A stretch of DNA of 64,000 bases from an uncultured Bacteroidia bacterium (lineage in GTDB: Bacteria; Bacteroidota; Bacteroidia; Bacteroidales; F082). The translations under genes and the position numbers were made by a program. This document shows, piece after piece, positions 1-64,000 of the stretch. The stretch's first letter is position 1. Each line of letters starts with the position of its first letter. The stretch lies in the NCBI GenBank assembly GCA_902801625.1, contig CADCJI010000001.1, positions 62,001-126,000 on the forward strand, read 5' to 3'. Under the pieces are notes generated by a model, which saw nothing but the letters and a program-made list of their open reading frames with translations, was not told the DNA's origin and made no database searches.

Positions 1-9
1 TTGTGTTTA

Positions 10-939
10 TTATTTTGCTTGAATCATCCCTTTGCTGCCCATGAAACTCACGCTGCGCGAGGCGGTTGCAGCAGCCTTCTCCAGTACTTTGCGAACGACT
101 TGCTCCGTGAGTTGTGCGATGTTGAGTTTGTTTAGTCTACATAGCTCTGCGAGGAAAACCGACGAGGTCCAGTCGCCTGCGCCTTCCCAATCAACCACAT
201 TGTTGTTAGGGATAGGAGCTATCCTCTGCCAACCCTGGCCTTGCAGGTTGAATTCCATACCTTCTTCACCTATGGTTCGGATGAAGAGTTTATCGGGATA
301 GTTGGCCACAAACGAGGTGTCAAGGATGTTAGTGCCCGAGAACTTGATGACATCGCTGACTTCAACGCATTTGATGAACTTGTTCATCTCCTTGTTGCCT
401 TCGGGCTCGTAATAGACCAGGACGCCTTGTCCCTTCAAGGCTTTAGCCAGTTCGCGAGGACCAGCGTCGGACACGTCGAAGAAATAGGCATCGGGCTTGA
501 AATCGAGTGCGTCGACAAAGCCTTGCACTTCGTCCTTGCGCAGCTGCTTCCTTTTCGGGAAGCGGCTGTTGGGGGCGGTGGCACGGTGGCTCATGGTGTG
601 TTGCCCGTTGGCGTCAAGCTTGTGGATGCAAGTCATCAAGGTAGTGCCACCCTCCTTGCTGTTTTTGACAAAGCGGGTGTTGGCACCATAGCGCTTCAGG
701 TCAGCGGTGATCTTCAGGCCTTGTTCCGACTCATCGAAATGACCGATGGGATAGGTCTCCACACCCAGATAAGGCAGCATGCACATCACATTGCCGCAAG
801 TATTGCCCACCTCTTCGATGAGCTTCTTGTCAACAAAAGGGTTGCGTTTTTTGGCGGTGTCGAATCCTTCTGGGTACTCCCGTTGGTAGATGATGTCTAA
901 GGCAAAGTTGCCAGTGCCGAGAATGCGTTTTTTGGTCAT
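10..939 (-). CDS. PfkB-family carbohydrate/nucleoside kinase
   Basis: A 309-residue ribokinase/PfkB-fold kinase, the usual family length. The C-terminal PfkB signature is visible as WEGAGDW (about residues 252-258); the GAGD loop supplies the anion hole and the catalytic Asp. The N-terminal ILGTGNFALDII segment fits the first strand and substrate loop. Families of this type phosphorylate sugars, nucleosides or related alcohols with ATP; the substrate cannot be read from sequence. Its start overlaps the stop of the NADAR gene (ATGA type), and a PARG-like gene lies first in the operon. I infer a substrate derived from ADP-ribose, such as ribose or a nucleoside. The gene is complete; its stop lies a few bases inside the window. 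Confidence 0.85.
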   Translation of the reverse strand: MTKKRILGTGNFALDIIYQREYPEGFDTAKKRNPFVDKKLIEEVGNTCGNVMCMLPYLGVETYPIGHFDESEQGLKITADLKRYGANTRFVKNSKEGGTTLMTCIHKLDANGQHTMSHRATAPNSRFPKRKQLRKDEVQGFVDALDFKPDAYFFDVSDAGPRELAKALKGQGVLVYYEPEGNKEMNKFIKCVEVSDVIKFSGTNILDTSFVANYPDKLFIRTIGEEGMEFNLQGQGWQRIAPIPNNNVVDWEGAGDWTSSVFLAELCRLNKLNIAQLTEQVVRKVLEKAAATASRSVSFMGSKGMIQAK

Positions 940-1529
940 AATGTGAAGTTGAGTGTTGGTTTGTTCTTGAATTCAAAATGTCCGTTGTTGCGCAATTCCA
1001 TGAGCAGACGGCCCATGAGATTCGGTCCAACATATTCGTTGCCTTTGAGCACGACACCCCAGGTGTCGGCATCTTTGCCTTTCTTTCTTGAGGTTTCATC
1101 TTCCACAATATACTTGCCCTTGCTTCGCTCCAACTCTTTGCGGAAGGCCTCACTCTGTTCAAATTTTAGTGTCAGGCAATACTTCATGGCGTCAACCACC
1201 ATGCTCGGCCAATGGTCGTGAAACCATTCGGGATGGGCCTTGTAGAGGTGTTTTACATGCATCTTTATCCCCATGCCAGCTTTGGCTTCCATCATCTCTT
1301 TGAAGCCTTCGGTGGCATCGGGTCTCAGTTTCATGATGTGGAAGAGGCGTTCCGTGCAGTCGAAGGTGAAACCATTGACAACGATGGGGGTCTGATAGAA
1401 ATTGCCAAGGACACCCCATTCGTCTTTTGTTCCCCGAATACAAATTGTCTCGGCGGCAGGATACCGTTCGATGCTGTAATACTCGGGATAGTTGTCCCTA
1501 ATCATTTCGTGTAGTTTCATGGTCTTCAA
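936..1529 (-). CDS. NADAR-domain protein (YbiA-like N-glycosidase family)
   Basis: A 197-residue protein matching the NADAR family: GVLGNFYQTPIVVNGFTFDCTE near residue 38-60, then the conserved LKFEQSEAFRKEL (about 122-134) and a WGVVLKGNEYVGPNLMG core near 155-171. NADAR proteins act on NAD-derived or riboflavin-pathway metabolites, and some remove ADP-ribose from guanine in DNA. The gene overlaps the end of the PARG-like gene by 32 nt and couples by ATGA to the kinase. Alternative starts at 1520 and 1505 would reduce the overlap. The PARG-like and kinase neighbours make ADP-ribose handling the likely role; DNA versus free-metabolite substrate is open. Confidence 0.85.
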   Translation of the reverse strand: MKTMKLHEMIRDNYPEYYSIERYPAAETICIRGTKDEWGVLGNFYQTPIVVNGFTFDCTERLFHIMKLRPDATEGFKEMMEAKAGMGIKMHVKHLYKAHPEWFHDHWPSMVVDAMKYCLTLKFEQSEAFRKELERSKGKYIVEDETSRKKGKDADTWGVVLKGNEYVGPNLMGRLLMELRNNGHFEFKNKPTLNFTL

Positions 1530-2490
1530 GTAGGTACATATTGGACAAGGCGTTCATGAAAGCCCTGCGTTTTCGTTCTTCATCGATGTCGTTTTTGTAT
1601 TTGAACACTTCCTCGAAAGCGGCGAGGTTGCCGCTGCGGTCGTTGTGGTCGCTGAGGATGGCGAAGGTGATGAGGCGGTAACGGTCTTTGAACTCGTCTT
1701 CTTCCATCACCTGCTTGAAGAGTTCAGCCATCTCGCGCGGTGGGGTCTTGAAGGCACCGCAGCCAAAGGCACCCAGCACCAAGCTGTCGTGGCCCTTGAT
1801 CAGGCCTATGCGGAAGATGGTGCGAATCTTGTTGAGCGTGATGGTTTTGCCCTCTTCAGGGATGTGTCCGTCGGGAGTGAGGCGGATGGGGAACCTGCCG
1901 TTCATGTTGAGGGCGGCATTGGTGATGACGCCGATTTGGAAAGGCTCCTCCATCAGCGTATAGTCGGGGCCCGCTTCGCGGAAAACCGTGACTTGAGGTG
2001 AATAAATCGCACTGAAGTCGAGCGAGCGGGAGATGGGGTAGTTGTTGCCTTCGCGATGTTCATAGCCATAGCGAGTGGCATACTTGTCATCGAAGCTGAA
2101 GATGGAGCGCGTCAGCGTGCTGCGACGGCAGATGGTCTCTTCCTGGGCTCGGGCACCGCCTTCCACGCCACCACCGGGGTGTCCAGCACTAGCGAAGTTG
2201 AGCAGGGCTGGGTTATAGCCCTCTTTGACCAATTGCTCGGCCACCTTGAGGCAGTCGCCTTTTTCGACCCTGACAAGACTACCGTTTTCCAGCTTTGGAG
2301 CGTCAACAGGACCTAAATCTTTGTGGTAGCAACGGCCTCCGTCGATCATCGGCTGCATGTCGAGGTCGATGCGTTTGCCCGAAGGGGTGATGTAATAACC
2401 GGCCTTGATGATGCCGGTGGTTTCGCGGAATACCTCTGCGTTGTGTTTCTTTACGAGGGTGACCTGGGGGTCATAGTTGAATTTGGGCAT
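1498..2490 (-). CDS. TIGR02452-type microbial PARG-like ADP-ribose glycohydrolase (macrodomain fold)
   Basis: A 330-residue protein with the bacterial-type PARG signature: ASAGHPGGGVEGGARAQEET at about residues 101-120, in which GGG-x(n)-QEE holds the catalytic glutamates. A second macrodomain loop, LVLGAFGCGAFKTPP, lies near 237-251. Such enzymes cleave ribose-ribose bonds of poly-ADP-ribose or remove ADP-ribose from targets. It is the first gene of a three-gene operon with NADAR and PfkB genes. Upstream lie both the 29-nt GGTTGA/CTATA element (2524-2552) and a TAATTTTG box (2603-2596 on the minus strand), so two promoters are possible. Family assignment is firm; physiological substrate is inferred. 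Confidence 0.9.
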   Translation of the reverse strand: MPKFNYDPQVTLVKKHNAEVFRETTGIIKAGYYITPSGKRIDLDMQPMIDGGRCYHKDLGPVDAPKLENGSLVRVEKGDCLKVAEQLVKEGYNPALLNFASAGHPGGGVEGGARAQEETICRRSTLTRSIFSFDDKYATRYGYEHREGNNYPISRSLDFSAIYSPQVTVFREAGPDYTLMEEPFQIGVITNAALNMNGRFPIRLTPDGHIPEEGKTITLNKIRTIFRIGLIKGHDSLVLGAFGCGAFKTPPREMAELFKQVMEEDEFKDRYRLITFAILSDHNDRSGNLAAFEEVFKYKNDIDEERKRRAFMNALSNMYLLEDHETTRND

Positions 2491-2523
2491 AAATAATGAT
2501 GGTTTTGTTGTTGTTCAAGGTTA

Positions 2524-2552
2524 TATAGTAGCAGATGGTGGTTTTTTCAACC
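2524..2552 (-). promoter_or_regulatory. GGTTGA...CTATA element, copy 1 (PARG operon)
   Basis: Minus strand reads GGTTGAAAAAAC, 12 nt, then CTATA, 29 nt in all, ending 34 nt before the PARG-like ATG. The same element with identical spacing occurs at 3847-3875, 8613-8641 and 11053-11081. The 5' half is self-complementary (GGTT/AACC). It may be an alternative-sigma promoter or an operator overlapping a promoter. Confidence 0.6.
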
Positions 2553-2603
2553 TTGTGTTGTTTTTATTGCTTTGTTTTAGACAAAATAGGTGCTGCAAAA
2601 TTA

Positions 2604-3062
2604 CTAATTAATGCCATGAAAGCATAAGCTTTTCAATATATGATTGATTGTCGCTGAGTCGACTTGCCCTTGTGGGTAAGTGAGTTGTAATGTGAGGATG
2701 ATGTCGCCGTTGTCCGTGTTGGGAAAACGAGCTGTTTTTGTGTAATGGACCGTCCCGGCTGTGTCAATACCGTGGTGCACATAAAACACCTCGTCTTGAG
2801 GATAAAGGTCACGGGTGGTCAAGCCTGTGTCGTCCAAATCCATCCAGGTCATGTCCATGCACCCGGTGGCTATCAATGCCACCCCCTTGCCGTGACATGA
2901 GATGCCATCGCCATTCTCAGGCGGTGGATCCATCGTCATAAAGGAAGGATAGTCCAGCTCAAAGCCGAAGCGTTCGTTGTGGTAATGGACATACCTTGTG
3001 GTTTGGGTCTGACAACCCGTTAAAAACACAAGCCACAGAATTAGTAATATCAACTTTTTCAT
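2604..3062 (-). CDS. small lipoprotein of unknown function
   Basis: About 152 residues with a lipoprotein signal, MKKLILLILWLVFLTGC, giving lipobox LTGC. I chose this ATG (3062) over one two codons earlier because it gives a standard signal peptide. The mature part (FELDYPSFM, later ILTLQLTYPQGQVD) resembles short periplasmic-facing proteins of the PsbP/DcrB-like type seen in Bacteroidota, but I cannot place it securely. It follows a two-helix membrane protein by 12 nt, so the two are probably co-transcribed. Function unknown. Confidence 0.7.
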   Translation of the reverse strand: MKKLILLILWLVFLTGCQTQTTRYVHYHNERFGFELDYPSFMTMDPPPENGDGISCHGKGVALIATGCMDMTWMDLDDTGLTTRDLYPQDEVFYVHHGIDTAGTVHYTKTARFPNTDNGDIILTLQLTYPQGQVDSATINHILKSLCFHGIN

Positions 3063-3074
3063 AATCATATTGAA

Positions 3075-3329
3075 TTAACCACCTTTCTTTTTCTTGATGT
3101 TCAGATCGTATCCTTTCGACGGCCAACCCATATAGATGTCGAGGCCCACACTAATAATGAGCCAAACCACCATTAGCCACGAAAGAAATGACAACAAAAC
3201 ATCTTCGATGATCTCTTTTGTTGAGATGTACTCGATTTCTCTGTCATACAGATAGAAATATTCGTACGAGAAGATGCCAATAGCCGAGATGAGTATACCA
3301 ATGATATACCAAGTGATAATGCTAGTCAT
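3075..3329 (-). CDS. small two-helix membrane protein
   Basis: An 84-residue protein with two clear hydrophobic segments (about residues 4-25 and 47-66) separated by an acidic loop and ending in a lysine-rich tail (IKKKKGG), consistent with an inner-membrane hairpin with a cytoplasmic C-terminus. No family recognised. It sits between an unknown soluble gene and a lipoprotein gene on the same strand. Confidence 0.6.
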   Translation of the reverse strand: MTSIITWYIIGILISAIGIFSYEYFYLYDREIEYISTKEIIEDVLLSFLSWLMVVWLIISVGLDIYMGWPSKGYDLNIKKKKGG

Positions 3330-3362
3330 ATTATTGTGGATTTAGGTTTGTGATTATGGCCT

Positions 3363-3776
3363 TCACGCCGCGCAGGAAGCCGATGGGGCTTCCTGCAGCT
3401 GCTTGGCGGTCTTTGGGAGGAGGCTCTTGGCGAAGAAGATCACCAGGCGCTTGGCTTTGGCCATTTCTCTTTGTGAGCCTACCATAAGGTGGTAGAACAC
3501 CGTTGTCTTGGTGTTGAAGACAATCGCCACGACGGGGCCATTACCTTGGGCGCGCAGACGGATGGGTTCGACGCAGGGCTTGGCCTCGAAGGCTTTCCTG
3601 GCGAGCAACTCCGAGCTCAGTTTCTTGAGCGAAAGCAGTTTGTGACGGTAGGTCACCTCCCCAATGGTGACTTGTTCGTACCACACGTCGTTTTCGAAGG
3701 CGGTTTGGTGGGTTTCGTTGCCGGCCGACTTGAGCATTTCGGCGAATTCCGTTTGGTTGACTTGCTGGATCTCCAT
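3363..3776 (-). CDS. unknown protein under the GGTTGA/CTATA element
   Basis: 137 residues starting at MEIQQVNQTEF (ATG at 3776). A longer frame to 3839 is unlikely because those codons lie in the leader just after the promoter-like element. The protein has no signal peptide or membrane segment, is basic in the middle (KLLSLKKLSSELLARKAF) and ends in SCAA. No known domain recognised. Its main interest is regulatory: it carries copy 2 of the shared 29-nt element 71 nt upstream, so it may belong with the ADP-ribose operon and the caspase-like/AAA pair. Confidence 0.65.
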   Translation of the reverse strand: MEIQQVNQTEFAEMLKSAGNETHQTAFENDVWYEQVTIGEVTYRHKLLSLKKLSSELLARKAFEAKPCVEPIRLRAQGNGPVVAIVFNTKTTVFYHLMVGSQREMAKAKRLVIFFAKSLLPKTAKQLQEAPSASCAA

Positions 3777-3846
3777 AGTATTATTGTTTTTTTTTTGTTG
3801 ATAATGGAGGGTAAAGACACCCCTGTGGCGCCCTGCCACATAATCA

Positions 3847-3875
3847 TATAGAACAAAACAGAGGGTTTTTCAACC
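3847..3875 (-). promoter_or_regulatory. GGTTGA...CTATA element, copy 2
   Basis: Minus strand GGTTGAAAAACC, then CTATA at the fixed distance (29 nt total), placed just after the sbcC stop and 71 nt before the ATG at 3776. A T7 tract followed by CA lies directly upstream, as in copy 4. Confidence 0.6.
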
Positions 3876-3904
3876 AGGGGGAGTGAAAAAAATTACAAAT
3901 CCCT

Positions 3905-6814
3905 TTACAAATGTGGCACAATGTCTATGGTGCTGCTGGACGATTGCGGATTCTGATTGACCTGAATTTGTACAGGTATTTTTTCCTTCACTTCTTCGCG
4001 GTGGCTGATGGCACACACCTGGCGGTTGTTGCTGGCATGCAGCGACTCGAGTGTTTCGATAGCTTTGTACAAAGGCTCGCCGCTCAGCGTACCAAAACCT
4101 TCGTCGATAAACAAGGTTTCCACTTTCAAGCTTTGGCCAATCTCGCTTAAGGCTAAGGCCAAGGCTAAAGAGACGAGGAAACTCTCGCCACCCGAGATGG
4201 TGCTCGCTGGACGCCTCACTCCGCCTTGATAGGCATCTTCAACGAGGATGATCAACTCTTGCCCAGGCACAGCATGCAAGGTGTAACGGTCGGTGAGGGT
4301 ATGCATGTGGACGTTGGCAGCCTTAACCAAATTGGCGAGGATATAACTCTGGGCGATAAGACGGAATTTGTCGCCTTTGTCATCTCCAATCAGCTTGTCC
4401 AACTTGTTCCAACGTTCAAACACGGCTTTTCTCTTGTCATACTCAGTCTTAAGGTTGGCCAAATCCTCTTTTCTCTTGTCGTCGTCTTTCAATTGTTGTT
4501 CAATGGCGCCCGATTCTCTCCCCAAAGGAGCTATCTGCTCTTTCAGTACATTGACGGTGCCTTGCAATGACGCAATGGTTTCGCCCTCAGAAATCTCCGG
4601 CTTGACCTTCTGGTGGTCTTCCAATTGTCTGTTAACGGTGTCCAACGCTCCTTGTGCGCCAGCCAAGGCCTTGGTTTTGTTTTCCATAGATTGACGCTGC
4701 AGTCCAATTTGGTCCTTGAGTTGCAGCAGTTGCTCCAAGCGAGGTTCTGTCATGTCGGGGTGCTCGCCTAAGTAGTCATCTAGTTGTTTACGGTTGGTTT
4801 GGTGGCTGTCCATGGCCTTCTCCTTGGTTGTTAAGGCCGCCGATATTTGGTTTGACAACGACTGCATTTTGTCTAGTATGTTGGGCAGTGCTATTGCTTT
4901 TTGAGGTCCGAACGATTTCCATTCGGGTATCATCTCGAGTAACTGTTCGAATGACACTTTCAAAAGGTCAGCCTTGTTTTTCTTCAAATCGTCAAGGTCG
5001 CGCTGAAGTTTTTCGCGGTCCATTGCGCGTTTGATTCTTTTTTCGAGGTTGGTTTTCTGCTGTTCTGTTTTTTCCATAACTTGCTTCAAGACCTCAGTCG
5101 TGTGTTCATCCAATTGTCCGATGTGGCATTTTCCTAATGAGCGCAACGCGTCCTCTTGGGCTTTTTGGAGCGATTGGTCTTCTTGGAACGCCTTCAGCTC
5201 TTTGTCGTAAGTCGGTTTGTTTTGCTTCAGCCAAATCAAATATGTGTTTTGCTGATTGTTAAGATCGTCAAACACTTTTTTGGCGTCATCACGATTCTTT
5301 TTTGCTTTGGCTACAATGGCTTTTAGTTGCTCCTCGTGCGGAACGGTGTCAAGCGATTTCACAGCTTGGCCACAAATGGGACATTTATGGTTCAATTGCA
5401 AATTTTCGCGCAGTTTTTCGGCTAAGGTGTCGACCGCCAAGTTCAGACGCTCGTATTCTTTGTCCAATCTTTCGTATTCTTTTTTTGCTTCTTCTACCTT
5501 AGGCTGTAATTCGTTAAGTTGCCTGGTTTTCTCCACAATGGCAAGGGCTTGCTCGTCGAGTTTTTTCTTAGTGTTCTCCCGAGATGTTTGTTTGTCAAAA
5601 TAGGCCTTGACTTCAGCTTGGGCCACACGAATAAGGCCTGTCATTGTCACCACCCCTTCTTTTTGCTCACTCAGCTCATTTGCAGAAGTCTGTTTGCCTC
5701 CTTCGGCTTGGATTTCATCGTCGATCATCTTGATTCGGCCGGTAATCGACTCAATCTCTTGATGAATGAATTCTTGTCCGTTGCGTAAAGTGATGAACTG
5801 CGACTGTAGCTGCTGGATGGTTTGGTCGGTAAGGGATATAGCTTTTTTTGCCTCATGGATGCCAGTCAACCAGGTACGGGCATCGTATGTGCGGTCCCAA
5901 TCCTGCACATTCTGCTGCATGGTTTTAAATGTCTCTGTCTCCATGGCTTCTCTGGCTTGAGTCAATGCATCCAGTGCCTTTGTTTGGTTGTCGCGAAGGG
6001 TTTTATCTGTCGTCAACCAATTTACCTTCTTTTGCTCGGCCTCAAGTTGGGTGTTCATCAATTTTAGTTGTTCTCCAATGTTTTTAAGGTTCTCCTCCAA
6101 AGCAGCTCTTTGTTCCGGCTTCATCGCCTGTTCTTTTTTCTTTGGGTCCACCTCGTTCATTTCCTTCTCGTACTTGCGGTGTGTCAGATCGTACACTTTT
6201 GCTCCAATCTCCGCGTATTGCTCGGTGTTGGTGATTTTTTCGAGAATGCCTGCCTTCTCTTTGTTGCTGCACTTGAGGAAACGGGTGAATTCGCCTTGCG
6301 CCAGCATGGTGGTGCGGCAGAACTGGTCGAAGGTCAGTCCTACGGCCGTTTGGATGGCTTCTATCATTTCCTTGTCCTTACCGCTTCCTTTGCCATTGCC
6401 AGGTTGAGGAGTGGCTTCTGGGTGGGTTTCGTTTTCCAAAGACCAGGTGCGGTCAAGGTTTTTTTTCTTGCGAACTACGTGCCATTCGGCCAAATATGCA
6501 TTGCCGTCGTTGCCCAAAAACGAAAGACGTGTATAGGCTTCCAAAGTGTTTTTTCGCATCAGCTGCATGGTATCCGTGATGTCCAATGTGTCGGCATCAT
6601 TTTCCTCCCATTTTCCGTCCATCTCCGAGTTGTTCAAGCGCGGTGTAGTGGCATAGAGGGCCAAACAGATGGCATCCAAGATGGTGGATTTGCCGGCTCC
6701 TGTGTCACCCGTGATGAGGATGACATTGCTGTCCGACAGCGGTTTGGCTTCAAAATCGATGACGGCATCCTCTATGGATGCAATATTGTGGATCTCCAGT
6801 TTTTTCAGTTTCAT
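3905..6814 (-). CDS. sbcC: exonuclease SbcC (Rad50-like ATPase)
   Basis: A 969-residue SMC/Rad50-type ATPase. Walker A is GDTGAGKSTILDA (about residues 36-48); long coiled coils follow, broken by a zinc-hook CPIC near residue 480; the ABC signature ISGGESF and the Walker B LFIDEGFG lie near the C-terminus. With SbcD it forms the Mre11-Rad50-like nuclease that opens hairpins and processes DNA ends. It starts 2 nt after the sbcD stop. The length and motifs are complete, so the gene appears functional. Confidence 0.97.
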   Translation of the reverse strand: MKLKKLEIHNIASIEDAVIDFEAKPLSDSNVILITGDTGAGKSTILDAICLALYATTPRLNNSEMDGKWEENDADTLDITDTMQLMRKNTLEAYTRLSFLGNDGNAYLAEWHVVRKKKNLDRTWSLENETHPEATPQPGNGKGSGKDKEMIEAIQTAVGLTFDQFCRTTMLAQGEFTRFLKCSNKEKAGILEKITNTEQYAEIGAKVYDLTHRKYEKEMNEVDPKKKEQAMKPEQRAALEENLKNIGEQLKLMNTQLEAEQKKVNWLTTDKTLRDNQTKALDALTQAREAMETETFKTMQQNVQDWDRTYDARTWLTGIHEAKKAISLTDQTIQQLQSQFITLRNGQEFIHQEIESITGRIKMIDDEIQAEGGKQTSANELSEQKEGVVTMTGLIRVAQAEVKAYFDKQTSRENTKKKLDEQALAIVEKTRQLNELQPKVEEAKKEYERLDKEYERLNLAVDTLAEKLRENLQLNHKCPICGQAVKSLDTVPHEEQLKAIVAKAKKNRDDAKKVFDDLNNQQNTYLIWLKQNKPTYDKELKAFQEDQSLQKAQEDALRSLGKCHIGQLDEHTTEVLKQVMEKTEQQKTNLEKRIKRAMDREKLQRDLDDLKKNKADLLKVSFEQLLEMIPEWKSFGPQKAIALPNILDKMQSLSNQISAALTTKEKAMDSHQTNRKQLDDYLGEHPDMTEPRLEQLLQLKDQIGLQRQSMENKTKALAGAQGALDTVNRQLEDHQKVKPEISEGETIASLQGTVNVLKEQIAPLGRESGAIEQQLKDDDKRKEDLANLKTEYDKRKAVFERWNKLDKLIGDDKGDKFRLIAQSYILANLVKAANVHMHTLTDRYTLHAVPGQELIILVEDAYQGGVRRPASTISGGESFLVSLALALALSEIGQSLKVETLFIDEGFGTLSGEPLYKAIETLESLHASNNRQVCAISHREEVKEKIPVQIQVNQNPQSSSSTIDIVPHL

Positions 6815-6816
6815 GA

Positions 6817-8010
6817 TTAGTCCTCCTTGATTTTTAGTTTATCCAGTACTTCTTCAAACAGCGGTTGCATTTCTTGCTCGTTAAACAAGGCATTGTGAGT
6901 GTCGGCGGCAAACATCTTTACCACGCTCCACGGATCGGTGGCCTGGAATTCTTCCACGGTCATTTGTTGCTGACTGCCGCTGCCGTGGTCAAAAGTTCTA
7001 CGTTTGGCGTTGATGTGACAAAAGATATAGTCATTGTTTTTTGCCTGCGCAACGGCTTCGTCGTAGGCGTTGGACGGAATGTTTTCAAGGTCTATGATAT
7101 TAAGGCGAATGTATGCTTTTTCATCGGCTGGTAATGACTCATACAGCGTATGCACGTCATTCCATGGACCGAACTCTGTTGTGTCTTCCGGATTTGGCAA
7201 TGTCACCAGCGGGCGCGGATTGTTTATCTCCACGACAGTATAATTGTCGTCGGTGAGCACTGCGTTGTGTGCAGGGATGTCCACAATAGTCACTGAATGC
7301 GAGTAGGCTTCGTCGAAGCTGACCGCCATGGGTGAACCACTATAGCGGACATTATGCTTGCCCGTATGCACAAACTGGGGTTTGTGGATATGGCCTAACG
7401 CTAAATAGTCGTATCCGGTGCCTATGGAACTGATGTCGACAACGTCCACGCCTCCCACGCGTTTGTCGCTTACTTCCTCATGTCCCGCGAAATCGACTCC
7501 AAAGATGGCTGTGTGTGCACTGAAGACCACGGGCAAGTTATCCTTGTTCTTTTGATTAACTAAGTCGATCAGTTGTTGGTATATGTCCTCTGGCAGAAAA
7601 CGGTCGTTGGTGAACGGTAAGGCAATGACAACCCCCTTGTCGGGTATCTCGATGATGTGAGCGTCTAGATTATCTTTGTCAAACTTGCCGACCATATGTA
7701 CGTTGAGCGCTTCCCATGGCGTTTTGAAAATCTCGTGTTTCGTGCCACTGTCGTGGTTGCCTGCCGTGACGACGATAGTCATTTCAGGGCACTTTTTGCA
7801 TAAGGTTGCTATGGTTTTGTTGAACATCTTCTGTACTGCAGGCTTTGGGTCTACAGTGTGGTAAACATCGCCTGACACGAGAAACAGGTCGGGCTTCGTT
7901 TCTTCGGCAATCTTAACCATCTGGTCAAGCATATCTTGCTGTTCGTCAGTGCGGTCGTGGCCGTAAAGCACATGTCCCAAGTGCCAGTCGCTGGTATGTA
8001 ATATTTTCAT
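6817..8010 (-). CDS. sbcD: exonuclease SbcD (Mre11-like nuclease)
   Basis: 397 residues from MKILHTSDWHLGH (ATG at 8010). An upstream extension to 8052 is excluded because it runs into the -7 box at 8057-8050. All phosphoesterase motifs are present: SDWHLGH, SGDVYHT, GNHDSG, AHTA and LGHIHKP. It is the metal-dependent nuclease partner of SbcC. It has its own housekeeping-type promoter although it lies between units carrying the GGTTGA/CTATA element. Confidence 0.97.
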   Translation of the reverse strand: MKILHTSDWHLGHVLYGHDRTDEQQDMLDQMVKIAEETKPDLFLVSGDVYHTVDPKPAVQKMFNKTIATLCKKCPEMTIVVTAGNHDSGTKHEIFKTPWEALNVHMVGKFDKDNLDAHIIEIPDKGVVIALPFTNDRFLPEDIYQQLIDLVNQKNKDNLPVVFSAHTAIFGVDFAGHEEVSDKRVGGVDVVDISSIGTGYDYLALGHIHKPQFVHTGKHNVRYSGSPMAVSFDEAYSHSVTIVDIPAHNAVLTDDNYTVVEINNPRPLVTLPNPEDTTEFGPWNDVHTLYESLPADEKAYIRLNIIDLENIPSNAYDEAVAQAKNNDYIFCHINAKRRTFDHGSGSQQQMTVEEFQATDPWSVVKMFAADTHNALFNEQEMQPLFEEVLDKLKIKED

Positions 8011-8049
8011 GGTTATTTCTTTTTCGATTGATGTTTTTTTATTCGATAG

Positions 8050-8057
8050 CAAAGGTA
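8050..8057 (-). promoter_or_regulatory. -7 box of the sbcDC promoter
   Basis: Minus strand TACCTTTG, a perfect Bacteroidota TAnnTTTG -7 box, about 40 nt before the sbcD ATG. It supports the start at 8010. Confidence 0.6.
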
Positions 8058-8073
8058 GTATTTATTTCCGGGA

Positions 8074-8577
8074 TTATATGAAGATCCTGGAATTATTCCA
8101 TTCACCAGGGAAGAAATAGCTCTGTAGTTGATAGATTTCCTTGGCATTGTCGTGCATTTCGCTGAAGTCAATCTGATAGAGGGCACCGTCGCTTTTTAGT
8201 TCATTTGGGTAGCCGGCCATGGCTTGGGTGAAGACCTTTTGGGCTAGAACGGGGTTTTCGTGACGCAGGTGACTGAAGCGGTAAGTGGAGCCAAAGAACA
8301 GCGCCCGGGTAAGCAGATAGACATACTCCTCATCGTTGAGTTCCACCTCCACCTTCTGATGATCGAAAAGTTTGAGCTCTTCTACATCGACTTTGGCACA
8401 GGTCATCTCATACAAAGGGTAATACTTTGGCCTTTTCATGGAGTTGGCATACTCTTTGGCGATTTTCTCGCATTGGGCTTTCTCGTTGAGCAGCCTTAAA
8501 GTGAACTTGGGTGGGAACTCGTTATTCGGTTCAAAGAGCTCGGCAGGGTTCATGTTGGGGTCTTCTAGTAAAATCAT
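8074..8577 (-). CDS. unknown acidic protein under the GGTTGA/CTATA element
   Basis: 167 residues, soluble, rich in Glu, Asn and aromatics (FEPNNEFPPKF; VELNDEEYVYLLTRALFFG). No signal peptide and no recognised domain. The ATG at 8577 is used, with MNPAELF eight codons later as an alternative. It is a single-gene unit: copy 3 of the shared element lies 36 nt upstream, and sbcD downstream has its own promoter. Its link to the caspase-like/AAA genes is by position and shared element only. Confidence 0.65.
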   Translation of the reverse strand: MILLEDPNMNPAELFEPNNEFPPKFTLRLLNEKAQCEKIAKEYANSMKRPKYYPLYEMTCAKVDVEELKLFDHQKVEVELNDEEYVYLLTRALFFGSTYRFSHLRHENPVLAQKVFTQAMAGYPNELKSDGALYQIDFSEMHDNAKEIYQLQSYFFPGEWNNSRIFI

Positions 8578-8612
8578 AATCTTTGTTGTTTTTGTGAATG
8601 TTCCTTATTAAT

Positions 8613-8641
8613 TATAGGACAAACATATTGGCTTTTCAACC
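8613..8641 (-). promoter_or_regulatory. GGTTGA...CTATA element, copy 3
   Basis: Minus strand GGTTGAAAAGCC then CTATA at the fixed spacing, inside the 84-nt gap between the caspase-like gene and the gene starting at 8577. An ordinary -7 box (TATGTTTG, 8627-8620) lies inside the element, so the motif could be an operator over a housekeeping promoter rather than a promoter for another sigma factor. Confidence 0.6.
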
Positions 8642-8661
8642 AATGAAATTAAAAAAGGTAT

Positions 8662-9192
8662 TTATGCAAAATACCTCATCCCCTCATAGTTATACTTCAC
8701 GAAGTCCTTCTCCTTGTGGCAGCCGGCTTGCAGGCGGGGCACCCATTCGTCCATGGGAAGACCTCCTTTCAGAAAGTTGTTGATGGTCTCGCAGAAGAGG
8801 TTGACTTCGTTGAGAATGTCCTCGTTGGTGTTGTCGGGGAAGCCAAAGCCCTCGGCCTCGTTGATGTTGGAGACAAACATGGAGGTGAAATAGCCTTGCA
8901 AGCCATAGCGCTCAGCGAAGCTGCTGGCAAAGCACCAGATGCCTATCACCTGCCTGCCTCTCAAGAGATCGACCATGCTGTGATCAACAACATAGCCGAA
9001 CCAGTCTCTGTTGAATAGACCGCTACTGGACCCGTGCCCGAGGCACATCACCAAGGGGTCGTCGTCGCGCTTTAGTTGCGCGACGACCTCCTCCTTGGTG
9101 GGGTTGTACAATAAGGTTACGTTCTCAAGACTCTCGTAAGTTTTCTTCAAACGAGCAGTGTCCTCCATTGTGTCAACGTGAATCACTATCAT
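8662..9192 (-). CDS. caspase/CHAT-like cysteine protease candidate
   Basis: 176 residues. I see the two-part caspase-fold signature: a hydrophobic strand ending in His-Gly (PLVMCLGHGSSSG, about residues 46-58) and a second strand ending in Cys (VIGIWCFASSFAERYGL, about 81-97), the order and spacing of the catalytic His and Cys in CHAT/clan CD peptidases. No prodomain, signal or transmembrane segment. It starts 22 nt after the AAA+ ATPase stop, so the two are almost certainly co-transcribed from the element at 11053-11081. Clan CD proteases beside ATPases occur in bacterial defence. Activity and target are inferred; it may be a non-proteolytic fold relative. Confidence 0.6.
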   Translation of the reverse strand: MIVIHVDTMEDTARLKKTYESLENVTLLYNPTKEEVVAQLKRDDDPLVMCLGHGSSSGLFNRDWFGYVVDHSMVDLLRGRQVIGIWCFASSFAERYGLQGYFTSMFVSNINEAEGFGFPDNTNEDILNEVNLFCETINNFLKGGLPMDEWVPRLQAGCHKEKDFVKYNYEGMRYFA

Positions 9193-9214
9193 AATCTTTA
9201 TATGTTTATTGTTA

Positions 9215-10972
9215 CTAACTACGGAATCCTATCGGCTTACGGCTATTCGTGTTGCTTCTGGCAATCTGCTCCTTCGAACAGAGCTCCTCAATGTGATTGA
9301 GGTCAGGGGTGCCACCAAAGAGCAGGTGGTCAACCATCACCTTGCGCGCGATGTTCTCAATTTGGCCACCGCTGAAGTTGTAGGAGCGGGCCAACACACT
9401 AGCATCAGTATCGGCAAGGCCCGGGATGAAGCTCTGCCAGATGTGGGTCTTGGCCTCCACACTGGGTTGATGGAACTCCACCTTATACAGGAAACGTCTA
9501 TCGAAGGCACTGTCAAGGTTGCAGGTGAGGTTGGTGGTGGCAATCATAATGCCATCGATGTCTTCCATAGCCTGGAGCAGGATGTTCTGTATCGCATTCT
9601 CCGTCTTCTCGAGGGTGGGGTTGTTGCCTCCCACGCTCGTACGCACCGAGAGGACCGCGTCAGCTTCGTTGATAAGCAGGATGGGGATGTGTTTCGATTT
9701 CTTCACGCGCTCGGCATAGCTCTCGAAGATGCCTTTCACTATCTTCTCCGTCTCACCGTACCATTTGTCTCGTATCGACGAGATGTCGACCTGCATAATG
9801 TCGCGGCCCGTCATACGAGCCAGTTGCAAGGCTGTCTCTGTCTTACCCGTACCCGGACCGCCATAGAAGAGGCAGTTGAATCCTTTGCGGAGGTTGGCCT
9901 TCTCCAAGCGTTCGCGTATGGCTTTCAGTTGCTCATCCTCGAGCAGGTGCTGCAAGGTGTTGATTTGCCCTTGGTCTTCAGCAGAATAGAACAACGCTTT
10001 GGGCTTGATGTCATTACAGCTGAGGATTTTGCTGTGTTCATCCTCGTCAACTTCATCGACATCGGCAGGGATGTCATATTCGCTGAGGAAGAGTTTGCGG
10101 GCTTTGTCGGTGAGTTGGAAGATGTTATTCGACATAAAACCGGCTTCTCCTGTGAGCTTTAGAAGTCCATCCTTGATGAAAGGGTGATTTCCGTTGGTCA
10201 TCAGTATAGGAAACTCGTCATCGATATCGTCTGTGGAAAGAAACTCCAGCTGACCGAGGGGAACCCTTATCTGTTGGTCAACGACGAGTCGCTTGCAGAA
10301 ATAGAGTAGGTATAGCTTATCAAATTGATTTACTCTCAATCCGTTAATACTGCGTGCGATAACCAGTTGAGGATTGTTGTTGAGCAATTCTATAGTCTCG
10401 TAGAGTAGCTCGTCTTCGTCAATTTGACCGCTACGACCTGCTTCACGCACCAAGGTAGTAAAGCGTTTCATAAACTCTTCTGCTGTCAGATTGGCAGTGT
10501 TGACAATGGGCAAGGCTTGGTTGTCGCAGAAGGCCGCCTTGGCCTTCTCACTTAGCTGATAGGCAGGTCCGCTGCCATGAAAGCAACCGCGTTTTCTGAT
10601 GTAGCGGCGGTGCGTCAGTGTCTTCAGGTTTTCCGTTTTCCGCATCATGGTTATGGGAGAACAAGAGAAGTAGTCCGTCATTTCTCGCGTGTTCACGGTA
10701 CACTCAGAATTGGAGATGAAGGGGCAAAGCATTACTGTCTCTTCTGGTGTCAGCTCAAGGTCGGCGGCCGTCGACTCAATCAGAGATTTGTGGCGTTTGA
10801 AGAACTTGTCTTCAAGCCTGGAGCCTACTGCCAGTTGTATGAGTTGCTCAAGCTTGTCGAGCAGGCTCATACTTTTCAGTTTTGCCTTACTGACCGGAGT
10901 GGCCTGTGCGTAGTAGGGGATGGGGTTGAACACTTCGTCGTCCAACTCAAAGGAGTCTTGCTTTCTTTTCAT
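9215..10972 (-). CDS. AAA+ ATPase with N-terminal winged-helix-like region
   Basis: 585 residues. The C-terminal half is a classical AAA+ module: Walker A FYGGPGTGKTETALQ (about residues 367-381), Walker-B-like ILLINEADAVL, in which the usual Asp before Glu is Asn, sensor region IMIATTNLTCNLDSAFDRRF with arginine-finger candidates, and sensor 2 near FSGGQIENIARK. The N-terminal half has segments typical of Bacteroidota AAA proteins that read peptide or protein partners (MTDYFSCSPITMMRKTENLKTL looks like a helix-turn-helix). It forms a two-gene unit with the caspase-like gene, suggesting an ATPase that senses or feeds that protease. Copy 4 of the shared element lies 81 nt upstream. Confidence 0.85.
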   Translation of the reverse strand: MKRKQDSFELDDEVFNPIPYYAQATPVSKAKLKSMSLLDKLEQLIQLAVGSRLEDKFFKRHKSLIESTAADLELTPEETVMLCPFISNSECTVNTREMTDYFSCSPITMMRKTENLKTLTHRRYIRKRGCFHGSGPAYQLSEKAKAAFCDNQALPIVNTANLTAEEFMKRFTTLVREAGRSGQIDEDELLYETIELLNNNPQLVIARSINGLRVNQFDKLYLLYFCKRLVVDQQIRVPLGQLEFLSTDDIDDEFPILMTNGNHPFIKDGLLKLTGEAGFMSNNIFQLTDKARKLFLSEYDIPADVDEVDEDEHSKILSCNDIKPKALFYSAEDQGQINTLQHLLEDEQLKAIRERLEKANLRKGFNCLFYGGPGTGKTETALQLARMTGRDIMQVDISSIRDKWYGETEKIVKGIFESYAERVKKSKHIPILLINEADAVLSVRTSVGGNNPTLEKTENAIQNILLQAMEDIDGIMIATTNLTCNLDSAFDRRFLYKVEFHQPSVEAKTHIWQSFIPGLADTDASVLARSYNFSGGQIENIARKVMVDHLLFGGTPDLNHIEELCSKEQIARSNTNSRKPIGFRS

Positions 10973-11052
10973 AAGGCGGGTGATTTAAAAGGTTCTTTAT
11001 ATTGTTTTTGTGTAGACAGGGACGCTAAACTTGCGCCCCGTGTCTATTTGCT

Positions 11053-11081
11053 TATAGAGCGCCAGAAGCGATTTATCAACC
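11053..11081 (-). promoter_or_regulatory. GGTTGA...CTATA element, copy 4 (AAA/caspase-like operon)
   Basis: Minus strand GGTTGATAAATC, then CTATA at the same 29-nt total length. The flanking GCGCC and GGCGC can pair around the 5' half. A T7-CA tract precedes it, as in copy 2. It lies between the sigma-factor gene and the AAA gene. Confidence 0.55.
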
Positions 11082-11099
11082 GGCGCATTGAAAAAAATG

Positions 11100-11771
11100 T
11101 CAAGCACAGAGTTTGAAAGAGATCTGCTCGTCCAAGATCTGCCCGCGAAGCTCGTCATGGACACCGTTCAAGTGTTTGCAAACAGCTTGTGGGGTAACTT
11201 GTTCCAAGGTGGCAATCTGCTTAAACGTCATGGGTTCGCCCTCATAGCCATAACGTCTGTAAACTAAGGTTTGATCTTTCGGCTCAAGTTTGGATACCGC
11301 CCTGTTTAGTTTCTCCAATAGACATTTATGTTCCCAATCCCAGTTGCAATGCATACCCTTTGCTTGAATCTTGTCAAAAAACGAAGGATTGAAGCAATCC
11401 CAATCGGAATCGTATGCATCGTACCTGACAATAGAAACCGATTCGCGTTGTTTGTCAGACATTTTAACAGGAAACAAGCATCTAATTTCAGCCAACATCT
11501 CATTCCAAATGCAATGCGAAGCATAGGTTCGAAAATTAGCCCCACGCGAGGGGTCATAGCTTTGGGTTGCTTTGACCAAGGCCTCATCTCCCGCACTGAC
11601 AAGGTCATCAACCGTCACCCACGAGCATTCTTGACACCGCATACTAAGTTTCCTAGCAAGAATGCCAACCAAATCGTGATTCACTTGAATGAGTTTGCTT
11701 TGATTGGGGGTAATGGTTTCGAGGTTGCGGCAGCTCATAGTGCCTTGGATACGAGCATAATTGTCATTCAT
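11100..11771 (-). CDS. sigma-70 family RNA polymerase sigma factor
   Basis: 223 residues. Region 2 is clear: VDDLVSAGDEALVKATQSYD followed by GANFRTYASHCIWNEM (about residues 54-91). Region 4 is at the C-terminus, with LEPKDQTLVYRRYGYEG and an HTH reading MTFKQIATLEQVTPQAV. Regions 1.1 and 3 are absent or reduced, so it is a small alternative factor rather than the housekeeping RpoD. A CQEC pair before region 2 is unusual. It is oriented into the AAA/caspase-like genes. It could recognise the four GGTTGA/CTATA elements found just downstream; that is inference from proximity only. Confidence 0.85.
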   Translation of the reverse strand: MNDNYARIQGTMSCRNLETITPNQSKLIQVNHDLVGILARKLSMRCQECSWVTVDDLVSAGDEALVKATQSYDPSRGANFRTYASHCIWNEMLAEIRCLFPVKMSDKQRESVSIVRYDAYDSDWDCFNPSFFDKIQAKGMHCNWDWEHKCLLEKLNRAVSKLEPKDQTLVYRRYGYEGEPMTFKQIATLEQVTPQAVCKHLNGVHDELRGQILDEQISFKLCA

Positions 11772-12019
11772 AGGCTTGAATTTTTAATTAAGTTATTGAA
11801 TATTAAATTATTATATTGCTTAACAATGGTCAAAACCAGAGCATAACTATCGAAGCCAACACTAAGGAACCGATATGTCGAGGGTCATAATCTTTAATTG
11901 CAGAGTGCTTGATAAATACAAAAACTATACCAAAATGTTAAAAACTGAACAGTAGTTTTCTGTTTTTTAGATTGTTTTTTGGTAAGGGAAGGCGTGTTAT
12001 GCATTTACGTTTTTTGTCA
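11772..12019. other. AT-rich intergenic region upstream of the sigma gene
   Basis: About 250 nt between the M15 peptidase stop and the sigma-factor ATG. On the minus strand a weak hairpin (AAAACT, loop ACTGTTC, AGTTTT plus T-run, near 11950-11965) could end the M15 transcript. Close to it is a near-consensus -7 box (TATAGTTTTTG, one base too long). No perfect copy of the GGTTGA/CTATA element is present, so the sigma gene does not obviously regulate itself through it. Confidence 0.4.
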
Positions 12020-12805
12020 TTACCTCTCAAAATGCTGGTAGTCCTTCATCCTGCGCCAGTTGCCGCCCCAGCGGAATCTATATGAGGTGAAGACTTTTTT
12101 GCAGTAGTCGTCTTTGTCGATTTTGTGCGGGAAATCCTTGCTTCTATCCACGTAATCTTCTGCCGTCGATGGTTGGATCAGTTTGCCTCTTACGCAGGGG
12201 TTTTGCAAAGGATTGATGTCGACAGCCATGCCATAGGCGTGCCGCGAAAGGATTTTGGTGCCTGTAATGTAACGGTAGTTGAAACAGGAGGTGTTGTTGG
12301 CTTGCATCGAGGCCTCATCATCGGCATCAAAATCATCCACTAGGTGCATGCTGTAAATGGGATAAGCCTGTGAAAACAATGCTCGGAAGATACAAAGCAA
12401 ATCGTGGGCGATGGCTTTGTTGCAGACCATCTCGCCCTTTTGAATGTTTCCATCGAAATCGTAATAGGGAAGCGTGAGATAGCGAAGCTGGTCCATGGAA
12501 ATCTTAGCATTGTCGGGAAACGAACGACCTCTCATGCGTGTTTCCACTTCTTCTGGAACGGGCTGCGAAGCGAACACATAAGTCCCAATCATCACCGTGT
12601 CCTCAGCATCATCGTACGTCCATGAAATCGTGTCGACGGCTTCCTCCTCTATTTGAGGCACGGCTTCTTCAACGATGTCGGCTTTCGGGTTTTCGCTCAC
12701 GGGTTGTTGCCTGCTGTTGCACGAAACCATCGATAAGCTCAAACCCAGCAGGAGTGCTGCTGCAAACATCAGTTGCCTCATCGTGTGAACAGTGTTTTGT
12801 GTCAT
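12020..12805 (-). CDS. M15-family D-Ala-D-Ala carboxypeptidase-like lipoprotein
   Basis: About 261 residues. Zinc-peptidase motifs of the M15 fold are present: SRHAYGMAVDIN (SxHxxGxAxD) and a C-terminal WGGNWRRMKDYQHF holding the catalytic Asp/His. The N-terminus carries a lipoprotein signal (MRQLMFAAALLLGLSLSMVSC). Predicted to trim peptidoglycan stem peptides at the cell envelope. The ATG at 12805 forms an ATGA overlap with the upstream DUF2461 stop; the ATG at 12781 gives a cleaner signal peptide and is the alternative. Confidence 0.85.
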   Translation of the reverse strand: MTQNTVHTMRQLMFAAALLLGLSLSMVSCNSRQQPVSENPKADIVEEAVPQIEEEAVDTISWTYDDAEDTVMIGTYVFASQPVPEEVETRMRGRSFPDNAKISMDQLRYLTLPYYDFDGNIQKGEMVCNKAIAHDLLCIFRALFSQAYPIYSMHLVDDFDADDEASMQANNTSCFNYRYITGTKILSRHAYGMAVDINPLQNPCVRGKLIQPSTAEDYVDRSKDFPHKIDKDDYCKKVFTSYRFRWGGNWRRMKDYQHFER

Positions 12806-13467
12806 TCTCCTTTCACAGTCCGGTTCAGCCATTGGCAGAAGTCCTTGGTCTTTTCGAACTCGCTCAGTACCCAGTCCACAAGATGTGGGTCGGAGAGGCG
12901 TGTGTCGGGGAGATCCTGGACCAAGAGCCAGTCGCGTTGTTTGAAGAGCTCGGCCTGTGGGTGGTCTTTGGGATAACCGTTGGGCACGCGTTTCATGGCG
13001 TGGCTGGTGTCTAAGTCGAAACCTTTGGCTTTGGCGATGGCTTCCACCAAAGGCTCGCCGTTGAAGAGGATTTCATCGCGGATGGTCTTTAGCATGGCCG
13101 TGTCGGGCATGTACATTCCCGTGCAGAGCATGTTGTGGCCGAGGTATTCCGACTCTTTGGCCTCCAAATGGAAGTAGTAACCGCTCAGCATCGACTTCTT
13201 TCCTTCAGGACAGACAAACACGCCGAAATGAGTTTTGTAAGGTCGCTTGTCGGGCGAAAAACGGGTGTCGCGGTAGAATCGGTAAGTGCAGTCCTTCAGG
13301 GTCAGGCCTTTGCAGTTGTCGTCAAACTTCTGCACGCCGGCAATGATTTGTTCTGCCAAGGCGTTGAAATTGGCCTGCGCCGTCTGGTATTGTTTCTTGT
13401 GTTCCTGAAACCAAGGGCGGTTGTTATTGTGAAGAACGTCGTCGAGGAATTTGAGGATTTCTTCCAT
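12802..13467 (-). CDS. DUF2461 family protein
   Basis: 221 residues beginning MEEILKFLDDVLHNNNRPWF. Family hallmarks are the PWFQEHKKQY start, the YRFYRDTRFSPDKRPYKTHFG core (about residues 60-80) and GYYFHLEAK. Function of the family is unknown. A further upstream ATG is rejected because the -7 box at 13490-13483 lies between them. Coupled by ATGA to the M15 peptidase gene. Confidence 0.9.
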   Translation of the reverse strand: MEEILKFLDDVLHNNNRPWFQEHKKQYQTAQANFNALAEQIIAGVQKFDDNCKGLTLKDCTYRFYRDTRFSPDKRPYKTHFGVFVCPEGKKSMLSGYYFHLEAKESEYLGHNMLCTGMYMPDTAMLKTIRDEILFNGEPLVEAIAKAKGFDLDTSHAMKRVPNGYPKDHPQAELFKQRDWLLVQDLPDTRLSDPHLVDWVLSEFEKTKDFCQWLNRTVKGE

Positions 13468-13482
13468 GGGTGAAAATTTTGG

Positions 13483-13490
13483 CAAAGGTA
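13483..13490 (-). promoter_or_regulatory. -7 box for the DUF2461-M15 operon
   Basis: Minus strand TACCTTTG, 16 nt before the ATG at 13467 and immediately after the MATE gene stop. It fixes the start of the DUF2461 gene. Confidence 0.55.
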
Positions 13491-13495
13491 GGGAT

Positions 13496-14809
13496 TTATT
13501 TCGTTTCAAACACCGCCTTTTTCGCCATTAAGGTCATGGAAAGGCCGCGCGCCACCATGAAGAGCAAGAATGCAATCCATAATCCATGGTTGCCGAAGCG
13601 TGGCATTAATAATAAGGTGGCAGGCAAAAACACGCCAATGGCTGAGATAAGCATAGTGTTACGGATGGCACGTGCTGCCGTGGCACCGATGTAGACACCA
13701 TCCCAAAGGAAGGCGGCAAAGGTGATGAGTGGGATGGCGGCCAAATAGATGTGGTAAGGTTGCGCCATCGGGATGATACCAGGCTGGTCACTGACGAGAC
13801 GGATGAACCAATCAGGGAAAAGGGCATAAAGCACGGTGAACGGCAAGGCGATGAGGAAGCCCCAAAGAAACAGCAGCTTGACAGTTTGGCGGAGCTGTTT
13901 CGGGTCATGCGCACCCGTGAAACGGCCCACCAAGGCCTCGCCTGCATAGGCAAAGCCATCGGTGAAGTAGGAGAAGATGTAGAAAAACTGCATCAGGATC
14001 ATATTGACCGCCAGCATGTCGTCACCGAGCTTAGCCGATTGGTTATTGAAGAAGGCGATGCTCAGCACGAGCAGGATGCTGCGAATCATGAAGTCGGCGT
14101 TCACTTTGAAGAAACGCTTCAGCTTGTCGGCTTGCAGTAGGATAACCCGTCGGATGGGGATGAGGTGATAGCGGAACTTGGCGAAGAGAAAGATGATGGC
14201 AGTCAGCAGGCCGCAATATTGCGCGATGACAGTGCCCAAGGCTACACCCGTGACGCCCATGCCCATGGCATTGACGAAGATAACGCTCAAAACGATGTTC
14301 ACCACATTGGTCAGGATAGCGATAATCATGGGGATGGTGGTGTTTTGCATGCCGATGTACCACCCGTTAAAAGCATAGAGGCAAAGCACCGCTGGTGCTG
14401 CCCAGATGCGCACGCGGAAATAAGTTGAAGTGTAAGCCAACACTTCTTCACTGCCGTTTAGCAGCTTCATGCTGAGCCATTCCACTGGACTTTGCAATGA
14501 AAGCACCAAAACGGTGGCAATCAGTGCAATGCAGAGCGAACGATAGAGCGAATAGGCGATTTCTGAGCGGTCGTTGGCACCGTAGGCCTGTGCCGTAAAC
14601 CCCGTGGTGCCCGCCCGCATGAAACTGAAGATGGAGTACATCACGCTGAAGATGGTACCACCCAAGCCGATGGCCCCGATGTAGGCCACCGAATCCTGAT
14701 GCCCCATCAGCATCATATCAACGAAGCCCAGCAGCGGCACTGTGATGTTGCTGATGATGTTCGGGATGGCGAGCTTCAGTATTGAACGGTTGAGGGACGT
14801 TTTGGGCAT
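13496..14809 (-). CDS. MATE family efflux transporter
   Basis: 437 residues of alternating hydrophobic segments compatible with 12 transmembrane helices, the usual MATE size. The first half has IPNIISNITVPLLGFVDMMLMGH and the internal MATE repeat is visible (GFTAQAYGAN; EALVGRFTGAHD). Expected to export drugs or metabolites by cation antiport in the inner membrane; the DinF-like subgroup is most similar. It lies 31 nt downstream of the NYN gene, probably co-transcribed. Confidence 0.93.
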   Translation of the reverse strand: MPKTSLNRSILKLAIPNIISNITVPLLGFVDMMLMGHQDSVAYIGAIGLGGTIFSVMYSIFSFMRAGTTGFTAQAYGANDRSEIAYSLYRSLCIALIATVLVLSLQSPVEWLSMKLLNGSEEVLAYTSTYFRVRIWAAPAVLCLYAFNGWYIGMQNTTIPMIIAILTNVVNIVLSVIFVNAMGMGVTGVALGTVIAQYCGLLTAIIFLFAKFRYHLIPIRRVILLQADKLKRFFKVNADFMIRSILLVLSIAFFNNQSAKLGDDMLAVNMILMQFFYIFSYFTDGFAYAGEALVGRFTGAHDPKQLRQTVKLLFLWGFLIALPFTVLYALFPDWFIRLVSDQPGIIPMAQPYHIYLAAIPLITFAAFLWDGVYIGATAARAIRNTMLISAIGVFLPATLLLMPRFGNHGLWIAFLLFMVARGLSMTLMAKKAVFETK

Positions 14810-14840
14810 AAAGGAAATTAAGAGTCAATCTTACAGTTTC

Positions 14841-15476
14841 TCATATTTGGTATGCCTTCCATTTGGGAGGTATCGTAAGGTCAAAATTAGACAAAGACAA
14901 GTGTATCGTATCAGGCATGATGCACTGACGAAAGCGTGATTCATAGCGCTCCAAATTAATTACACGGGAAGAACTGATGTTGCTCAAACTGTTGGAATGG
15001 TGAAAAGGTGGAAAGTAAACAAACACCTTCGTCCCGGATTCTAAGGCCAGTTCAATGGCAGGAAGCATATCGCTATCAGCCGACACCACGATGGCAACAT
15101 CGCAATTATGGTTGTTGGCATCGTTAACAATTTGGGTTGCGATTCTTACGTCCGACTCTTTCTCCTCGTAAGTTTGTATCAAATAACCGCAGTTGAAGCA
15201 TTTGATGTTTTTTCGCAGGTATTTTCCCAATATCAACTGAAATTTCGGATTCTCCTTATTGGCTTGGAAAAAAGCGTTTTGACGCAATGCCTTGTCGACA
15301 TTATCTGGCTTTGCGGAAAAGTATTTCACATATACAAGCTCTTGATTTGGCTTCATAAACATCTCAAAGAATTTTACCATGTCAAGCCAATAGTACCGCC
15401 TCCATCTATGATTCTTTTTCAACCCGTAATAGAAGTTGAAGCCGTCCACATAAACTATAACTCGCTGTTTATCCAT
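14841..15476 (-). CDS. NYN (PIN-like) domain RNase candidate
   Basis: 211 residues. The NYN/LabA signature is visible: VIVYVDGFNFYYGL (residues about 5-18, first catalytic Asp) and CDVAIVVSADSDMLPAIE (about 129-146, further acidic residues). A CFNCGY pair near residue 94 may bind zinc. NYN proteins are usually endoribonucleases acting on RNA processing or decay. The gene is preceded by a short, strongly structured leader ending in a terminator-like hairpin. Confidence 0.85.
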   Translation of the reverse strand: MDKQRVIVYVDGFNFYYGLKKNHRWRRYYWLDMVKFFEMFMKPNQELVYVKYFSAKPDNVDKALRQNAFFQANKENPKFQLILGKYLRKNIKCFNCGYLIQTYEEKESDVRIATQIVNDANNHNCDVAIVVSADSDMLPAIELALESGTKVFVYFPPFHHSNSLSNISSSRVINLERYESRFRQCIMPDTIHLSLSNFDLTIPPKWKAYQI

Positions 15477-15481
15477 TGATT

Positions 15482-15548
15482 TTTAAAAAATTAAGCCCAC
15501 TTGTTTAGAGTGGGCAGGCCTTAGTATTTTCCACCTAAGGGGGATTCG
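15482..15548 (-). ncRNA. structured leader or small RNA upstream of the NYN gene
   Basis: A TACTTTTG -7 box (15559-15552, minus) starts transcription just before two consecutive hairpins: CCTTAG/CTAAGG (10-nt loop) then GCCCAC/GTGGGC (9-nt loop), the latter followed by TTAATTTTTT. The NYN ATG comes 5-6 nt later. The RNA is about 65 nt and ends like an intrinsic terminator, so it could be an attenuator or a free small RNA paired with the RNase gene. Confidence 0.5.
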
Positions 15549-15642
15549 TTGCAAAAGTACAATTATTTTCAATATAACGCACATTTGGGAGAATTTTTTT
15601 AGTATTTCGGCTAACCATTTTATAGGGAATGATTGTTTTCCC

Positions 15643-15650
15643 TAACTTTG
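15643..15650 (+). promoter_or_regulatory. -7 box for the EFR1 ferredoxin gene
   Basis: TAACTTTG, a perfect TAnnTTTG box, 22 nt before the ATG at 15673; divergent from the NYN promoter. Confidence 0.55.
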
Positions 15651-15672
15651 CCGCAACAAAAACGACTAAACT

Positions 15673-16458
15673 ATGATCTTCTTTTTCAGCGGCTGCGGCA
15701 ACAGCAAACATGTGGCGGAAACTATCGCCACAGGACTCAACGACTCATTAATCTTTATTCCCGAGGCGGCTCGCGAAAACCGATATGAATACGAATTGGC
15801 CGAAGGTGAAAGGCTTGGTTTTGTGTTCCCGATTTATGCTTGGGGGCCTCCGAAATTGGTGATTGATTTCGTGAAGAAATTGACAGTTAAGGTCCCTGAG
15901 CCTGTCGAAGGGCCGACCTCGAAGCCTTACGTTTATTTTGCCTGCACCTGCGGCGATGAAAGTGGTCTTACCGAGAAGGTGATGCGCAAGGTCATGGCAC
16001 GAAAAGGCTGGTCGCTGTCGGCCTGCTTCAGCGTGCAGATGCCTGAAACTTTCATCGGTCTGCCAGGCTTCAAACTTGACACAGAGGAGAATGTCAACCG
16101 GAAACATGCTAACGCCGATGCCAAGTTGAAGCGCAATATACCAAGACTTGCCAACAAGGAGCATTTCTCGGAGATGGTTAAAGGTGGTGCAGCATGGATG
16201 AAGACATATATGATCCATCCTGGTTTCAGTCGGCTCGCTACTAGCGATAAACCATACCATTTCACCGATGCCTGCATCCATTGTGGAAAATGCGTGGAAG
16301 CTTGTCCGTTAAAGAACGTCACCCTCGAAGACGGTCACCCGAAATGGAATGGCAACTGCACCATGTGTATGAGTTGTTACCACCATTGTCCCGTGAACGC
16401 CATCCAATATGGCAAGGCGACGGTGGGGAAGGGACAGTATTATTTTGGGAGAAGATAA
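15673..16458 (+). CDS. EFR1-type flavodoxin-ferredoxin protein
   Basis: 261 residues. The N-terminus is flavodoxin-like (FFFSGCGNSKHVAETIA, FVFPIYAWGPPKL); the C-terminus has two 4Fe-4S cluster motifs, CIHCGKCVEACP and CTMCMSCYHHCP. Such proteins act as cytosolic low-potential electron carriers. Residues around VPEPVEGPTSK (positions 15891-15918) come from a dispersed palindromic repeat inserted in frame between the flavodoxin strands. It is monocistronic, with its own -7 box. Confidence 0.9.
   Translation: MIFFFSGCGNSKHVAETIATGLNDSLIFIPEAARENRYEYELAEGERLGFVFPIYAWGPPKLVIDFVKKLTVKVPEPVEGPTSKPYVYFACTCGDESGLTEKVMRKVMARKGWSLSACFSVQMPETFIGLPGFKLDTEENVNRKHANADAKLKRNIPRLANKEHFSEMVKGGAAWMKTYMIHPGFSRLATSDKPYHFTDACIHCGKCVEACPLKNVTLEDGHPKWNGNCTMCMSCYHHCPVNAIQYGKATVGKGQYYFGRR
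15891..15918. repeat. dispersed palindromic repeat inside EFR1 gene
   Basis: A 28-nt element beginning GGTCCCTGAGCCTG and ending CGAAGGGCCGACC, partly self-complementary. A degenerate, nested version occurs inside the HAD gene at 26606-26655. In EFR1 it keeps the reading frame, adding VPEPVEGP. Confidence 0.7.
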
Positions 16459-16460
16459 TA

Positions 16461-16515
16461 AGCTATCAGCCGTCAACTTTCAGCTTGGTCATACGGTGCT
16501 GATAGCTGAAAGTTA
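16461..16515. repeat. intergenic inverted repeat
   Basis: AGCTATCAGC (16461-16470) pairs with GCTGATAGCT (16498-16507), and AACTTTCAGCT (16475-16485) pairs with AGCTGAAAGTT (16505-16515). The two inverted repeats overlap, giving alternative foldings. It may serve as a terminator region for the EFR1 gene, although no T-run follows. Confidence 0.6.
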
Positions 16516-16562
16516 ATAGCTCAATTCAACAATTAAACAGTCAACACTTAAACATAAATACA

Positions 16563-16570
16563 TATCTTTG
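16563..16570 (+). promoter_or_regulatory. -7 box for the T9SS cargo gene
   Basis: TATCTTTG, perfect TAnnTTTG, 36 nt before the ATG at 16606. Confidence 0.55.
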
Positions 16571-16605
16571 CCTCGTAAATCATTCAATATCAAAATAAAA
16601 GCACT

Positions 16606-18117
16606 ATGAAAAACAAGCACTACTTCTCAAAAGCACTATTTGCCATTCTAATGGCTCTCTTCTTTAATGCCGCTATTGCGGTTGCACAATGCACCATTCC
16701 CATCGCCCCAGGCCAATCCTACCTCGAAGACTTCCAATCAGGTGAGATGGAATGCTGGACGGTGGAGACGACAAGTTCTGCCACTTGGGCGGTGATGCAA
16801 GGTACAGGTTCAAATGTGGTGGCTTTCCAAAATGCCAGTGCGGATCAAGAGGCTCGACTGGTGTCGCCTACCTTTGATTTGACGGGTAGCAACAGCGCTA
16901 CCTTGAGCTTCGCATACGCCATGATGGCTTTGTATCCTCCCTACGATGAGCTCACGGTGAGTTATCGCACCTCGCCCTCCGACAACTGGCACCAACTTGC
17001 CACTTATAGCATCAGTGACTGGTCGAATACTTTCGATGCCTCGTTTACGATAGATGACTTGAGCTCGACCTTCCAGATATCATTCCTGGGTCACTGCAAC
17101 GGTGGCTATTACATTTTCGTCGATGATATAGAGTTGACCTCAGCTGGAGGCTGTGCTCGTCCTGCGGGTCTGAGTGCCACTGAAATCACAACGAATTCAG
17201 CCCTTCTTGGATGGTCGACAACGGGCAGCGAGGAGAGTTGGACAATTGACCTAAACGGACACCAAACAACTGTGACCTCGCAACCTTATCTGATGGACCG
17301 TTTGGAGCCAAACACGGAATATAACTTCCGTGTGAAAGCCAAGTGTGGTGGAGGAATGGAATCGGAGTGGTCACAACCTACAACGTTCAAGACCATGTGC
17401 GATGTGATTGTTGTCACCGACAATGAGCCTTATTTCGATGATTTTGAAGCTTCGGAGGACTTTGTTTGCTGGCAAAGTCAAATTGAAGCCGGCGAGGATG
17501 GCTGGGTGGTAGACCCTGGCTATCTCATTCTCAACAACACGGCTTTCTTCATTTGGCTCGGCGATGTGGCTTGGCTTGTCTCCGCGCCTTTGGACATTAC
17601 TGCTGTCACCGAACCCATCTTGACTTTCAAGCATCGTCAGCGGAGTCTGGGGGTTAATGTCGATGAACTTTCCGTTTACTATGCCACCTCTTCTGATGAT
17701 TCTTGGCATCTGCTTGATAACTTTACCAGTGCTTATGAGGATTGGGTTGAAGAATCGTATGCATTACCCTCTGCCTCGGGCACTTATTATATCGCTTTCA
17801 GGGCAAAGTCGAACGATGCCGATGGCGTGTATGTTGATGATGTGAGGGTAGGCAATTATATCGACGATGGTGTGAGCGAGACCTGCTCTTTTGTTGTCAG
17901 CGTCAGTCCCAATCCCACTTCGGGTCGCATCAGCATTGAGACTAACGCTGCTTCTGGCGAAATTGCTGTTTTTGATTTGTTTGGCAGGAAGATTACATCT
18001 GCTATGCTGAACGAAGGCCGTGCCGAGATTGACCTCAGTGGCTATGCAAAAGGTATTTATGTGGCACGTATCTCAAGCGAGGCAGGCACAAGCACGATTA
18101 AGCTGGTAAAAGAATAG
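16606..18117 (+). CDS. secreted T9SS type A sorting-domain protein with fibronectin III module
   Basis: 503 residues: a signal peptide (about 1-28), a jelly-roll/MAM-like region, a fibronectin type III domain near 185-265 (SALLGWSTTGSEESWTIDLNG ... NTEYNFRVKAKC), a second jelly-roll-like region, and a C-terminal sorting domain SVSPNPTSGRISIET ... KGIYVARI. Expected to be exported by T9SS and kept on the cell surface. Its own binding target is unknown. A sigma-like gene begins 1 nt after its stop. Confidence 0.85.
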   Translation: MKNKHYFSKALFAILMALFFNAAIAVAQCTIPIAPGQSYLEDFQSGEMECWTVETTSSATWAVMQGTGSNVVAFQNASADQEARLVSPTFDLTGSNSATLSFAYAMMALYPPYDELTVSYRTSPSDNWHQLATYSISDWSNTFDASFTIDDLSSTFQISFLGHCNGGYYIFVDDIELTSAGGCARPAGLSATEITTNSALLGWSTTGSEESWTIDLNGHQTTVTSQPYLMDRLEPNTEYNFRVKAKCGGGMESEWSQPTTFKTMCDVIVVTDNEPYFDDFEASEDFVCWQSQIEAGEDGWVVDPGYLILNNTAFFIWLGDVAWLVSAPLDITAVTEPILTFKHRQRSLGVNVDELSVYYATSSDDSWHLLDNFTSAYEDWVEESYALPSASGTYYIAFRAKSNDADGVYVDDVRVGNYIDDGVSETCSFVVSVSPNPTSGRISIETNAASGEIAVFDLFGRKITSAMLNEGRAEIDLSGYAKGIYVARISSEAGTSTIKLVKE

Positions 18118-18118
18118 A

Positions 18119-19030
18119 ATGGGGGTTATTGCTATACAAACAGAAAACGAATTTGCAGGAATTCCCATTCCTGATTTTATTGACATAATTCTTAATAATA
18201 GAGATGGACGAGCAGATGAAGCAATGTACTATCTTCTGCATCAACGTCTTAGTCACCATTTAAGGCAACGTTTTGAAGTCTATCAGCATCAGCTGTTGGA
18301 TAGTTTCGATGATGTTATCGAAGATTTCTTTCTCTATCTTCGTGAAGGAAATGAAGGGGAAAAACAATCTCCTTATGTAGTTCTTCGGAATGTCAACAAG
18401 AAAGATTCTTTTGAGTCATGGATTCTTAATACCTTCCGAAACTACCTTAGCGTGCGCGCCACCAAAGAGGGTCGAGTCACTCATACGGAACCATTTGCTG
18501 AAAGTGTTGCCGATGTTGAAACTTTTTCCTCTGAGTTGACCGATGAACAGAAGCTTTCCGTTGCCTCGGACTTGCTGGCCTATGCCCACCAAAAACTCTC
18601 ATCTCGTGACGGTTTTATTTTTCTTCGTGCCATGCTTACGATGCTTAACAAGCAGAAAGCATTACCAAATGAAGCTATGGCTAGAGCACTTGGGATGACA
18701 GATGTTTCATACCGCGTGACTGTTCATCGTATGAAGTGCAATTTGGCTCAATACCGCTCCGAATTGTTACGAGGTGAGCATTTCCAACTTGACGAAAAGC
18801 ACCAGCAGATGGCAAAGCGCATTTATGATGATTTTCTTCATCTTTATCCAACGCTTTTGGGCTATTATAGCCAAACCATTGACCAACTTCCTTGTGCTGA
18901 TGCCATCAAACAGCTGCGCCAAAACCATTATCTTACAACAGGAAACATGATGCACGAAGCCGAACCACATTATTCTACGCTCTCCGTAGAGGCTTTCTGG
19001 AATATGCTGAATCGGTTCCTGATTGTTTGA
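18119..19030 (+). CDS. sigma-70-like protein with extended C-terminus
   Basis: 303 residues. The first ~200 residues look like a divergent sigma factor: YYLLHQRLSHHLRQRFEVYQHQLLDSFDDVIEDFF (region 2-like), ESWILNTFRNYLSVR, and a region-4-like HTH (NEAMARALGMTDVSYRVTVHRMKCNL). About 90 further residues of unknown role follow. The ATG comes 1 nt after the T9SS gene stop with no obvious ribosome-binding site, which suggests coupled translation. Assignment as a functional sigma factor is moderate. Confidence 0.6.
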   Translation: MGVIAIQTENEFAGIPIPDFIDIILNNRDGRADEAMYYLLHQRLSHHLRQRFEVYQHQLLDSFDDVIEDFFLYLREGNEGEKQSPYVVLRNVNKKDSFESWILNTFRNYLSVRATKEGRVTHTEPFAESVADVETFSSELTDEQKLSVASDLLAYAHQKLSSRDGFIFLRAMLTMLNKQKALPNEAMARALGMTDVSYRVTVHRMKCNLAQYRSELLRGEHFQLDEKHQQMAKRIYDDFLHLYPTLLGYYSQTIDQLPCADAIKQLRQNHYLTTGNMMHEAEPHYSTLSVEAFWNMLNRFLIV

Positions 19031-19123
19031 CATGAATGTTTTTTCTTCTAAGGTTCACTTTTTTTGAGGAACAACTGTAACATTTTCGCATTTCTCATAC
19101 TCTACGGGTGAATCACCAATAGT

Positions 19124-19459
19124 TTGAGGAATATGAAATTCAAAAAGCACGACACCTTTTTTCAATGGCGGAAGAATCTCAGATTTGCCCCCATCCTGCT
19201 TGAAGTTCTTGACATTATTGAGGATAGAGAAGGCTATCGCGGTATCTATAAGGTGCGTTGGCATATTCTTGAGACAGACAAAGTTTATACATCAGTATTC
19301 CTCATGGCGGTAGACAATGATGGCATGTTCAACGAATTTATGCCGATTTCACGCAAATTGTATCTGCGAGCTATAAGGATATTGAAAGAGGCGGAGACAT
19401 ACAAGAGTGCTCGACGACGGATGCTGTATCTTATAAAGGATTGGCCCTCAAATATATAA
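19124..19459 (+). CDS. unknown 111-residue protein
   Basis: Small basic soluble protein (FKKHDTFFQWRKNLRF ... YKSARRRMLYLIKDW). No domain recognised. It is followed after 16 nt by an excisionase-type HTH gene. These genes form an AT-richer patch typical of accessory DNA. Confidence 0.5.
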   Translation: MRNMKFKKHDTFFQWRKNLRFAPILLEVLDIIEDREGYRGIYKVRWHILETDKVYTSVFLMAVDNDGMFNEFMPISRKLYLRAIRILKEAETYKSARRRMLYLIKDWPSNI

Positions 19460-19475
19460 CTATAGATATGACACT

Positions 19476-19838
19476 ATGCAAACTGATGATATGCAACAAC
19501 TCACTTTTGAGCAGCTACCCCTAGCGGTCGCCATGCTCATTAACGAAGTCAAGGAAATGAAATCCTTGCTTCAGAACTCAAACCAAATGAAGGTAGAACC
19601 AGCAAACCAGTGGTTTAATCTTGAGGAACTATGTGCATACTTGCCAGACCACCCGGCCAAACAAACAGTTTATGGTTGGATAGGAAAGCATGCCATCCCT
19701 TATCATAAGAAAGGGAAAAAGCTCCAATTTTCAAAATCTGAGATTGATCAATGGCTGCTTGCAGACCAGTGTCAGACTATGGTGCAAATTCGTGCACAAG
19801 CTCTTCGCTACTTTGAAGTCAAGAATAGGTTGCAGTAA
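19476..19838 (+). CDS. excisionase-type helix-turn-helix protein
   Basis: 120 residues. The C-terminal part WFNLEELCAYLPDHPAKQTVYGWIGKHAIPYHKKGKKLQFSKSEIDQWL has the pattern of the MerR-like HTH_17/excisionase domain used by Bacteroidota mobile elements. The N-terminal third is a short helix (LAVAMLINEVKEMKSLL). It probably regulates or directs an element, but no integrase is present nearby, so the element may be a remnant. Confidence 0.75.
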   Translation: MQTDDMQQLTFEQLPLAVAMLINEVKEMKSLLQNSNQMKVEPANQWFNLEELCAYLPDHPAKQTVYGWIGKHAIPYHKKGKKLQFSKSEIDQWLLADQCQTMVQIRAQALRYFEVKNRLQ

Positions 19839-19878
19839 GAAACTATGTTAAATGTAACTATACTTTCCACTTAATACT

Positions 19879-20739
19879 ATGTCAAACAAAATCAAAAAGA
19901 ACGACAGGCTTTATCAAGATGCATTGATTTGGATGGGCTACCGATACGCCATTGGCCTTACTGAAACGGGCGAGGCGGTCAAGCAGTATAAGCTGTTTAG
20001 AGATATTGAATACGACACGCCCGAGTTTCATGCGCTGGCTGCAGAAATCTCCAACTATCTCCGTAGGAAGAAGATTAAAGATGTGGTGGATTTGCGGAAC
20101 CGTTTGCGGGAGAGCGACCTCATCTGGTATTCTTTCCACTATGCCATCGGCAGGCATACCTATGCCGCATCCCATTGCCACGATATAGTTCAATATGGCA
20201 AGGATGTCCTTTCTCCTGAAAGAAAGGCGTTCACTACTCTCGACATTCGACGGGAATTGTCCTATCGGTTCCATGTTGGCTTGAACTTCAAGATTTCGTA
20301 TGAGTTGGAAGGCAAGCATGACCCCGTCGATTATCTGATGGTGTTCCTTCAACAGAATAAAATCTATACAGACGAGCAATTGGCTAAATATAGACGGATT
20401 GAAGTTGCAAAAAACTCAAATGGGGTTATAACCTATCACACGGAAAAAGCAACTGAGAAAGAAAGCTATCGAATGGGTGTCTTTTCTATGAATTTTTGGG
20501 ATTATCTCGGCTGGGCCGACCTTGCTTCTTATTTTGACCCAGACTCACACAAACGTTGTAGAACCAAATACAAAGGCGTTGAAAGGGTAATAGAATATTT
20601 CGACTCTTGGGTGTCGGGGGAACAATCCACAACAGAACTCTCCTACCATAAAGTTAAACGGCCCATTGAAAGCTATGAGGTGAGGCCTTATATCTGCTCT
20701 TACATTTCAGAAGAGTATATCGTGGAAGATGAGATTTAA
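19879..20739 (+). CDS. unknown protein with two internal repeats
   Basis: 286 residues. Two similar segments occur: ALIWMGYRYAIGLTE (about residues 11-25) and DLIWYSFHYAIGRHTYAA (about 74-91), pointing to an internal duplication of a helical unit of about 65 residues. The rest is soluble and rich in Tyr. No family recognised. It follows the excisionase-like gene by 40 nt. Confidence 0.6.
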   Translation: MSNKIKKNDRLYQDALIWMGYRYAIGLTETGEAVKQYKLFRDIEYDTPEFHALAAEISNYLRRKKIKDVVDLRNRLRESDLIWYSFHYAIGRHTYAASHCHDIVQYGKDVLSPERKAFTTLDIRRELSYRFHVGLNFKISYELEGKHDPVDYLMVFLQQNKIYTDEQLAKYRRIEVAKNSNGVITYHTEKATEKESYRMGVFSMNFWDYLGWADLASYFDPDSHKRCRTKYKGVERVIEYFDSWVSGEQSTTELSYHKVKRPIESYEVRPYICSYISEEYIVEDEI

Positions 20740-20760
20740 TACAAATATGATTCTTTTAAT

Positions 20761-20823
20761 AATAGTTGCAAATTAAACTATTATTCGTATTTTTGCATCC
20801 GAATAGTTCAAAATAAAACTATT
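20761..20823 (+). promoter_or_regulatory. hipBA-type promoter with two operators
   Basis: Two inverted repeats of the same design, AATAGTT-N8-AACTATT, at 20761-20782 and 20802-20823, centres 41 bp apart (about four helical turns), with a TATTTTTG -7 box (20788-20795) between them. The second repeat runs up to the hipB ATG. This is the classic arrangement for autoregulation by a HipB dimer. Confidence 0.8.
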
Positions 20824-21171
20824 ATGGATGATATCTATATGCTTGCTGATACTGTAATCCTTAGTCGGATTGGGAATAGACTGAGGACTACGAGATTGAA
20901 GCAAAACATTACCCAGCAAAGTCTTTCTGAAGCCGCCAACGTGTCGCTTTCGTCTATCAAGAAAATGGAAAAAGGTGAGATTCGTTCGTTCGACTCCTTG
21001 TTGAGAGTGTTGCGCATTTTAGGAAAACTTGACATCCTACAGCCCTTGATGGATGAAGAACAACTGAGTCCGAGCGAATACTACGACATGGTGCATTCCT
21101 CGCAAGCCACCATGCGCAAACGGGCCGCTGGTAAAATCAATCATGTGAAAAAGGAGGAATCTGAATGGTAG
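20824..21171 (+). CDS. hipB: HipB-like XRE antitoxin/regulator
   Basis: 115 residues with a Cro/C1 HTH: LRTTRLKQNITQQSLSEAANVSLSSIKKMEKGEIRSFDSLLRVLRIL (about residues 19-65). It is expected to repress its own promoter through the paired operators just upstream and to bind HipA. Its stop overlaps the ATG of the hipA remnant (ATGGTAG). It appears intact although its partner is not. Confidence 0.85.
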   Translation: MDDIYMLADTVILSRIGNRLRTTRLKQNITQQSLSEAANVSLSSIKKMEKGEIRSFDSLLRVLRILGKLDILQPLMDEEQLSPSEYYDMVHSSQATMRKRAAGKINHVKKEESEW

Positions 21172-21730
21172 ATGTAGCAAAAGTGAACATGTTTGGCATA
21201 CCCGTCGGGACGTTCCGTTGGGATGAACAGTATCAGATAGTCAGGTTCGAATATGACCGCAGCTTTGCGGCATGGCCCATTATGACTTCCGGCTTCGTCG
21301 AGCCTATTCCTACGAACAGGCTTTCAATGTGATGCGTGCACTGCGATTGCCCTATTCTGCGGCTAAGGAGATGTTCCGCCGCATGGTGTTCAATGTGGTG
21401 GTCTGCAATCAGGATGATCATACCAAGAACATTTCTTTCTTGATGGGTGAGGATGGCATTTGGCGCTTGTCACCTGCCTATGACATGGGTTATGCCTATA
21501 ATCCCCAAGGAGGCTGGACTTCCACGCATCAGATGTCAATTAACGGAAAGTTCGATGACATCACAAGGAAAGACTTGCTGGCTTTTGCCACACTTAATAA
21601 CATTAAGGAAGCCATGTTCATTATTGACGAGGTGTGTGAAACGGCCTCTCGTTGGTCAGAAATGGCAAAAGACTGTGATGTACCACCCGCGATGGTTAAA
21701 ACTATCAATTCAAACTTTATCTATTTGTAA
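21165..21730 (+). pseudogene. hipA: hipA toxin pseudogene with large internal deletion
   Basis: An N-terminal piece (MVDVAKVNMFGIPVG..., reading frame from 21165 to a stop at 21330-21332) matches the HipA start. A second piece in another frame from about 21270 (AHYDFRLRRAYSYEQAF, MVFNVVVCNQDDHTKNISFL, WRLSPAYDMGY) matches the HipA C-terminal kinase half. About 200 residues expected between them, including the ATP-binding segment, are missing and the frames do not join. The QDDHTKN and SPAYD motifs survive. The kinase toxin is therefore almost certainly dead; a short ATG frame at 21272 could still make the fragment. Confidence 0.85.
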
Positions 21731-21770
21731 AATAATTAATTAACATAGTGGTTTACTAATAAAACAGAAA

Positions 21771-24005
21771 ATGAAAGCAAAACATTCTTCTCTCTTAGCA
21801 GCCCTTTTTCTGCTGCCCCTCTTCCTCAGCGCACAAAGCGCTTACGACTACACCCAATATGTCAATCCCTTCATCGGCACACAGACTGACGAGACGGGCG
21901 CGCTCAGCGGTAGTACATTTCCCGGTGCCACGATGCCGCAAGGTATGGTGCAACTGAGTCCCGAGACGGAGCTAATGGTCACTTGGGACCCTTGCTCGGG
22001 CTACGACTACAACAAAGACATCATCTATGGCTTCACCCACACACACCTCAGTGGCACGGGCTGCACTGACCTTATTGATGTGAGTCTCATGCCCTTGTGC
22101 ACAGCAGTGACACCCGAGCAGTTGAAAGCCGCCGACTTTGGCCAGCACTATAGTCATGATAAGGAATCAGCAAGACCCGGGTATTATCAGGTGCTGTTGC
22201 AAGAGAGTGGCGTGAATGTGGAACTTTCGGCCACCACGCGCACGGGCATCCATCGCTATACTTTCCCCCAAGGACAGCCTCAGACTGTAGTGCTCGATCT
22301 CGACAGAATGACTTATCGTGGAGATGCCTATTACTCAGGCCGCCGTTATTACGACATCATCCAGGCGCAAATCCGTCTCGTTGACGACCACACCATCGAA
22401 GGCTACCGTGTCGTCACAGGTTGGGCTAAGATGCGCAAGGTGTATTTCCGCGCCGAGTTCTCAAGACCGTTCAACCAGCATCTGCTGATGAATGGCGGAC
22501 TGAACGTCGGAAATAGTGATGTTGTCAATGGTCGTACCCTCCGCGCTGCCTTGAGTTTTGACCCCAAAGAAGGCAATGAATTGTTGGTGAAAGTCGCCAT
22601 TTCGCCTGTCGACAACTTTGGCGCAAGAACCAACATGTACGCCGAAGCCCAAAGTTGGAACTTCGACGAATATGTTCAAGCTGCCCACGACGTTTGGCAG
22701 CGTGAGCTTAGTCGCATTGACATCGAAGGCACCGAAGAGCAGAAGACCATCTTCTACACGGGACTCTATCATGTGCTGATGCAGCCCAATACGATGAGCG
22801 ATGTGGATGGTCGTTACATGACCACCAACTTCGAAATCAAGCAAATGCCGAAGGGACAGACTTATCACAGCACCTTTAGCCTGTGGGACACTTTCCGCGC
22901 CGCCCATCCGCTTTATACGCTCATCGCGCCCGACATCGCAGCGCAGTTTGTCCGCGATATGGTGCTGCACCATCAGACCTATGGCTACCTGCCCATTTGG
23001 GACCTTTGGGGACAAGACAATTACTGCATGATTGGCAACCACGCCATCCCCGTGCTCGCCGATGCTATCATGGCCGAGATTCCAGGCATCAATGTGGAAG
23101 CAACTTATCAGGCCATGGTTGAAAGCAGCACCCGAAGCCACTTCAATTCACCGTTTGAGATTTGGGAGCAATACGGTTACCTGCCGCAGACTCTTCAGGA
23201 CGAGAGTGTCAGCATTACCATGGAGCAGGCTTTCGATGACGCTTGCGTGGCGTTGGTGGCAAAGAAACTCGGGAAAATGGATGACTACGAGCGTTTCTAT
23301 CATCGCAGTATGTTCTGCAAAAACCTCTTTGACCCCGAATCGGGCTTCTTCCGTCCGAAAGATGAAAAAGGCAACTGGATGGAAGGCTTCGATCCACTGT
23401 CGTACGAGCAACCTTGCTTCGTGGAAGGTAATGCTTGGCAGTATATGTGGTTTGTGCCACAAGATCCACAAGGCCTAATCGACCTCTTCGGTGGCAAGAA
23501 AGGCTTCCTGAAGAAACTCGATGAGAACTTCAGCCTCACTGCCACTAGCGGCGAAGTCAACGGCAATGCGAGCGGTTTCATCGGTCAGTACGCACACGGC
23601 AACGAGCCCAGTCATCACACCGTTTATCTCTACAATTTTGCAGGCAAACCTGAGCGTACGCAGGAGTTAGTGGAGCAGGTGAGGAGCGAGTTTTACCGTG
23701 CTACGCCTTGCGGTTATGCTGGCAACGACGACTGTGGCCAGATGTCGGCTTGGTACATCTTCTCAAGCCTCGGTTTCTATCCCTTCCATGCGGGTTCGGC
23801 AGAATATGTCATTGGCACGCCGTTATTCACCAAAGCCACTTTGCATTTGGAAAACGGGAATGACTTTGTCATTACAGCCAAGAACAAGACGCCTGAGCGC
23901 ATCCATGTCAAGAGCGTGAAGCTGAATGGCAAGCCGATTAAGGATTACAAGATTACCCACCAGCAAATCATGGCGGGTGGAACTTTAGAGTTTATTTTGA
24001 AATGA
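21771..24005 (+). CDS. GH92 family alpha-mannosidase
   Basis: 744 residues, normal for GH92. Signal peptide at 1-21. Family landmarks: STFPGATMPQGMVQLSPET, YGFTHTHLSGTGCTDL, FSLWDTFRAAHPLY, the catalytic-region HGNEPSHH (about residue 610) and GNDDCGQMSAWYIFSSLGFYP. GH92 enzymes are calcium-dependent exo-mannosidases acting on host or yeast mannans and N-glycans; they act in the periplasm or at the surface. Stop overlaps the start of the DUF1295 gene. Confidence 0.95.
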   Translation: MKAKHSSLLAALFLLPLFLSAQSAYDYTQYVNPFIGTQTDETGALSGSTFPGATMPQGMVQLSPETELMVTWDPCSGYDYNKDIIYGFTHTHLSGTGCTDLIDVSLMPLCTAVTPEQLKAADFGQHYSHDKESARPGYYQVLLQESGVNVELSATTRTGIHRYTFPQGQPQTVVLDLDRMTYRGDAYYSGRRYYDIIQAQIRLVDDHTIEGYRVVTGWAKMRKVYFRAEFSRPFNQHLLMNGGLNVGNSDVVNGRTLRAALSFDPKEGNELLVKVAISPVDNFGARTNMYAEAQSWNFDEYVQAAHDVWQRELSRIDIEGTEEQKTIFYTGLYHVLMQPNTMSDVDGRYMTTNFEIKQMPKGQTYHSTFSLWDTFRAAHPLYTLIAPDIAAQFVRDMVLHHQTYGYLPIWDLWGQDNYCMIGNHAIPVLADAIMAEIPGINVEATYQAMVESSTRSHFNSPFEIWEQYGYLPQTLQDESVSITMEQAFDDACVALVAKKLGKMDDYERFYHRSMFCKNLFDPESGFFRPKDEKGNWMEGFDPLSYEQPCFVEGNAWQYMWFVPQDPQGLIDLFGGKKGFLKKLDENFSLTATSGEVNGNASGFIGQYAHGNEPSHHTVYLYNFAGKPERTQELVEQVRSEFYRATPCGYAGNDDCGQMSAWYIFSSLGFYPFHAGSAEYVIGTPLFTKATLHLENGNDFVITAKNKTPERIHVKSVKLNGKPIKDYKITHQQIMAGGTLEFILK

Positions 24006-24838
24006 AAGCAAAGAGCATTGTACAAATTGTCATCATTTATCTGATTGCCACAGCGTTGGGGTTTTTTGTGTTCAAGGTTTCAAATAATGCCATGTCGGAA
24101 TTGTGGGCATTGTTTCTGGCCGATGTGGTAGCCACGATTATTGTGTGGTTTTTCGGCCTTATCCATAAGAACGTATCGGTTTACGACCCCTATTGGAGCG
24201 TGGCCCCACCCGTGATGTTCACCGCTTGGGCTTTTTACAAGTCGACCTTCACCTTGCCAGTCATTCTGTTGCTCATTGCCGTGTGGTATTGGGGTATCCG
24301 TTTGACGGGCAATTGGGCCTACACTTTCAAGGGGCTTGACCATGAGGATTGGCGCTATACCCGTTACCGCGAAACGCAGTCGCCTTTCATCTTCCAAATC
24401 ATCAATTTTTTTGGACTGAACATGATGCCGACCGTACTGGTATTCGCAGCCATGCTTCCTGGATTCGGGTTGTTTGAGTCGACAGAAGCGGCCAACATTC
24501 TAACTTGGCTCGGCTTCGCAATATGCGTTTCAGCCGCCACTTTGCAGTTGCTTGCCGATACTCAGATACACCGTTTCCGCGAAGAACACCCTGGACAGTA
24601 TTGTAACATAGGCTTTTGGAAACACGGCCGTCACCCCAACTATCTCGGCGAAATCTCGATGTGGTGGGGCGTTTGGACGATGTATGCCTCAATCTATGGT
24701 TTGGATTGGCTGATTCTTGCCCCTGTGGCCATGACAGCACTCTTCCTGTTCATCAGCATCCCCATGATGGAACGACGCCAGCTCCAAAACAAGCCGGGCT
24801 ATGCTGAGTATAGGAAAAACACGAGAATGCTGATTTGA
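24002..24838 (+). CDS. DUF1295 membrane protein (steroid 5-alpha-reductase-like)
   Basis: 278 residues with several membrane helices and the DUF1295 pattern: KNVSVYDPYWSVAPP, WGIRLTGNWA, and GFWKHGRHPNYLGEISMWWG (about residues 203-222) with the C-terminal PMMERRQLQNKPGYAEYRK. Family members are reductases or methyltransferase-like lipid enzymes; substrate unknown. ATGA overlap with GH92 indicates one transcript. Confidence 0.9.
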   Translation: MKAKSIVQIVIIYLIATALGFFVFKVSNNAMSELWALFLADVVATIIVWFFGLIHKNVSVYDPYWSVAPPVMFTAWAFYKSTFTLPVILLLIAVWYWGIRLTGNWAYTFKGLDHEDWRYTRYRETQSPFIFQIINFFGLNMMPTVLVFAAMLPGFGLFESTEAANILTWLGFAICVSAATLQLLADTQIHRFREEHPGQYCNIGFWKHGRHPNYLGEISMWWGVWTMYASIYGLDWLILAPVAMTALFLFISIPMMERRQLQNKPGYAEYRKNTRMLI

Positions 24839-24842
24839 CGTT

Positions 24843-25946
24843 TTATTTCTTCACGAACTCCACCCGACGGTTTCGTGCACGTCCTTCTGCTGTGTCGTTA
24901 GAGGCGATGGGGGAATGCGAACCTTTGCCCACGGGAGTGAGGCGCGACTGCGCGATGCCTTGTTTCACAAGGGCATTCACGATGGCCTCGGCTCTTTGTT
25001 GACTCAGCGGGTCGTTCACTGCATCGGTACCGGTGTTGTCACAATGGCCTTGCACCTCGAATTCAAGCTCGGGATGCTCTTGCATCAGTTTGGCCACACG
25101 GTTGATTTCGATGACGGATTCGGGCTTTAAGTCCGCCTTGCCAGTCTCGAAAGTGATGGCATAGGAGACGATTTTGCCGTCAGTGGTCAGACGGTCGTAA
25201 AGCGGCACGGCACCTTGGGCAATACGCACATTGCTCAACCCCGTGTAGCGATAGAACGCACCGCTGGCAAAAAACAAATAACCAGGAGCCTTCATGGCCG
25301 GCACGTTAATCATACGTACGCCGTTCACATAACCTTTGAAAGCCCGCTGGTTGAACGAGAAAGCGAAGTGGTTCCACTCTCCGGCAACCACTGGGTTGTC
25401 CTTTTCCAGGTAGTCGCTGTTGCCCGAGTTCAGCCCCAGCATCTTCTCTCCACTCGACTGGTTATCTCCATCCGGTTTCAGCAGGCTCCACGTCAGGTTG
25501 CACGACCCGTCTTCCCTGTACCAGAACTTTACATAACTCGACGAGTTATAGTAGCTGTCGTCGCCGCGTTCACCAAAATAAATACTCATGTCGAGTGATG
25601 AATCCTCCACGTCTCCCGTATTCATCGGAGCCACATAGAGGTCGAACTCCACCGTGAACACCTCTGGCAGCCAGTCCCACTTCTTTTTCATCAGCGGCAT
25701 TACTTGCCCTAGACCGTTGTCGGTGAAGGCAATCACGTTGCGCCCCTGTTGCTGTGCCATCTCCGCATAGCCGTCCAGCAAATCCCACCTCAGCGGGAAC
25801 TCGCCTAGTTTCTCCCCTTCAAAGTTGTCGTCGAAAATAATCTCATCGCCAGGGACGAAGTCGCTCTTGGCATAGGTGGTTTCTTGAGCCATTGCTGTCA
25901 TGCCAGCAAACAGAAGCATCGCTATTGCGGTAATAAACTTCTTCAT
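24843..25946 (-). CDS. OmpA-family outer-membrane/peptidoglycan-binding protein
   Basis: 367 residues: signal peptide (1-20), a concanavalin-like N-terminal domain (GEFPLRWDLLDG, NHFAFSFNQRAFKGYVNGVR), and a C-terminal OmpA domain (FETGKADLKPESVIEINRVA ... NDPLSQQRAEAIVNAL ... RNRRVEF) that binds peptidoglycan. A TATCTTTG box lies 31 nt upstream (25984-25977). It converges on the DUF1295 gene with only 4 nt between stops. Confidence 0.9.
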   Translation of the reverse strand: MKKFITAIAMLLFAGMTAMAQETTYAKSDFVPGDEIIFDDNFEGEKLGEFPLRWDLLDGYAEMAQQQGRNVIAFTDNGLGQVMPLMKKKWDWLPEVFTVEFDLYVAPMNTGDVEDSSLDMSIYFGERGDDSYYNSSSYVKFWYREDGSCNLTWSLLKPDGDNQSSGEKMLGLNSGNSDYLEKDNPVVAGEWNHFAFSFNQRAFKGYVNGVRMINVPAMKAPGYLFFASGAFYRYTGLSNVRIAQGAVPLYDRLTTDGKIVSYAITFETGKADLKPESVIEINRVAKLMQEHPELEFEVQGHCDNTGTDAVNDPLSQQRAEAIVNALVKQGIAQSRLTPVGKGSHSPIASNDTAEGRARNRRVEFVKK

Positions 25947-25976
25947 TTTTAATGCGTTTTAATTGGTTTGAGACTG

Positions 25977-25984
25977 CAAAGATA
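25977..25984 (-). promoter_or_regulatory. -7 box of the OmpA-family gene
   Basis: Minus strand TATCTTTG, perfect TAnnTTTG, 31 nt before the ATG at 25946. Confidence 0.55.
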
Positions 25985-26001
25985 TAAAGATATTTTAATT
26001 C

Positions 26002-26553
26002 TCACCTCTTTTCGTAATGCTCTTCTTCCGCTGCAATAGAAATAGGAGTCTCCTGAACATTGTATGGTATCACCTTCGGTTGGTGCAAAGCCAAGAAATG
26101 CTCGTTGAGCAACAGTTCCACGCGGAGCATGGTCTCCTCGATGCGTTTGGGCGTCAGTTGGCATTCCCAAATGACAATGACCTGCCAGCCGTTGTCGTGC
26201 AGCACTTGATAGTTTTGCTGGTCGCGCTCCTGGTTCCTTTTGATCTTGTTCACCCAGAATTCACGGTTCGTCTGCGGAATCTTGCAGCATGATGAATTGG
26301 TGATTTCTGGTAGAGACGCAAGATTTTGCGTCTCTACATGGTGGCCGTGCCAAAAACACCCATTCACAAAAATTGCCGTCCGATACCGCCGCATGACGAT
26401 GTCGGGCTTGCCTGGCACGCTTTTCACATTGAGACGATAGCGGTAGCCGTGTCGCCACAGCCATTGCCTGACCTTCAGCTCGGGCTTGGTGCCTTTGCCG
26501 TGAATGCGCGACATGCAGTAATGCCGCTGAGCAGGAGTCATCTTGTCAGTCAT
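26002..26553 (-). CDS. vsr: very short patch repair endonuclease (Vsr)
   Basis: 183 residues, slightly long for Vsr. Family features: MTPAQRHYCMSRIHGKGTKPE, YRLNVKSVPGKPDIV with the catalytic Asp, FVNGCFWHGH, and KIPQTNREFWVNKI. Vsr nicks 5' of T in T:G mismatches made by deamination of 5-methylcytosine. The extra residues (VETQNLASLPEI) come from a palindromic repeat inserted in frame. It overlaps the HAD gene by ATGA. No cytosine methylase is in the window, so its partner is elsewhere or the gene is repurposed. Confidence 0.92.
   Translation of the reverse strand: MTDKMTPAQRHYCMSRIHGKGTKPELKVRQWLWRHGYRYRLNVKSVPGKPDIVMRRYRTAIFVNGCFWHGHHVETQNLASLPEITNSSCCKIPQTNREFWVNKIKRNQERDQQNYQVLHDNGWQVIVIWECQLTPKRIEETMLRVELLLNEHFLALHQPKVIPYNVQETPISIAAEEEHYEKR
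26310..26337. repeat. 28-nt palindrome inserted inside vsr
   Basis: Perfect palindrome: GTAGAGACGCAA, four-base centre, TTGCGTCTCTAC. This core resembles a dispersed palindrome common in Bacteroidota and other genomes; a degenerate relative (TAGAGACGCGATTAATCG) lies at about 60511-60529. It is translated in frame within vsr. Confidence 0.75.
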
Positions 26554-27260
26554 GGCAGTAGCAATTGTTGTAGTTCTTCAATAGTTTCTACTACTATCTG
26601 AGGTTCGGTCCCTGAGCCTGCGGTCCCTGAGGCCAATCGAAGGGTCGAAGGGCCGATTTTCATATTGATGATGTTTCTCATATCACGATACCCCCAGTTC
26701 ACAGCAATGCCCATGATGCCACCATTTGCAGCGGTCTCCATGTCGGTGTCGGAGTCGCCGACCATAACGGCATCCTCTTTATTGGCACCCGCCTTGCGCA
26801 GTACTTCGCCAACAATCTCAGGGTCTGGCTTGAGCGGAAAGTTGGGGCGACCGCCCAAGACTGCCACAAAAGGAATCTCGGGGAAGAACTCCTTGATGAG
26901 GTGGTCGGTGCCCTCTTGGAACTTGTTGGAGGCCACGGCCAACATCATGTCTTCTTGGCGCAGCTTGGCCAAGAGGTCTTGTATTCCTGGAAAGGGTTTT
27001 GTGTATGTGTCGATATGGGTAATGTAATAGGCTCTGAAGTCGTTGTAGGCGGCATCCACCATGTCATCGTCCTTGTGGCCGATGGGCAAAGCTTTTCGCA
27101 TCAGGTTACGGGCGCCGTGACCGACCATGGCCATGACTTCGTCGCGTGTAAAGGTCGGGAAGCCTCTCAGGCTCATGGCGTGGTTGACGGCCTCCTTGAG
27201 GTCATCGATGGTGTCGAGTAGCGTGCCGTCGAGGTCAAATATCACTAATTTGTATCTCAT
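26550..27260 (-). CDS. HAD-family phosphoglycolate-phosphatase-like hydrolase
   Basis: 236 residues. HAD motif I FDLDGTLLDT (about residues 8-17), motif II near MLAVASNK, motif III/IV KPDPEIVGEVL and MVGDSDTDMETAAN. The Gph-like cap matches. The C-terminal stretch MKIGPSTLRLASGTAGSGTEP is encoded by a repeat element (26606-26655) and is not typical of the family. Likely a small-phosphate phosphatase; the physiological substrate is uncertain. Confidence 0.9.
   Translation of the reverse strand: MRYKLVIFDLDGTLLDTIDDLKEAVNHAMSLRGFPTFTRDEVMAMVGHGARNLMRKALPIGHKDDDMVDAAYNDFRAYYITHIDTYTKPFPGIQDLLAKLRQEDMMLAVASNKFQEGTDHLIKEFFPEIPFVAVLGGRPNFPLKPDPEIVGEVLRKAGANKEDAVMVGDSDTDMETAANGGIMGIAVNWGYRDMRNIINMKIGPSTLRLASGTAGSGTEPQIVVETIEELQQLLLP
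26606..26655. repeat. nested dispersed repeat inside the HAD gene
   Basis: Contains two CGGTCCCTGAG units and two TCGAAGGG units, i.e. a repeat related to that at 15891-15918 with a second copy apparently inside the first. It is read in frame near the 3' end of the HAD gene. Confidence 0.65.
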
Positions 27261-27264
27261 GACT

Positions 27265-27936
27265 TCACCAGATAAAAGGCAAAACCTTGTATTTCACCCG
27301 TTGTTTGTATTCGCTGTAGCCTTCCAACCCTTGCTCAAGTACGGTTTCTTCGTTGCGAATGCGTTTGGCTATCAAAGGGATGTACAACAGCATAATCGCG
27401 AACGAAATTGGTGAGGCCAGCACCAAAGGCATCATCAGGAAGAGGAGGGTGGTGGCCATGTACATCGGGTGACGGACGATGCCATAAAGCCCAGTGTCGA
27501 TGACTTTTTGATGCTCCTGCACTTCAATGGTGCGAGAGAGATATGTGTTTTCGCGCAAGACTTCCGCATAAAGCAGGTAGCACACCAAGAAAAGGCCAGC
27601 GGCCACCCACACGACCCAATTCGGCAGCACGCACCATTGGAAATGCCAGTTGAGGCCTGCCACAACGAAGGCGGCAATGAATAACAAACCGCTCAGCGCC
27701 ACGACAGTCTTTTGTTCTTTCTCCTGTTCTTTGGCATTCAACCGTTTGCGGAGAAGCTCAGGGTTCTTGGCCATCATAACCAGCCCTGCTATGAACATAG
27801 GGACGAACAAAATGCCCATCAGTAGCCAGCCCTGCCAATAGTGGAGCGAGCCTGCGGGCAGAAAGATGAGCAGACCCAAAATGATGACGCCGAGGAGGAA
27901 TTTCGTTATCGCTTGAAAAAACAAGTTTGATTTCAT
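27265..27936 (-). CDS. isoprenylcysteine carboxyl methyltransferase-like membrane protein
   Basis: 223 residues with about five hydrophobic helices and the ICMT/PEMT C-terminal signature GLYGIVRHPMYMATTLL ... RIRNEETVLEQGLEGYSEY (about residues 149-211). Such bacterial proteins are SAM-dependent methyltransferases of lipids or small molecules; substrate unknown. It lies 4 nt upstream of the HAD gene. Confidence 0.88.
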   Translation of the reverse strand: MKSNLFFQAITKFLLGVIILGLLIFLPAGSLHYWQGWLLMGILFVPMFIAGLVMMAKNPELLRKRLNAKEQEKEQKTVVALSGLLFIAAFVVAGLNWHFQWCVLPNWVVWVAAGLFLVCYLLYAEVLRENTYLSRTIEVQEHQKVIDTGLYGIVRHPMYMATTLLFLMMPLVLASPISFAIMLLYIPLIAKRIRNEETVLEQGLEGYSEYKQRVKYKVLPFIW

Positions 27937-27959
27937 CAGAATAGTATTGTTTCAGCGTA

Positions 27960-29363
27960 TCACTTGCTGAGTTGCTTCACTGGGAAGGTGAAATAGGTGT
28001 TGGGGAACGGTTCGTTTTTCAGCGTGAAGTGCCACCATTCCTCAGCGTAAGGTGCGAAGCCGTGGCGCATCATGGCCTCGCGCAAAATCATCCGATTGTG
28101 GAACTGCTCGGCGGTGATTTGGTCGTTGGGTTTATATTTTCCGGTTTTTGGATTGCCGCCAAAATCGGGATGGCTTCTGCGACCGAACCAGTCGAAAGTA
28201 CCCCCCATGTCCACTTCTTTTTCCGTGGCCATGTCAAACAGGGTCAGGTCGACGGTGGAGCCACGGGTGTGGCCACTTTTTTCGTTGATGTATTTCAATT
28301 CAAAGAGCTTGTTGCGGGGCACTTCGGGATAGAAATAGGGTTTCATGAGCGTGTCGTTGACATCGGCGCCCCAGCGCATAAAGTGGTCGACGGCGCATTG
28401 CGGACGGTAGGCATCGTAGATTTTCAGGCGGTAGCCTTGTTTTTTCAGGTCATCACTCACTGCACGGAGGCTGTCGGCGGCCTGTCGGGTGAGCAGTGCG
28501 ACGGGCTCCAGATAGCCGTCCACACGTGTCCCGACGAAGTTGTAAGTGCTGTAGTAGCGAATTTCAAGAATGGCGTCGGGGATGACATCTGCAATGTTCA
28601 CGAACTGGCTGAAGTCGTCGGTGGGCGACAGCTTACCCGTCAACCGTTGGAACTCGTTACGTGCTTTCTCAAGATGAGCGAGGAAAGTCGGGCTAGTGTG
28701 CAGGCGGCTCACGCCGATGGCGGCGCATAGGCGGCTGGCGTCGACATCGCTCTGCCAGTGGGCTCCTGCTATGACACGACTTTCGCCATACATGTAGCCA
28801 CGCGCCATGATGGTGTCGGCGTTGTCGGGGTTGATCTCGGAGAGCAGCAAGGCGGTGGCATAGCCACGCTGGCTGTGGCCGGAGGGGTAGGAGCCTTCGC
28901 CCGACAATTCCGCTTCCTCATATCTCGTGAGCATGTGTTCATGGAAACGCTCAAACGGCCGCTTGCGATGATAGAAAGCCTTCGGCTTGACTCGTGTCGG
29001 GTCGATAGTGGAGAGGCTGTTAATCATGAACTTATAAATCTCGGGAGTGCCTTCCTTGGTGATTTCGAGGCCGAAGGGCACTTTGAACACGGCGAAGAGC
29101 GAGTCGTAGTTCCACACGGCATCTTGGAAGACGAAGGCGGCGCGTTCCGCGTCATTGCGTTGCTGTTTGCCCCACATGTAGCGCATGATGTCGTTGGCGA
29201 AGTCCGTCCCGAGGGTATCTGGCGGCGGGGGCAGACATTTGATGAGGTCAGGCATCTCTTCGGCGCTGAAATACAACGTGACGCTGTCGTTGTCTTGTGC
29301 TCGAGTCACAAGGTTGCCGCAGAACAGAATGGCGGCGATGAGGAAAAGGGGGAGGTGTTTCAT
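27960..29363 (-). CDS. fusion of class A acid phosphatase (PAP2) and VanX-like D-Ala-D-Ala dipeptidase
   Basis: 467 residues. Signal peptide at 1-22. The first half is a PAP2 phosphatase: KRPFERFHE, YPSGHSQRGYATALL and SRVIAGAHWQSDVDA, the three catalytic blocks. The second half from about residue 250 is a VanX-type dipeptidase: DAYRPQ, SGHTRGSTVDLTLFD (SxHxxGxAxD) and EEWWHFTL. Both parts appear catalytically intact. The pairing suggests one periplasmic enzyme recycling cell-wall phosphate esters and dipeptides. It lies 2 nt after the DUF2357 nuclease gene. Confidence 0.88.
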   Translation of the reverse strand: MKHLPLFLIAAILFCGNLVTRAQDNDSVTLYFSAEEMPDLIKCLPPPPDTLGTDFANDIMRYMWGKQQRNDAERAAFVFQDAVWNYDSLFAVFKVPFGLEITKEGTPEIYKFMINSLSTIDPTRVKPKAFYHRKRPFERFHEHMLTRYEEAELSGEGSYPSGHSQRGYATALLLSEINPDNADTIMARGYMYGESRVIAGAHWQSDVDASRLCAAIGVSRLHTSPTFLAHLEKARNEFQRLTGKLSPTDDFSQFVNIADVIPDAILEIRYYSTYNFVGTRVDGYLEPVALLTRQAADSLRAVSDDLKKQGYRLKIYDAYRPQCAVDHFMRWGADVNDTLMKPYFYPEVPRNKLFELKYINEKSGHTRGSTVDLTLFDMATEKEVDMGGTFDWFGRRSHPDFGGNPKTGKYKPNDQITAEQFHNRMILREAMMRHGFAPYAEEWWHFTLKNEPFPNTYFTFPVKQLSK

Positions 29364-29365
29364 AT

Positions 29366-31735
29366 TTAGGTGATTTTTATTTGTTCTTGTTGAGGATGAT
29401 CAGTGTGATCATGAATTACATATTTCATCAATGTAGCCAAGGAAACGCCTTCTGGTGCAGCACTCTGATGGCCTCCCTTGATAATGCCGTCTTTAATCAT
29501 TTTTCCAATATCCCATCTGACATCCTTAAATTCTTTGTCAGGTTCATTAGCAGAAATGTCAAAAACCACATAGTAGGGCAAAGATGGTTTGTAAGAGGAT
29601 TTGGCATCAATGGCGCTTAATCTTTCCTTTGACATGACGCGAGGTCCTTTGTCGCCTAATCTCAACATGATCTGATTATCGTCCTTGTGCAGTAGAAGAT
29701 ATTTTGCTGAAGAAATCTCTTGTTTCAGCCGCACAGAACCATTTCCTGTGTCAGTTCTCGTATTGTATAGTTTGTTGTCTAGTATCCATTTCAGATGATT
29801 CTCATCTCGGAAAGAACCCAACAACACAAAGGTTTCTTCAGGTATCAGATTACGATCACTTCCGTAGGGTTCCGGCATTGATTCGCAAACCACAGAAGGC
29901 TCATTTTTATGGATTTCATAAGTATGGTATGATAAGCGTTCCCGTTGGGAAGCCCTGTTCAACATGTGTTCCAAGATGTCGTGCAAGAAATGCTCGATTT
30001 CTTTTGAGTCTTTTTCTATGCTGTTTGGCGACAGGCAAAAGGCTCCCAAACCAGGCAATACCTCATGGAACCCTTTAAGCCTTTTGTTTTCTGAGCCGGG
30101 ATAAAGAATATAGGCTCCGCTTGTCCGACGTATAGCATCTTTGTAAGCGTGCATTTTAAGCAAATCCACCCGTTTGTAGATGCCTTTTTCTTCTTCCTGT
30201 TTTTCTTGGTTCATCAAAAATTCTTCCTCTGAAAGGTCTGCGTCCTCATCCATGAAAGTGTGTGTGTCGTCTGGAAGTCTGTCATCGAGCAAGATTTTAT
30301 TCAGTTTATACTTTGCATCGAAATGGATGTGAACGATGAGGTCTTGCTCCTCTGCTTCGGCTTCCTTGATGTTTCCTGGCCAAATTGACAAAGTGTAATC
30401 GGGACGCATGGCGGTGGTCCAAGAGCCGCTTTTGTCCAATTGGTCGGATGTGCTGAAAGTGCGGTTGTAATATAAGCGTACATTCAAAGTTCGAGAGGCT
30501 TCATGGAATTGCCCGCCAATCATTTTCGTATGGCCTTGTCTAAGTTCGAGATTGATGTGGTCCTTATCGGGTTTGACCAACTTCTTTTCATCATCTTCCT
30601 TCAATTCCAAATGGAAGGTTTCTTTGACGATGTCCAGCAACTTGAAGAACACCCAATACTCGTATAGTGCTGCCACATTCCGTTTACCTGCTTGATATAC
30701 GTTATCGCCGCCTTTCCAAGTGATTTGTGCCGCCAGTTTCGACATCATCCAAGCTTGCAACACTTCTCGATAGCCTTCTTTGCGTTGCAAGGCGGGACTG
30801 TTCAAGGTCATGGTTTGCAAGTTGGAAACATCAAGGAAGAAGTCGCGACTCAGCCATCCCGTCAGTTTGTTGGCAGTCAGTTCGGCCTCGATTTTCAGCC
30901 TTGGACTGGCGTTCTTGCATTGCTGAATGGTACTGCAAAATGAAGAAAATGATTGCAACACAAACTTCACAAAACGGTTTTCCGCCACATCGACGGTGTC
31001 TTTCTTGTAGGAAACCGACAATCTTCGCGGAACGCTGTTGATATGGTCGCCGATTGTTGTTCCTTCGCCCAATGGCAGCCGATTCTTACTAGAGGCAACC
31101 TGTTTTAATTCCTGCCGCCCAAGTCTCTTTACGGAACAAATGTCTTTCTCTATGGTCGTTCCCGTCCATTTGTGGATGGGGTTGTAAAGAATCTTGTTCA
31201 AGGCTTCCTCAAACTCCTCGCTGTCCACCAACGATTTCATGAAGGCAAATTGCTGATAAAGCGTGTTACCGTTCTCGTTAGGGTCAACTTCAAACCGTTG
31301 TGTGACAGGCGCTCCCTGCATCATCACCAAATCCGTGAAGTGGCTGGTGATGTCGTGGAGCATCGTCTTGTAATCCGTCCGGTAATCCATTTTGACGGAA
31401 CGTACCTCAAAACTTACTTCCGCTTCAAAACCCGAATTATTGGTAACCTTTAGTGTTAAGCATCCGACATAAATACCTGTATTAATGAGTCCTCGCGATG
31501 GATTGCTTTTTGAAGGACGAACCAGTTCATGTTTCTTAAAACAATAGTTATTGTCGCTAAACTCATACTCGTATTCTTCGCCCTCAACTAATTGCCATCT
31601 CGACTCGCCGTCCTGAGGTTCAACCTCATCAAACACCTTCGCATTTGAGGATTGCGGATACACTAGCAACCTCACGCTTCCGTGCTTTCCTGTGATGGGT
31701 ATGCCGAGATAGGGTATGTCGAGATGGTCTGCCAT
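29366..31735 (-). CDS. DUF2357 PD-(D/E)XK nuclease (McrC/LlaJI-R2-like)
   Basis: 789 residues from MADHLDIPYLG (ATG 2 nt after the AlbA gene stop, TGATAATG). Beta-rich N-terminus with DUF2357, helical middle, and a C-terminal nuclease core: MRPDYTLSIWPG then LIVHIHFDAKYKL, i.e. the D...(D/E)xK pattern, followed by LKMHAYKDAIRRTSGAYILYPG. Expected to be the DNA-cleaving partner of the MrcB-type motor two genes upstream, as in LlaJI/BsuMI-type systems. Last defence gene of the five-gene operon. Confidence 0.8.
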   Translation of the reverse strand: MADHLDIPYLGIPITGKHGSVRLLVYPQSSNAKVFDEVEPQDGESRWQLVEGEEYEYEFSDNNYCFKKHELVRPSKSNPSRGLINTGIYVGCLTLKVTNNSGFEAEVSFEVRSVKMDYRTDYKTMLHDITSHFTDLVMMQGAPVTQRFEVDPNENGNTLYQQFAFMKSLVDSEEFEEALNKILYNPIHKWTGTTIEKDICSVKRLGRQELKQVASSKNRLPLGEGTTIGDHINSVPRRLSVSYKKDTVDVAENRFVKFVLQSFSSFCSTIQQCKNASPRLKIEAELTANKLTGWLSRDFFLDVSNLQTMTLNSPALQRKEGYREVLQAWMMSKLAAQITWKGGDNVYQAGKRNVAALYEYWVFFKLLDIVKETFHLELKEDDEKKLVKPDKDHINLELRQGHTKMIGGQFHEASRTLNVRLYYNRTFSTSDQLDKSGSWTTAMRPDYTLSIWPGNIKEAEAEEQDLIVHIHFDAKYKLNKILLDDRLPDDTHTFMDEDADLSEEEFLMNQEKQEEEKGIYKRVDLLKMHAYKDAIRRTSGAYILYPGSENKRLKGFHEVLPGLGAFCLSPNSIEKDSKEIEHFLHDILEHMLNRASQRERLSYHTYEIHKNEPSVVCESMPEPYGSDRNLIPEETFVLLGSFRDENHLKWILDNKLYNTRTDTGNGSVRLKQEISSAKYLLLHKDDNQIMLRLGDKGPRVMSKERLSAIDAKSSYKPSLPYYVVFDISANEPDKEFKDVRWDIGKMIKDGIIKGGHQSAAPEGVSLATLMKYVIHDHTDHPQQEQIKIT

Positions 31736-31737
31736 TA

Positions 31738-33165
31738 TCACTTGCTGAGTTTTGTTTTCACAATGATCCAACGACCCTCTTTTCTGCTGCCTTCATGGGT
31801 AAGGATGCCCAATTTTTTCAGTTTTGCCATGTCGTTTTCTATGGTTCTATCAGTGATAGAAGCCTTTCCTGATACCTTTTCCGACATTTTTTCCGACACT
31901 TTTTCCGAAATAGCCTTTGCGGATAAGCTAGGGTTAAGAGCAATTAATTCCAATATAAGTAGCTGGCGTTCTGATAGTTCTTTTCCGAAATCTTTTCCGA
32001 AATCTTTTCCGAAATCTTTTCCGAAATCTGATATGGGATTGCCTTGATTTTTTCTTTGGAATGTTACTTTCACACCTCCATCTGCCATTTCTATAACGGG
32101 CATAGGTAATCCTACGCTTTCAAATCCTTCCCGAATCTTCTTGTAGCCACGTCCCCAAGCGTCAATAAAGCCTGCTTTGAAGAAAGCATTGGCGATGTTT
32201 CTGTTGCGAGGTTTGGAAGAATGCTGCGCCAAAAGTGTTTCTGGTGTGTATCCAGTCGGCAGTTCACCTTCGTTCCAAATCTCAACATAGTCGTCCCATA
32301 CTCGCATCTGTATTGGAGCACCGGCGTAGTCCTTGTGGGCAATGGCATTGTAGAGGATTTCCCGTAACGCCTCTTCCGGAATCTCTAATTCTTCTATTCT
32401 ATTCATTCCTTCAAACCTGATAGGCATGGTCAGATATTTCGACTTTAGCATATCGACCACCCTATCTGCCATTTGGATGATATTGCCCTCAATCACATCT
32501 TGAATAATCAAGTTCGACTCACTATGGCTGAAACGGCCTATTTTGAACTGCACACAGGTGAAATAACGTTGTGGTTTCTTGGCAAACAGCAACAGCGCGG
32601 CATTTTTCAGTTTCCCATCCTCGCTGACGAGGTTTAGATTCTCCAGAACAACATCTATGGGCGCATTCCGATCTTCATCGCTGATTCGTCCGTTTTCGTA
32701 TCCTTTCCGCAGAAAGTAGGCAATGGCCGCTTGGTCTAAATCGTCAATGGTGGCAAAGTCGTTTGGTATATCATCCCACGAGCGCCCCATCTTCTTTAGG
32801 ATAAACTGCTGCAAAGCGGGTCCCCGCAGTTCTTGCATTGTACTGCCCGAGCGGTAGTAATATTTTCCTCGATAATTGATAGGGATATTGCTCGGCTCAA
32901 TGATCACTTCAATATATTCCAACCCTTTTGTTTCATGCAGATTCACATCCGCAACGATACCCATCGTGGTGACAATCTTATTGGGGATATCCTCCAACAG
33001 TTTGTCCACATCTTTCAATCCCACTACTTCGTGGTCATCATTCACGCCGAAATACATAACCGCACCCTGCGCATTTGCAAACCCGCAAATCCACTCTAGG
33101 TACTTGTCGTGCCAGCTTTGCTTGTACTCCACGTTTTGGCACTCTTTCGGTTTCATCTTCGCCAT
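31738..33165 (-). CDS. AlbA_2/Schlafen-like ATP-binding protein with HTH tail
   Basis: 475 residues. The AlbA_2 domain comes first (QNVEYKQSWHDKYLEWICGFANAQGAVMYFGVNDD, about residues 10-45), a GHKL-like segment follows (REILYNAIAHKDY, VWDDYVEIWNEGELP), then a tail with four tandem DFGK units and a winged-helix region (SERQLLILELIALNPSLSAKAISEKV). Family members are regulators or effectors in defence loci. It lies 24 nt after the MrcB gene and 2 nt before the DUF2357 gene. Confidence 0.85.
   Translation of the reverse strand: MAKMKPKECQNVEYKQSWHDKYLEWICGFANAQGAVMYFGVNDDHEVVGLKDVDKLLEDIPNKIVTTMGIVADVNLHETKGLEYIEVIIEPSNIPINYRGKYYYRSGSTMQELRGPALQQFILKKMGRSWDDIPNDFATIDDLDQAAIAYFLRKGYENGRISDEDRNAPIDVVLENLNLVSEDGKLKNAALLLFAKKPQRYFTCVQFKIGRFSHSESNLIIQDVIEGNIIQMADRVVDMLKSKYLTMPIRFEGMNRIEELEIPEEALREILYNAIAHKDYAGAPIQMRVWDDYVEIWNEGELPTGYTPETLLAQHSSKPRNRNIANAFFKAGFIDAWGRGYKKIREGFESVGLPMPVIEMADGGVKVTFQRKNQGNPISDFGKDFGKDFGKDFGKELSERQLLILELIALNPSLSAKAISEKVSEKMSEKVSGKASITDRTIENDMAKLKKLGILTHEGSRKEGRWIIVKTKLSK
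31981..32028. repeat. four tandem 12-bp repeats in the AlbA gene
   Basis: TTTTCCGAAATC repeated four times, encoding (DFGK)4 on the minus strand. A related degenerate 12-bp period encoding KVSEKMSEKVSGK lies at about 31861-31915. Units are multiples of three, so copy-number change would alter linker length without frameshift. Confidence 0.85.
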
Positions 33166-33189
33166 AATGACAATTGTTTCAATAAATAC

Positions 33190-34860
33190 CTACGCCTCAG
33201 CAAAACTCGTAAACCCATTGTCCACTACGGCATGGTACATCCGCTGAATCTTCTCCGCCGACTCGGGATACTTGAAATCGGTTGCGCTGAACTCGGCATC
33301 TATTTCTTTGGTAATGCCATCGTTGAGGCAAAGTTTCCACATGGAAGTAAGCACTGGAACAAGTTTCTTGCGGGAGCCGTGCAGTTTGGGCAGCAGCTTT
33401 TGCAGGATGGCGGTGTCGATGGCGGAATTGTCTTCCAAATCTCCATCGGCAAAGTGCAGGTAACGGCTGATTTCGTTCACCGTGCGATAGCCAAATTCGG
33501 CGTTGACTTTTTTCAGCTCTGTGAAGAATGAGAGCAAGACCGTTTTTTCATCATTGTTGTCTATCTGAATCTGTGACTTAGCCTTGTTGACGAAATCTTC
33601 AGCCATGTCTGAGCAGGCGGAATAAGCCTTTTCGAGGTGGATGTCCTTTTTCTCATTGAGATATTGTTCCATCTCGTCGGGCGCGATTTTGAATTCAATC
33701 ACATTGGCGCGGTCGAGTACTTTGGGGCTGAACATATAGGTGGTTTCGTCCACGTTGATGGTGCCGATGATGAAGACGTTCTTGGGTAATTCAATTTCTT
33801 TGGGAACGTTTCCTACTTCATTGTCCCAAAGTTTGATTTTTTCTCCCGACTCCATGGCGCTGAGGAAATCGGCGAAATAGCGTTCCACCACACTGAGGTT
33901 CATTTCATCGAGAATCAGGAAATACGGCTTAGACGGGTCTTCCTTGGCTCGAATTATGAGTTGCAGCACACCGCTTTCAGGCAACACATATTCGTTTTCC
34001 TTCAAAGCGTTTGGATAACCCAGCAGCGGCTCCCTATTGGTCCAATCCGCCCCGATGGAAACAGGGCAGACTTGTTCTCCAATGTTCTCGCTTAAGCACT
34101 TGGCAAAAGCCAAAGCCAATTGTGTCTTTCCCGAACCCGCCAGACCGCTGAGGATAACGAAAGGCTTGGCCATCAGCGAATAGGCGAGGCGTTTGATGAG
34201 GGTTGGGGAATAGATGAGGCCGGTGGAAAGGATGCTGTTAACAACTGGATCAATAGAAAAGTTATGTTGGTCGTTTTTTGGTTTTTTATAATTTGATGTG
34301 TTAACACCCAAAGGATTCATAATGGATGGAGAAATATCCAAGGTTTTTCTATAAATGTCTAGCAGTTGATTAACATCATCATAAATGTCTGAAATATCAG
34401 AATCGTTTAATGCATCCGAATAAGTGCTATACACAAAACAATTATTGTAATCAGGATTTTCAACCCCAATGCTTTTCGTTTTGAAATATGCTCCAATGGT
34501 TTGTGGAGGATTGCCTTTTTTATCTAATATGTTATCCCAGTTTTGTGATGGTTTATATTTTGCACTTACTCCATAAGTCATGATGATAGTATGTTGTTTT
34601 AAGTAGCAAAGAATAACCGGATAAATACCTTTTTGTGGCTTTTGTTGAGGCCCAGTAAAACCCATCCATGGGACGTAAGCAGGATGTCCATATTGTCCTA
34701 GCCCAAGTTCCAGTTTTATCTTGTCATCAATGTAAAAACTAAATTCTTTTGTCTTAAAATTGAAATCAGTTTTTCCACTTTCTTTTTTCTTAAGGTTTTC
34801 AGTTGCTTGTGAAAACAATCCTTTCAGCTTGATTCCAAATGTTTGTTTGTCTATTATCAT
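33190..34860 (-). CDS. MrcB-type AAA_5 ATPase with DUF3578 N-domain
   Basis: 556 residues. The N-terminus has the MrcB/DUF3578 pattern (GLGQYGHPAYVPWMGF ... KGIYPVILCY ... MTYGVSAKY), a DNA-binding domain. The C-terminal AAA_5 motor has Walker A ILSGLAGSGKTQLALAFAK, Walker B FLILDEMNL and sensor IIGTINVDETT. It is the translocating NTPase of McrBC/LlaJI-like restriction. Its start overlaps the methylase stop by 4 nt (ATGA). Confidence 0.9.
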   Translation of the reverse strand: MIIDKQTFGIKLKGLFSQATENLKKKESGKTDFNFKTKEFSFYIDDKIKLELGLGQYGHPAYVPWMGFTGPQQKPQKGIYPVILCYLKQHTIIMTYGVSAKYKPSQNWDNILDKKGNPPQTIGAYFKTKSIGVENPDYNNCFVYSTYSDALNDSDISDIYDDVNQLLDIYRKTLDISPSIMNPLGVNTSNYKKPKNDQHNFSIDPVVNSILSTGLIYSPTLIKRLAYSLMAKPFVILSGLAGSGKTQLALAFAKCLSENIGEQVCPVSIGADWTNREPLLGYPNALKENEYVLPESGVLQLIIRAKEDPSKPYFLILDEMNLSVVERYFADFLSAMESGEKIKLWDNEVGNVPKEIELPKNVFIIGTINVDETTYMFSPKVLDRANVIEFKIAPDEMEQYLNEKKDIHLEKAYSACSDMAEDFVNKAKSQIQIDNNDEKTVLLSFFTELKKVNAEFGYRTVNEISRYLHFADGDLEDNSAIDTAILQKLLPKLHGSRKKLVPVLTSMWKLCLNDGITKEIDAEFSATDFKYPESAEKIQRMYHAVVDNGFTSFAEA

Positions 34861-35747
34861 GCTAGTTCTGTTATTCGTTCAATGGTAATGTTTTTACTAT
34901 GCTTTCTTCTTATTTCAAGAGTGTTTGGAAATAACAAATCAGCAGAATGCGTTAGCAACTCGAATCCAACTTGTTTCTTGCTAACGGTATATTTCAAAGG
35001 AAATCTATACAATTCAGAGTTTGCATACATTTCTCTGATTTGAGGGACATCATCGTAAGATAAAACCCAATTAAAATGTGCTTTATTCTGAAGGAAGAAA
35101 GCCAAATCTTCGTGATCTCTTTTCAAATAGTGATTCATGTATAAGCTTTTTCCTTTTATGTAATACGGCGGGTCAAGATAAACAAACACATCGTTGTCCA
35201 ATTGTCTCAAAAAAGCCAAAGCGTCTTCATTACTAACATTAATTCGTTTTTTATTGGCGGCTATGGTTTCCAACCGTTGAATCAAGTCAAGTTTGTTGAA
35301 TCGGCAATCAATTTTGTACTTTGCTTTGCTTTGTTTTTCTTCTGTTGAGCCTCCTATTGCACCGCCAAAAATTACGCCCGAGCGATTTGTTCTCGACATG
35401 AAAAAGGTTGCAACTCCCAGCTCAAAAGAGGGCTCGTTTGATTTTTGTATAACATCCCTTTGTTTATACCATTCTATCAATGTTACAGGGATATTTTGGA
35501 TGGCTTGAATGAACCTATCAGATTCGTTTACTAGTGAATACCAAAATGAATATATTCCAATGTTTGCGTCATTGATTATAATTTCATCTACGTGATTATT
35601 TAAAAGAAGATTGATAGCTGCACCAGCACCTCCTGCGTATGGCTCGGCATAATGAATCTCTTGCAATCCATTTCTTTGAAACAGATCGACGAAGAAATTG
35701 GTCATTAACGACTTGCCTCCAGGATATCTAAGCGGACTACTATTCAT
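34857..35747 (-). CDS. D12-class DNA adenine methylase (Dam-like)
   Basis: 296 residues. Motif I AEPYAGGAGAAI (about residues 34-45), motif IV VYLDPPYYIKG (about 189-199), and the N-terminal LRYPGGKS typical of D12 methylases. It transfers methyl from SAM to adenine N6 in DNA. In this operon it likely marks self DNA for the MrcB/DUF2357 nuclease. It overlaps the ParB-like gene by 8 nt. Target site cannot be read from sequence. Confidence 0.9.
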   Translation of the reverse strand: MNSSPLRYPGGKSLMTNFFVDLFQRNGLQEIHYAEPYAGGAGAAINLLLNNHVDEIIINDANIGIYSFWYSLVNESDRFIQAIQNIPVTLIEWYKQRDVIQKSNEPSFELGVATFFMSRTNRSGVIFGGAIGGSTEEKQSKAKYKIDCRFNKLDLIQRLETIAANKKRINVSNEDALAFLRQLDNDVFVYLDPPYYIKGKSLYMNHYLKRDHEDLAFFLQNKAHFNWVLSYDDVPQIREMYANSELYRFPLKYTVSKKQVGFELLTHSADLLFPNTLEIRRKHSKNITIERITELA

Positions 35748-37218
35748 CTTGTAAACTATTGTCTTTTATGTCAAGTAAAATTTCAAATAATGGGAACAGA
35801 AAGTCCCAAAAACGATTGAGAAATTCTTTGTATGATAATGAAGTAGAGCTGCTATGAATAAAACTATTTAATACATCTAATGAGAATTGATTAGATGGGT
35901 TCAAGAGTTTTTCCACGATGGTTTTAGTATTACCTGAAAGTTTGTTATCTTTGAGATAACTTAACCGCTTTTGAAGTGTTATTTCAGAAAAAGTGTTTTT
36001 GCATTGTTTGCAAATATCTTGCTCCAACCCTTCTGCAACAATATAATTTCGAACAGAAATATCAAGAAACACCCTTATCGCAGCACTTGTAGAATGTGCG
36101 TATTTTGCTGTGGGAATGTTTTTTAATTCTTCAAATAATTCTCTAAGTTTTGTATCTGTTGTATTTAAATCGTAAATAGAAAGAATCAGACGTTTTCGAT
36201 AAGGATCATTTTTCATTATCATTTTAACAACAGACGAATTCGGCTGTGCTTGCTCATTCTTTTCTCTAATAATAATAGATTCTTCACCATTTTGTTCATT
36301 AAGCCCGTTGTTTGTGGTTGGAGATAACACTACTTGTGGTAATTTGTCCAAAATAGAAGGAGCATCTGCAGCCTTCATTCTTGTATTTATCTTTTCTGCG
36401 ACTATTTGTTTGATTAATTCCACAAAGGCTTTGTTGAAGGTGTCGATTTCTGCATTTATTCGAATGTCTGTGCCTTCAAATTCAATACCCCAGCGTTTTT
36501 TAACATCAGCATATCCAAAGAAACGTTCAAGAATTGTAATTGGAAAACGATAAGAATTGGCTTTCTCAAATTCTTCTACAGTTAGAAGATTTCGAATCTC
36601 TTCTTTTTTGATGTAATCCTTGATTTTCAAAATCCGGATATAACTCTCTATGTCGGATTTGTTCATGGATGTTATTTCTAGCATTTTATCAATATCATCC
36701 TTGTATTTTTCGTAAAGTGATGCTATCCAACGTTGTTGTTGAACTCTGCTCCATGAACGTCGCAACGAGGAAGTACTATTCCTTTGATTAATATACCACT
36801 CTGCTGCTTCTAATGAGGGTGCTATGCTAACAGATACTTTGCGTAAAGTTTCTTTATCGATTTTAATGGCGTATTTGCGAATAAAGGCTCTAATGCTTTT
36901 GGGTGCTTTCTCTGGATGTCTTAATAATTTCATAGCCAAGATACGACGATTACCCTCTGCTACATAGAACTTTTTGTTTTGTTCATTTTGCCATACAACG
37001 ATGGGATCCGATGGGATAAATCCCATTTCTGCAATAGATTTAACCAAATCACAAAAACCATCTCTTTCTCCGTCGTCTGTTATAAGATCTTCCGCATAAT
37101 CAGATATATATTTATGATCCTCTTCTGGGTTTAATCGAGGATTATCTGGCCATAATCTTAACTCATCTACAGTTCTGAAGGTTCTTTTAGAAAGCCAAGC
37201 GTAATTCTTATTATTCAT
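35740..37218 (-). CDS. ParB-like nuclease-domain protein, first gene of the defence operon
   Basis: 492 residues. The ParB/sulfiredoxin-like domain lies at about 10-120 with NEQNKKFYVAEGNRRILAMKLL; GNRR is the ParB nucleotide-binding box. A helical middle and a C-terminal domain (LDISVRNYIVAEGLEQDICKQCKNTF) of unknown type follow. It is not a chromosome-partition ParB: no ParA is adjacent and the HTH is not typical. It may give the methylase/nuclease system specificity or DNA loading. Confidence 0.75.
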   Translation of the reverse strand: MNNKNYAWLSKRTFRTVDELRLWPDNPRLNPEEDHKYISDYAEDLITDDGERDGFCDLVKSIAEMGFIPSDPIVVWQNEQNKKFYVAEGNRRILAMKLLRHPEKAPKSIRAFIRKYAIKIDKETLRKVSVSIAPSLEAAEWYINQRNSTSSLRRSWSRVQQQRWIASLYEKYKDDIDKMLEITSMNKSDIESYIRILKIKDYIKKEEIRNLLTVEEFEKANSYRFPITILERFFGYADVKKRWGIEFEGTDIRINAEIDTFNKAFVELIKQIVAEKINTRMKAADAPSILDKLPQVVLSPTTNNGLNEQNGEESIIIREKNEQAQPNSSVVKMIMKNDPYRKRLILSIYDLNTTDTKLRELFEELKNIPTAKYAHSTSAAIRVFLDISVRNYIVAEGLEQDICKQCKNTFSEITLQKRLSYLKDNKLSGNTKTIVEKLLNPSNQFSLDVLNSFIHSSSTSLSYKEFLNRFWDFLFPLFEILLDIKDNSLQDE

Positions 37219-37319
37219 TGATATATAGTTTTTTTTGTTTTATTACTTTTTCGCTAATATCATACAACCATTTCTGTATTAAAAGGTATTATTAATGTCT
37301 TTATTACTACTCACAGTTA

Positions 37320-37934
37320 TTAGTCTATTAAATTCCTCTCCAAAAACTCCTTCAACGCCCCCAAATACGCCGCATCTAAAATCCAGTGTTGGGCGTTCTC
37401 GTAGTTGCGGTTGGGTTCTTTGATCAACTCCTTTTGGCTCTTCGACTCTCCCAACAAGGCTTCGAGATAACCGTAAATCTTGGTTTTCTTGGCTGGCGTG
37501 GTCAAGGGCGGTGGCGTTCTGTCTGGAATGTCCAATTTCACCAGTTCCTTTTCGTAGCCTTCCCAACATTCAAAAATCGGCTTGTTGTTCGGGTTGATGA
37601 TGTTTTCCAATAAGTCTTCCAACGCACCTGCATCTTTGTCGTTGGGAAGCAAAAATAACTCAAACTCCAAACCATTGTCTTGTTTCCATTTGAGTATGTC
37701 GGAACGACGGGCATCAATGTCTTTGTCTGCATCAATGATGACGATATTTGTGCCGCCATTGTCGGTCATGGTTTTCATGCGCTGTTGCCAAGCGGCTCCT
37801 TTGAGATTGGTCCAACCGTCCAGCTTCACGATGCTATTCTCAGGAACCTCAACGCCCCACAAATGATGAATGTATTGCTTGAAGAATACCACATCAGCAA
37901 TGCCCTCTACATATATGGTGAACAAGCCTTTCAT
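37320..37934 (-). CDS. TOPRIM-like DUF3226 protein, partner of the OLD-type ATPase
   Basis: 204 residues. TOPRIM features: acidic strand IYVEGIADVVFFKQYI (about residues 6-21) and IVIIDADKDIDARR (about 65-78), the E...DxD pattern of TOPRIM metal binding. It starts inside the last codons of the ATPase gene (4-nt overlap), so the two proteins are made together, as in split OLD nucleases and PARIS (AriA/AriB) systems. Confidence 0.8.
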   Translation of the reverse strand: MKGLFTIYVEGIADVVFFKQYIHHLWGVEVPENSIVKLDGWTNLKGAAWQQRMKTMTDNGGTNIVIIDADKDIDARRSDILKWKQDNGLEFELFLLPNDKDAGALEDLLENIINPNNKPIFECWEGYEKELVKLDIPDRTPPPLTTPAKKTKIYGYLEALLGESKSQKELIKEPNRNYENAQHWILDAAYLGALKEFLERNLID

Positions 37935-39010
37935 AACACAACGCTTCTGATTTCAATGTCATTGTTACACGCTTCGGCAAGTCCTTCGTAGGTATATTTA
38001 TAGGCTTGATGCCCTTTCAGTTTGGTGTTTTCAATCGTATAGAGCCGCAACACATCTTGATACTCCGAATGTTCTTCAAGCATCTCGTTCAAGCGGTAAA
38101 GCGTTTCTTTGCTGTGTGTGGTCACAAACACCTGTTTGTTGGTATCGGTGGCTAAGGCGAAGATGGCCTCCCAAAGTTTCTTGTAGGCGGAATAATGCAG
38201 GCCGTTGTCGATTTCGTCAATCAAGATGATGTTGTTCATCGGATTGGCTGAAGCTGCCACGATGTTCAGGTAACGGCGCATACCGTCGCCCATCATGTTT
38301 ACCATCATCAACTGGTCTATACCATCTAGACCGATATATGCGACATTGTTCAATATTTCCCAAGTGGTGATATGGCTGTCAAAATTCGACAAGTATTTCG
38401 TTATGACCTCCTTTTTCTTTCGTTTGGCGAGTTCAACCAAATCGTTAGTTGGGACTCCCAAAGCAATGTCGGCTGGCAAAAACGCCACTGTGTTCTTTTC
38501 CAGATATCCCTCGGCAATCTTTTTGCCAGTGACTTGATTCATCTGATTAAAAGTAACACTGCTCTCATAGTTGCTTTTCTTTTGATTAGCTTCGATTTCG
38601 AACAGCATCTTCAGGGTGTTCAAGAAGGTTTTCGTTTCCGAGGTGGGAATATGTCCTTGGGGTAGATCAACTTGAGCCTTGTCGTCAAAGGTGTATGTCA
38701 TTTCCAATGCCAAATGACGCTTGGATCCATCAAACATTTCAGAGGAAAACTCAGGACTAACCTTTAGATTGCCGTTATGGAACATATATCCCAAATCCGC
38801 AAAACCGCTATAGCCTCGCGACCTAATATAATTGATACTTTGAGGCAGGTCGGGGTTTGACATTCCCATCAACAATAAAAGACTTTCCAACACGGAACTT
38901 TTTCCCGAACTGTTTTGTCCAAGAAAAACATTCACACGCGACAAATCGTCAACCGTCAAATGCTCGATTCCTCTAAAGTTATTGATTTCCAAGTTTTTGA
39001 ATCCGTCCAT
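37931..39010 (-). CDS. OLD/AAA15-type ATPase (PARIS AriA-like)
   Basis: 359 residues from MDGFKNLEINNFRG (ATG at 39010). The longer frame to 39046 is excluded because the -7 box 39043-39036 lies inside it. Walker A FLGQNSSGKSSVLESL; ABC-like signature near GDGMRRYLNIVAA; Walker B NIILIDEIDNGLHY; and H-loop FVTTHSKE. With the TOPRIM partner it forms an anti-phage-type pair. Own promoter upstream, separate from the ParB-methylase operon. Confidence 0.85.
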   Translation of the reverse strand: MDGFKNLEINNFRGIEHLTVDDLSRVNVFLGQNSSGKSSVLESLLLLMGMSNPDLPQSINYIRSRGYSGFADLGYMFHNGNLKVSPEFSSEMFDGSKRHLALEMTYTFDDKAQVDLPQGHIPTSETKTFLNTLKMLFEIEANQKKSNYESSVTFNQMNQVTGKKIAEGYLEKNTVAFLPADIALGVPTNDLVELAKRKKKEVITKYLSNFDSHITTWEILNNVAYIGLDGIDQLMMVNMMGDGMRRYLNIVAASANPMNNIILIDEIDNGLHYSAYKKLWEAIFALATDTNKQVFVTTHSKETLYRLNEMLEEHSEYQDVLRLYTIENTKLKGHQAYKYTYEGLAEACNNDIEIRSVVL

Positions 39011-39035
39011 AATAGGATATTTGGTGTTTAACCTG

Positions 39036-39043
39036 CAAATATA
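39036..39043 (-). promoter_or_regulatory. -7 box of the OLD/TOPRIM pair
   Basis: Minus strand TATATTTG, perfect TAnnTTTG, 26 nt before the ATG at 39010. Confidence 0.55.
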
Positions 39044-39093
39044 CACAATTCTATCAAATCAGTCTCAATTTGTCGGCCTTTTCTTTTTGCCCA

Positions 39094-39963
39094 TCACATT
39101 TTTCCCCGCAGCGCCTCAGTCCCAATCTCCATCCTGCTAAAAGCAAACCATTTCTTGCCCAAGTCCTTCATCGAGGCACCGAGGTGATATACCGTGTCGT
39201 CGATGCAGAGGAAGCGGTCGTGGGCGTTTTGGAACGCATCGATGGTGATGGGACGGTATTGCGCGTTGTGGCGCTGTAGGTCGAGGGCGAGTTGTTGGGT
39301 AAGGTTGCGTGTGTAAATCTGTGCGCTCACTCCATCGGCGCGTTTGTCGAGTAGGGTCAGCACCGTGTCGTCCACGTAGTTGTCAAACAAGATGATGCGA
39401 CTTTTTGCGCTGCGTACCAAGTCGCTGACGAAGGTGTAGGCGTCGAAGATCTGTCCGTCGAAGAAGATTCCTTCCACAGGAGGCAAGGCGGTATGGACAA
39501 AAAAGTCGATTTTCTCTTCCGTCTTGCTAACACGTTGCTCTAGGCGTTCAAAGCGTTGGTTGACGGAATAGCCTTTGAGCAAAAAGTCTTTCAACACATT
39601 GTTGGCCCATTTGCGGAACATGGTCGCATTGATGCTGTTGACGCGGTAGCCAACGGATAATATGGCGTCCAGATTGTAGAACTTTGTCCTATAGGTTTTC
39701 CCGTCGGTGGCAGTATATTCCAAAATGGAATGAACTGAACTTTCGTCCAACTCGCCACTTTTGAAAATGTTGTTTAGATGCTTTGATATTGCAGGTTGCC
39801 CTACGCCAAACAATAGCGCTATTTGTGTTTGTGTCAGCCAAACTGATTCTTTTGCCATCCTCACCTCCAAGCGGACAGCCTCATTCGGTTGGTAAAGCAC
39901 AATCTCGTTTTCTTGCATCTGCATCTTGGATTCTACTTTTGTGATGTCTGTGTTATGGCCCAT
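39094..39963 (-). CDS. RhuM-family protein with PLD-like C-terminal motif
   Basis: 289 residues from MGHNTDITKVESK. The RhuM part (about 15-140) has an HTH (VWLTQTQIALLFGVGQPAISKHLNNIF) and YNLDAILSVGYRVNSINATMFRKWAN. The C-terminal part has AHDRFLCIDDTVYHLGASMKDLG, close to the HxKx4D motif of phospholipase D-type nucleases but with Arg for Lys. RhuM proteins lie in defence and pathogenicity islands; function is poorly known. Its promoter is shared with the LPD3-like gene at 55.6 kb. Confidence 0.8.
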   Translation of the reverse strand: MGHNTDITKVESKMQMQENEIVLYQPNEAVRLEVRMAKESVWLTQTQIALLFGVGQPAISKHLNNIFKSGELDESSVHSILEYTATDGKTYRTKFYNLDAILSVGYRVNSINATMFRKWANNVLKDFLLKGYSVNQRFERLEQRVSKTEEKIDFFVHTALPPVEGIFFDGQIFDAYTFVSDLVRSAKSRIILFDNYVDDTVLTLLDKRADGVSAQIYTRNLTQQLALDLQRHNAQYRPITIDAFQNAHDRFLCIDDTVYHLGASMKDLGKKWFAFSRMEIGTEALRGKM

Positions 39964-39986
39964 ATCTTTATTAATTGAATTACGCC

Positions 39987-40060
39987 GCAAAGATGCAAAC
40001 CTTGTCAAGAAAAAGCCGTTGAACAAACGTTTGTAGTCGACAGTAGTCGTTTGTTGTCGG
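39987..40060 (-). promoter_or_regulatory. shared promoter/operator module A (10-bp repeats)
   Basis: Near-identical (about nine in ten bases) to 56058-56131. From the gene outward it has a -7-like box CATCTTTG, then TTGACA, then consecutive 10-bp units of the type CGTTTGTnGT / GTCGACnGTA on the plus strand. The units are in helical phase, as expected for a cooperatively bound regulator. It begins 24 nt before the RhuM ATG. Confidence 0.65.
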
Positions 40061-40414
40061 GTAAGTTACTGGGAATGAAATGGATGGGTTTTTTGAAACA
40101 AATCTATCGTAAATCTATCATAAATGGATCGCTTTGTCGTTCCTCCTCGCAATGACGCGAAGCGATGACAAGAAGTGTGTCCCAAGAGCGTAGGAGATGG
40201 CGGATTCTTGTCCGCCATGAGGGTAAAGGGTGGGGCTTTGTCCGTTGCAGTGCTGTTTTTTGTTTTATGCCTTGAGCGGGAATGCCAAAACCAGACTGGG
40301 TTGGGCGGGGAGGAAGGGCCGACATGGCGGGGAAGCGCCCGCTTTGTGCGATGGGACCGATGATGTCGGCCTTGAATTTTTGGTCCTTTTGTTTCAAGAC
40401 AAAAGGACAAGAAT
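40061..40414. other. palindrome-rich intergenic region
   Basis: About 350 nt without a credible gene. It holds several inverted repeats: ATCGCTT/AAGCGAT around a TCGCAATGACG-type dispersed repeat, GGCGGA/TCCGCC (loop TTCTTG), a 9-nt GGCCGACAT/ATGTCGGCC pair at about 40317-40372, and a 10-bp GTCCTTTTGT/ACAAAAGGAC hairpin near 40381-40407 just downstream of the DUF4298 stop. These look like degenerate REP-type sequences and a terminator-like hairpin. Confidence 0.5.
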
Positions 40415-40699
40415 TTATTCAATCGTCCTAATCTGATCCTTCAAACATTGATAATCAGACAGCAGGTCATAGATGCCGTCCTCGCTCAAGACCCCGCGCT
40501 TGAGGTCTTGGGGCAGCTTGCCGGCCTCGTCAGCTTCGAAGTCCTTGCGCCACTGCGGTGAGTTGTAATAAGCCTCCAACTTAGCAATGTCGTGTTCAAT
40601 TTCTGAGAAGTCCTTGATGGCCGCTTCCAGTCGTTTGACGACCTCCTCGCTCTTGTCGAAGAGGGATTCCATGTTTGTGATGCGTTCGATGCGTGTCAT
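40415..40699 (-). CDS. DUF4298 family protein
   Basis: 94 residues, all-helical: MESLFDKSEEVVKRLEAAIKDF, then LEAYYNSPQWRKDFEADEAGKLPQDLKRGVLSEDGIYDLL. The YYxSxxWxxDxExxExGxLPxxLKRGVLSED pattern is diagnostic. Function unknown. Its -7 box is TATTTTTG (40726-40719). Confidence 0.88.
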   Translation of the reverse strand: MTRIERITNMESLFDKSEEVVKRLEAAIKDFSEIEHDIAKLEAYYNSPQWRKDFEADEAGKLPQDLKRGVLSEDGIYDLLSDYQCLKDQIRTIE

Positions 40700-40718
40700 A
40701 ATCAGCGGTTTTAGTGAG

Positions 40719-40726
40719 GCAAAAAT
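40719..40726 (-). promoter_or_regulatory. -7 box of the DUF4298 gene
   Basis: Minus strand TATTTTTG, 20 nt before the ATG; divergent from the yceD promoter 54 nt away. Confidence 0.5.
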
Positions 40727-40779
40727 AGTGAATTTTGCGAAAAATCCACTTCAAATGTTCCACATTCAAATTAATTCCG

Positions 40780-40787
40780 TACTTTTG
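40780..40787 (+). promoter_or_regulatory. -7 box of yceD-rpmF
   Basis: TACTTTTG, perfect TAnnTTTG, 21 nt before the yceD ATG. Confidence 0.55.
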
Positions 40788-40807
40788 CAGCCCGATTTTT
40801 AGGCAGA

Positions 40808-41335
40808 ATGGAAAAGAAGAACGAATTCCTGATTCCGGTCAGCGGCCTTGCCCTTGGAAGCCATACCTTTGAGTATGAGATCAATAATGATTTCTTCGCA
40901 GGGATGGATTACTCCGAAGTACAGCAAGGAAAGGTGTCGGTGAAGTTGGATATCGACCGTCAGGAGACCATGCTGACGCTGCATTTCGACCTCAACGGGA
41001 GCGTGCGCGTGCCTTGCGACCGTTGCGCCGACGAGTTTGACCAGCACATCGAGAGCCAGCAGGACTTCTTCCTTAAGTTGGGAACGGAGAATGCCGAAGA
41101 GTCGGATGACGTGGCTGTCGTTTCGCCCGATTTGAACGAATACGACATCCGCCCATTGGTGTACGAATACATCATCCTCGCCATCCCGATGCACCGTGTG
41201 CATCCCGAGGGTCAGTGCAACCCCGCTGTGATTGAGATGCTCAACCGCGAGGAAGCACCCGTCGAAGAGGAAGAGACCGACACCATCGACCCACGCTGGG
41301 CCGCTTTGAAAGACATTAAATTGAACGATAAATAA
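40808..41335 (+). CDS. yceD: YceD/DUF177 family protein
   Basis: 175 residues. DUF177 features: LNGSVRVPCDRCADEFDQHIE (CxxC, about residues 54-74) and DIRPLVYEYIILAIPMHRVHPEG, ending near DPRWAALKDI. The gene is conserved immediately upstream of rpmF in most bacteria and takes part in 23S rRNA/ribosome assembly. The standard yceD-rpmF order holds here, but the fabH or plsX that often follow are absent. Confidence 0.95.
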   Translation: MEKKNEFLIPVSGLALGSHTFEYEINNDFFAGMDYSEVQQGKVSVKLDIDRQETMLTLHFDLNGSVRVPCDRCADEFDQHIESQQDFFLKLGTENAEESDDVAVVSPDLNEYDIRPLVYEYIILAIPMHRVHPEGQCNPAVIEMLNREEAPVEEEETDTIDPRWAALKDIKLNDK

Positions 41336-41369
41336 CAATTGGTAATTAACTAGTTAAAATAACAAAGAA

Positions 41370-41555
41370 ATGGCACATCCTAAAAGAAGACAGTCTCATA
41401 CCAGAGGCGCTAAGAGAAGAACACATTACAAGGCTGAAACCCCGAACGTGACCATCGATCCTACCACTGGCACCATGCACATGATGCACCGTGCTTACTA
41501 TGTGGACGGCGACCTGTACTACAGAGGTCAGCTGGTCATGGCCGCCAAGCAGTGA
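41370..41555 (+). CDS. rpmF: 50S ribosomal protein bL32
   Basis: 61 residues: MAHPKRRQSHTRGAKRRTHY start, typical bL32, with the Bacteroidota tail YYVDGDLYYRGQLVMAAKQ. The zinc CxxC pairs found in some bL32 proteins are lacking (Cys-free form). Gene follows yceD by 34 nt. Confidence 0.98.
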   Translation: MAHPKRRQSHTRGAKRRTHYKAETPNVTIDPTTGTMHMMHRAYYVDGDLYYRGQLVMAAKQ

Positions 41556-41680
41556 TTGCTGGCGTGTGATCACGGCTCCAACATGGACGGGAAAGGGCGT
41601 TTTGTACCCTTGATGGGATAAAAAATTGGAAATTTTTCCAAAAAAATGTCCAAAAGTGTGCCGTGAATAAAAATAATGCT

Positions 41681-41793
41681 TATCTTTGCATCAGTTTTCG
41701 ATGCAAGAGCATTGAGAAAAAATAAAGTCGGATTTTTTTCATAATCTTTATATTGTTTTTCCCCTCCTTTTTCCCCATCAGGAGGGGTTTTTT
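41681..41793 (+). ncRNA. candidate small RNA or terminated leader before the S46 gene
   Basis: A perfect -7 box TATCTTTG (41681-41688) is followed about 75 nt later by an intrinsic terminator CCCCTCC/GGAGGGG with six T (41761-41793). A second -7 box for the peptidase gene lies only after the terminator (41807-41814). Any RNA from the first promoter would be about 100 nt and non-coding. It could also be the rpmF terminator with a chance upstream box. Confidence 0.4.
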
Positions 41794-41806
41794 GTTGTGT
41801 TTTTTC

Positions 41807-41814
41807 TATCTTTG
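41807..41814 (+). promoter_or_regulatory. -7 box of the first S46 peptidase gene
   Basis: TATCTTTG, 38 nt before the ATG at 41852, directly after the terminator at 41761-41793. Confidence 0.55.
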
Positions 41815-41851
41815 CATCCTCAATAGCAAAAATCATCAAACACATAACACA

Positions 41852-43993
41852 ATGAAAAAACTATTCTCATTAATCGCAGCCTTAGTGCTGTCATTGACAG
41901 TGGCGCGCGCTGACGAAGGCATGTGGCTGCCTTATGCCCTCAACGGACAAAACCTCACCGAGATGCAAGCCATGGGATGCAAACTCACGGCCGAGCAGAT
42001 CTTCAGCTTCAACCAACCCAGCATTAAGGACGCCATTGTGCAATTCGGTGGCGGCTGCACGGGCGAGATCATCTCTCCCGAAGGCCTGCTGCTCACCAAC
42101 CACCATTGTGGCTTGAGCTATGTACAGAAACACTCATCCATCGAACATGACTACCTCACCGACGGCTTCTGGGCCAAGAGCAAGGGTGAGGAGCTGCCTA
42201 ACTCCGGCCTGTCCGTCCTTTTCTTAAATAAGGTGGAAGACGTGACCGAAGCCGTGCTGAAAGGTGTCACAGCACAGACCTCTGAGGCAGAACGAGCCGA
42301 ACTCATCGCCAAGAACTCCAAGGAACTCACCAAGGAGCGCAAGGGCGACCGCAACGTGCGCGTCGAGATTGTGCCTTTCTATAGCGGCAACCAATACATC
42401 CTCTTCGAGTACGATGAGTACAAGGACGTGCGCCTCGTGTGCTGCCCGCCTTGGGGCATCGGCAAGTTTGGCGCCGACACCGACAATTGGACATGGCCGC
42501 GCCACAAGGGCGACTTCAACATCTTCCGCGTCTACACCGCTCCTGATGGTAGTCCCGCTGAATATAGTGCCGACAACATTCCGATGAAGAGCAAATGGTT
42601 CCTTCCCATTAATTTAGGTGGCGTGAAGCCTGGCGACTATGCCATGATTCTTGGCTATCCCGGCTCGACCGACCGTTATTCGACTTCCTACACGGTGAAG
42701 AATGTCATCAACGATGAAGGTCCTGCTATCATCGACTGCCGCACGACCAAACTTGAAAACTACCGCAAGCACATGGACGCCGATCAAGAGGTGTTCATCA
42801 TGTACGCCTCCAAACAGGCCAGCGTGTCGAATTATTGGAAATACTACATCGGCCAGGTGAAGCAGCTCAAGCGCAACCACGTCTATGAACGCCGTCTTGC
42901 TCAAGAAGAGGACTTCATGAATTGGGTCAATGCCGACCCGAAGCGCAAGGCCGAATATGGCGACATCTTCACGGGCATCAAGGCGAAGTGGGACATTCTC
43001 GATGAGATTGAGAAGTCGTTTGTCTACCACCGCGAGGCGGGCTGGAACGGTGGCGAGGCCATCGCTTTCAGCCGCAGGTTCATGCGCATCAACAAGATGT
43101 TTGAGGACAAGGCCGACAAAGCCGACATCAAAGCCGCTGCCGAGAAGATGCAACCTGCCGTTGAGACCTTCTTCAAGGACTACAGCATGCCTCTTGACCA
43201 AGATGTGACTGCCGCCTTGCTGGCGTTGTTCTACAAGAACAACCAGGCTAACCTGATGCCGAGCGAAATCCTTCGTATCGGTATGGAGAACGATGGCGAT
43301 TTCACCGAATATGTGGCTAAAGCCTTCGAGAAGTCCATCTTCACCGACCAAGCCCGTCTGGAGAAGTGGATGCAGAAGCCCAAAGCTCTTGATAAAGACC
43401 CGATTTTTGCCCTCGCGATGAACATCATTGAGTCCTACCAGACTCTATATGCCCGGTATGAGGAAGCCCAAAACCTTGGCAACCAAGGCGAGCGCCTTTA
43501 CATGAAGGGTCTGATGGAGATGCAGAGCGACCGCAACTTCTATCCCGATGCCAACTTCACCATGCGTCTGACCTACGGCACCGTGGAGCCTTACAAGGCC
43601 GCCGATGCAGTCAACTATAACTACTACACCACCATGGACGGCGTGATGGCCAAGTATGTGCCTGGCAACTGGGAGTTCGACATTCCGCAGGATGTGCGCG
43701 ACCTCGCCAATCGCCGCGACTACGGCCGTTATGCCAATGAAAACGGTGAGTTGGTCGTCAACTTCATCACTACCAACGACATCACGGGTGGCAACTCGGG
43801 CAGTCCCGTCATCGACGGCGAGGGCAACCTCATCGGTCTGGCCTTCGACGGCAACTGGGAAGCCATGAGCGGCGACCTCAGCTTCGAGAACAAGGTGCAG
43901 CGCACCATCTGCATGGACGCCCGCTACCTGCTCTGGTGCATCGAGAAGGTGGGCAAGTGCGACAACATCATCAAGGAGTTGGTGATTAAATGA
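41852..43993 (+). CDS. S46 family dipeptidyl-peptidase (DPP7-like)
   Basis: 713 residues with a signal peptide (MKKLFSLIAALVLSLTVARA). Catalytic His in LLTNHHCGLSYVQ, Ser in GGNSGSPVIDGEGNLIG (near the C-terminus). The residue 18 after the Ser is Gly (AFDGNWE), the state linked to DPP7-type hydrophobic P1 preference rather than the Asp/Glu-specific DPP11. Periplasmic release of dipeptides for growth on peptides. A second paralogue is at 58287-60500. The start at 41852 is fixed by the -7 box. Confidence 0.95.
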   Translation: MKKLFSLIAALVLSLTVARADEGMWLPYALNGQNLTEMQAMGCKLTAEQIFSFNQPSIKDAIVQFGGGCTGEIISPEGLLLTNHHCGLSYVQKHSSIEHDYLTDGFWAKSKGEELPNSGLSVLFLNKVEDVTEAVLKGVTAQTSEAERAELIAKNSKELTKERKGDRNVRVEIVPFYSGNQYILFEYDEYKDVRLVCCPPWGIGKFGADTDNWTWPRHKGDFNIFRVYTAPDGSPAEYSADNIPMKSKWFLPINLGGVKPGDYAMILGYPGSTDRYSTSYTVKNVINDEGPAIIDCRTTKLENYRKHMDADQEVFIMYASKQASVSNYWKYYIGQVKQLKRNHVYERRLAQEEDFMNWVNADPKRKAEYGDIFTGIKAKWDILDEIEKSFVYHREAGWNGGEAIAFSRRFMRINKMFEDKADKADIKAAAEKMQPAVETFFKDYSMPLDQDVTAALLALFYKNNQANLMPSEILRIGMENDGDFTEYVAKAFEKSIFTDQARLEKWMQKPKALDKDPIFALAMNIIESYQTLYARYEEAQNLGNQGERLYMKGLMEMQSDRNFYPDANFTMRLTYGTVEPYKAADAVNYNYYTTMDGVMAKYVPGNWEFDIPQDVRDLANRRDYGRYANENGELVVNFITTNDITGGNSGSPVIDGEGNLIGLAFDGNWEAMSGDLSFENKVQRTICMDARYLLWCIEKVGKCDNIIKELVIK

Positions 43994-44000
43994 GATGATT

Positions 44001-44073
44001 GACAGAGGACGGAAGACAGAGGACAAAGGACGGCCCTTAAGTCTTCAGTCCACAGTCCCCAAGTCCCCAGTCC
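44001..44073. repeat. period-7 repeat array with inverted half
   Basis: First half has consecutive heptamers of the GACAGAG/GACGGAA type; second half has AGTCTTC, AGTCCAC, AGTCCCC, which are roughly complementary. The array can fold back on itself and separates the S46 gene from the GreB-like gene. Confidence 0.65.
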
Positions 44074-44077
44074 CATT

Positions 44078-45094
44078 ATGAGCCGAGGCTTCATCAAAGA
44101 AGGTGATCAGGAAGAGATTCCGAGGGTGCCGATGCGGGCATACCTGCCCGAAGGCGTGCCCAACTATGTCACGAAAGAAGGGCTTGAGGCACTCAAAGAG
44201 GAACTGAAAGACCTTGAGGCAGAGCGCGTCAAGGCGGGCGACAACTACATCATGGTCAACTTCATCGATGCTTCAATCAAGCTGCTCGTTGACCGTATCA
44301 ACAGTGCTGTGGAGGTCGACCTTTCCAAATCCAATAAGGAGACGGTGAGCTTTGGGGCGTGGGTGCGCTACAATGGTCGAGTGGTAAGGATTGTGGGCGT
44401 GGATGATGCCGATGTGAACAAAGGCCTCATCTCGTTTATCTCGCCTATAGCCAAATTGTTGATAGGGAAGAAGGCGGGAAATGTCATTGAATTGAAAGGC
44501 TCGGAAAAGATAACTGTCGAGGAGGTGTCGTTTGAGCCGATGGAACTTACTCAGATTATTAATGACAAGCCCGTCAAGATCTCTACAACAATAGAGAGAC
44601 GCCCTCGAAGAATCATCGAAGAGCAACCACAGCTGGCGACTAAGGAACAGCCGATTGTAGATAAAGAAATCGTTACAGCACCTTCCATAACGGAAGACCC
44701 ACGCAGGTTTGAGCCTGAAGTGAATATTACAGAATTCCTGCCCATTGTCAACGAGCGGGGCAACATCGTGGGACGGGCTATGTATGTAGAGTTGCACAAA
44801 GGCAACAAGATGCTGCACCCTGTCGCGCATCTGCATGTCATGAATGGCAAGGGGGAGACCATGAGGCGATATTGGTGGCATGTGGCGTTTGGCGACACTC
44901 CAGAGAAAACGCTCAAGCGGAAGATGATGGAAACGCTGGGCCTATCGGGGGTGAATCCAAAGTTGAAGCGACAATATATCAGGGAGACCAAGAACGAGAA
45001 GGAACTTGTTTATGTCTTTACGGTCGTTTCTGAAGAGGATTTGCCTATGCCCCCTGAAGGGAAAGAGTATATTGAGGTTTTTGAAAGAGATTAG
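44078..45094 (+). CDS. GreB-like elongation factor fused to a degenerate Nudix domain
   Basis: 338 residues. Residues 1-150 follow the Bacteroidota GreB-like pattern: MSRGFIKEGDQEEIPRVPMR, NYVTKEGLEALKEELKDLEAERVKAG, then the FKBP-like C-domain (VSFGAWVRYNGRVVRIVGVDDAD ... SPIAKLLIGKKAGNVIEL). From about 215 a Nudix-like domain follows (LPIVNERGNIVGRAMYVELHKGNKMLHPVAHLHVMN, GDTPEKTLKRKMMETLGL, ELVYVFTVVSEEDLP). The Nudix box has lost two of three metal-binding glutamates (RKMMETLGL against the REUXEEXGU consensus), so hydrolysis is unlikely. Probably a transcription factor with a nucleotide-sensing domain. Confidence 0.8.
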   Translation: MSRGFIKEGDQEEIPRVPMRAYLPEGVPNYVTKEGLEALKEELKDLEAERVKAGDNYIMVNFIDASIKLLVDRINSAVEVDLSKSNKETVSFGAWVRYNGRVVRIVGVDDADVNKGLISFISPIAKLLIGKKAGNVIELKGSEKITVEEVSFEPMELTQIINDKPVKISTTIERRPRRIIEEQPQLATKEQPIVDKEIVTAPSITEDPRRFEPEVNITEFLPIVNERGNIVGRAMYVELHKGNKMLHPVAHLHVMNGKGETMRRYWWHVAFGDTPEKTLKRKMMETLGLSGVNPKLKRQYIRETKNEKELVYVFTVVSEEDLPMPPEGKEYIEVFERD

Positions 45095-45167
45095 TATCCG
45101 CAATGATTACAAGCCCGACATTGCATATTGGGGTGTGTTTGGGTCGTCCCTTCGGGGCTATAAAAAA

Positions 45168-45198
45168 TCGGGAAAGCATTTGGCTCTCCCGACTTTTT
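45168..45198. terminator. bidirectional intrinsic terminator
   Basis: TCGGGAAAGC and GCTCTCCCGA form a 10-bp stem with one mismatch around ATTTG, preceded by A6 and followed by T5. It serves both the GreB-like gene (plus) and the convergent envelope operon (minus). Confidence 0.8.
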
Positions 45199-45218
45199 GT
45201 TGAAAATGATTTGTCCTT

Positions 45219-45776
45219 TTACCACTCGATGCCGATTCTCAACGATACACTCGACGGGTTGACGGTCTTGTTCACGCGGTGGCCTTCCCACTCGCCATAT
45301 TCGTTTTGGTATTCTTCCCAAACGCTGTAGTTCATCTTGTCATAATAGGTGGCGGCCACCATCATGCTGATGGCGAAGTCGCGCTTGGAGGCAAAACGCA
45401 CGCCGAAGGCGAAGTCGCCGTAGGCACCAACTTGTTCCGAGATGTAGGAACCCAAACGCAGGCTCATGAACGGGCTGACTGCCGACTTGTTGGAGAAGAC
45501 ATAACGCACATTGGCGTAAATCGGGAAGAGGCCGAAATCGCTGCAAGCATCAAAACCGATGCCGATACCGGCAAACATGTGGCCGTTGAAATAGAAACCG
45601 TGGGTGGTCGTCAGTCCGATGGTATTCGGCATTTCTTTGTCGAACACGGTCCAATTGTTGCCATATTCAAGGAAACCTTGATAACCGCTGGGGATGCGGA
45701 CGCTGTTTTCTTCGTTCTGTGCAAACATGGTGATGGCGAAGAGTGCCATGACGAGGGTTAAAATGGTCTTTTTCAT
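45219..45776 (-). CDS. outer-membrane beta-barrel protein
   Basis: 185 residues from MKKTILTLVMALFAITMFAQ (signal peptide). Alternating short strands rich in Gly and aromatics, ending in VSLRIGIEW, fit a small eight-stranded barrel. The -7 box TACTTTTG at 45829-45822 excludes the longer frame to 45824. Separate promoter from the duplicated operon upstream. Confidence 0.75.
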   Translation of the reverse strand: MKKTILTLVMALFAITMFAQNEENSVRIPSGYQGFLEYGNNWTVFDKEMPNTIGLTTTHGFYFNGHMFAGIGIGFDACSDFGLFPIYANVRYVFSNKSAVSPFMSLRLGSYISEQVGAYGDFAFGVRFASKRDFAISMMVAATYYDKMNYSVWEEYQNEYGEWEGHRVNKTVNPSSVSLRIGIEW

Positions 45777-45821
45777 TTTATTCTGTTTTAAATGGTGTTT
45801 GATTTTGTTCTTTTGTCGGTG

Positions 45822-45829
45822 CAAAAGTA
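45822..45829 (-). promoter_or_regulatory. -7 box of the beta-barrel gene
   Basis: Minus strand TACTTTTG, 46 nt before the ATG at 45776. Confidence 0.5.
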
Positions 45830-45849
45830 ACGATTTTATTTGTTATTTA

Positions 45850-46455
45850 TTATGGTATCAGTGTCAGCGAGTAGTCGCCATGTTTCGCTGCAATCAACCC
45901 TTGTTGTTCGCTGTAGTACCAAGCGTAGGAAACCATGGTGGTGTCTGCCATATAGGATCCTTGGTCGACATGCACATCCTCGTAGGTGGTTTCCCCAATC
46001 GTGAAGGTGGTGGTGGCCAGGTCGTTCAAGGGAAGGGTGCGGCCAAGAAGGGTATGCCAATAATAGAAATCTCTTTCCTGGAAAAGGCGGAACTCTTCGT
46101 ATGTGATGGTGACCACCTTCTCGGGTGACACGATGCAACGCAGCAGGCAGCTGTCTTCGGGTGGACTTTGAAGCACCACTTCACGAGCATAGAAATAGGG
46201 ACGAGGCTCAATGGACATTTTTCCGAAGGGGTTGTAACGGTAATCGTCGTAGTTATGGGCTACATAAGTGGTGTCGTGTACAACGGTGAAGCAGAGCGTG
46301 TCGTCGTCTTGGTTGAGCATTCGGATGGTTTGCCCCATCTGATAGGGGACGATGGCCGATTCTTCATCGGAGAGGCGACGGTAGATTTGAGGCTCTTTCA
46401 CGCAGGAAGCCATCACGGCCACAAGGGCGATGCAAAATATCAAGTGTCTTTTCAT
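45850..46455 (-). CDS. lipoprotein, paralogue of the gene at 48812-49381
   Basis: 201 residues, lipobox VMASC. It shares with the 48812-49381 protein the block EESAIVPYQMGQTIRMLNQDDDT (PYQMGQT core), the C-terminal AWYYSEQQGLIAAKHGDYSLTLIP (WYYxEQxGL...GDxSLTxxP), and overall length. No named family recognised. Probably an outer-membrane-anchored accessory to the adjacent barrel protein. Confidence 0.7.
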   Translation of the reverse strand: MKRHLIFCIALVAVMASCVKEPQIYRRLSDEESAIVPYQMGQTIRMLNQDDDTLCFTVVHDTTYVAHNYDDYRYNPFGKMSIEPRPYFYAREVVLQSPPEDSCLLRCIVSPEKVVTITYEEFRLFQERDFYYWHTLLGRTLPLNDLATTTFTIGETTYEDVHVDQGSYMADTTMVSYAWYYSEQQGLIAAKHGDYSLTLIP

Positions 46456-46460
46456 GGCGT

Positions 46461-47081
46461 TTACTCCTTATCTTTTAGTCCGTAACGAAAACCGATGCTG
46501 ATGATGCCTTCCATGCCGATGCCGCACTGGATGAAGCCAGCGCAACGCTTCGTGCCGATTTCCACCCCAATGGGAACAAACTGGTAAGCGTAGTCAATCC
46601 TGTCTATGAATTTGTTGGACGGCATGTTGATTTGATACAAGTCGGGTCGGTATTCCTTGAGGTTATAGCCCCAAGCCATGATGCCTTGCCCCACTTTGCT
46701 GTAGAGGTTCACATACTTGGTGTTGAGCCAGTTGATTTTGAGGTGGAGCATGAGTGTGTGGCTCGTCTCGCCGAGGCGGCAGATAAGGCCTTCTTTGGTG
46801 CTGGGTTTTTCATAATAGGTGTAGACGCGTGGGTCGAGGCAATAGGTGGCTCCGATGCCGATGACCTTGGTGAGGCGGCGTGTGTAGGTAGCATAAATGG
46901 CACCGACGTGTTCCTCCAAGGGATAATAGTGATGGCCTGGGCTATAACGGAAACTGCTTGAAGGTTTCACGCCGTAGCCAAAGCTGAACTCGTTCTTGTT
47001 GCTCCGTGTGGTGTCGCGCTGCGCGAAGGCAGGCACCACCAAGGCGATGAGCAAACCGAGGATGATAAATTTGGTTTTCAT
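46461..47081 (-). CDS. outer-membrane beta-barrel, paralogue of 49378-49995
   Basis: 206 residues, signal peptide MKTKFIILGLLIALVVPAFAQ. Paralogue of the 49378 protein: FSFGYGVKPSSSFR, GAIYATYTRRLTKVIGIGATYCLDPR, AWGYNLKEYRPDLYQINMP, GIEVGT-like and FIQCGIGMEGIISIGFRY. Ends in an aromatic barrel-type strand. It lies 5 nt upstream of the lipoprotein gene. Confidence 0.75.
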   Translation of the reverse strand: MKTKFIILGLLIALVVPAFAQRDTTRSNKNEFSFGYGVKPSSSFRYSPGHHYYPLEEHVGAIYATYTRRLTKVIGIGATYCLDPRVYTYYEKPSTKEGLICRLGETSHTLMLHLKINWLNTKYVNLYSKVGQGIMAWGYNLKEYRPDLYQINMPSNKFIDRIDYAYQFVPIGVEIGTKRCAGFIQCGIGMEGIISIGFRYGLKDKE

Positions 47082-47102
47082 AACTATTTGGATTTGAATT
47101 AT

Positions 47103-47253
47103 TTATATTTCGAAATGGAAATTGTACGCATAGCTGACGAAAACAGCAGGCTTGATGTCTTGACTCTCGTATGTGAAAGGCTTTCCAGCAATGTTCCACC
47201 CCATTTCGTAGGTGTGGATATTGACAAACTGCACACCAAGGCCGACATCGGCT
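47103..47253 (-). pseudogene. C-terminal fragment of a beta-barrel paralogue
   Basis: Read on the minus strand from the lipoprotein stop to TAA at 47105-47103, the frame gives ADVGLGVQFVNIHTYE, then IKPAVFVSYAYNFHFEI. This matches the end of the 47764-48345 protein (DIGIGGQLVNMKEYS, LKPAVFLHYAYNFHFGK). No start codon or signal peptide exists, so it is the remains of a further copy. Confidence 0.8.
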
Positions 47254-47742
47254 TCACTTCACCTTCTTGAATTCCTTTTTCAAATCGCCTTCCTTGATTA
47301 GTTGGTTGATGTAGGCCGTATCGATGCCCATCGGATTGCTGCTATTGTTGTCATAAAGATTGTAGTTGTCGGTGGCACTAAAAAACTCAATGAAAGGATC
47401 GTCATCAATAATCATTTGCTTCAAAGTATCAATCGAATAATTCATTACGTTTTCATTGTATTCCTTTGGACTGATGGAAAGAAACGCGGCATCGGGCGAC
47501 ATTTCGTGATGAAGATAATAGCCTCCATACAGCGGCATGGGAAATAGCGTGGTGTCGACGTCGTCATAGTAGCCGTAAATGTAGTCTTTGTTTTTGTTAT
47601 AAAGGACGTACGCATTATTGGTATAGTCGCCTTTGGTTTTATAGACTTGTACAAAGTCACCATTGATGCAACATTTCCATTTGATGCACGAACTCATTGA
47701 AACGACGACAAGCAGCATCGCAAAAACAACAAATCTTTTCAT
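47254..47742 (-). CDS. lipoprotein of unknown function
   Basis: 162 residues, lipobox SMSSC after a hydrophobic stretch (MKRFVVFAMLLVVV). Mature part is acidic and rich in Tyr, Asn and Asp. No family recognised; it occupies the same position in its unit as the lipoproteins at 45850 and 48812 and may be a diverged replacement. Confidence 0.65.
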   Translation of the reverse strand: MKRFVVFAMLLVVVSMSSCIKWKCCINGDFVQVYKTKGDYTNNAYVLYNKNKDYIYGYYDDVDTTLFPMPLYGGYYLHHEMSPDAAFLSISPKEYNENVMNYSIDTLKQMIIDDDPFIEFFSATDNYNLYDNNSSNPMGIDTAYINQLIKEGDLKKEFKKVK

Positions 47743-47763
47743 GACAATTTGAATTTAAACAAC

Positions 47764-48345
47764 TTACTTTCCGAAATGAAAATTGTATGCATAATGCAGA
47801 AATACTGCAGGTTTCAGTTGGTTGTGGGTGAAGGTTAGGCAACCTCCGGGAAGAATGTCCGGCCATTCGGTACTATACTCTTTCATGTTGACGAGTTGCC
47901 CACCAATGCCAATATCGGAGTGGCTAATGGAATAGCCAAGGATGAGTTGGGAGAAGAACCCTTCTACTGAATACCAATTAGGGTCTCCGTTTTCAGGCTT
48001 GGCGTATTTCAAGGGAAAGGCATATCCGGCACGCAGTTCAGCATAAGGTCTTGACTTTTCTATGCCGAAGCAGTATTTGGTATCGGCAAAGATTGGAAGG
48101 TATTGAAACGCGTGGTGTGCGCAATAATTGGCCCCTATGCCGATTTCCAAACGGTCTCCCACTTGATAGCGCAAGACAGGACCTACGGCTCCTTCAAGGT
48201 CAATTGAATTAAAAGTACCTTGATAGGGATAGCAGAACAAAATGCCGGCATTGGCTTCGGCTTGAAGCACAAATTGACCCTTTTCTTGGGCGTGGAGGCT
48301 ACCTAATGCAAGTAGCAATCCAAACAAAAAGATGTTTCTTTTCAT
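47764..48345 (-). CDS. outer-membrane beta-barrel protein
   Basis: 193 residues from MKRNIFLFGLLLALGSLHA (signal peptide). The upstream frame extension is only the heptamer repeat region. Strands such as GPVLRYQVGDRLEIGIGANYCAHHAF and the final LKPAVFLHYAYNFHFGK indicate a small barrel. A truncated paralogue follows at 47103-47253. Confidence 0.75.
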   Translation of the reverse strand: MKRNIFLFGLLLALGSLHAQEKGQFVLQAEANAGILFCYPYQGTFNSIDLEGAVGPVLRYQVGDRLEIGIGANYCAHHAFQYLPIFADTKYCFGIEKSRPYAELRAGYAFPLKYAKPENGDPNWYSVEGFFSQLILGYSISHSDIGIGGQLVNMKEYSTEWPDILPGGCLTFTHNQLKPAVFLHYAYNFHFGK

Positions 48346-48351
48346 AATTAA

Positions 48352-48396
48352 TTGAATTTTAAATCTTTGAACTTTGAATCTTTGAATTTTAAATCC
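48352..48396. repeat. intergenic heptamer-type repeat
   Basis: Repeats of TTTGAAC/TTTGAAT/TTTGAAT flanked by two TTTTAAAT(C) units on the plus strand, between the DUF3244 gene and the barrel gene. It resembles the period-7 arrays at 44001 and 58092. Confidence 0.6.
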
Positions 48397-48400
48397 TCTA

Positions 48401-48799
48401 TTAAGGCTTGTGCGCCACAATGCGGAAATTATTGAACCATCCTTCGGCCTCATCCATGCCGTTGCTGATGACGAGGTGGTAGCGGCCCAAGGGTTGGTCG
48501 CCCATATAGAATCGCGTTCCTGTGTCGTATCCCGAAGTTACGGTGTCGCAAAAAATGACATGGTTTTGTCTGTTGCTGATGCTGACGACGCATTCACCCA
48601 TATAATCGTGGAAGTACACATAAACGGTCTTACCCCAATAACCCGCTTCGATGTTCGGATAGCGCATGTCGCCATTGGAAAGCGAGCCTTTGATGTCGAT
48701 TTTGTTTTTGTCGTCGGTTTCGTTCACCTTCTTGCAAGAACCGACCAGGATCGACAGCGTTAGTAGACCGATGATTATTGTTATATATCTGCTTTTCAT
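48401..48799 (-). CDS. DUF3244 lipoprotein
   Basis: 132 residues, lipobox LVGSC. DUF3244 features: KIDIKGSLSNGDMRYPNIEAGYWGKTVYVYFHD, CVVSISNRQNHVIF, GRYHLVISNG. A single small beta domain on the outer membrane or surface. Paralogue at 49999-50445 shares IDVKGSLSNGDMRHPNFEAY and GTYRVYITDGIDEAEG. Confidence 0.8.
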   Translation of the reverse strand: MKSRYITIIIGLLTLSILVGSCKKVNETDDKNKIDIKGSLSNGDMRYPNIEAGYWGKTVYVYFHDYMGECVVSISNRQNHVIFCDTVTSGYDTGTRFYMGDQPLGRYHLVISNGMDEAEGWFNNFRIVAHKP

Positions 48800-48811
48800 T
48801 ATTTTGTGTTT

Positions 48812-49381
48812 TTATGGTACTCTCGTTAAGGAGAAATCGCCTTTTTGGAAATACAGTAGCCCAAACTCCTCATTGTAATACCAATCGTAAATCAACTCGC
48901 CGGTGTATTGGCTGTAAAGAATTTGGTGGTGAACGGATTCATAGTTGTCATCGTTGATGGTACCAGGGCCGGTGGTGTATAGACTGCCTTCCAAATCGAA
49001 TTCTTGGTCACCGAAACTGAAAGAAAAAGTGAAATCCTTTTCAGGTCGTATGGTGAAACAAAGTCGGTTGTTGTACGGCTGTCCATCGGTGGTGAGTACC
49101 ACGGTGCGGGCGTAGCAACTGTAGTTGTATCTTTCGGGGTGCGTTACGTCACCGCCGTTGATGGCGTTGATGTATTGTTCATCGTTGTAAGGATAGGTGA
49201 CGTCGCGAGTGACTTCATAGGTCACTGTATCACCGTTTTGGTTGAGGAATTTAACGGTCTGCCCCATTTGGTAAGGGATGGCAGCTGCTTCTTCCTCGGA
49301 AAGCAGCAAATAGACTTGTGCGTGCTTGACGCATGAACTCATCATAAGGAGCGTCATGCCTAATATCAATAACTTTTTCAT
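48812..49381 (-). CDS. lipoprotein, paralogue of 45850-46455
   Basis: 189 residues, lipobox MMSSC. Shares PYQMGQTVKFLNQNGDTV and the C-terminal WYYNEEFGLLYFQKGDFSLTRVP with the 45850 protein. Start overlaps the barrel gene stop (ATGA), indicating strict co-expression with the barrel. Confidence 0.72.
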   Translation of the reverse strand: MKKLLILGMTLLMMSSCVKHAQVYLLLSEEEAAAIPYQMGQTVKFLNQNGDTVTYEVTRDVTYPYNDEQYINAINGGDVTHPERYNYSCYARTVVLTTDGQPYNNRLCFTIRPEKDFTFSFSFGDQEFDLEGSLYTTGPGTINDDNYESVHHQILYSQYTGELIYDWYYNEEFGLLYFQKGDFSLTRVP

Positions 49382-49995
49382 TGTGCCTTGTTGTTAAATT
49401 TGTATCTGATGCCTAAGCTGAAATTTCCTTCCATGCCGACGCCACATTGGGCGAAACCAGCGATGCGGTCGTTGCCTACTTCGATGCCGGCAGCGGTTTG
49501 CCACGCGAAGCAGCAGTGTTGATCGGGCAAGTTGACGCCGAATAATTCGGGTTGGTATTCCTTGAGCCGATAGCCCCAAAAGCAAACACCTGCGTCGGCC
49601 TTGATGTAGAGGACAAAGTGCTTCTTGTTGATGCAGTTGAATTTGACATGCCCCATTATGCTATGGCACGATTCGTAAAGATTGGCCACCATAGGGTTGT
49701 TGGTGAGCGGGCCGTTATACCTGTAGTCGATTTCCCTCGGGTCGAAAGAATAGGTGCCGCCCACACCGATGTGGGGGTTGAAAAAGTAGGTGTAGGCGCC
49801 GCTAATAGCCCCTACTTTGTCAATCCAATAGCGGAAATACACTTTTGGAAGGAAGCTTTCGCTGCTCACGGGAAGAAATCCGTAGCCGAGGCTAATTTCG
49901 TGGCGACGAAAATCATGTGTTTGCTCCTCTTTTTGTGCCAAGGTTGGCAGACATAGTGCTAATGCCAAACTTAAGATGATTAATTTCTTGTTCAT
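49378..49995 (-). CDS. outer-membrane beta-barrel, paralogue of 46461-47081
   Basis: 205 residues, signal peptide MNKKLIILSLALALCLPTLAQ. Shares ISLGYGFLPVSS, FNPHIGVGGTYSFDPRE, FWGYRLKEYQPELFGVNLP, GIEVGNDRIAGFAQCGVGMEG with its paralogue. Predicted to form a small outer-membrane barrel. It lies 3 nt after the DUF3244 gene stop. Confidence 0.78.
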   Translation of the reverse strand: MNKKLIILSLALALCLPTLAQKEEQTHDFRRHEISLGYGFLPVSSESFLPKVYFRYWIDKVGAISGAYTYFFNPHIGVGGTYSFDPREIDYRYNGPLTNNPMVANLYESCHSIMGHVKFNCINKKHFVLYIKADAGVCFWGYRLKEYQPELFGVNLPDQHCCFAWQTAAGIEVGNDRIAGFAQCGVGMEGNFSLGIRYKFNNKAQ

Positions 49996-49998
49996 AGT

Positions 49999-50445
49999 TT
50001 ATTGATTTAATTGTTGATTTTCAAATAGAAACGTGCCTTCTGCCTCATCAATGCCATCGGTGATATAGACACGGTAGGTGCCCGTAGGCTCATTGCCCAT
50101 ATAGATTCTTACGGGTGCAGGATATTGTTTCTCCATCCTCCGTGAAAACAACACATCGCCGTTTTCATTGGTAAGGAGCGTCATGCAGTTTTCAAAGGTT
50201 TCGTAAAAACACACATAGAGCGTGTTGCCCACAAGATAAGCCTCAAAGTTGGGGTGCCGCATGTCTCCATTGCTGAGCGAGCCTTTCACATCAATCTTTT
50301 TTTCATCGTTGCCAGCAAGGTAGTTTTGGTAAAACAACTCTTGATACGATAGCTCTTGGTGGGAAAGTTCCGGTTCCTTGTTGCATGAAGATATGCATAA
50401 AAAACTGAAAGTTAATGGGATGATGATTAATAATATTTTTTTCAT
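49999..50445 (-). CDS. DUF3244 lipoprotein, paralogue of 48401-48799
   Basis: 148 residues from MKKILLIIIPLTFSFLCISSC. The ATG at 50445 overlaps the TPR gene stop as ATGA, which decides the start. It carries KKIDVKGSLSNGDMRHPNFEAYLVGNTLYVCFYE and a second half like its paralogue. First structural gene after the TPR regulator. Confidence 0.8.
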   Translation of the reverse strand: MKKILLIIIPLTFSFLCISSCNKEPELSHQELSYQELFYQNYLAGNDEKKIDVKGSLSNGDMRHPNFEAYLVGNTLYVCFYETFENCMTLLTNENGDVLFSRRMEKQYPAPVRIYMGNEPTGTYRVYITDGIDEAEGTFLFENQQLNQ

Positions 50446-52010
50446 ATTGCAGTACTTTTCATTTTTGTGTTCAGGCTTGCGCGGATTTTGTCGACATTGT
50501 AAATGCTGCAACCGAGCACGTCAGCATATTCCTGCCGCGAAAGTTTGAAGTGCGAGAGCAGGCAGTAGCGGAATTCCATATCGCTGAGGTCGGGATATTG
50601 CTTATGCACAAAAGCGATGAAGCCTGGATGTACCCCTTCGAAAGCGGCTTCGAACCCCGCCCAATGGTCTTCGCCATCAAAGAGCGACTTCTCCAAGTCC
50701 TTGAAAGCTATTGGGTTGCTTCTGTCGCGCGACAGCACTTCAAAGCAGCGGATGATGTTGCATTTCTGTAGGTATTCATCTTTCAGCTTGTCGCCAAATT
50801 CAGCCTGTAGTTCGCTTTGCTGCGCGTTCTGTTTTTGCAGTTCATCGTATTGTGCTTGCATTGCGTTCTGCTCTTGCTGTTGTTGCGCGTTGCGTTTCTT
50901 CAGTTCCAGCAAGCTTGCGTTGATTTCTGCTTCGATGCGCTTCTTTTTCAAGGCATTGAGAATCAATATGGTGACTAAAACCAAAGCCGCAATCAATACG
51001 ATGGTCAGCACGATAATCAACCTTTGTCGTGAGAGCATCTGGCGGTTATGCTGGTTGGCCTGTGCCTCAAAGTCGTATTTCTTCTGGATTTCAAGGACGG
51101 AGCTTTGGGTTTGGTCGCCGAGGATGTCCAAAGCCACCTGTTCGTGCTGTTTTTCAAACTGATAGGCGCTTTCATAGTCGCCCACGGCAAGCGCGTCCTT
51201 AATCAAGAACCCATAGACGGCAGCTTGTGTCTCTGGTTTGATGTCTGTTTCCTCTATTGCGCTGAGCATCTGTGCTTTATAATAATTTAGTGAGTCGCGC
51301 TCCTCCAAGGCCAAATGCACCTTGGCGAGGTTGAGCAAGGCGATGGGACGGCGTTTTTGGTCAGTCAGAGGCAAAGCTTTTCGCAAGCATTCTTTGGCTT
51401 CATCGTATTTGTCAAGAAGTTGAAAGGCAACGGAATAGTTGTTCCAAACGGAGGCTTCGGTGATCTTGTCTTCGGCGGTTTGGGCCAAATGCAAGGCTTG
51501 GTCGAGATAGACAAAGGCGCTGTCATACTCGTCGATGACAATGTTCATCATGGCTACGGCATTGAGGCATTTGGCTTTGCGCGAAAGACTGTCGCCCCAC
51601 AATTCGGCAGCGGCTTTGTAGTTGCCAATAGCTTCGGCCTCGTTGCCGCTTGCGTTGAGCAGGTCACCTATATAATATTGTGCGAAGGCTGCGCTGACCG
51701 AGTCGCCCGCCATGCGGCCATAGCGGTCGGCTTCCTTGTAGCAGTTCATCGCCGACTCATATTCCTTTTTGGCTTGGCGCACGCAACCACTATAGAGGGC
51801 GGCAGGCGCAGCGTTTCCATAGTCTTTTTGCTTCACGAAGAAGTCGTAAGCCTCAAAGATTTGGTCGTCCTGGCTGATGTCCTCGTAGGCCTTATATTTG
51901 GTGCGCACCTCGTCGACTATGGCTTGCATCCTTTCCGACTTGCTTTTGGAATTGCAAGCGGGAAGGAGCAGGACCACTCCGAGTAAAAGCAAAAAGCGTT
52001 TTTTAATCAT
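50442..52010 (-). CDS. membrane TPR protein with C-terminal HTH, likely regulator
   Basis: 522 residues from MIKKRFLLLLGVVLLLPACNS (signal/lipobox). TPR repeats follow (GNAAPAALYSGCVRQAKKEYESAMNCYKEADR; SVWNNYSVAFQLLDKYDEAKECLRKAL), a transmembrane helix (IVLTIVLIAALVLVTILIL, about residues 334-352), a coiled coil rich in Gln, and a C-terminal DNA-binding-like region (SDMEFRYCLLSHFKLSRQEYADVLGCSIYNVDKIRASL). Probably a membrane-bound one-component regulator of the downstream envelope genes. Its -7 box is at 52057-52050. Confidence 0.8.
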   Translation of the reverse strand: MIKKRFLLLLGVVLLLPACNSKSKSERMQAIVDEVRTKYKAYEDISQDDQIFEAYDFFVKQKDYGNAAPAALYSGCVRQAKKEYESAMNCYKEADRYGRMAGDSVSAAFAQYYIGDLLNASGNEAEAIGNYKAAAELWGDSLSRKAKCLNAVAMMNIVIDEYDSAFVYLDQALHLAQTAEDKITEASVWNNYSVAFQLLDKYDEAKECLRKALPLTDQKRRPIALLNLAKVHLALEERDSLNYYKAQMLSAIEETDIKPETQAAVYGFLIKDALAVGDYESAYQFEKQHEQVALDILGDQTQSSVLEIQKKYDFEAQANQHNRQMLSRQRLIIVLTIVLIAALVLVTILILNALKKKRIEAEINASLLELKKRNAQQQQEQNAMQAQYDELQKQNAQQSELQAEFGDKLKDEYLQKCNIIRCFEVLSRDRSNPIAFKDLEKSLFDGEDHWAGFEAAFEGVHPGFIAFVHKQYPDLSDMEFRYCLLSHFKLSRQEYADVLGCSIYNVDKIRASLNTKMKSTAI

Positions 52011-52049
52011 GACCGGAATGCAGTTCATTTTGCGTTCGTTTTTCAAACG

Positions 52050-52057
52050 CAAAAGTA
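52050..52057 (-). promoter_or_regulatory. -7 box of the TPR/envelope operon
   Basis: Minus strand TACTTTTG, 40 nt before the TPR gene ATG. The adjacent TTTGCGTT/AACGCAAA inverted repeat could bind a regulator. Confidence 0.6.
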
Positions 52058-52282
52058 TAACTAAAATTGGGCTTTTTTACACGCGAAGGGGCGATTACAA
52101 ACTTTTACAATAAATTGATGCTGATAATCAGGGTGTTGGTGTTTTGGATTACAAGTTTTTTTGCGCGTGTCGAAGACACGCTATCCCATTATCCCCATAC
52201 GCGCAGTGTGGGGGCGTGCGTCCTACACCGCCCTGCTCTCCACACTGCCCGACTCTCTACGCTGCGTGTCGATGACACGCCA

Positions 52283-52735
52283 CTAGTCATCTCGTAGGAA
52301 GTATCGCTCATCGATACTGACTCCGTTCTCCGTCAGAAAAGCTCGATGCTCCTCGGCAAAAGTCTTCTTACGATGATGCTCCTTCTGCTTCTTGATGTAG
52401 CCTACGATCATGTCCTTGTCGCGCAAGCTATAACTGAATCCGGCATACTCTCGTCCCCAGCCACAAAAGCGTGGGAAGTGTGGATTTGCTTTCAGCCATT
52501 TGCTGCTGTCGGTCTTCACTCGCTGCACGAATGAGGCCAGTGACAAGTATGACGGCAATGATACGAACATGTGTATATGGTCGGCAATGCCGCCTATGCG
52601 GTAGGTTTGGCATTTCAGATTCTTTGCTATGCCGTAGATGTAGGCGTATAGTTCTCGTTCGTGTTCTTCGTTGATGGTGGGTTCGCTACGGTAGGTGCGG
52701 ATGACGATGTGGTAGTATGATGTTGTGTAGCTCAT
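52283..52735 (-). CDS. Y1 (HUH) REP-associated/IS200-like transposase
   Basis: 150 residues from MSYTTSYYHIVIRTY (the longer frame reads through REP palindromes). HUH motif DHIHMFVSLP near residues 53-62 and the catalytic Tyr in VGYIKKQKEHH near residue 120. This single-strand nuclease fold cuts DNA at hairpins and moves or multiplies them. No TnpB partner is present. Complete length. Confidence 0.88.
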   Translation of the reverse strand: MSYTTSYYHIVIRTYRSEPTINEEHERELYAYIYGIAKNLKCQTYRIGGIADHIHMFVSLPSYLSLASFVQRVKTDSSKWLKANPHFPRFCGWGREYAGFSYSLRDKDMIVGYIKKQKEHHRKKTFAEEHRAFLTENGVSIDERYFLRDD

Positions 52736-52751
52736 GGTGATGTGTTTTGGG

Positions 52752-52869
52752 CCCCACTCTGCATGTGGGGATGTGTGGTGTGTGCAGTCCCACACTGCAT
52801 GTGGGGTAGATGGGGTGGTGTGTGTAGCCCCATGCTAGTGGTGTGTGTCGCCCCACACTGCATGTGGGG
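52752..52869. repeat. three REP-type palindromes upstream of the transposase
   Basis: Copies of CCCCACACTGCATGTGGGG at 52752-52770 (one substitution), 52789-52806 (one base short) and 52851-52869. A partial inverted copy (CGCAGTGTGGGGG) lies at 52202-52214. Spacing 37 and 62 nt. Confidence 0.8.
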
Positions 52870-52907
52870 TAAATAGGATAGCGTGTCTTCGACACGCTTT
52901 CTTTGGT

Positions 52908-55448
52908 TTAGTCCTCCTCTTGCGGTTGGTTATCAAAGAAATGCTCCTGTTGTAGCTCTACCAATACAGCCTTGATTTCACCGTATTGGTATTCTGGGCC
53001 AAGCACTTCTCGCGCAATGTTGATTTGAGGGTCGAAGGTGGACTCAAAGTATTCTAAAATCTCGTTGTATTTTTCTTTACTGATGATTTGTGAGGCTTTG
53101 AGTGTGCCTTCTTCCACATAATGGACCAAATGACCGAGAATCGTGCTGATGGCTAGACCTCTTTCCTTGGCGATGGCCTCGACCGACAAACCGTTGTCAA
53201 ACAATCCTTTGGTGATACGATAAGTGTCACCTATTTGTTTCTTTTTGGTTACTTGAGAAAGGTCTCCGATGTCGGTGGCTTGAGGGTCTTTGCCAATGAA
53301 TCGTAACACGATGTCCAATATTTCGGCTCCATAATTCCTGATACGCTTGGTGCCCATGCCTTCTGTTGCCCTAAGGTCTGAAAGGGTGACAGGTTTATCG
53401 GTCGCAATGGCTTTGAGGGTTTTGATGGGTGCGATGTTGGAAGGGGGCACATCGTCAGCTTCGGCTCGTGCTGCACGCCATGACAGTAAAATGGAATATA
53501 GGCTGCCATTTTTGCTCGGCTCAAATTTGATTTCCACCTTCTTCTTCCCGCTTTTCTCTGCCTCGATGGCTTTCACCGACTTGGTTTTTTGGTATTCCTT
53601 GACCGTGAAACCCTCTTTGCAAGCTTCCAAGCAGCATCCTTTCAGATAGATGTCTTCTTTGAGCAACTTCAAGGCTTCGGTGAGTTGCTCGTTGACGGCT
53701 TGGTTGTCGGTCTTGAAGGGCAAGTCGAACAAACCCTTGGCGATGGCTTTCAAATGCTCGTCGAAATAGGCCACACCTTTTATTAGACGCTCTTGCAAAA
53801 CTGGGTTTTGCTCGCATGAAGGCGCTTGTTCATGCAGTTTCCGAATCTGGCCTTCGAATTTGATACCGACTGAACTTAGTTCCTCATGAATCTTGTTGCG
53901 ACGCTGCGAGAGGTCTTGGATCATCGCGCTTTCAAAGAGGGTGTCGTTGTCGTAAATCACCTTCATCAGCCTGCCAAAGTCTTTGTAGATGCCATCAAAG
54001 TCGATGAGTTCGAGCATGGTCTCCAGTTCGTATTCGTGGCGCAACTGGTCGACTTTCTCTTGTGTAGGCTCTTTCTCGGGAAGCATTTCAACAAACTGGT
54101 TGACAGAGAAATCGTTGACCAAGGCATTGGAGCTGATGCGCGTCTTCAGCACGAGGCCTTCCAACGAGGTGCAACGGCTGAGGGCGACATAGACCTGTCC
54201 GTGGGCAAATGCTTGTCCCGCATCAACGATGACCTTGTCGAAAGTGAGGCCTTGGCTCTTGTGGATGGTGACTGCCCATGCCAGACGCAAGGGTATTTGG
54301 GTGAAGCTGCCGATTTCTTTCTCTTCAATATCCTGATTATCAGCATTGATGGCGTATTCCATATTCTGCCACTTCAGCTTTGGAACGGTGATGCGTTCTC
54401 CGTCGCTTTCCACGGTGACGGTGCCTTCCTTTTCATCGTAGCCCACCAACCGTCCGATCTTGCCGTTGAAGAACGCCTTCTCAGGGGTGGGGTCGTTTTT
54501 GACAAACATCACCTGAGCACCAACTTTTAACTCCAGCTCTTCCTTGGTGGGGTAGGTGTTCTCAGGGAAGGTGCCGTGGACTTCGGCCTTGAAAGTCAGC
54601 GTCTTTTCTTTGATGGCAGCCAGTTTCGAATCGTTGATTTGGTCGGCTTGGTAGTTGTGGGTGGTCAGGGTGATGTAGCCTTCTTCATCCTTGGGCACGA
54701 AGCTTGGTTTAAAGCGGCTGTTGAGCACCCTTACGCAATCGGCATCCATTTGGTTGTTGCGCACCTTGTTCAACAGGGAAATGAAGTCGTCATCGTGTTG
54801 GCGGTAGATGTGTTCCAGCTCCACGCAGACATAAGGTGCTTTTTTCAGCACTTGGCTACCAAAGAAGTAGGGGGTGTCGTAATAGGGCGACAACACTTCC
54901 CATTCCTCGGGCTTGGCCACGGGTGCCAGTTGGTGCACATCACCGATCATTAGCAATTGCAGACCACCAAAGGGTTTCTGCGAGCGGCGCACACGGCGCA
55001 GCACCGCATCGATGGCATCCAAGACATCGGCGCGCACCATACTGATCTCATCAATAATGAGCAGGTCGAGGCTGCGCATCAGGTTGATTTTCTTCTTGTT
55101 GAGTTTTTGGTATTGCGCGGCCATTGTTTTTGCATTGTAGCCTCTACCTAATGCGTTTTCTGGCAGTTGCGGTCCAAAAGGCAGTTGGAAGAACGAGTGG
55201 ATGGTTTGTCCGCCCGCGTTGATGGCGGCCACGCCTGTGGGTGCCACCACGACCATGCGCTTGTAGGTCTTCAGTGGAAGGTTCTTCAAAAAAGTGGTCT
55301 TTCCCGTGCCAGCTCTTCCTGTGAGGAAGATATGCGCGTCGGTGTAGAGCACCAACTCTTCGACAAACTCAAGTTTCTGGTTAGTAAAGGTTTGCTGCGC
55401 CATGCTTTGGATTGTGTTCATTTGGCTAAAGTAGTGATTATTTTTCAT
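52908..55448 (-). CDS. Pif1-like/AAA_30 DNA helicase with HRDC and HTH_40 tail
   Basis: 846 residues. Walker A IFLTGRAGTGKTTFLKNL and VVVAPTGVAAINAGGQTIHSFF in the first 90 residues, Walker B LLIIDEISMVRADVLDAID, QLAPVAKPEEWE, later AWAVTIHKSQGLTFDKV and YVALSRCTSLEGLVL (motifs V-VI). Then an HRDC domain (about 650-730: LLSWRAARAEADDVPPSNIAP) and an HTH_40 C-terminus (LSVEAIAKERGLAISTILGHL). SF1B helicase unwinding G-quadruplexes or stalled forks. Start could be at 55421 or 55403. Confidence 0.92.
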   Translation of the reverse strand: MKNNHYFSQMNTIQSMAQQTFTNQKLEFVEELVLYTDAHIFLTGRAGTGKTTFLKNLPLKTYKRMVVVAPTGVAAINAGGQTIHSFFQLPFGPQLPENALGRGYNAKTMAAQYQKLNKKKINLMRSLDLLIIDEISMVRADVLDAIDAVLRRVRRSQKPFGGLQLLMIGDVHQLAPVAKPEEWEVLSPYYDTPYFFGSQVLKKAPYVCVELEHIYRQHDDDFISLLNKVRNNQMDADCVRVLNSRFKPSFVPKDEEGYITLTTHNYQADQINDSKLAAIKEKTLTFKAEVHGTFPENTYPTKEELELKVGAQVMFVKNDPTPEKAFFNGKIGRLVGYDEKEGTVTVESDGERITVPKLKWQNMEYAINADNQDIEEKEIGSFTQIPLRLAWAVTIHKSQGLTFDKVIVDAGQAFAHGQVYVALSRCTSLEGLVLKTRISSNALVNDFSVNQFVEMLPEKEPTQEKVDQLRHEYELETMLELIDFDGIYKDFGRLMKVIYDNDTLFESAMIQDLSQRRNKIHEELSSVGIKFEGQIRKLHEQAPSCEQNPVLQERLIKGVAYFDEHLKAIAKGLFDLPFKTDNQAVNEQLTEALKLLKEDIYLKGCCLEACKEGFTVKEYQKTKSVKAIEAEKSGKKKVEIKFEPSKNGSLYSILLSWRAARAEADDVPPSNIAPIKTLKAIATDKPVTLSDLRATEGMGTKRIRNYGAEILDIVLRFIGKDPQATDIGDLSQVTKKKQIGDTYRITKGLFDNGLSVEAIAKERGLAISTILGHLVHYVEEGTLKASQIISKEKYNEILEYFESTFDPQINIAREVLGPEYQYGEIKAVLVELQQEHFFDNQPQEED

Positions 55449-55476
55449 TTTTATGGTGGGGTATTAGTTTTTGTTG

Positions 55477-55612
55477 TAATTTTGCAGGCAGAAAATTAAC
55501 TAGCGGACGGGAAATGCCAAATAGCAAGCTCGTTTCCGATAGGCTAATTTGAAAGTCCACACTGCGGATAAGGTTAAGCATTGCTCCTTTCAGGTGTGGA
55601 CTTTCTTTTTAT
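55477..55612 (+). ncRNA. candidate plus-strand structured small RNA
   Basis: TAATTTTG (-7 box, 55477-55484) on the plus strand is followed by about 60 nt with a CGGGAAA/TTTCCG stem, then a perfect 12-bp hairpin GAAAGTCCACAC/GTGTGGACTTTC ending at 55604 with TTTTTATT. Inside that hairpin AAGG/CCTT and AGC/GCT form a nested stem. The RNA would be about 120 nt, divergent from the helicase gene and overlapping the 3' end of the LPD3-like gene. No known family recognised. Confidence 0.45.
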
Positions 55613-56036
55613 TGATTTCTATGTTGTAATAGTATTTGCCTCCTTTTTGGAATTGTACTGCTAATCGTATATTCTCTTTCTTTCCATCTATAAGGCATTT
55701 ACACTTGAAATTCAAATATCCGATGATATTAGGACCATCCGTAGTCTTTGAATTTCCCCAATTGTTGTATTCAGCATATTTGATGATTTCTGGCAACACT
55801 ACTACTGCCGCAGCTTTTTTAAAGTATATAGCTTCGCCAAAAGCGGTCTTTCTTGCTGATGTCACAGAAATGATAATAGGCAATCCCGTGTCAACATTTA
55901 TGACAATCTTCCCTGCATATTTGTTTTTAATATGGGCAAAAATAACAGTTCTCAATTGTTGTAGTTTCAATTCCTTCCATTCAGCAGGTGTTTCAGCTTT
56001 TGGAATAACGCTTTGTTTGTATCTTTTGCTTTCCAT
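55590..56036 (-). CDS. stand-alone LPD3-like domain protein
   Basis: 148 residues. Pattern of LPD3 (large polyvalent protein domain): GKIVINVDTGLPIIISVTSARKT, LPEIIKYAEYNNWGNSK, GPNIIGYLNFKCKCLIDGKKENIRLAVQFQKGGKYYYNIEINKKK. LPD3 usually sits inside very large phage/conjugative proteins; a stand-alone copy is unusual. Its last codons form one arm of the 12-bp hairpin of the convergent RNA. The promoter is shared with the RhuM gene. Confidence 0.7.
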   Translation of the reverse strand: MESKRYKQSVIPKAETPAEWKELKLQQLRTVIFAHIKNKYAGKIVINVDTGLPIIISVTSARKTAFGEAIYFKKAAAVVVLPEIIKYAEYNNWGNSKTTDGPNIIGYLNFKCKCLIDGKKENIRLAVQFQKGGKYYYNIEINKKKVHT

Positions 56037-56057
56037 CTCGTATTAGGATTTATTTCT

Positions 56058-56145
56058 GCAAAGATGCAACCCCTGTCAAGATAAAGCCGTTGATTAAACG
56101 TTTGTAGTCGACTGTAATCGTTTGTTGTCGTTTGCTGTCGGATAT
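56058..56145 (-). promoter_or_regulatory. shared promoter/operator module B (10-bp repeats)
   Basis: Second copy of the module at 39987-40060, beginning 22 nt before the ATG. It has CATCTTTG as -7-like box, then four 10-bp units on the plus strand: ACGTTTGTAG, TCGACTGTAA, TCGTTTGTTG, TCGTTTGCTG. This copy has one more unit than module A. Confidence 0.65.
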
Positions 56146-56190
56146 ATTGTTGGTTTTTATTATCTTAAAGATTTTTTCAAACTATGGGTG

Positions 56191-56258
56191 TTGACTATGA
56201 CTATGACCTTTTTATCGAAGTTGAAGTGGTCATAGTCATTGTCATAAACCATAGTCAA
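56191..56258. repeat. GACTATGAC-type inverted repeat upstream of C69 gene
   Basis: TTGACTATGACTATGACC pairs with GGTCATAGTCATTGTCATAAACCATAGTCAA across a 19-nt spacer. A related array lies downstream of the same gene at 58092-58238. Confidence 0.6.
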
Positions 56259-56301
56259 AAAACAATTATGCAAATCAGCGCTTCCTAAAGAAACATTTTC
56301 C

Positions 56302-56309
56302 TATCTTTG
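56302..56309 (+). promoter_or_regulatory. -7 box of the C69 gene
   Basis: TATCTTTG, 40 nt before the ATG at 56349. Confidence 0.55.
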
Positions 56310-56348
56310 TAGGCTCAAATTTGTAATCATCAACAAATCTAATATCCT

Positions 56349-58088
56349 ATGAAAAAAGTATTCACTGCAATTGTGGCATTGGCTCTCGTTTTCTGTTTCG
56401 GAAAAGCCAACGCTTGCACTAACTTCTTGATTACCAAAGGTGCATCGACCGATGGCTCCTGCATGATCAGCTATGCCGCCGACAGCCATGTGCTCTACGG
56501 CGAGCTCTATCATTATCCTGCTACCGACTGGCCTGAAGGCGCCATGCTCGATGTGTACGACTGGGACGGTGGCATGTTCCGTGGCCAAATCCCCCAAGTG
56601 GCTCATACTTACAATGTGGTCGGCAATATGAACGAATGGCAACTCGCCATCGGTGAAACGACCTACGGTGGCATCGAAAGCCTTTGGGAAGGCCCCGGCA
56701 TCATCGACTACGGTAGCCTGATTTACATCACCCTTCAGCGTGCCAAGACCGCCCGCGAAGCCATCAAATGCATGGGCGAACTGGTGGCCAACTACGGCTA
56801 TGTCAGCGAGGGTGAGTCGTTCAGCATCAGCGACCCTGATGAGTGCTGGATCCTTGAAATGATTGGCAAAGGCAAGCATAACAAAGGTGCCGTATGGGTG
56901 GCTCGTCGTATCCCTGACGGCTATGTGAGCGGTCACGCCAACCAAGCTCGTATCACTACTTTCCCGCTGGCCAAGAAAAACAAGACCAGCATTACCTTCA
57001 AGAACATCGACAAACTCTTGAAAGACCCCAAGATTGACTGTGTCTATGCCGACGATGTCATCAGCTTTGCCAAGCAAGCCAAGCTTTATGATGGTCCCGA
57101 TGACAAATTCTCGTTCTCCGATGTCTACAACCCCGTCACTTTTGACGGTGCGCGATTCTGCGACTTGCGCGTGTGGGCCATGTTCAACAAGGTGACCGAC
57201 AATATGAAAGACTATTGGGGCTATGCTACGGGTCGCGACATCAAGCGCGTGCAGCCTTACACCGCTGGCATGTGCCAAACCCCTGACAACTTCCCGACCA
57301 ACCGCATGCCTCTTTGGGTATTGCCCAACAAGAAAATCAGTGTGCTCGACATGATGGACTTCATGCGTGACCACCTCGAAGGCACCGACCTCGACATGTC
57401 GCAAGATGTGGGTGCTGGTCCGTTCCATTGCCCCTACCGCTGGCGTCCCATGGATTGGGAAGTCGACGGCGTGACCTATGTGCATGAGCGCACCACCGCC
57501 ACCCAGCAGACGGGCTTCAGCTTCGTGGCCCAAAGCCGTGGCAATTGGGAATGGCCCATCGGCGGCATCATTTGGTTTGGTGTCGACGACACCGACAACT
57601 GCGTCTACTGCCCCATGTACACCTGCATGACCGAGATTCCCGAGTGCTTCCGTGAAGGCAATGGCTCGATGAGTGAGTGGTCAGAAACCTCAGCCTTCTG
57701 GACCTTCAACCAGATGAGCAACTGGGCTTACACCAAGTATAACTACATCCACCCCGAGATTCGCAAGTGTCAGCGTGAGTTGGAGACCAACTGGGTGGAG
57801 AAGGAAATCCCCGCCTTGGACGAACGCGTCAATACCATCAAAGGTAGAGAAGCCCAGGTGAAGGAATTGACCAAGTTCTCATGCGACCAAGCCTCTAAGA
57901 TGACCCAAATGTGGAAGCAGTTCTACCATGAGCTGTTCATGAAGTATATGGACGGCAACCTGAACACCGCCCAGCCCGAGAAACCTGGACAGAAATACAC
58001 GCCCATCAAGAGCGAGCACCCCAAATATAGCGACGAGTACTATCGTATTCTCATCGAGAAGACGGGCGACAAGTATAAGGCTTACTGA
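56349..58088 (+). CDS. C69 family dipeptidase
   Basis: 579 residues with signal peptide MKKVFTAIVALALVFCFGKANA; the following Cys (ACTNFLITKGASTDG) is the family's N-terminal nucleophile. Other landmarks: YTYNVVGNMNEWQLAIGETTYGG-like region, EGESFSISDPDECWILEMIGKG and GHANQARIT. It hydrolyses dipeptides in the periplasm, matching the S46 dipeptidyl-peptidase that follows. Full length; flanked by repeats on both sides. Confidence 0.95.
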   Translation: MKKVFTAIVALALVFCFGKANACTNFLITKGASTDGSCMISYAADSHVLYGELYHYPATDWPEGAMLDVYDWDGGMFRGQIPQVAHTYNVVGNMNEWQLAIGETTYGGIESLWEGPGIIDYGSLIYITLQRAKTAREAIKCMGELVANYGYVSEGESFSISDPDECWILEMIGKGKHNKGAVWVARRIPDGYVSGHANQARITTFPLAKKNKTSITFKNIDKLLKDPKIDCVYADDVISFAKQAKLYDGPDDKFSFSDVYNPVTFDGARFCDLRVWAMFNKVTDNMKDYWGYATGRDIKRVQPYTAGMCQTPDNFPTNRMPLWVLPNKKISVLDMMDFMRDHLEGTDLDMSQDVGAGPFHCPYRWRPMDWEVDGVTYVHERTTATQQTGFSFVAQSRGNWEWPIGGIIWFGVDDTDNCVYCPMYTCMTEIPECFREGNGSMSEWSETSAFWTFNQMSNWAYTKYNYIHPEIRKCQRELETNWVEKEIPALDERVNTIKGREAQVKELTKFSCDQASKMTQMWKQFYHELFMKYMDGNLNTAQPEKPGQKYTPIKSEHPKYSDEYYRILIEKTGDKYKAY

Positions 58089-58091
58089 TTA

Positions 58092-58238
58092 GACTACGTG
58101 ACTATCAAACGATGACTTGTGACTATGACAATGACTGCTTAAACAAAAACAAATACTTCATCCCTTTATGTAAAAGCGGTCATAGTCATAGTCAATGGTC
58201 ATAGTCAAAAAGTCCCGAAGTCTCGTAGTCTCGAAGTC
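58092..58238. repeat. GACTATGAC-type repeat arrays downstream of C69 gene
   Basis: A plus-sense half (GACTACGTGACTAT ... GTGACTATGACAATGAC, 58092-58135) and a complementary half (GGTCATAGTCATAGTCAATGGTC..., 58178-58238, with AGTCTCGT/AGTCTCGA units). It can form a long imperfect hairpin ending the C69 transcript. Confidence 0.6.
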
Positions 58239-58252
58239 AAAATAATGAAGTT

Positions 58253-58260
58253 TAATTTTG
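58253..58260 (+). promoter_or_regulatory. -7 box of the second S46 gene
   Basis: TAATTTTG, 27 nt before the ATG at 58287. Confidence 0.5.
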
Positions 58261-58286
58261 AACATAAATAATTAATCAACCAATCA

Positions 58287-60500
58287 ATGAAAAAAGTATT
58301 AGGAATCATCGCGATGGCCATCATGGTTTCGGTGGGTCGCGTGTATGCCGATGAAGGCATGTGGCTCCCGATGTTTGTCGAGCGCCTGAACTATGTTGAC
58401 ATGCAGAAAATGGGTCTGCAACTAACCCCTGAAGAGCTTTACAGCATCAACCACAGCAGTCTGAAGGACGCCATCGTGGGCCTTGGCAGCGAAGCCATGC
58501 CGCGCGGCTTCTTCTGCACCGGTGAGATTGTGAGCGAACACGGTTTGCTCTTCACCAACCACCACTGCGGCTATGGCGCCATCCAAAAACTCAGTTCCGA
58601 CCAACATGACTATCTGAGAGACGGCTTCTGGGCCAAGAACTACGGCGAGGAACTGCCTGCTCCCGAAATGACCGCCAGCTTCCTCATTCGTATGGAAGAT
58701 GTGACGAAAGTCATCCTTGCCGAGGTAAAAGACGGTATGGACTATCAGGACCAACAGGCTGCCATCCGCAAGAAAATCAAAGAGCTGGAAACTGCTGCTT
58801 CAGAAAATGGCAAGTACAACCCCGTCATCAAGGGTTTCTTTGAAGGCAATGAGTACTACATGTTTGTCTATCAAGTGTTCCCAGATGTGCGTCTCGTGGG
58901 CGTTGCCAACTCTTCGATTGGTAAGTTCGGCGGCGACACCGACAACTGGATGTGGCCCCGTCACACTGGCGACTTCTCAATTTTCCGCGTCTATGCCGAC
59001 AAGAACGGTAATCCTGCCGCCTACAGCAAGGACAATGTGCCGCTGACCCCCAAGCATCACCTTCCCATCAGTCTCGACGGCGTGCAGAAGGATGACTTCA
59101 CCATGATTTGGGGCTTCCCCGGCAGCACCGAACGCTACATGTCGAGCTACGGCATTGACTACAATGTCGACACCTTCTATCCCACCATTATCGATGTCTT
59201 CGGCAAGCAACTCGAAGTTATGGAAGAATACATGAAGGTCGACGAACACATCAACCTGATGTATGCCGACAACCATGCTGGTTTGGCCAACACTTGGAAG
59301 AATTTCATCGGCCAGTGCAAGATGCTCCGCAAAAACAAGGTGAGCGAGAGCAAGGTGGCCCTTGAAAAAGACTTCACCAATTGGGTGAACAAGAACAACA
59401 AGACCGAATACAAGAACGCTCTCCCGAACTTGAAGGAAGCCTACAAGAACTTGGGTGATGTGGCCAAGTATGTCTATTATCCCAACTTTATTTCAAGCGT
59501 CGGCGCCGCTGGCATCGCTGCTCAGTTTGGTTCCTACTATCAGGCTTATGTGGATAAGGACAAAGACGCTGAGGCTATGGCGTTGACGCTGCTCCAGCAG
59601 ATGAATGTCGACGAACTCTTTGCCGAGACCGACCCACAGGTGGAAAAGAAGACCTTTGCCGAGATGCTGAAGACCTACAAGAATGCCTTCAAGGCCGAGG
59701 AACTGCCTGAGATTTACACCATTATCGATAAGAAATTCAAGGGTGACATTGATGCTTTCACTGAGGATGTCTACACCAACTCCATCTTCGCCACTCCTGA
59801 AAGCATCAAGGCTTTCATCGCCAACCCGAAACCCAAGAAGATTGGCAAGGATTACGCCTACATCATGAACACCTCTATGATGGAAGTCATTATGAACCAT
59901 GTGGGTGAGTATCGTCAAGCCATGCAGACTGTCAGCGAGAACGACCATGTCTTCGTGAAGGGTCTGCGTGAGTACTACGCTGCCACTCAACCTGGCAAGA
60001 GCCTCTATCCCGATGCTAACTCGACCATGCGTATGAGCTATGGTTCGGTGCAAGACTACATGCCCGCCGATGCCGTTCACTACGACTACATCTGCACCGC
60101 CAACGGCATCCTTGAGAAGTATGTCCCTGGCGACTATGAGTTTGACGCTCCCAAGCGCCTCATCGACCTCATCGAGAAGAAGGACTTCGGTGCTTACTCT
60201 GACGATAATGGCGAACTCGTTGTGTGCTTCTTGTCGACCAACGACATCACTGGTGGTAACTCTGGTAGCCCCATCATGAACGGCAAGGGCGAACTCATTG
60301 GTTTGGCCTTCGATGGCAACTGGGAAGCCATGAGCGGCGATGTCAACTTTGAGCCCAAACTGCAGCGCACCATCAATGTCGATGTGCGTTATGTGCTCTT
60401 CATCATCGACAAGTACGCTGGGGCCACTAACCTCATCAATGAACTCGACATCCGCAAGAGCGAACCCAAGCCGCTGCGCGTGGAAGAGGAAAAGATTTGA
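58287..60500 (+). CDS. S46 family dipeptidyl-peptidase (DPP7-like), second copy
   Basis: 737 residues, signal peptide MKKVLGIIAMAIMVSVGRVYA. Catalytic His in LLFTNHHCGYGAIQ, Ser in GGNSGSPIMNGKGELIG; Gly again 18 residues after the Ser (AFDGNWE), so DPP7-type. It has a C-terminal extension of about 20 residues (DIRKSEPKPLRVEEEKI) relative to the copy at 41852. Together with C69 it converts peptides to dipeptides and amino acids. Confidence 0.95.
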   Translation: MKKVLGIIAMAIMVSVGRVYADEGMWLPMFVERLNYVDMQKMGLQLTPEELYSINHSSLKDAIVGLGSEAMPRGFFCTGEIVSEHGLLFTNHHCGYGAIQKLSSDQHDYLRDGFWAKNYGEELPAPEMTASFLIRMEDVTKVILAEVKDGMDYQDQQAAIRKKIKELETAASENGKYNPVIKGFFEGNEYYMFVYQVFPDVRLVGVANSSIGKFGGDTDNWMWPRHTGDFSIFRVYADKNGNPAAYSKDNVPLTPKHHLPISLDGVQKDDFTMIWGFPGSTERYMSSYGIDYNVDTFYPTIIDVFGKQLEVMEEYMKVDEHINLMYADNHAGLANTWKNFIGQCKMLRKNKVSESKVALEKDFTNWVNKNNKTEYKNALPNLKEAYKNLGDVAKYVYYPNFISSVGAAGIAAQFGSYYQAYVDKDKDAEAMALTLLQQMNVDELFAETDPQVEKKTFAEMLKTYKNAFKAEELPEIYTIIDKKFKGDIDAFTEDVYTNSIFATPESIKAFIANPKPKKIGKDYAYIMNTSMMEVIMNHVGEYRQAMQTVSENDHVFVKGLREYYAATQPGKSLYPDANSTMRMSYGSVQDYMPADAVHYDYICTANGILEKYVPGDYEFDAPKRLIDLIEKKDFGAYSDDNGELVVCFLSTNDITGGNSGSPIMNGKGELIGLAFDGNWEAMSGDVNFEPKLQRTINVDVRYVLFIIDKYAGATNLINELDIRKSEPKPLRVEEEKI

Positions 60501-60551
60501 TGTATGCTTTTAGAGACGCGATTAATCGTGTCGATAAAAGATAACACAAGG

Positions 60552-60581
60552 GGAGATGCGAGAATTCGCATCTCCTTTTTT
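60552..60581 (+). terminator. intrinsic terminator of the second S46 gene
   Basis: Perfect 10-bp stem GGAGATGCGA/TCGCATCTCC with loop GAAT followed by T6, 52 nt after the stop. Confidence 0.92.
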
Positions 60582-60712
60582 GTGTGATAATTGATAGACA
60601 ACGCCTTGGAGATATGTTTTTCAAAATATTGATTTTTAATAGATTAAAGTTTTTCTGCTTCGGAAAAGGATAGACAATGCTGCTTTGACGATTTCTTGTT
60701 GTTTTTTTATTG

Positions 60713-60720
60713 TATTTTTG
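60713..60720 (+). promoter_or_regulatory. -7 box of the CotH-type gene
   Basis: TATTTTTG, 17 nt before the TTG at 60737. The ATG at 60710 lies upstream of it and so would not be in the mRNA. Confidence 0.55.
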
Positions 60721-60736
60721 CGGAAAAGAATCCGAT

Positions 60737-62557
60737 TTGAAAAAAAGTCTATGGTTCATATGGTTGGTTTTTCTTGCCGTTGTTTCCGTTAAGGCCCAAA
60801 ACGACACAGTGGTTTTTTCGGCCAAGGGAGGCTTTTATGAGGAATCCTTTGCCTTGCAGCTACACCATGTTTTGACGCAAAACCATATTCGTTATACCAC
60901 CAACGGCAACCTTCCAACGGCACAATCATCGCTTTATACAGAACCTTTGGTATTGGACACCAGTCTGTATTCAAAATCAGACATCTATACTATTGTTAAT
61001 TGCCCTGAGCAGGAGTTTTATCTCCCCGATTCGGTGCAGCACTGCATTGTGATTCGTGCGGCGGTTTTTGACGAAAACGACAGCTGCGTCAGTCAGGTGA
61101 TGACCAACAGCTATTTCATTCGTGCATTGGGTTGCAATACGCATGGGTTGCCTGCCGTTTCGCTTTGCGCCGATTCTTTGGCGTTATTTGATTATGAGAC
61201 AGGCATCTTTGTGCCAGGTATCCACTTTGATTCTTTAAATCCCTATTTTACAGGTAATTACTATATGAATGGTCGGGAATGGGAACGGATTTGCAACATT
61301 GAGTTTTATGAGCTTGACAATAGTGGCATTAACCAACAAGTAGGGTTGAGAACCCATGGGAAAAAGGCAAGATACCAGTGTCAAAAAGGAATGAAAATCT
61401 ATGCCCGCGAGGAATATGGGAAAAAGCGACTCAAACACCGGTTTTTCGAGACTTTGCCTCTCAACAGTTTCAAGCATCTTTGTTTGAAGCCTTACATGAG
61501 CTCCTGGAACGGTTCGGGGTGCAAGGATTATATTGTGAGTCGCATGGCTCAGCATATTAATGTGGAATCGATAGCGTCACGAGCCTGTGTGTTGTTTCTT
61601 AACGGCGAGTATTGGGGCGTGTATTATGTTGCGGAAAAGCCAGATGAGCGCTTCTTGGAAGACCATCTGGACATCGATAAGGATTCTGTGAATCTCATTA
61701 ATGTCTGGAATGAATTGGAGTATGGAAGTGCTGACAATTTCTATGCGCTGCGCACTTGGATGGAACAAGCTGATCTTTCCGATGAAGAACAATATGCCTA
61801 TGCTGATGCCCATATTGACATTCCGAATTTCATTGATTATTATGTGCTTGAGCTGTTTTCTGCCAATTTAGACTGGCCTGCCACTAATACAAGGATGTGG
61901 CAACTTGGTGACGGCAAATGGCGATGGATTTTTTATGACGGAGATGCCTGTCTCGAAGCATTGTCGTTCGATGTCTTTGCCAATGCCACATATGATGGTG
62001 ATGAAGGCTATCCTACAAGTAGAAGAGCGACTTTGTTTTTCAGAAGACTATTGGAGAATGAGTCGTTTAGGGAACAATTCGTCCATCGGTTCAATGAGCT
62101 GGTTTCCACGAGATTTGCCTATCAGAACACCAAACCTTATTACGACTATATCAAAGAGCAGCTTCAAGACGAGGTGCCCAATCAGGTTGAGCGGTTCCAT
62201 TGTCCTGGATCCTATTCCTCATGGGAGAATTATTGCATGCCTGTGATTGACTTTTTCCTAAGAGAAAGACCGGATAATATCCTTGAGGCATTGGATGACT
62301 TCGTATCGGTGGATGAATTCTTAACTTCTGTTTTGGGTTGCTATCCTAATCCTTTCTCTGATGAGATTCACATTGCAACCGAAGCAGAGGGTTTTGGAAT
62401 AAAAGAAGTCGTAATTTATGATATGTTGGGCAGGAAAGTGTTTTCCGAGGCGGTTGTTGCCGAAAACTGTAATGAAATCACCCTCAATCCTGAATTGCCT
62501 GCTGGCGTCTATGTGCTGAAAATGGGTGACCATTCGCAGCGCATCGTGCGGTATTAA
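60737..62557 (+). CDS. CotH-type protein with T9SS sorting domain (TTG start)
   Basis: 606 residues starting at TTG (LKKSLWFIWLVFLAVVSVKAQ, a signal peptide). After it comes a chitobiase-C-like region (IRYTTNGNLPTAQSSLYTEP), then the CotH-kinase fold: VGLRTHGKKARYQCQKGMKIYAREEYG, LKPYMSSWNGSGCKDYIVSRMA, FLNGEYWGVYYVAEKPD, WRWIFYDGDACLE. The C-terminus has SVLGCYPNPFSDEIHIA ... PAGVYVLKM, a type A sorting domain. Bacterial CotH proteins are secreted kinase-like proteins. Its stop overlaps the convergent AlgX-like gene by 3 nt. Confidence 0.85.
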   Translation: MKKSLWFIWLVFLAVVSVKAQNDTVVFSAKGGFYEESFALQLHHVLTQNHIRYTTNGNLPTAQSSLYTEPLVLDTSLYSKSDIYTIVNCPEQEFYLPDSVQHCIVIRAAVFDENDSCVSQVMTNSYFIRALGCNTHGLPAVSLCADSLALFDYETGIFVPGIHFDSLNPYFTGNYYMNGREWERICNIEFYELDNSGINQQVGLRTHGKKARYQCQKGMKIYAREEYGKKRLKHRFFETLPLNSFKHLCLKPYMSSWNGSGCKDYIVSRMAQHINVESIASRACVLFLNGEYWGVYYVAEKPDERFLEDHLDIDKDSVNLINVWNELEYGSADNFYALRTWMEQADLSDEEQYAYADAHIDIPNFIDYYVLELFSANLDWPATNTRMWQLGDGKWRWIFYDGDACLEALSFDVFANATYDGDEGYPTSRRATLFFRRLLENESFREQFVHRFNELVSTRFAYQNTKPYYDYIKEQLQDEVPNQVERFHCPGSYSSWENYCMPVIDFFLRERPDNILEALDDFVSVDEFLTSVLGCYPNPFSDEIHIATEAEGFGIKEVVIYDMLGRKVFSEAVVAENCNEITLNPELPAGVYVLKMGDHSQRIVRY

Positions 62558-64000
62558 GGTGTTTCCAAGTTAATTACGCCTCTTTTGATTTTGTCGTTGA
62601 CAAGCCAACGGGCATCATAAAGGGTCTGTTTCTCCACAGAGATACCATTTTTCGCTGCTTTTTCCTCGATTTGTTGCATGAGGGCAGGCTTCCCTCGAAC
62701 TTCTTCCACCATGTCGGCAACGAGCTGTTCCACACGGTCGCGCTTGACTTCTATGTTGGTCATATCACGCATCAAGGGCTTGCCCTCAATGATGTTGTGG
62801 GCTTCCATAAGCAACACTTGCTTCACTGTTGCATTTTGGATGACGGTTTGGCAAGTCGACAGATTCCACATCCAAACAGAATCTTTCTTGATCTCGTTGA
62901 TTACCAATGTTTCGCGTACTTTTGAGTTGCGCGCTGTTGGAATGCTGTCGCCAGCCAGTTCTGAGAAATAGTGCTCTGGGTCGTTGATGAGGATTTGGTT
63001 GGCTTCTTTCCATGACAGCTTCAAACTGTCCATTAGGCTTTCACGGGTTTTGTTCACCTTGTCATCTTCGACACAGAAATTCATCAAGGCTCTTTCCACG
63101 AAACCGTAGGTGGCCTTGTACATCTGGTTACCCGTCGTGAACCACACCACATAATCGGCATTGAGCACCTTTTCGATGAGGTTTAGGTCTGCGACTGGGG
63201 TTTGGTCTTTATAGCCAGGACCGGAATAAGCCGTCGAGTTGTAGAACCAGAACTCCGATTGCTCAAAGAGCTCATCAAAGGGGATGTAGTAATGCATCCG
63301 CCAAAGATAGGAGTTGCCGATAAACAAAACCTTTGGCTTCTTTACGGCAGAGTCAGTCACCACTGTAACCTCTGCATCATAGAGTCGGTCGTAAGGGTGG
63401 CGTAGATTCCGCAAAAGGTTGAGGTTCATTTCAAGGTCGTGGTCGTCACTTTGGGTGGAGTCGGCACTCTCATGGAAAGGTCCGATGGCCAATTGCGGCA
63501 AAGGCTCTCCTTTCAGTGCTTCCATGTACCGCAGCAGCGAGTCGGCGGCCAGCACCGAGGAGAAGCCCCAGTGGGCTCCAGTTTGCGAGATGAGCGAATA
63601 AGGCAAGGTGTCGGCTTCCTTTAAGGCCTGAAACCAAGAGGTCATCTCAATGTAAGGGAAACTGTTCTCCTCGAATTGGGCGACATAGTATTCTCGGGCG
63701 TTGATGGTGGTGGTATCGTGTTTTCGGTCAGGCAGATGCTCTGGATAAAGGAAACCTTTCTCGGGTGCCATGAACATGAGAAACTCAACGCCATAATCTT
63801 GAAGCACGCCCCTCAGTTTCCACATTAACCTTGCCTCACGGTTGAAAGTCACTCGGGCCGTTTGAGCATCGGGTAGCCAGCGGTACATCTCAGTGCCGTA
63901 ATAGTCGTTCACATTTTGCTCATAATACAGCCAGTTGTGCTTGCCTGCCACGATGTCGTGGGCGTAGGTCTTGCGGTAGAAGTCCCAAAGGTATTGGTTG
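62554..64000 (-). CDS. AlgX/AlgJ-like SGNH acetyltransferase-domain protein (5' end outside window)
   Basis: Partial gene: the frame stays open to the right edge (residues NQYLWDFYRKTYAHDIVAGK precede the visible part). AlgX/SGNH features: AGKHNWLYY, LMFMAPEKGFLYPEHLP, QTGAHWGFSS holding a catalytic His-type block, and LFIGNSYLWRMHYYIPFDELF with the SGNH Ser-type loop. Likely O-acetylates an exopolysaccharide at the periplasm with an MBOAT partner that would lie beyond 64000. The start is not visible. Confidence 0.8.
   Translation of the reverse strand, partial: NQYLWDFYRKTYAHDIVAGKHNWLYYEQNVNDYYGTEMYRWLPDAQTARVTFNREARLMWKLRGVLQDYGVEFLMFMAPEKGFLYPEHLPDRKHDTTTINAREYYVAQFEENSFPYIEMTSWFQALKEADTLPYSLISQTGAHWGFSSVLAADSLLRYMEALKGEPLPQLAIGPFHESADSTQSDDHDLEMNLNLLRNLRHPYDRLYDAEVTVVTDSAVKKPKVLFIGNSYLWRMHYYIPFDELFEQSEFWFYNSTAYSGPGYKDQTPVADLNLIEKVLNADYVVWFTTGNQMYKATYGFVERALMNFCVEDDKVNKTRESLMDSLKLSWKEANQILINDPEHYFSELAGDSIPTARNSKVRETLVINEIKKDSVWMWNLSTCQTVIQNATVKQVLLMEAHNIIEGKPLMRDMTNIEVKRDRVEQLVADMVEEVRGKPALMQQIEEKAAKNGISVEKQTLYDARWLVNDKIKRGVINLETP

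Follow-up and report, generated by a model that had tools for sequence, protein, structure and literature searches.

In Desulfonema ishimotonii, the type III-E CRISPR locus encodes its own sigma factor, CASP-sigma, whose binding motifs are described in the locus promoters and at few places elsewhere; the factor is ECF-like and is inhibited by Csx30, itself cleaved by Cas7-11-Csx29 (PMC10028731, in the part considered here). CapK/CapS, as presented in the portion of its report drawn on here, is a DNA-damage-activated regulator of immune operons (PMC13373217). For promoters of Bacteroidota, the sections used here of the F. psychrophilum map describe, besides variants of TAnnTTTG, a TAnnTTGY motif, one for sigma-54, and one of the ECF type that includes a CGT box (PMC9723704). 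The joint switching-on of defence-island genes, on which the locus described below bears, is largely an open question.

The island in our window (the whole 64,000-nt stretch of DNA analyzed) resembles the CASP-sigma locus in that a sigma factor is encoded in a defence locus with its motifs, putative ones here, at the locus promoters; the CHAT protease of that system may have a counterpart here in a small protein that is caspase-like by motif. The factors differ: CASP-sigma is ECF-like and controlled through Csx30, whereas the best matches of the window sigma are SigK/SigE-type models and FliA. No Cas7-11, Csx29, Csx30-like inhibitor or CRISPR effector was seen among the island proteins scanned, which make up part of the island. 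MzaA of the MZA system also places a sigma-70 domain in a defence system and is weakly matched by the window sigma, but with models of 683 and 726 positions it greatly exceeds the window sigma in size, and the best-matching stretch is confined to region 2. The element described below differs from the housekeeping promoter of the phylum with its TAnnTTTG -7 box, and TTGAWA-N17-TATA is not among the sigma motifs mapped within the same phylum in the sections of the F. psychrophilum report used here. In a limited literature search, we found neither a description of a sigma-run defence island of such kind nor a TTGAWA-N17-TATA box described for Bacteroidota.

Four elements and their genes

The four 29-nt copies of one element reported on the minus strand by the first-pass annotation lie exactly at 2524-2552, 3847-3875, 8613-8641, and 11053-11081, and the distances claimed to the start codons are also correct, the gap between CTATA and the start being 33, 70, 35, and 80 nt, respectively. 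These are the only exact matches in the window, and none with one mismatch was found in its 64,000 nt; with up to three mismatches, there were 17 matches compared to 8.9 expected. In the genome of origin, a tighter pattern gave 6 matches (0 for the reversed control), a looser exact pattern gave 7 (control, 1), and allowing one mismatch gave 12 (control, 5), the additions being mostly noise.

All window genes considered here are on the minus strand. Element 1 (2524..2552) is situated 5' of genes encoding a PARG-type (TIGR02452) ADP-ribose hydrolase (1498..2490), a NADAR protein (936..1520), and a PfkB-family kinase (10..939). Element 2 (3847..3875) lies 5' of u137 (3363..3776), a recurrent target with no function assigned, followed by TM84 (3075..3329), encoding a small protein hydrophobic by eye, and the gene of a 152-aa lipoprotein (2604..3062). 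Element 3 (8613..8641), whose spacer also carries TATGTTTG and contains a TAnnTTTG box, precedes u167 (8074..8577), a gene without assigned function that opens the u167-sbcD-sbcC block. SbcD (6817..8010) and SbcC (3905..6814) were named by reading of the sequence; the gap between u167 and sbcD is 63 nt, and sbcDC could be reached by read-through. The annotation had placed sbcDC, with an ordinary -7 box, outside the set. This box, TACCTTTG, is indeed present 47 nt before the sbcD ATG, but the element lies directly before sbcD, at 68 nt, in G018, G054, and G052, and therefore sbcDC is part of the set in these relatives.

Element 4 (GGTTGATAA-N15-CTATA, 11053..11081) is located 5' of the operon encoding a 585-aa AAA+ ATPase (9215..10972), with a C-terminal AAA domain like that of IetA/TRIP13, and a 176-aa protein (8662..9192). 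Near-identical sites precede the AAA gene in G055, G058, and G083. IetA is the AAA ATPase of an anti-phage pair whose partner is a protease. The window AAA domain matches IetA models, but the match is partial, its 79 bits falling well short of the curated threshold of 510, and its neighbour is the small caspase-like protein. The latter contains an invariant GHG...WC motif that we take to be caspase/CHAT-like, with H53, G54, and C87 invariant in 8 aligned rows. Fold support is weak: the model (mean pLDDT 63) has its best E-values with response regulators, SAVED-CHAT occupying ranks 6 and 8 (TMq 0.51-0.52, E about 0.01), and a PDB sequence search with this protein yielded no match.

Distribution and spacing of the motif

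In 99 genomes of the genus, GGTTGAWAA-N15-CTATA (TTGAWA-N17-TATA) has 87 matches, compared to 5 when the pattern is reversed. Of the 87, 25 represent a single conserved site preceding htrA; it is treated separately and left out of the main counts, leaving 62. Genomes with strong relatives of the window sigma by profile A1 were considered sigma-positive (15), and the others sigma-negative (84). The former contain 52 non-htrA sites, and the latter 10. At least one such site is present in 15/15 sigma-positive versus 9/84 negative genomes (p 6e-12) and, in a clade control restricted to close relatives, in 12/12 versus 3/24 (p 4e-7), both p-values being optimistic, as the sites are related by descent. 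When the search seeded with the window sigma is taken alone (60 genomes of the genus, 8 positive), the hand count is 8/8 positive and 4/52 negative genomes with a site.

The spacing is locked in sigma-positive genomes, with 52 matches at N15 and 6 at six other spacings combined; the respective numbers in sigma-negative genomes are 10 and 35. Outside the genus, there is no comparable lock: the matches listed, 26 further rows set aside, comprise 110 distinct strings, with 17, 18, 32, 21, and 22 at N13-17. The coding frame may account for the slight excess of N15, given that in sigma-negative genomes of the genus the commonest spacings, apart from N14 (8), are N12, N15, and N18 (9, 10, and 7 matches). 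A one-mismatch scan of the genus gave matches in at least 90 of the 99 genomes and added noise.

By hand count, 41 of the 52 sites are followed within 120 nt by an ORF on their own strand, compared to 3.0% of random positions; one of the 41 also lies inside an opposite 62-aa ORF. Two boxes at a fixed spacing upstream of genes are what is expected of a sigma-dependent promoter. Among 29 non-redundant sites, features not included in the search pattern are also conserved, in particular A10 and C12 (22/29 each) and an upstream T-tract, while C12 occurs in 3/32 N15 strings outside the genus. As the flanks and spacers of these sites are mutually unrelated, the element is not a copied repeat. TTTG after CTATA is not conserved in the 29 sites, so that the TAnnTTTG -7 box of sigma-A is absent, the u167 spacer excepted. 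Some sites are unlinked to the sigma locus, namely, those of sbcDC in G018 and G054 and of AAA paralogs in G053 and G058. Strong A1 matches in three genomes from other families of the order had no adjoining sites, and a distant caspase-like homologue (L101) had no site and, by BLAST, no sigma.

Candidate readers of the element

The small sigma factor annotated at 11100..11771 (minus strand) is confirmed by a match to Sigma70_r2 (3.4e-10), with Sigma70_r4 matching below its cut-off (0.0011), and by TIGR02937 (54.4 v 42.9 bits). The 223-aa protein has sigma2 and sigma4 domains, a disordered linker and tail, and a C-terminal -CA; its model shows two folded domains (mean pLDDT 68). With both region 2 and region 4 domains it belongs to the sigma-70 family, and it resembles sigma-70-type factors, FliA best (SigK/SigE-type models precede FliA in NCBIfam; FliA is the PDB match). 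The ten other rows of an 11-row alignment are 27-86% identical to it. In what is presumably the region-4 helix, A and K are invariant in 11/11 rows, and PQAVxK is exact in 6/11.

Judging from these sequence data, the element rather probably represents a non-housekeeping promoter class read by this island sigma. We infer that it acts as a promoter in vivo and that the island sigma reads it there. Several observations count against this sigma as the reader: PQAVxK is inexact in 5/11 rows; the sigma gene has no element of its own (best match 8/14); one-mismatch sites accompany close AAA homologues in sigma-negative G064 and G069; and sites are missing from three AAA paralogs of sigma-positive G055, G086, and G087. 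Moreover, the co-occurrence could partly reflect island genes carrying in both promoters and sigma.

The htrA site also counts against it, as 14 of the 24 genomes with this site lack the sigma by profile. Its 25 matches agree with the motif at every fixed position and share a distinct spacer that contains CATTAATG and holds a palindrome; by our own count, C12 is present in 6/25. We considered the GCATTAATGA-spacer matches as a coding coincidence and rejected this, as they lie directly before htrA and all 25 positions agree with htrA positions. Gene-proximal sites are also present in sigma-negative G047, G052, and G089. The first two carry divergent sigma-domain genes; in G089, no such gene could be tied to the site. 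Since the htrA site and a small number of others are kept in genomes where no close relative of the sigma was detected, another factor may also read this promoter class.

Such a factor could be a core, genus-wide one, either a different alternative sigma or RpoD under stress, with htrA as its ancestral target, island genes plugged in, and the island sigma doing something else or only adding to it. We regard this as unlikely, though it would explain the htrA site kept in genomes without the sigma, C12 common to 6/25 htrA sites, and the sites in A1-negative genomes (sbcD in G052, u137 and one-mismatch AAA sites in G047, c21 in G089). On the other hand, beyond htrA the spacing-locked excess is found only in sigma-positive genomes (52:6 versus 10:35), and C12 is no rule at htrA (6/25 versus 22/29), which, with the differing CATTAATG spacer, suggests that the htrA sites may be a separate class.

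The annotation had proposed either -35/-10 boxes of an alternative sigma or an operator over a promoter. Two-block motifs can be operators, and the htrA spacer palindrome would suit a bound repressor or activator, but the two blocks are unrelated, non-palindromic, and mostly gene-facing, the boxes have -35/-10 spacing, the T-tract occupies the position expected for an UP element, and no other regulator gene was noticed travelling with the loci, DNA-binding domains having been searched in a minority of neighbours. The operator is thus improbable, and an alternative sigma is favoured, as genomes with the motif are largely those with the sigma gene. An origin by chance or as a dispersed repeat is hardly credible. 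AT-rich short boxes do arise randomly, each spacing giving about 1 match in the 15 sigma-positive genomes taken together and about 6 in the 84 others; this is contradicted by the 87 matches versus 5 in the control, the spacing lock, and the 29 non-redundant flanks. The annotation's claim that the arrangement is not accidental therefore holds, the motif being rare across the genus and locked in spacing in sigma-positive genomes. Its sigma interpretation is supported in part: the motif is rare, spacing-locked, placed before genes, and tracks the sigma gene, but the same boxes stand before htrA in 14 genomes without a close sigma relative and at a few other such sites, and relatives include sbcDC in the set.

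A possible island-wide control system

In the proposed mechanism, the element would act as a promoter with the -35 box GGTTGAAAAAnC, the -10 box CTATA, and 17-bp spacing (TTGAAA-N17-TATA). The T-rich tract, some 10-15 nt further upstream than the -35 box, resembles an UP element. The island sigma, as the most likely reader, would act in trans and control the AAA+/caspase-like, u167(-sbcDC), u137-lipoprotein, and PARG-NADAR-kinase units and, in some genomes, distant genes. The element and the sigma probably form one portable control system. More speculatively, activation of the sigma may involve its regulated proteolysis, with products of the first regulon operon (AAA+/caspase-like) acting at the conserved -CA tail.

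If the proposal is true, the entire regulon, unknown-function genes included, could be read off the sequence thanks to a dedicated sigma whose promoter is rigid and recognisable. It would also add a Bacteroidota promoter type beyond the sigma-A, sigma-54, and ECF-type motifs given in the sections of the F. psychrophilum map used here (PMC9723704). A still broader proposal, which we consider doubtful, is that the modular defence island of rumen Bacteroidales is held together by a portable sigma and a promoter code specific to it: the sigma would diverge fast (27-86% identity) with the boxes fixed, genes anywhere would join by gaining a box, and the C-terminal -CA would be the handle by which the AAA+/caspase-like pair of the first regulon operon closes a feedback loop on the sigma. 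The putative targets comprise AAA+/caspase-like, PARG-NADAR, SbcDC, and unknown operons; their neighbours are Druantia-like and restriction genes, and the host bacteria are apparently rumen-dwelling.

The elements and their occurrence with the sigma gene

The first-pass annotation placed four 29-nt elements (GGTTGAWAA-N15-CTATA) on the minus strand of the window, and all four were found there (2524-2552, 3847-3875, 8613-8641, and 11053-11081) with an exact match of letters. By their sequence, they are readable as promoter boxes, TTGAWA and TATA separated by 17 nt. The window (G000:C1:62001-126000) is part of a 3.58-Mb draft genome; the named related loci come from Bacteroidales or Bacteroidia metagenome-assembled genomes, one from sheep rumen and the majority with RUG isolate names, which we take to indicate rumen origin. 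In the window's own genome, GGTTGAWAARNC-N12-CTATA has six matches vs. none for the reversed pattern, and five of the six lie on a single contig, all on the minus strand and within ∼32 kb. Across the genus (99 genomes), a looser pattern yielded 87 matches, spread over 36 genomes, vs. five for the control. A site with one mismatch, AGTTGAAAACGGTTGAAAAGAAATCTATA, lies just left of the window (G000:C1:61316-61344), where it precedes a 157-aa gene that is part of this region.

The proposed reader of these elements is a sigma-70-family factor (11100-11771, minus strand, 223 aa), here called the island sigma. With a profile built from 11 homologues, 15 of the 99 genomes were found to encode strong relatives (E < 1e-40); G001, with a weak match alone, was scored negative and has no site. 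Leaving aside the htrA class described below, there are 52 sites in the 15 sigma-positive genomes and 10 in the 84 others, and at least one site occurs in 15/15 vs. 9/84 genomes, respectively, although the sampling of sigma factors and sites is not fully independent, as profile rows were partly drawn from loci fetched for their sites. Among 36 close relatives (htrA at least 82% identical to that of the window genome; G097, with a partial match, and G084, with no htrA match, were left out), the numbers are 12/12 and 3/24. A search of 60 genus genomes begun from the window sigma alone gave 8/8 and 4/52 (hand count).

Three of the ten sigma-negative sites are intragenic (G012, G048, G090), a further two overlap the start of an ORF (G002, G019), and that in G077 precedes an ORF by 193 nt. 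The remaining four are close to genes, with two in G047 and one in each of G052 and G089; three of these four precede families also found in sigma-positive genomes: u137, SbcD, and c21. The profile-negative G047 and G052 carry divergent sigma-domain genes, and near-sites (13 and 12 of 14 letters) lie 72-73 nt upstream of such genes in G052 and G084. Two 390-aa proteins with a sigma-like region (L240:7381-8553 and L233:12489-13661) have the near-site GGTTTAAA.. 72-73 nt upstream, containing inverted GGTTTA/TAAACC.

Spacing, position and sequence of the sites

For spacings N12 to N18, the counts are 1, 1, 2, 52, 1, 1, and 0 in sigma-positive genomes and 9, 2, 8, 10, 6, 3, and 7 in the remaining ones. 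A same-strand ORF begins no more than 120 nt downstream of 41 of the 52 sites (hand count; for two of these, at 5 nt, this depends on the use of an early start codon, and another is inside a 62-aa opposite ORF), vs. 2,588 of 86,000 random positions. Of the other 11, six are at 160-514 nt, including two from G084, in which the sigma gene is not followed by an AAA gene; two lie where a locus or contig ends; one is intragenic (G086:C17); one is at a distance of 1,579 nt; and the last, in G095, overlaps a 64-aa ORF and precedes the sigma gene by 260 nt.

After removal of the within-gene site, 51 sites gave 29 non-redundant 74-mers. Beyond the searched letters, A at position 10 and C at position 12 are each present in 22/29, and T predominates (16-24/29) at all six positions of a tract 10-15 nt upstream of GG. 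By eye, this T-tract is seen in three of the four window sites and is absent from the PARG site. No TTTG-like box is conserved after CTATA across the 29 sites. The spacer of the site before u167, the first gene of the u167-sbcD-sbcC block, contains TATGTTTG (window 8613-8641; orthologous sites in G014, G055, G071, and G087); this matches the housekeeping -7 box, making overlapping promoters possible there.

The island sigma and the htrA site

In its structural model, the island sigma has two folded domains, and its linker and tail are disordered. The ten other rows of the alignment share 27-86% identity with it, and its neighbors are less diverged (AAA, 35-95%; caspase-like protein, 75-98%). 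All 11 aligned rows end in -CA, as do G026, G047:C39, and four 193/211-aa relatives; the ending is absent from the 342-aa, two 390-aa, and second G055 relatives. A second paralog of 194 aa, ∼34 kb to the left (G000:C1:38760-39344; L052:8757-9341), also ends in -CA.

The simplest reading is a sigma factor with its own promoter set, similar in logic to CASP-sigma (PMC10028731). In G018, G054, and G095, the sigma gene is downstream of a site, which would allow positive feedback; the window sigma is upstream of the site at 11053-11081 and lacks one of its own.

The main doubt about this reading comes from the htrA site. In the genus search, 25 matches, spread over 24 genomes, have the spacer letters GCATTAATG in common; they stand about 31-34 nt upstream of the gene for a PDZ-domain serine protease of htrA type. 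In all three loci read, this gene is adjoined by that of a 288-aa sigma factor containing regions 1.2 to 4. In the window genome, this site (G000:C4:60592-60620; L135:3592-3620) has the same boxes and a palindromic spacer, GCATTAATGA, 33 nt before htrA and beside an rpoD-like gene. Judging by the htrA site, a factor other than the island sigma can probably use these boxes in the genus; by profile, the island sigma is present in 10 and absent from 14 of the 24 genomes. Either the htrA sites form a class separate from the island sites, as suggested by the palindromic spacer they share and by C at position 12 not being a rule among them (6/25, hand count), or a core factor reads both, with the island sigma acting as an amplifier.

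Gene content of the proposed island

The recurring blocks are sigma; AAA+; caspase-like; u167-SbcD-SbcC; u137-TM84-lipoprotein (u137 being an unknown gene and TM84 a small protein); and PARG-NADAR-PfkB-ART. Their combinations vary, and the flanking genes are of more than one set. The AAA+ ATPase belongs to a family present in multiple copies, with 72 homologues in 39/99 genomes; most paralogs examined have neither a site nor an adjoining sigma gene.

The stretch from the second sigma paralog to the window encodes a Druantia type III DruE-like protein (G000:C1:43890-50000 in L052; E 9e-251; 2036 aa in the part read), IIG/type II restriction-modification proteins, a Schlafen-type protein, and the weakly matched ADP-ribosyltransferase described below. 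From contiguity, we infer that these defence-type genes and those of the window are one island. The corresponding stretch of G055 encodes a DrmD/HKD-Snf2-like helicase and an IIG-like enzyme.

A putative ADP-ribosyltransferase with a weak ART-PolyVal/DUF3990 match (G000:C1:61421-61996; L053:11421-11996) follows the PARG-NADAR-PfkB run, and together they possibly form a modifier-eraser set. As NADAR and PARG enzymes are reported to undo RNA ADP-ribosylation (PMC11833690), the PARG-NADAR operon may be protective.
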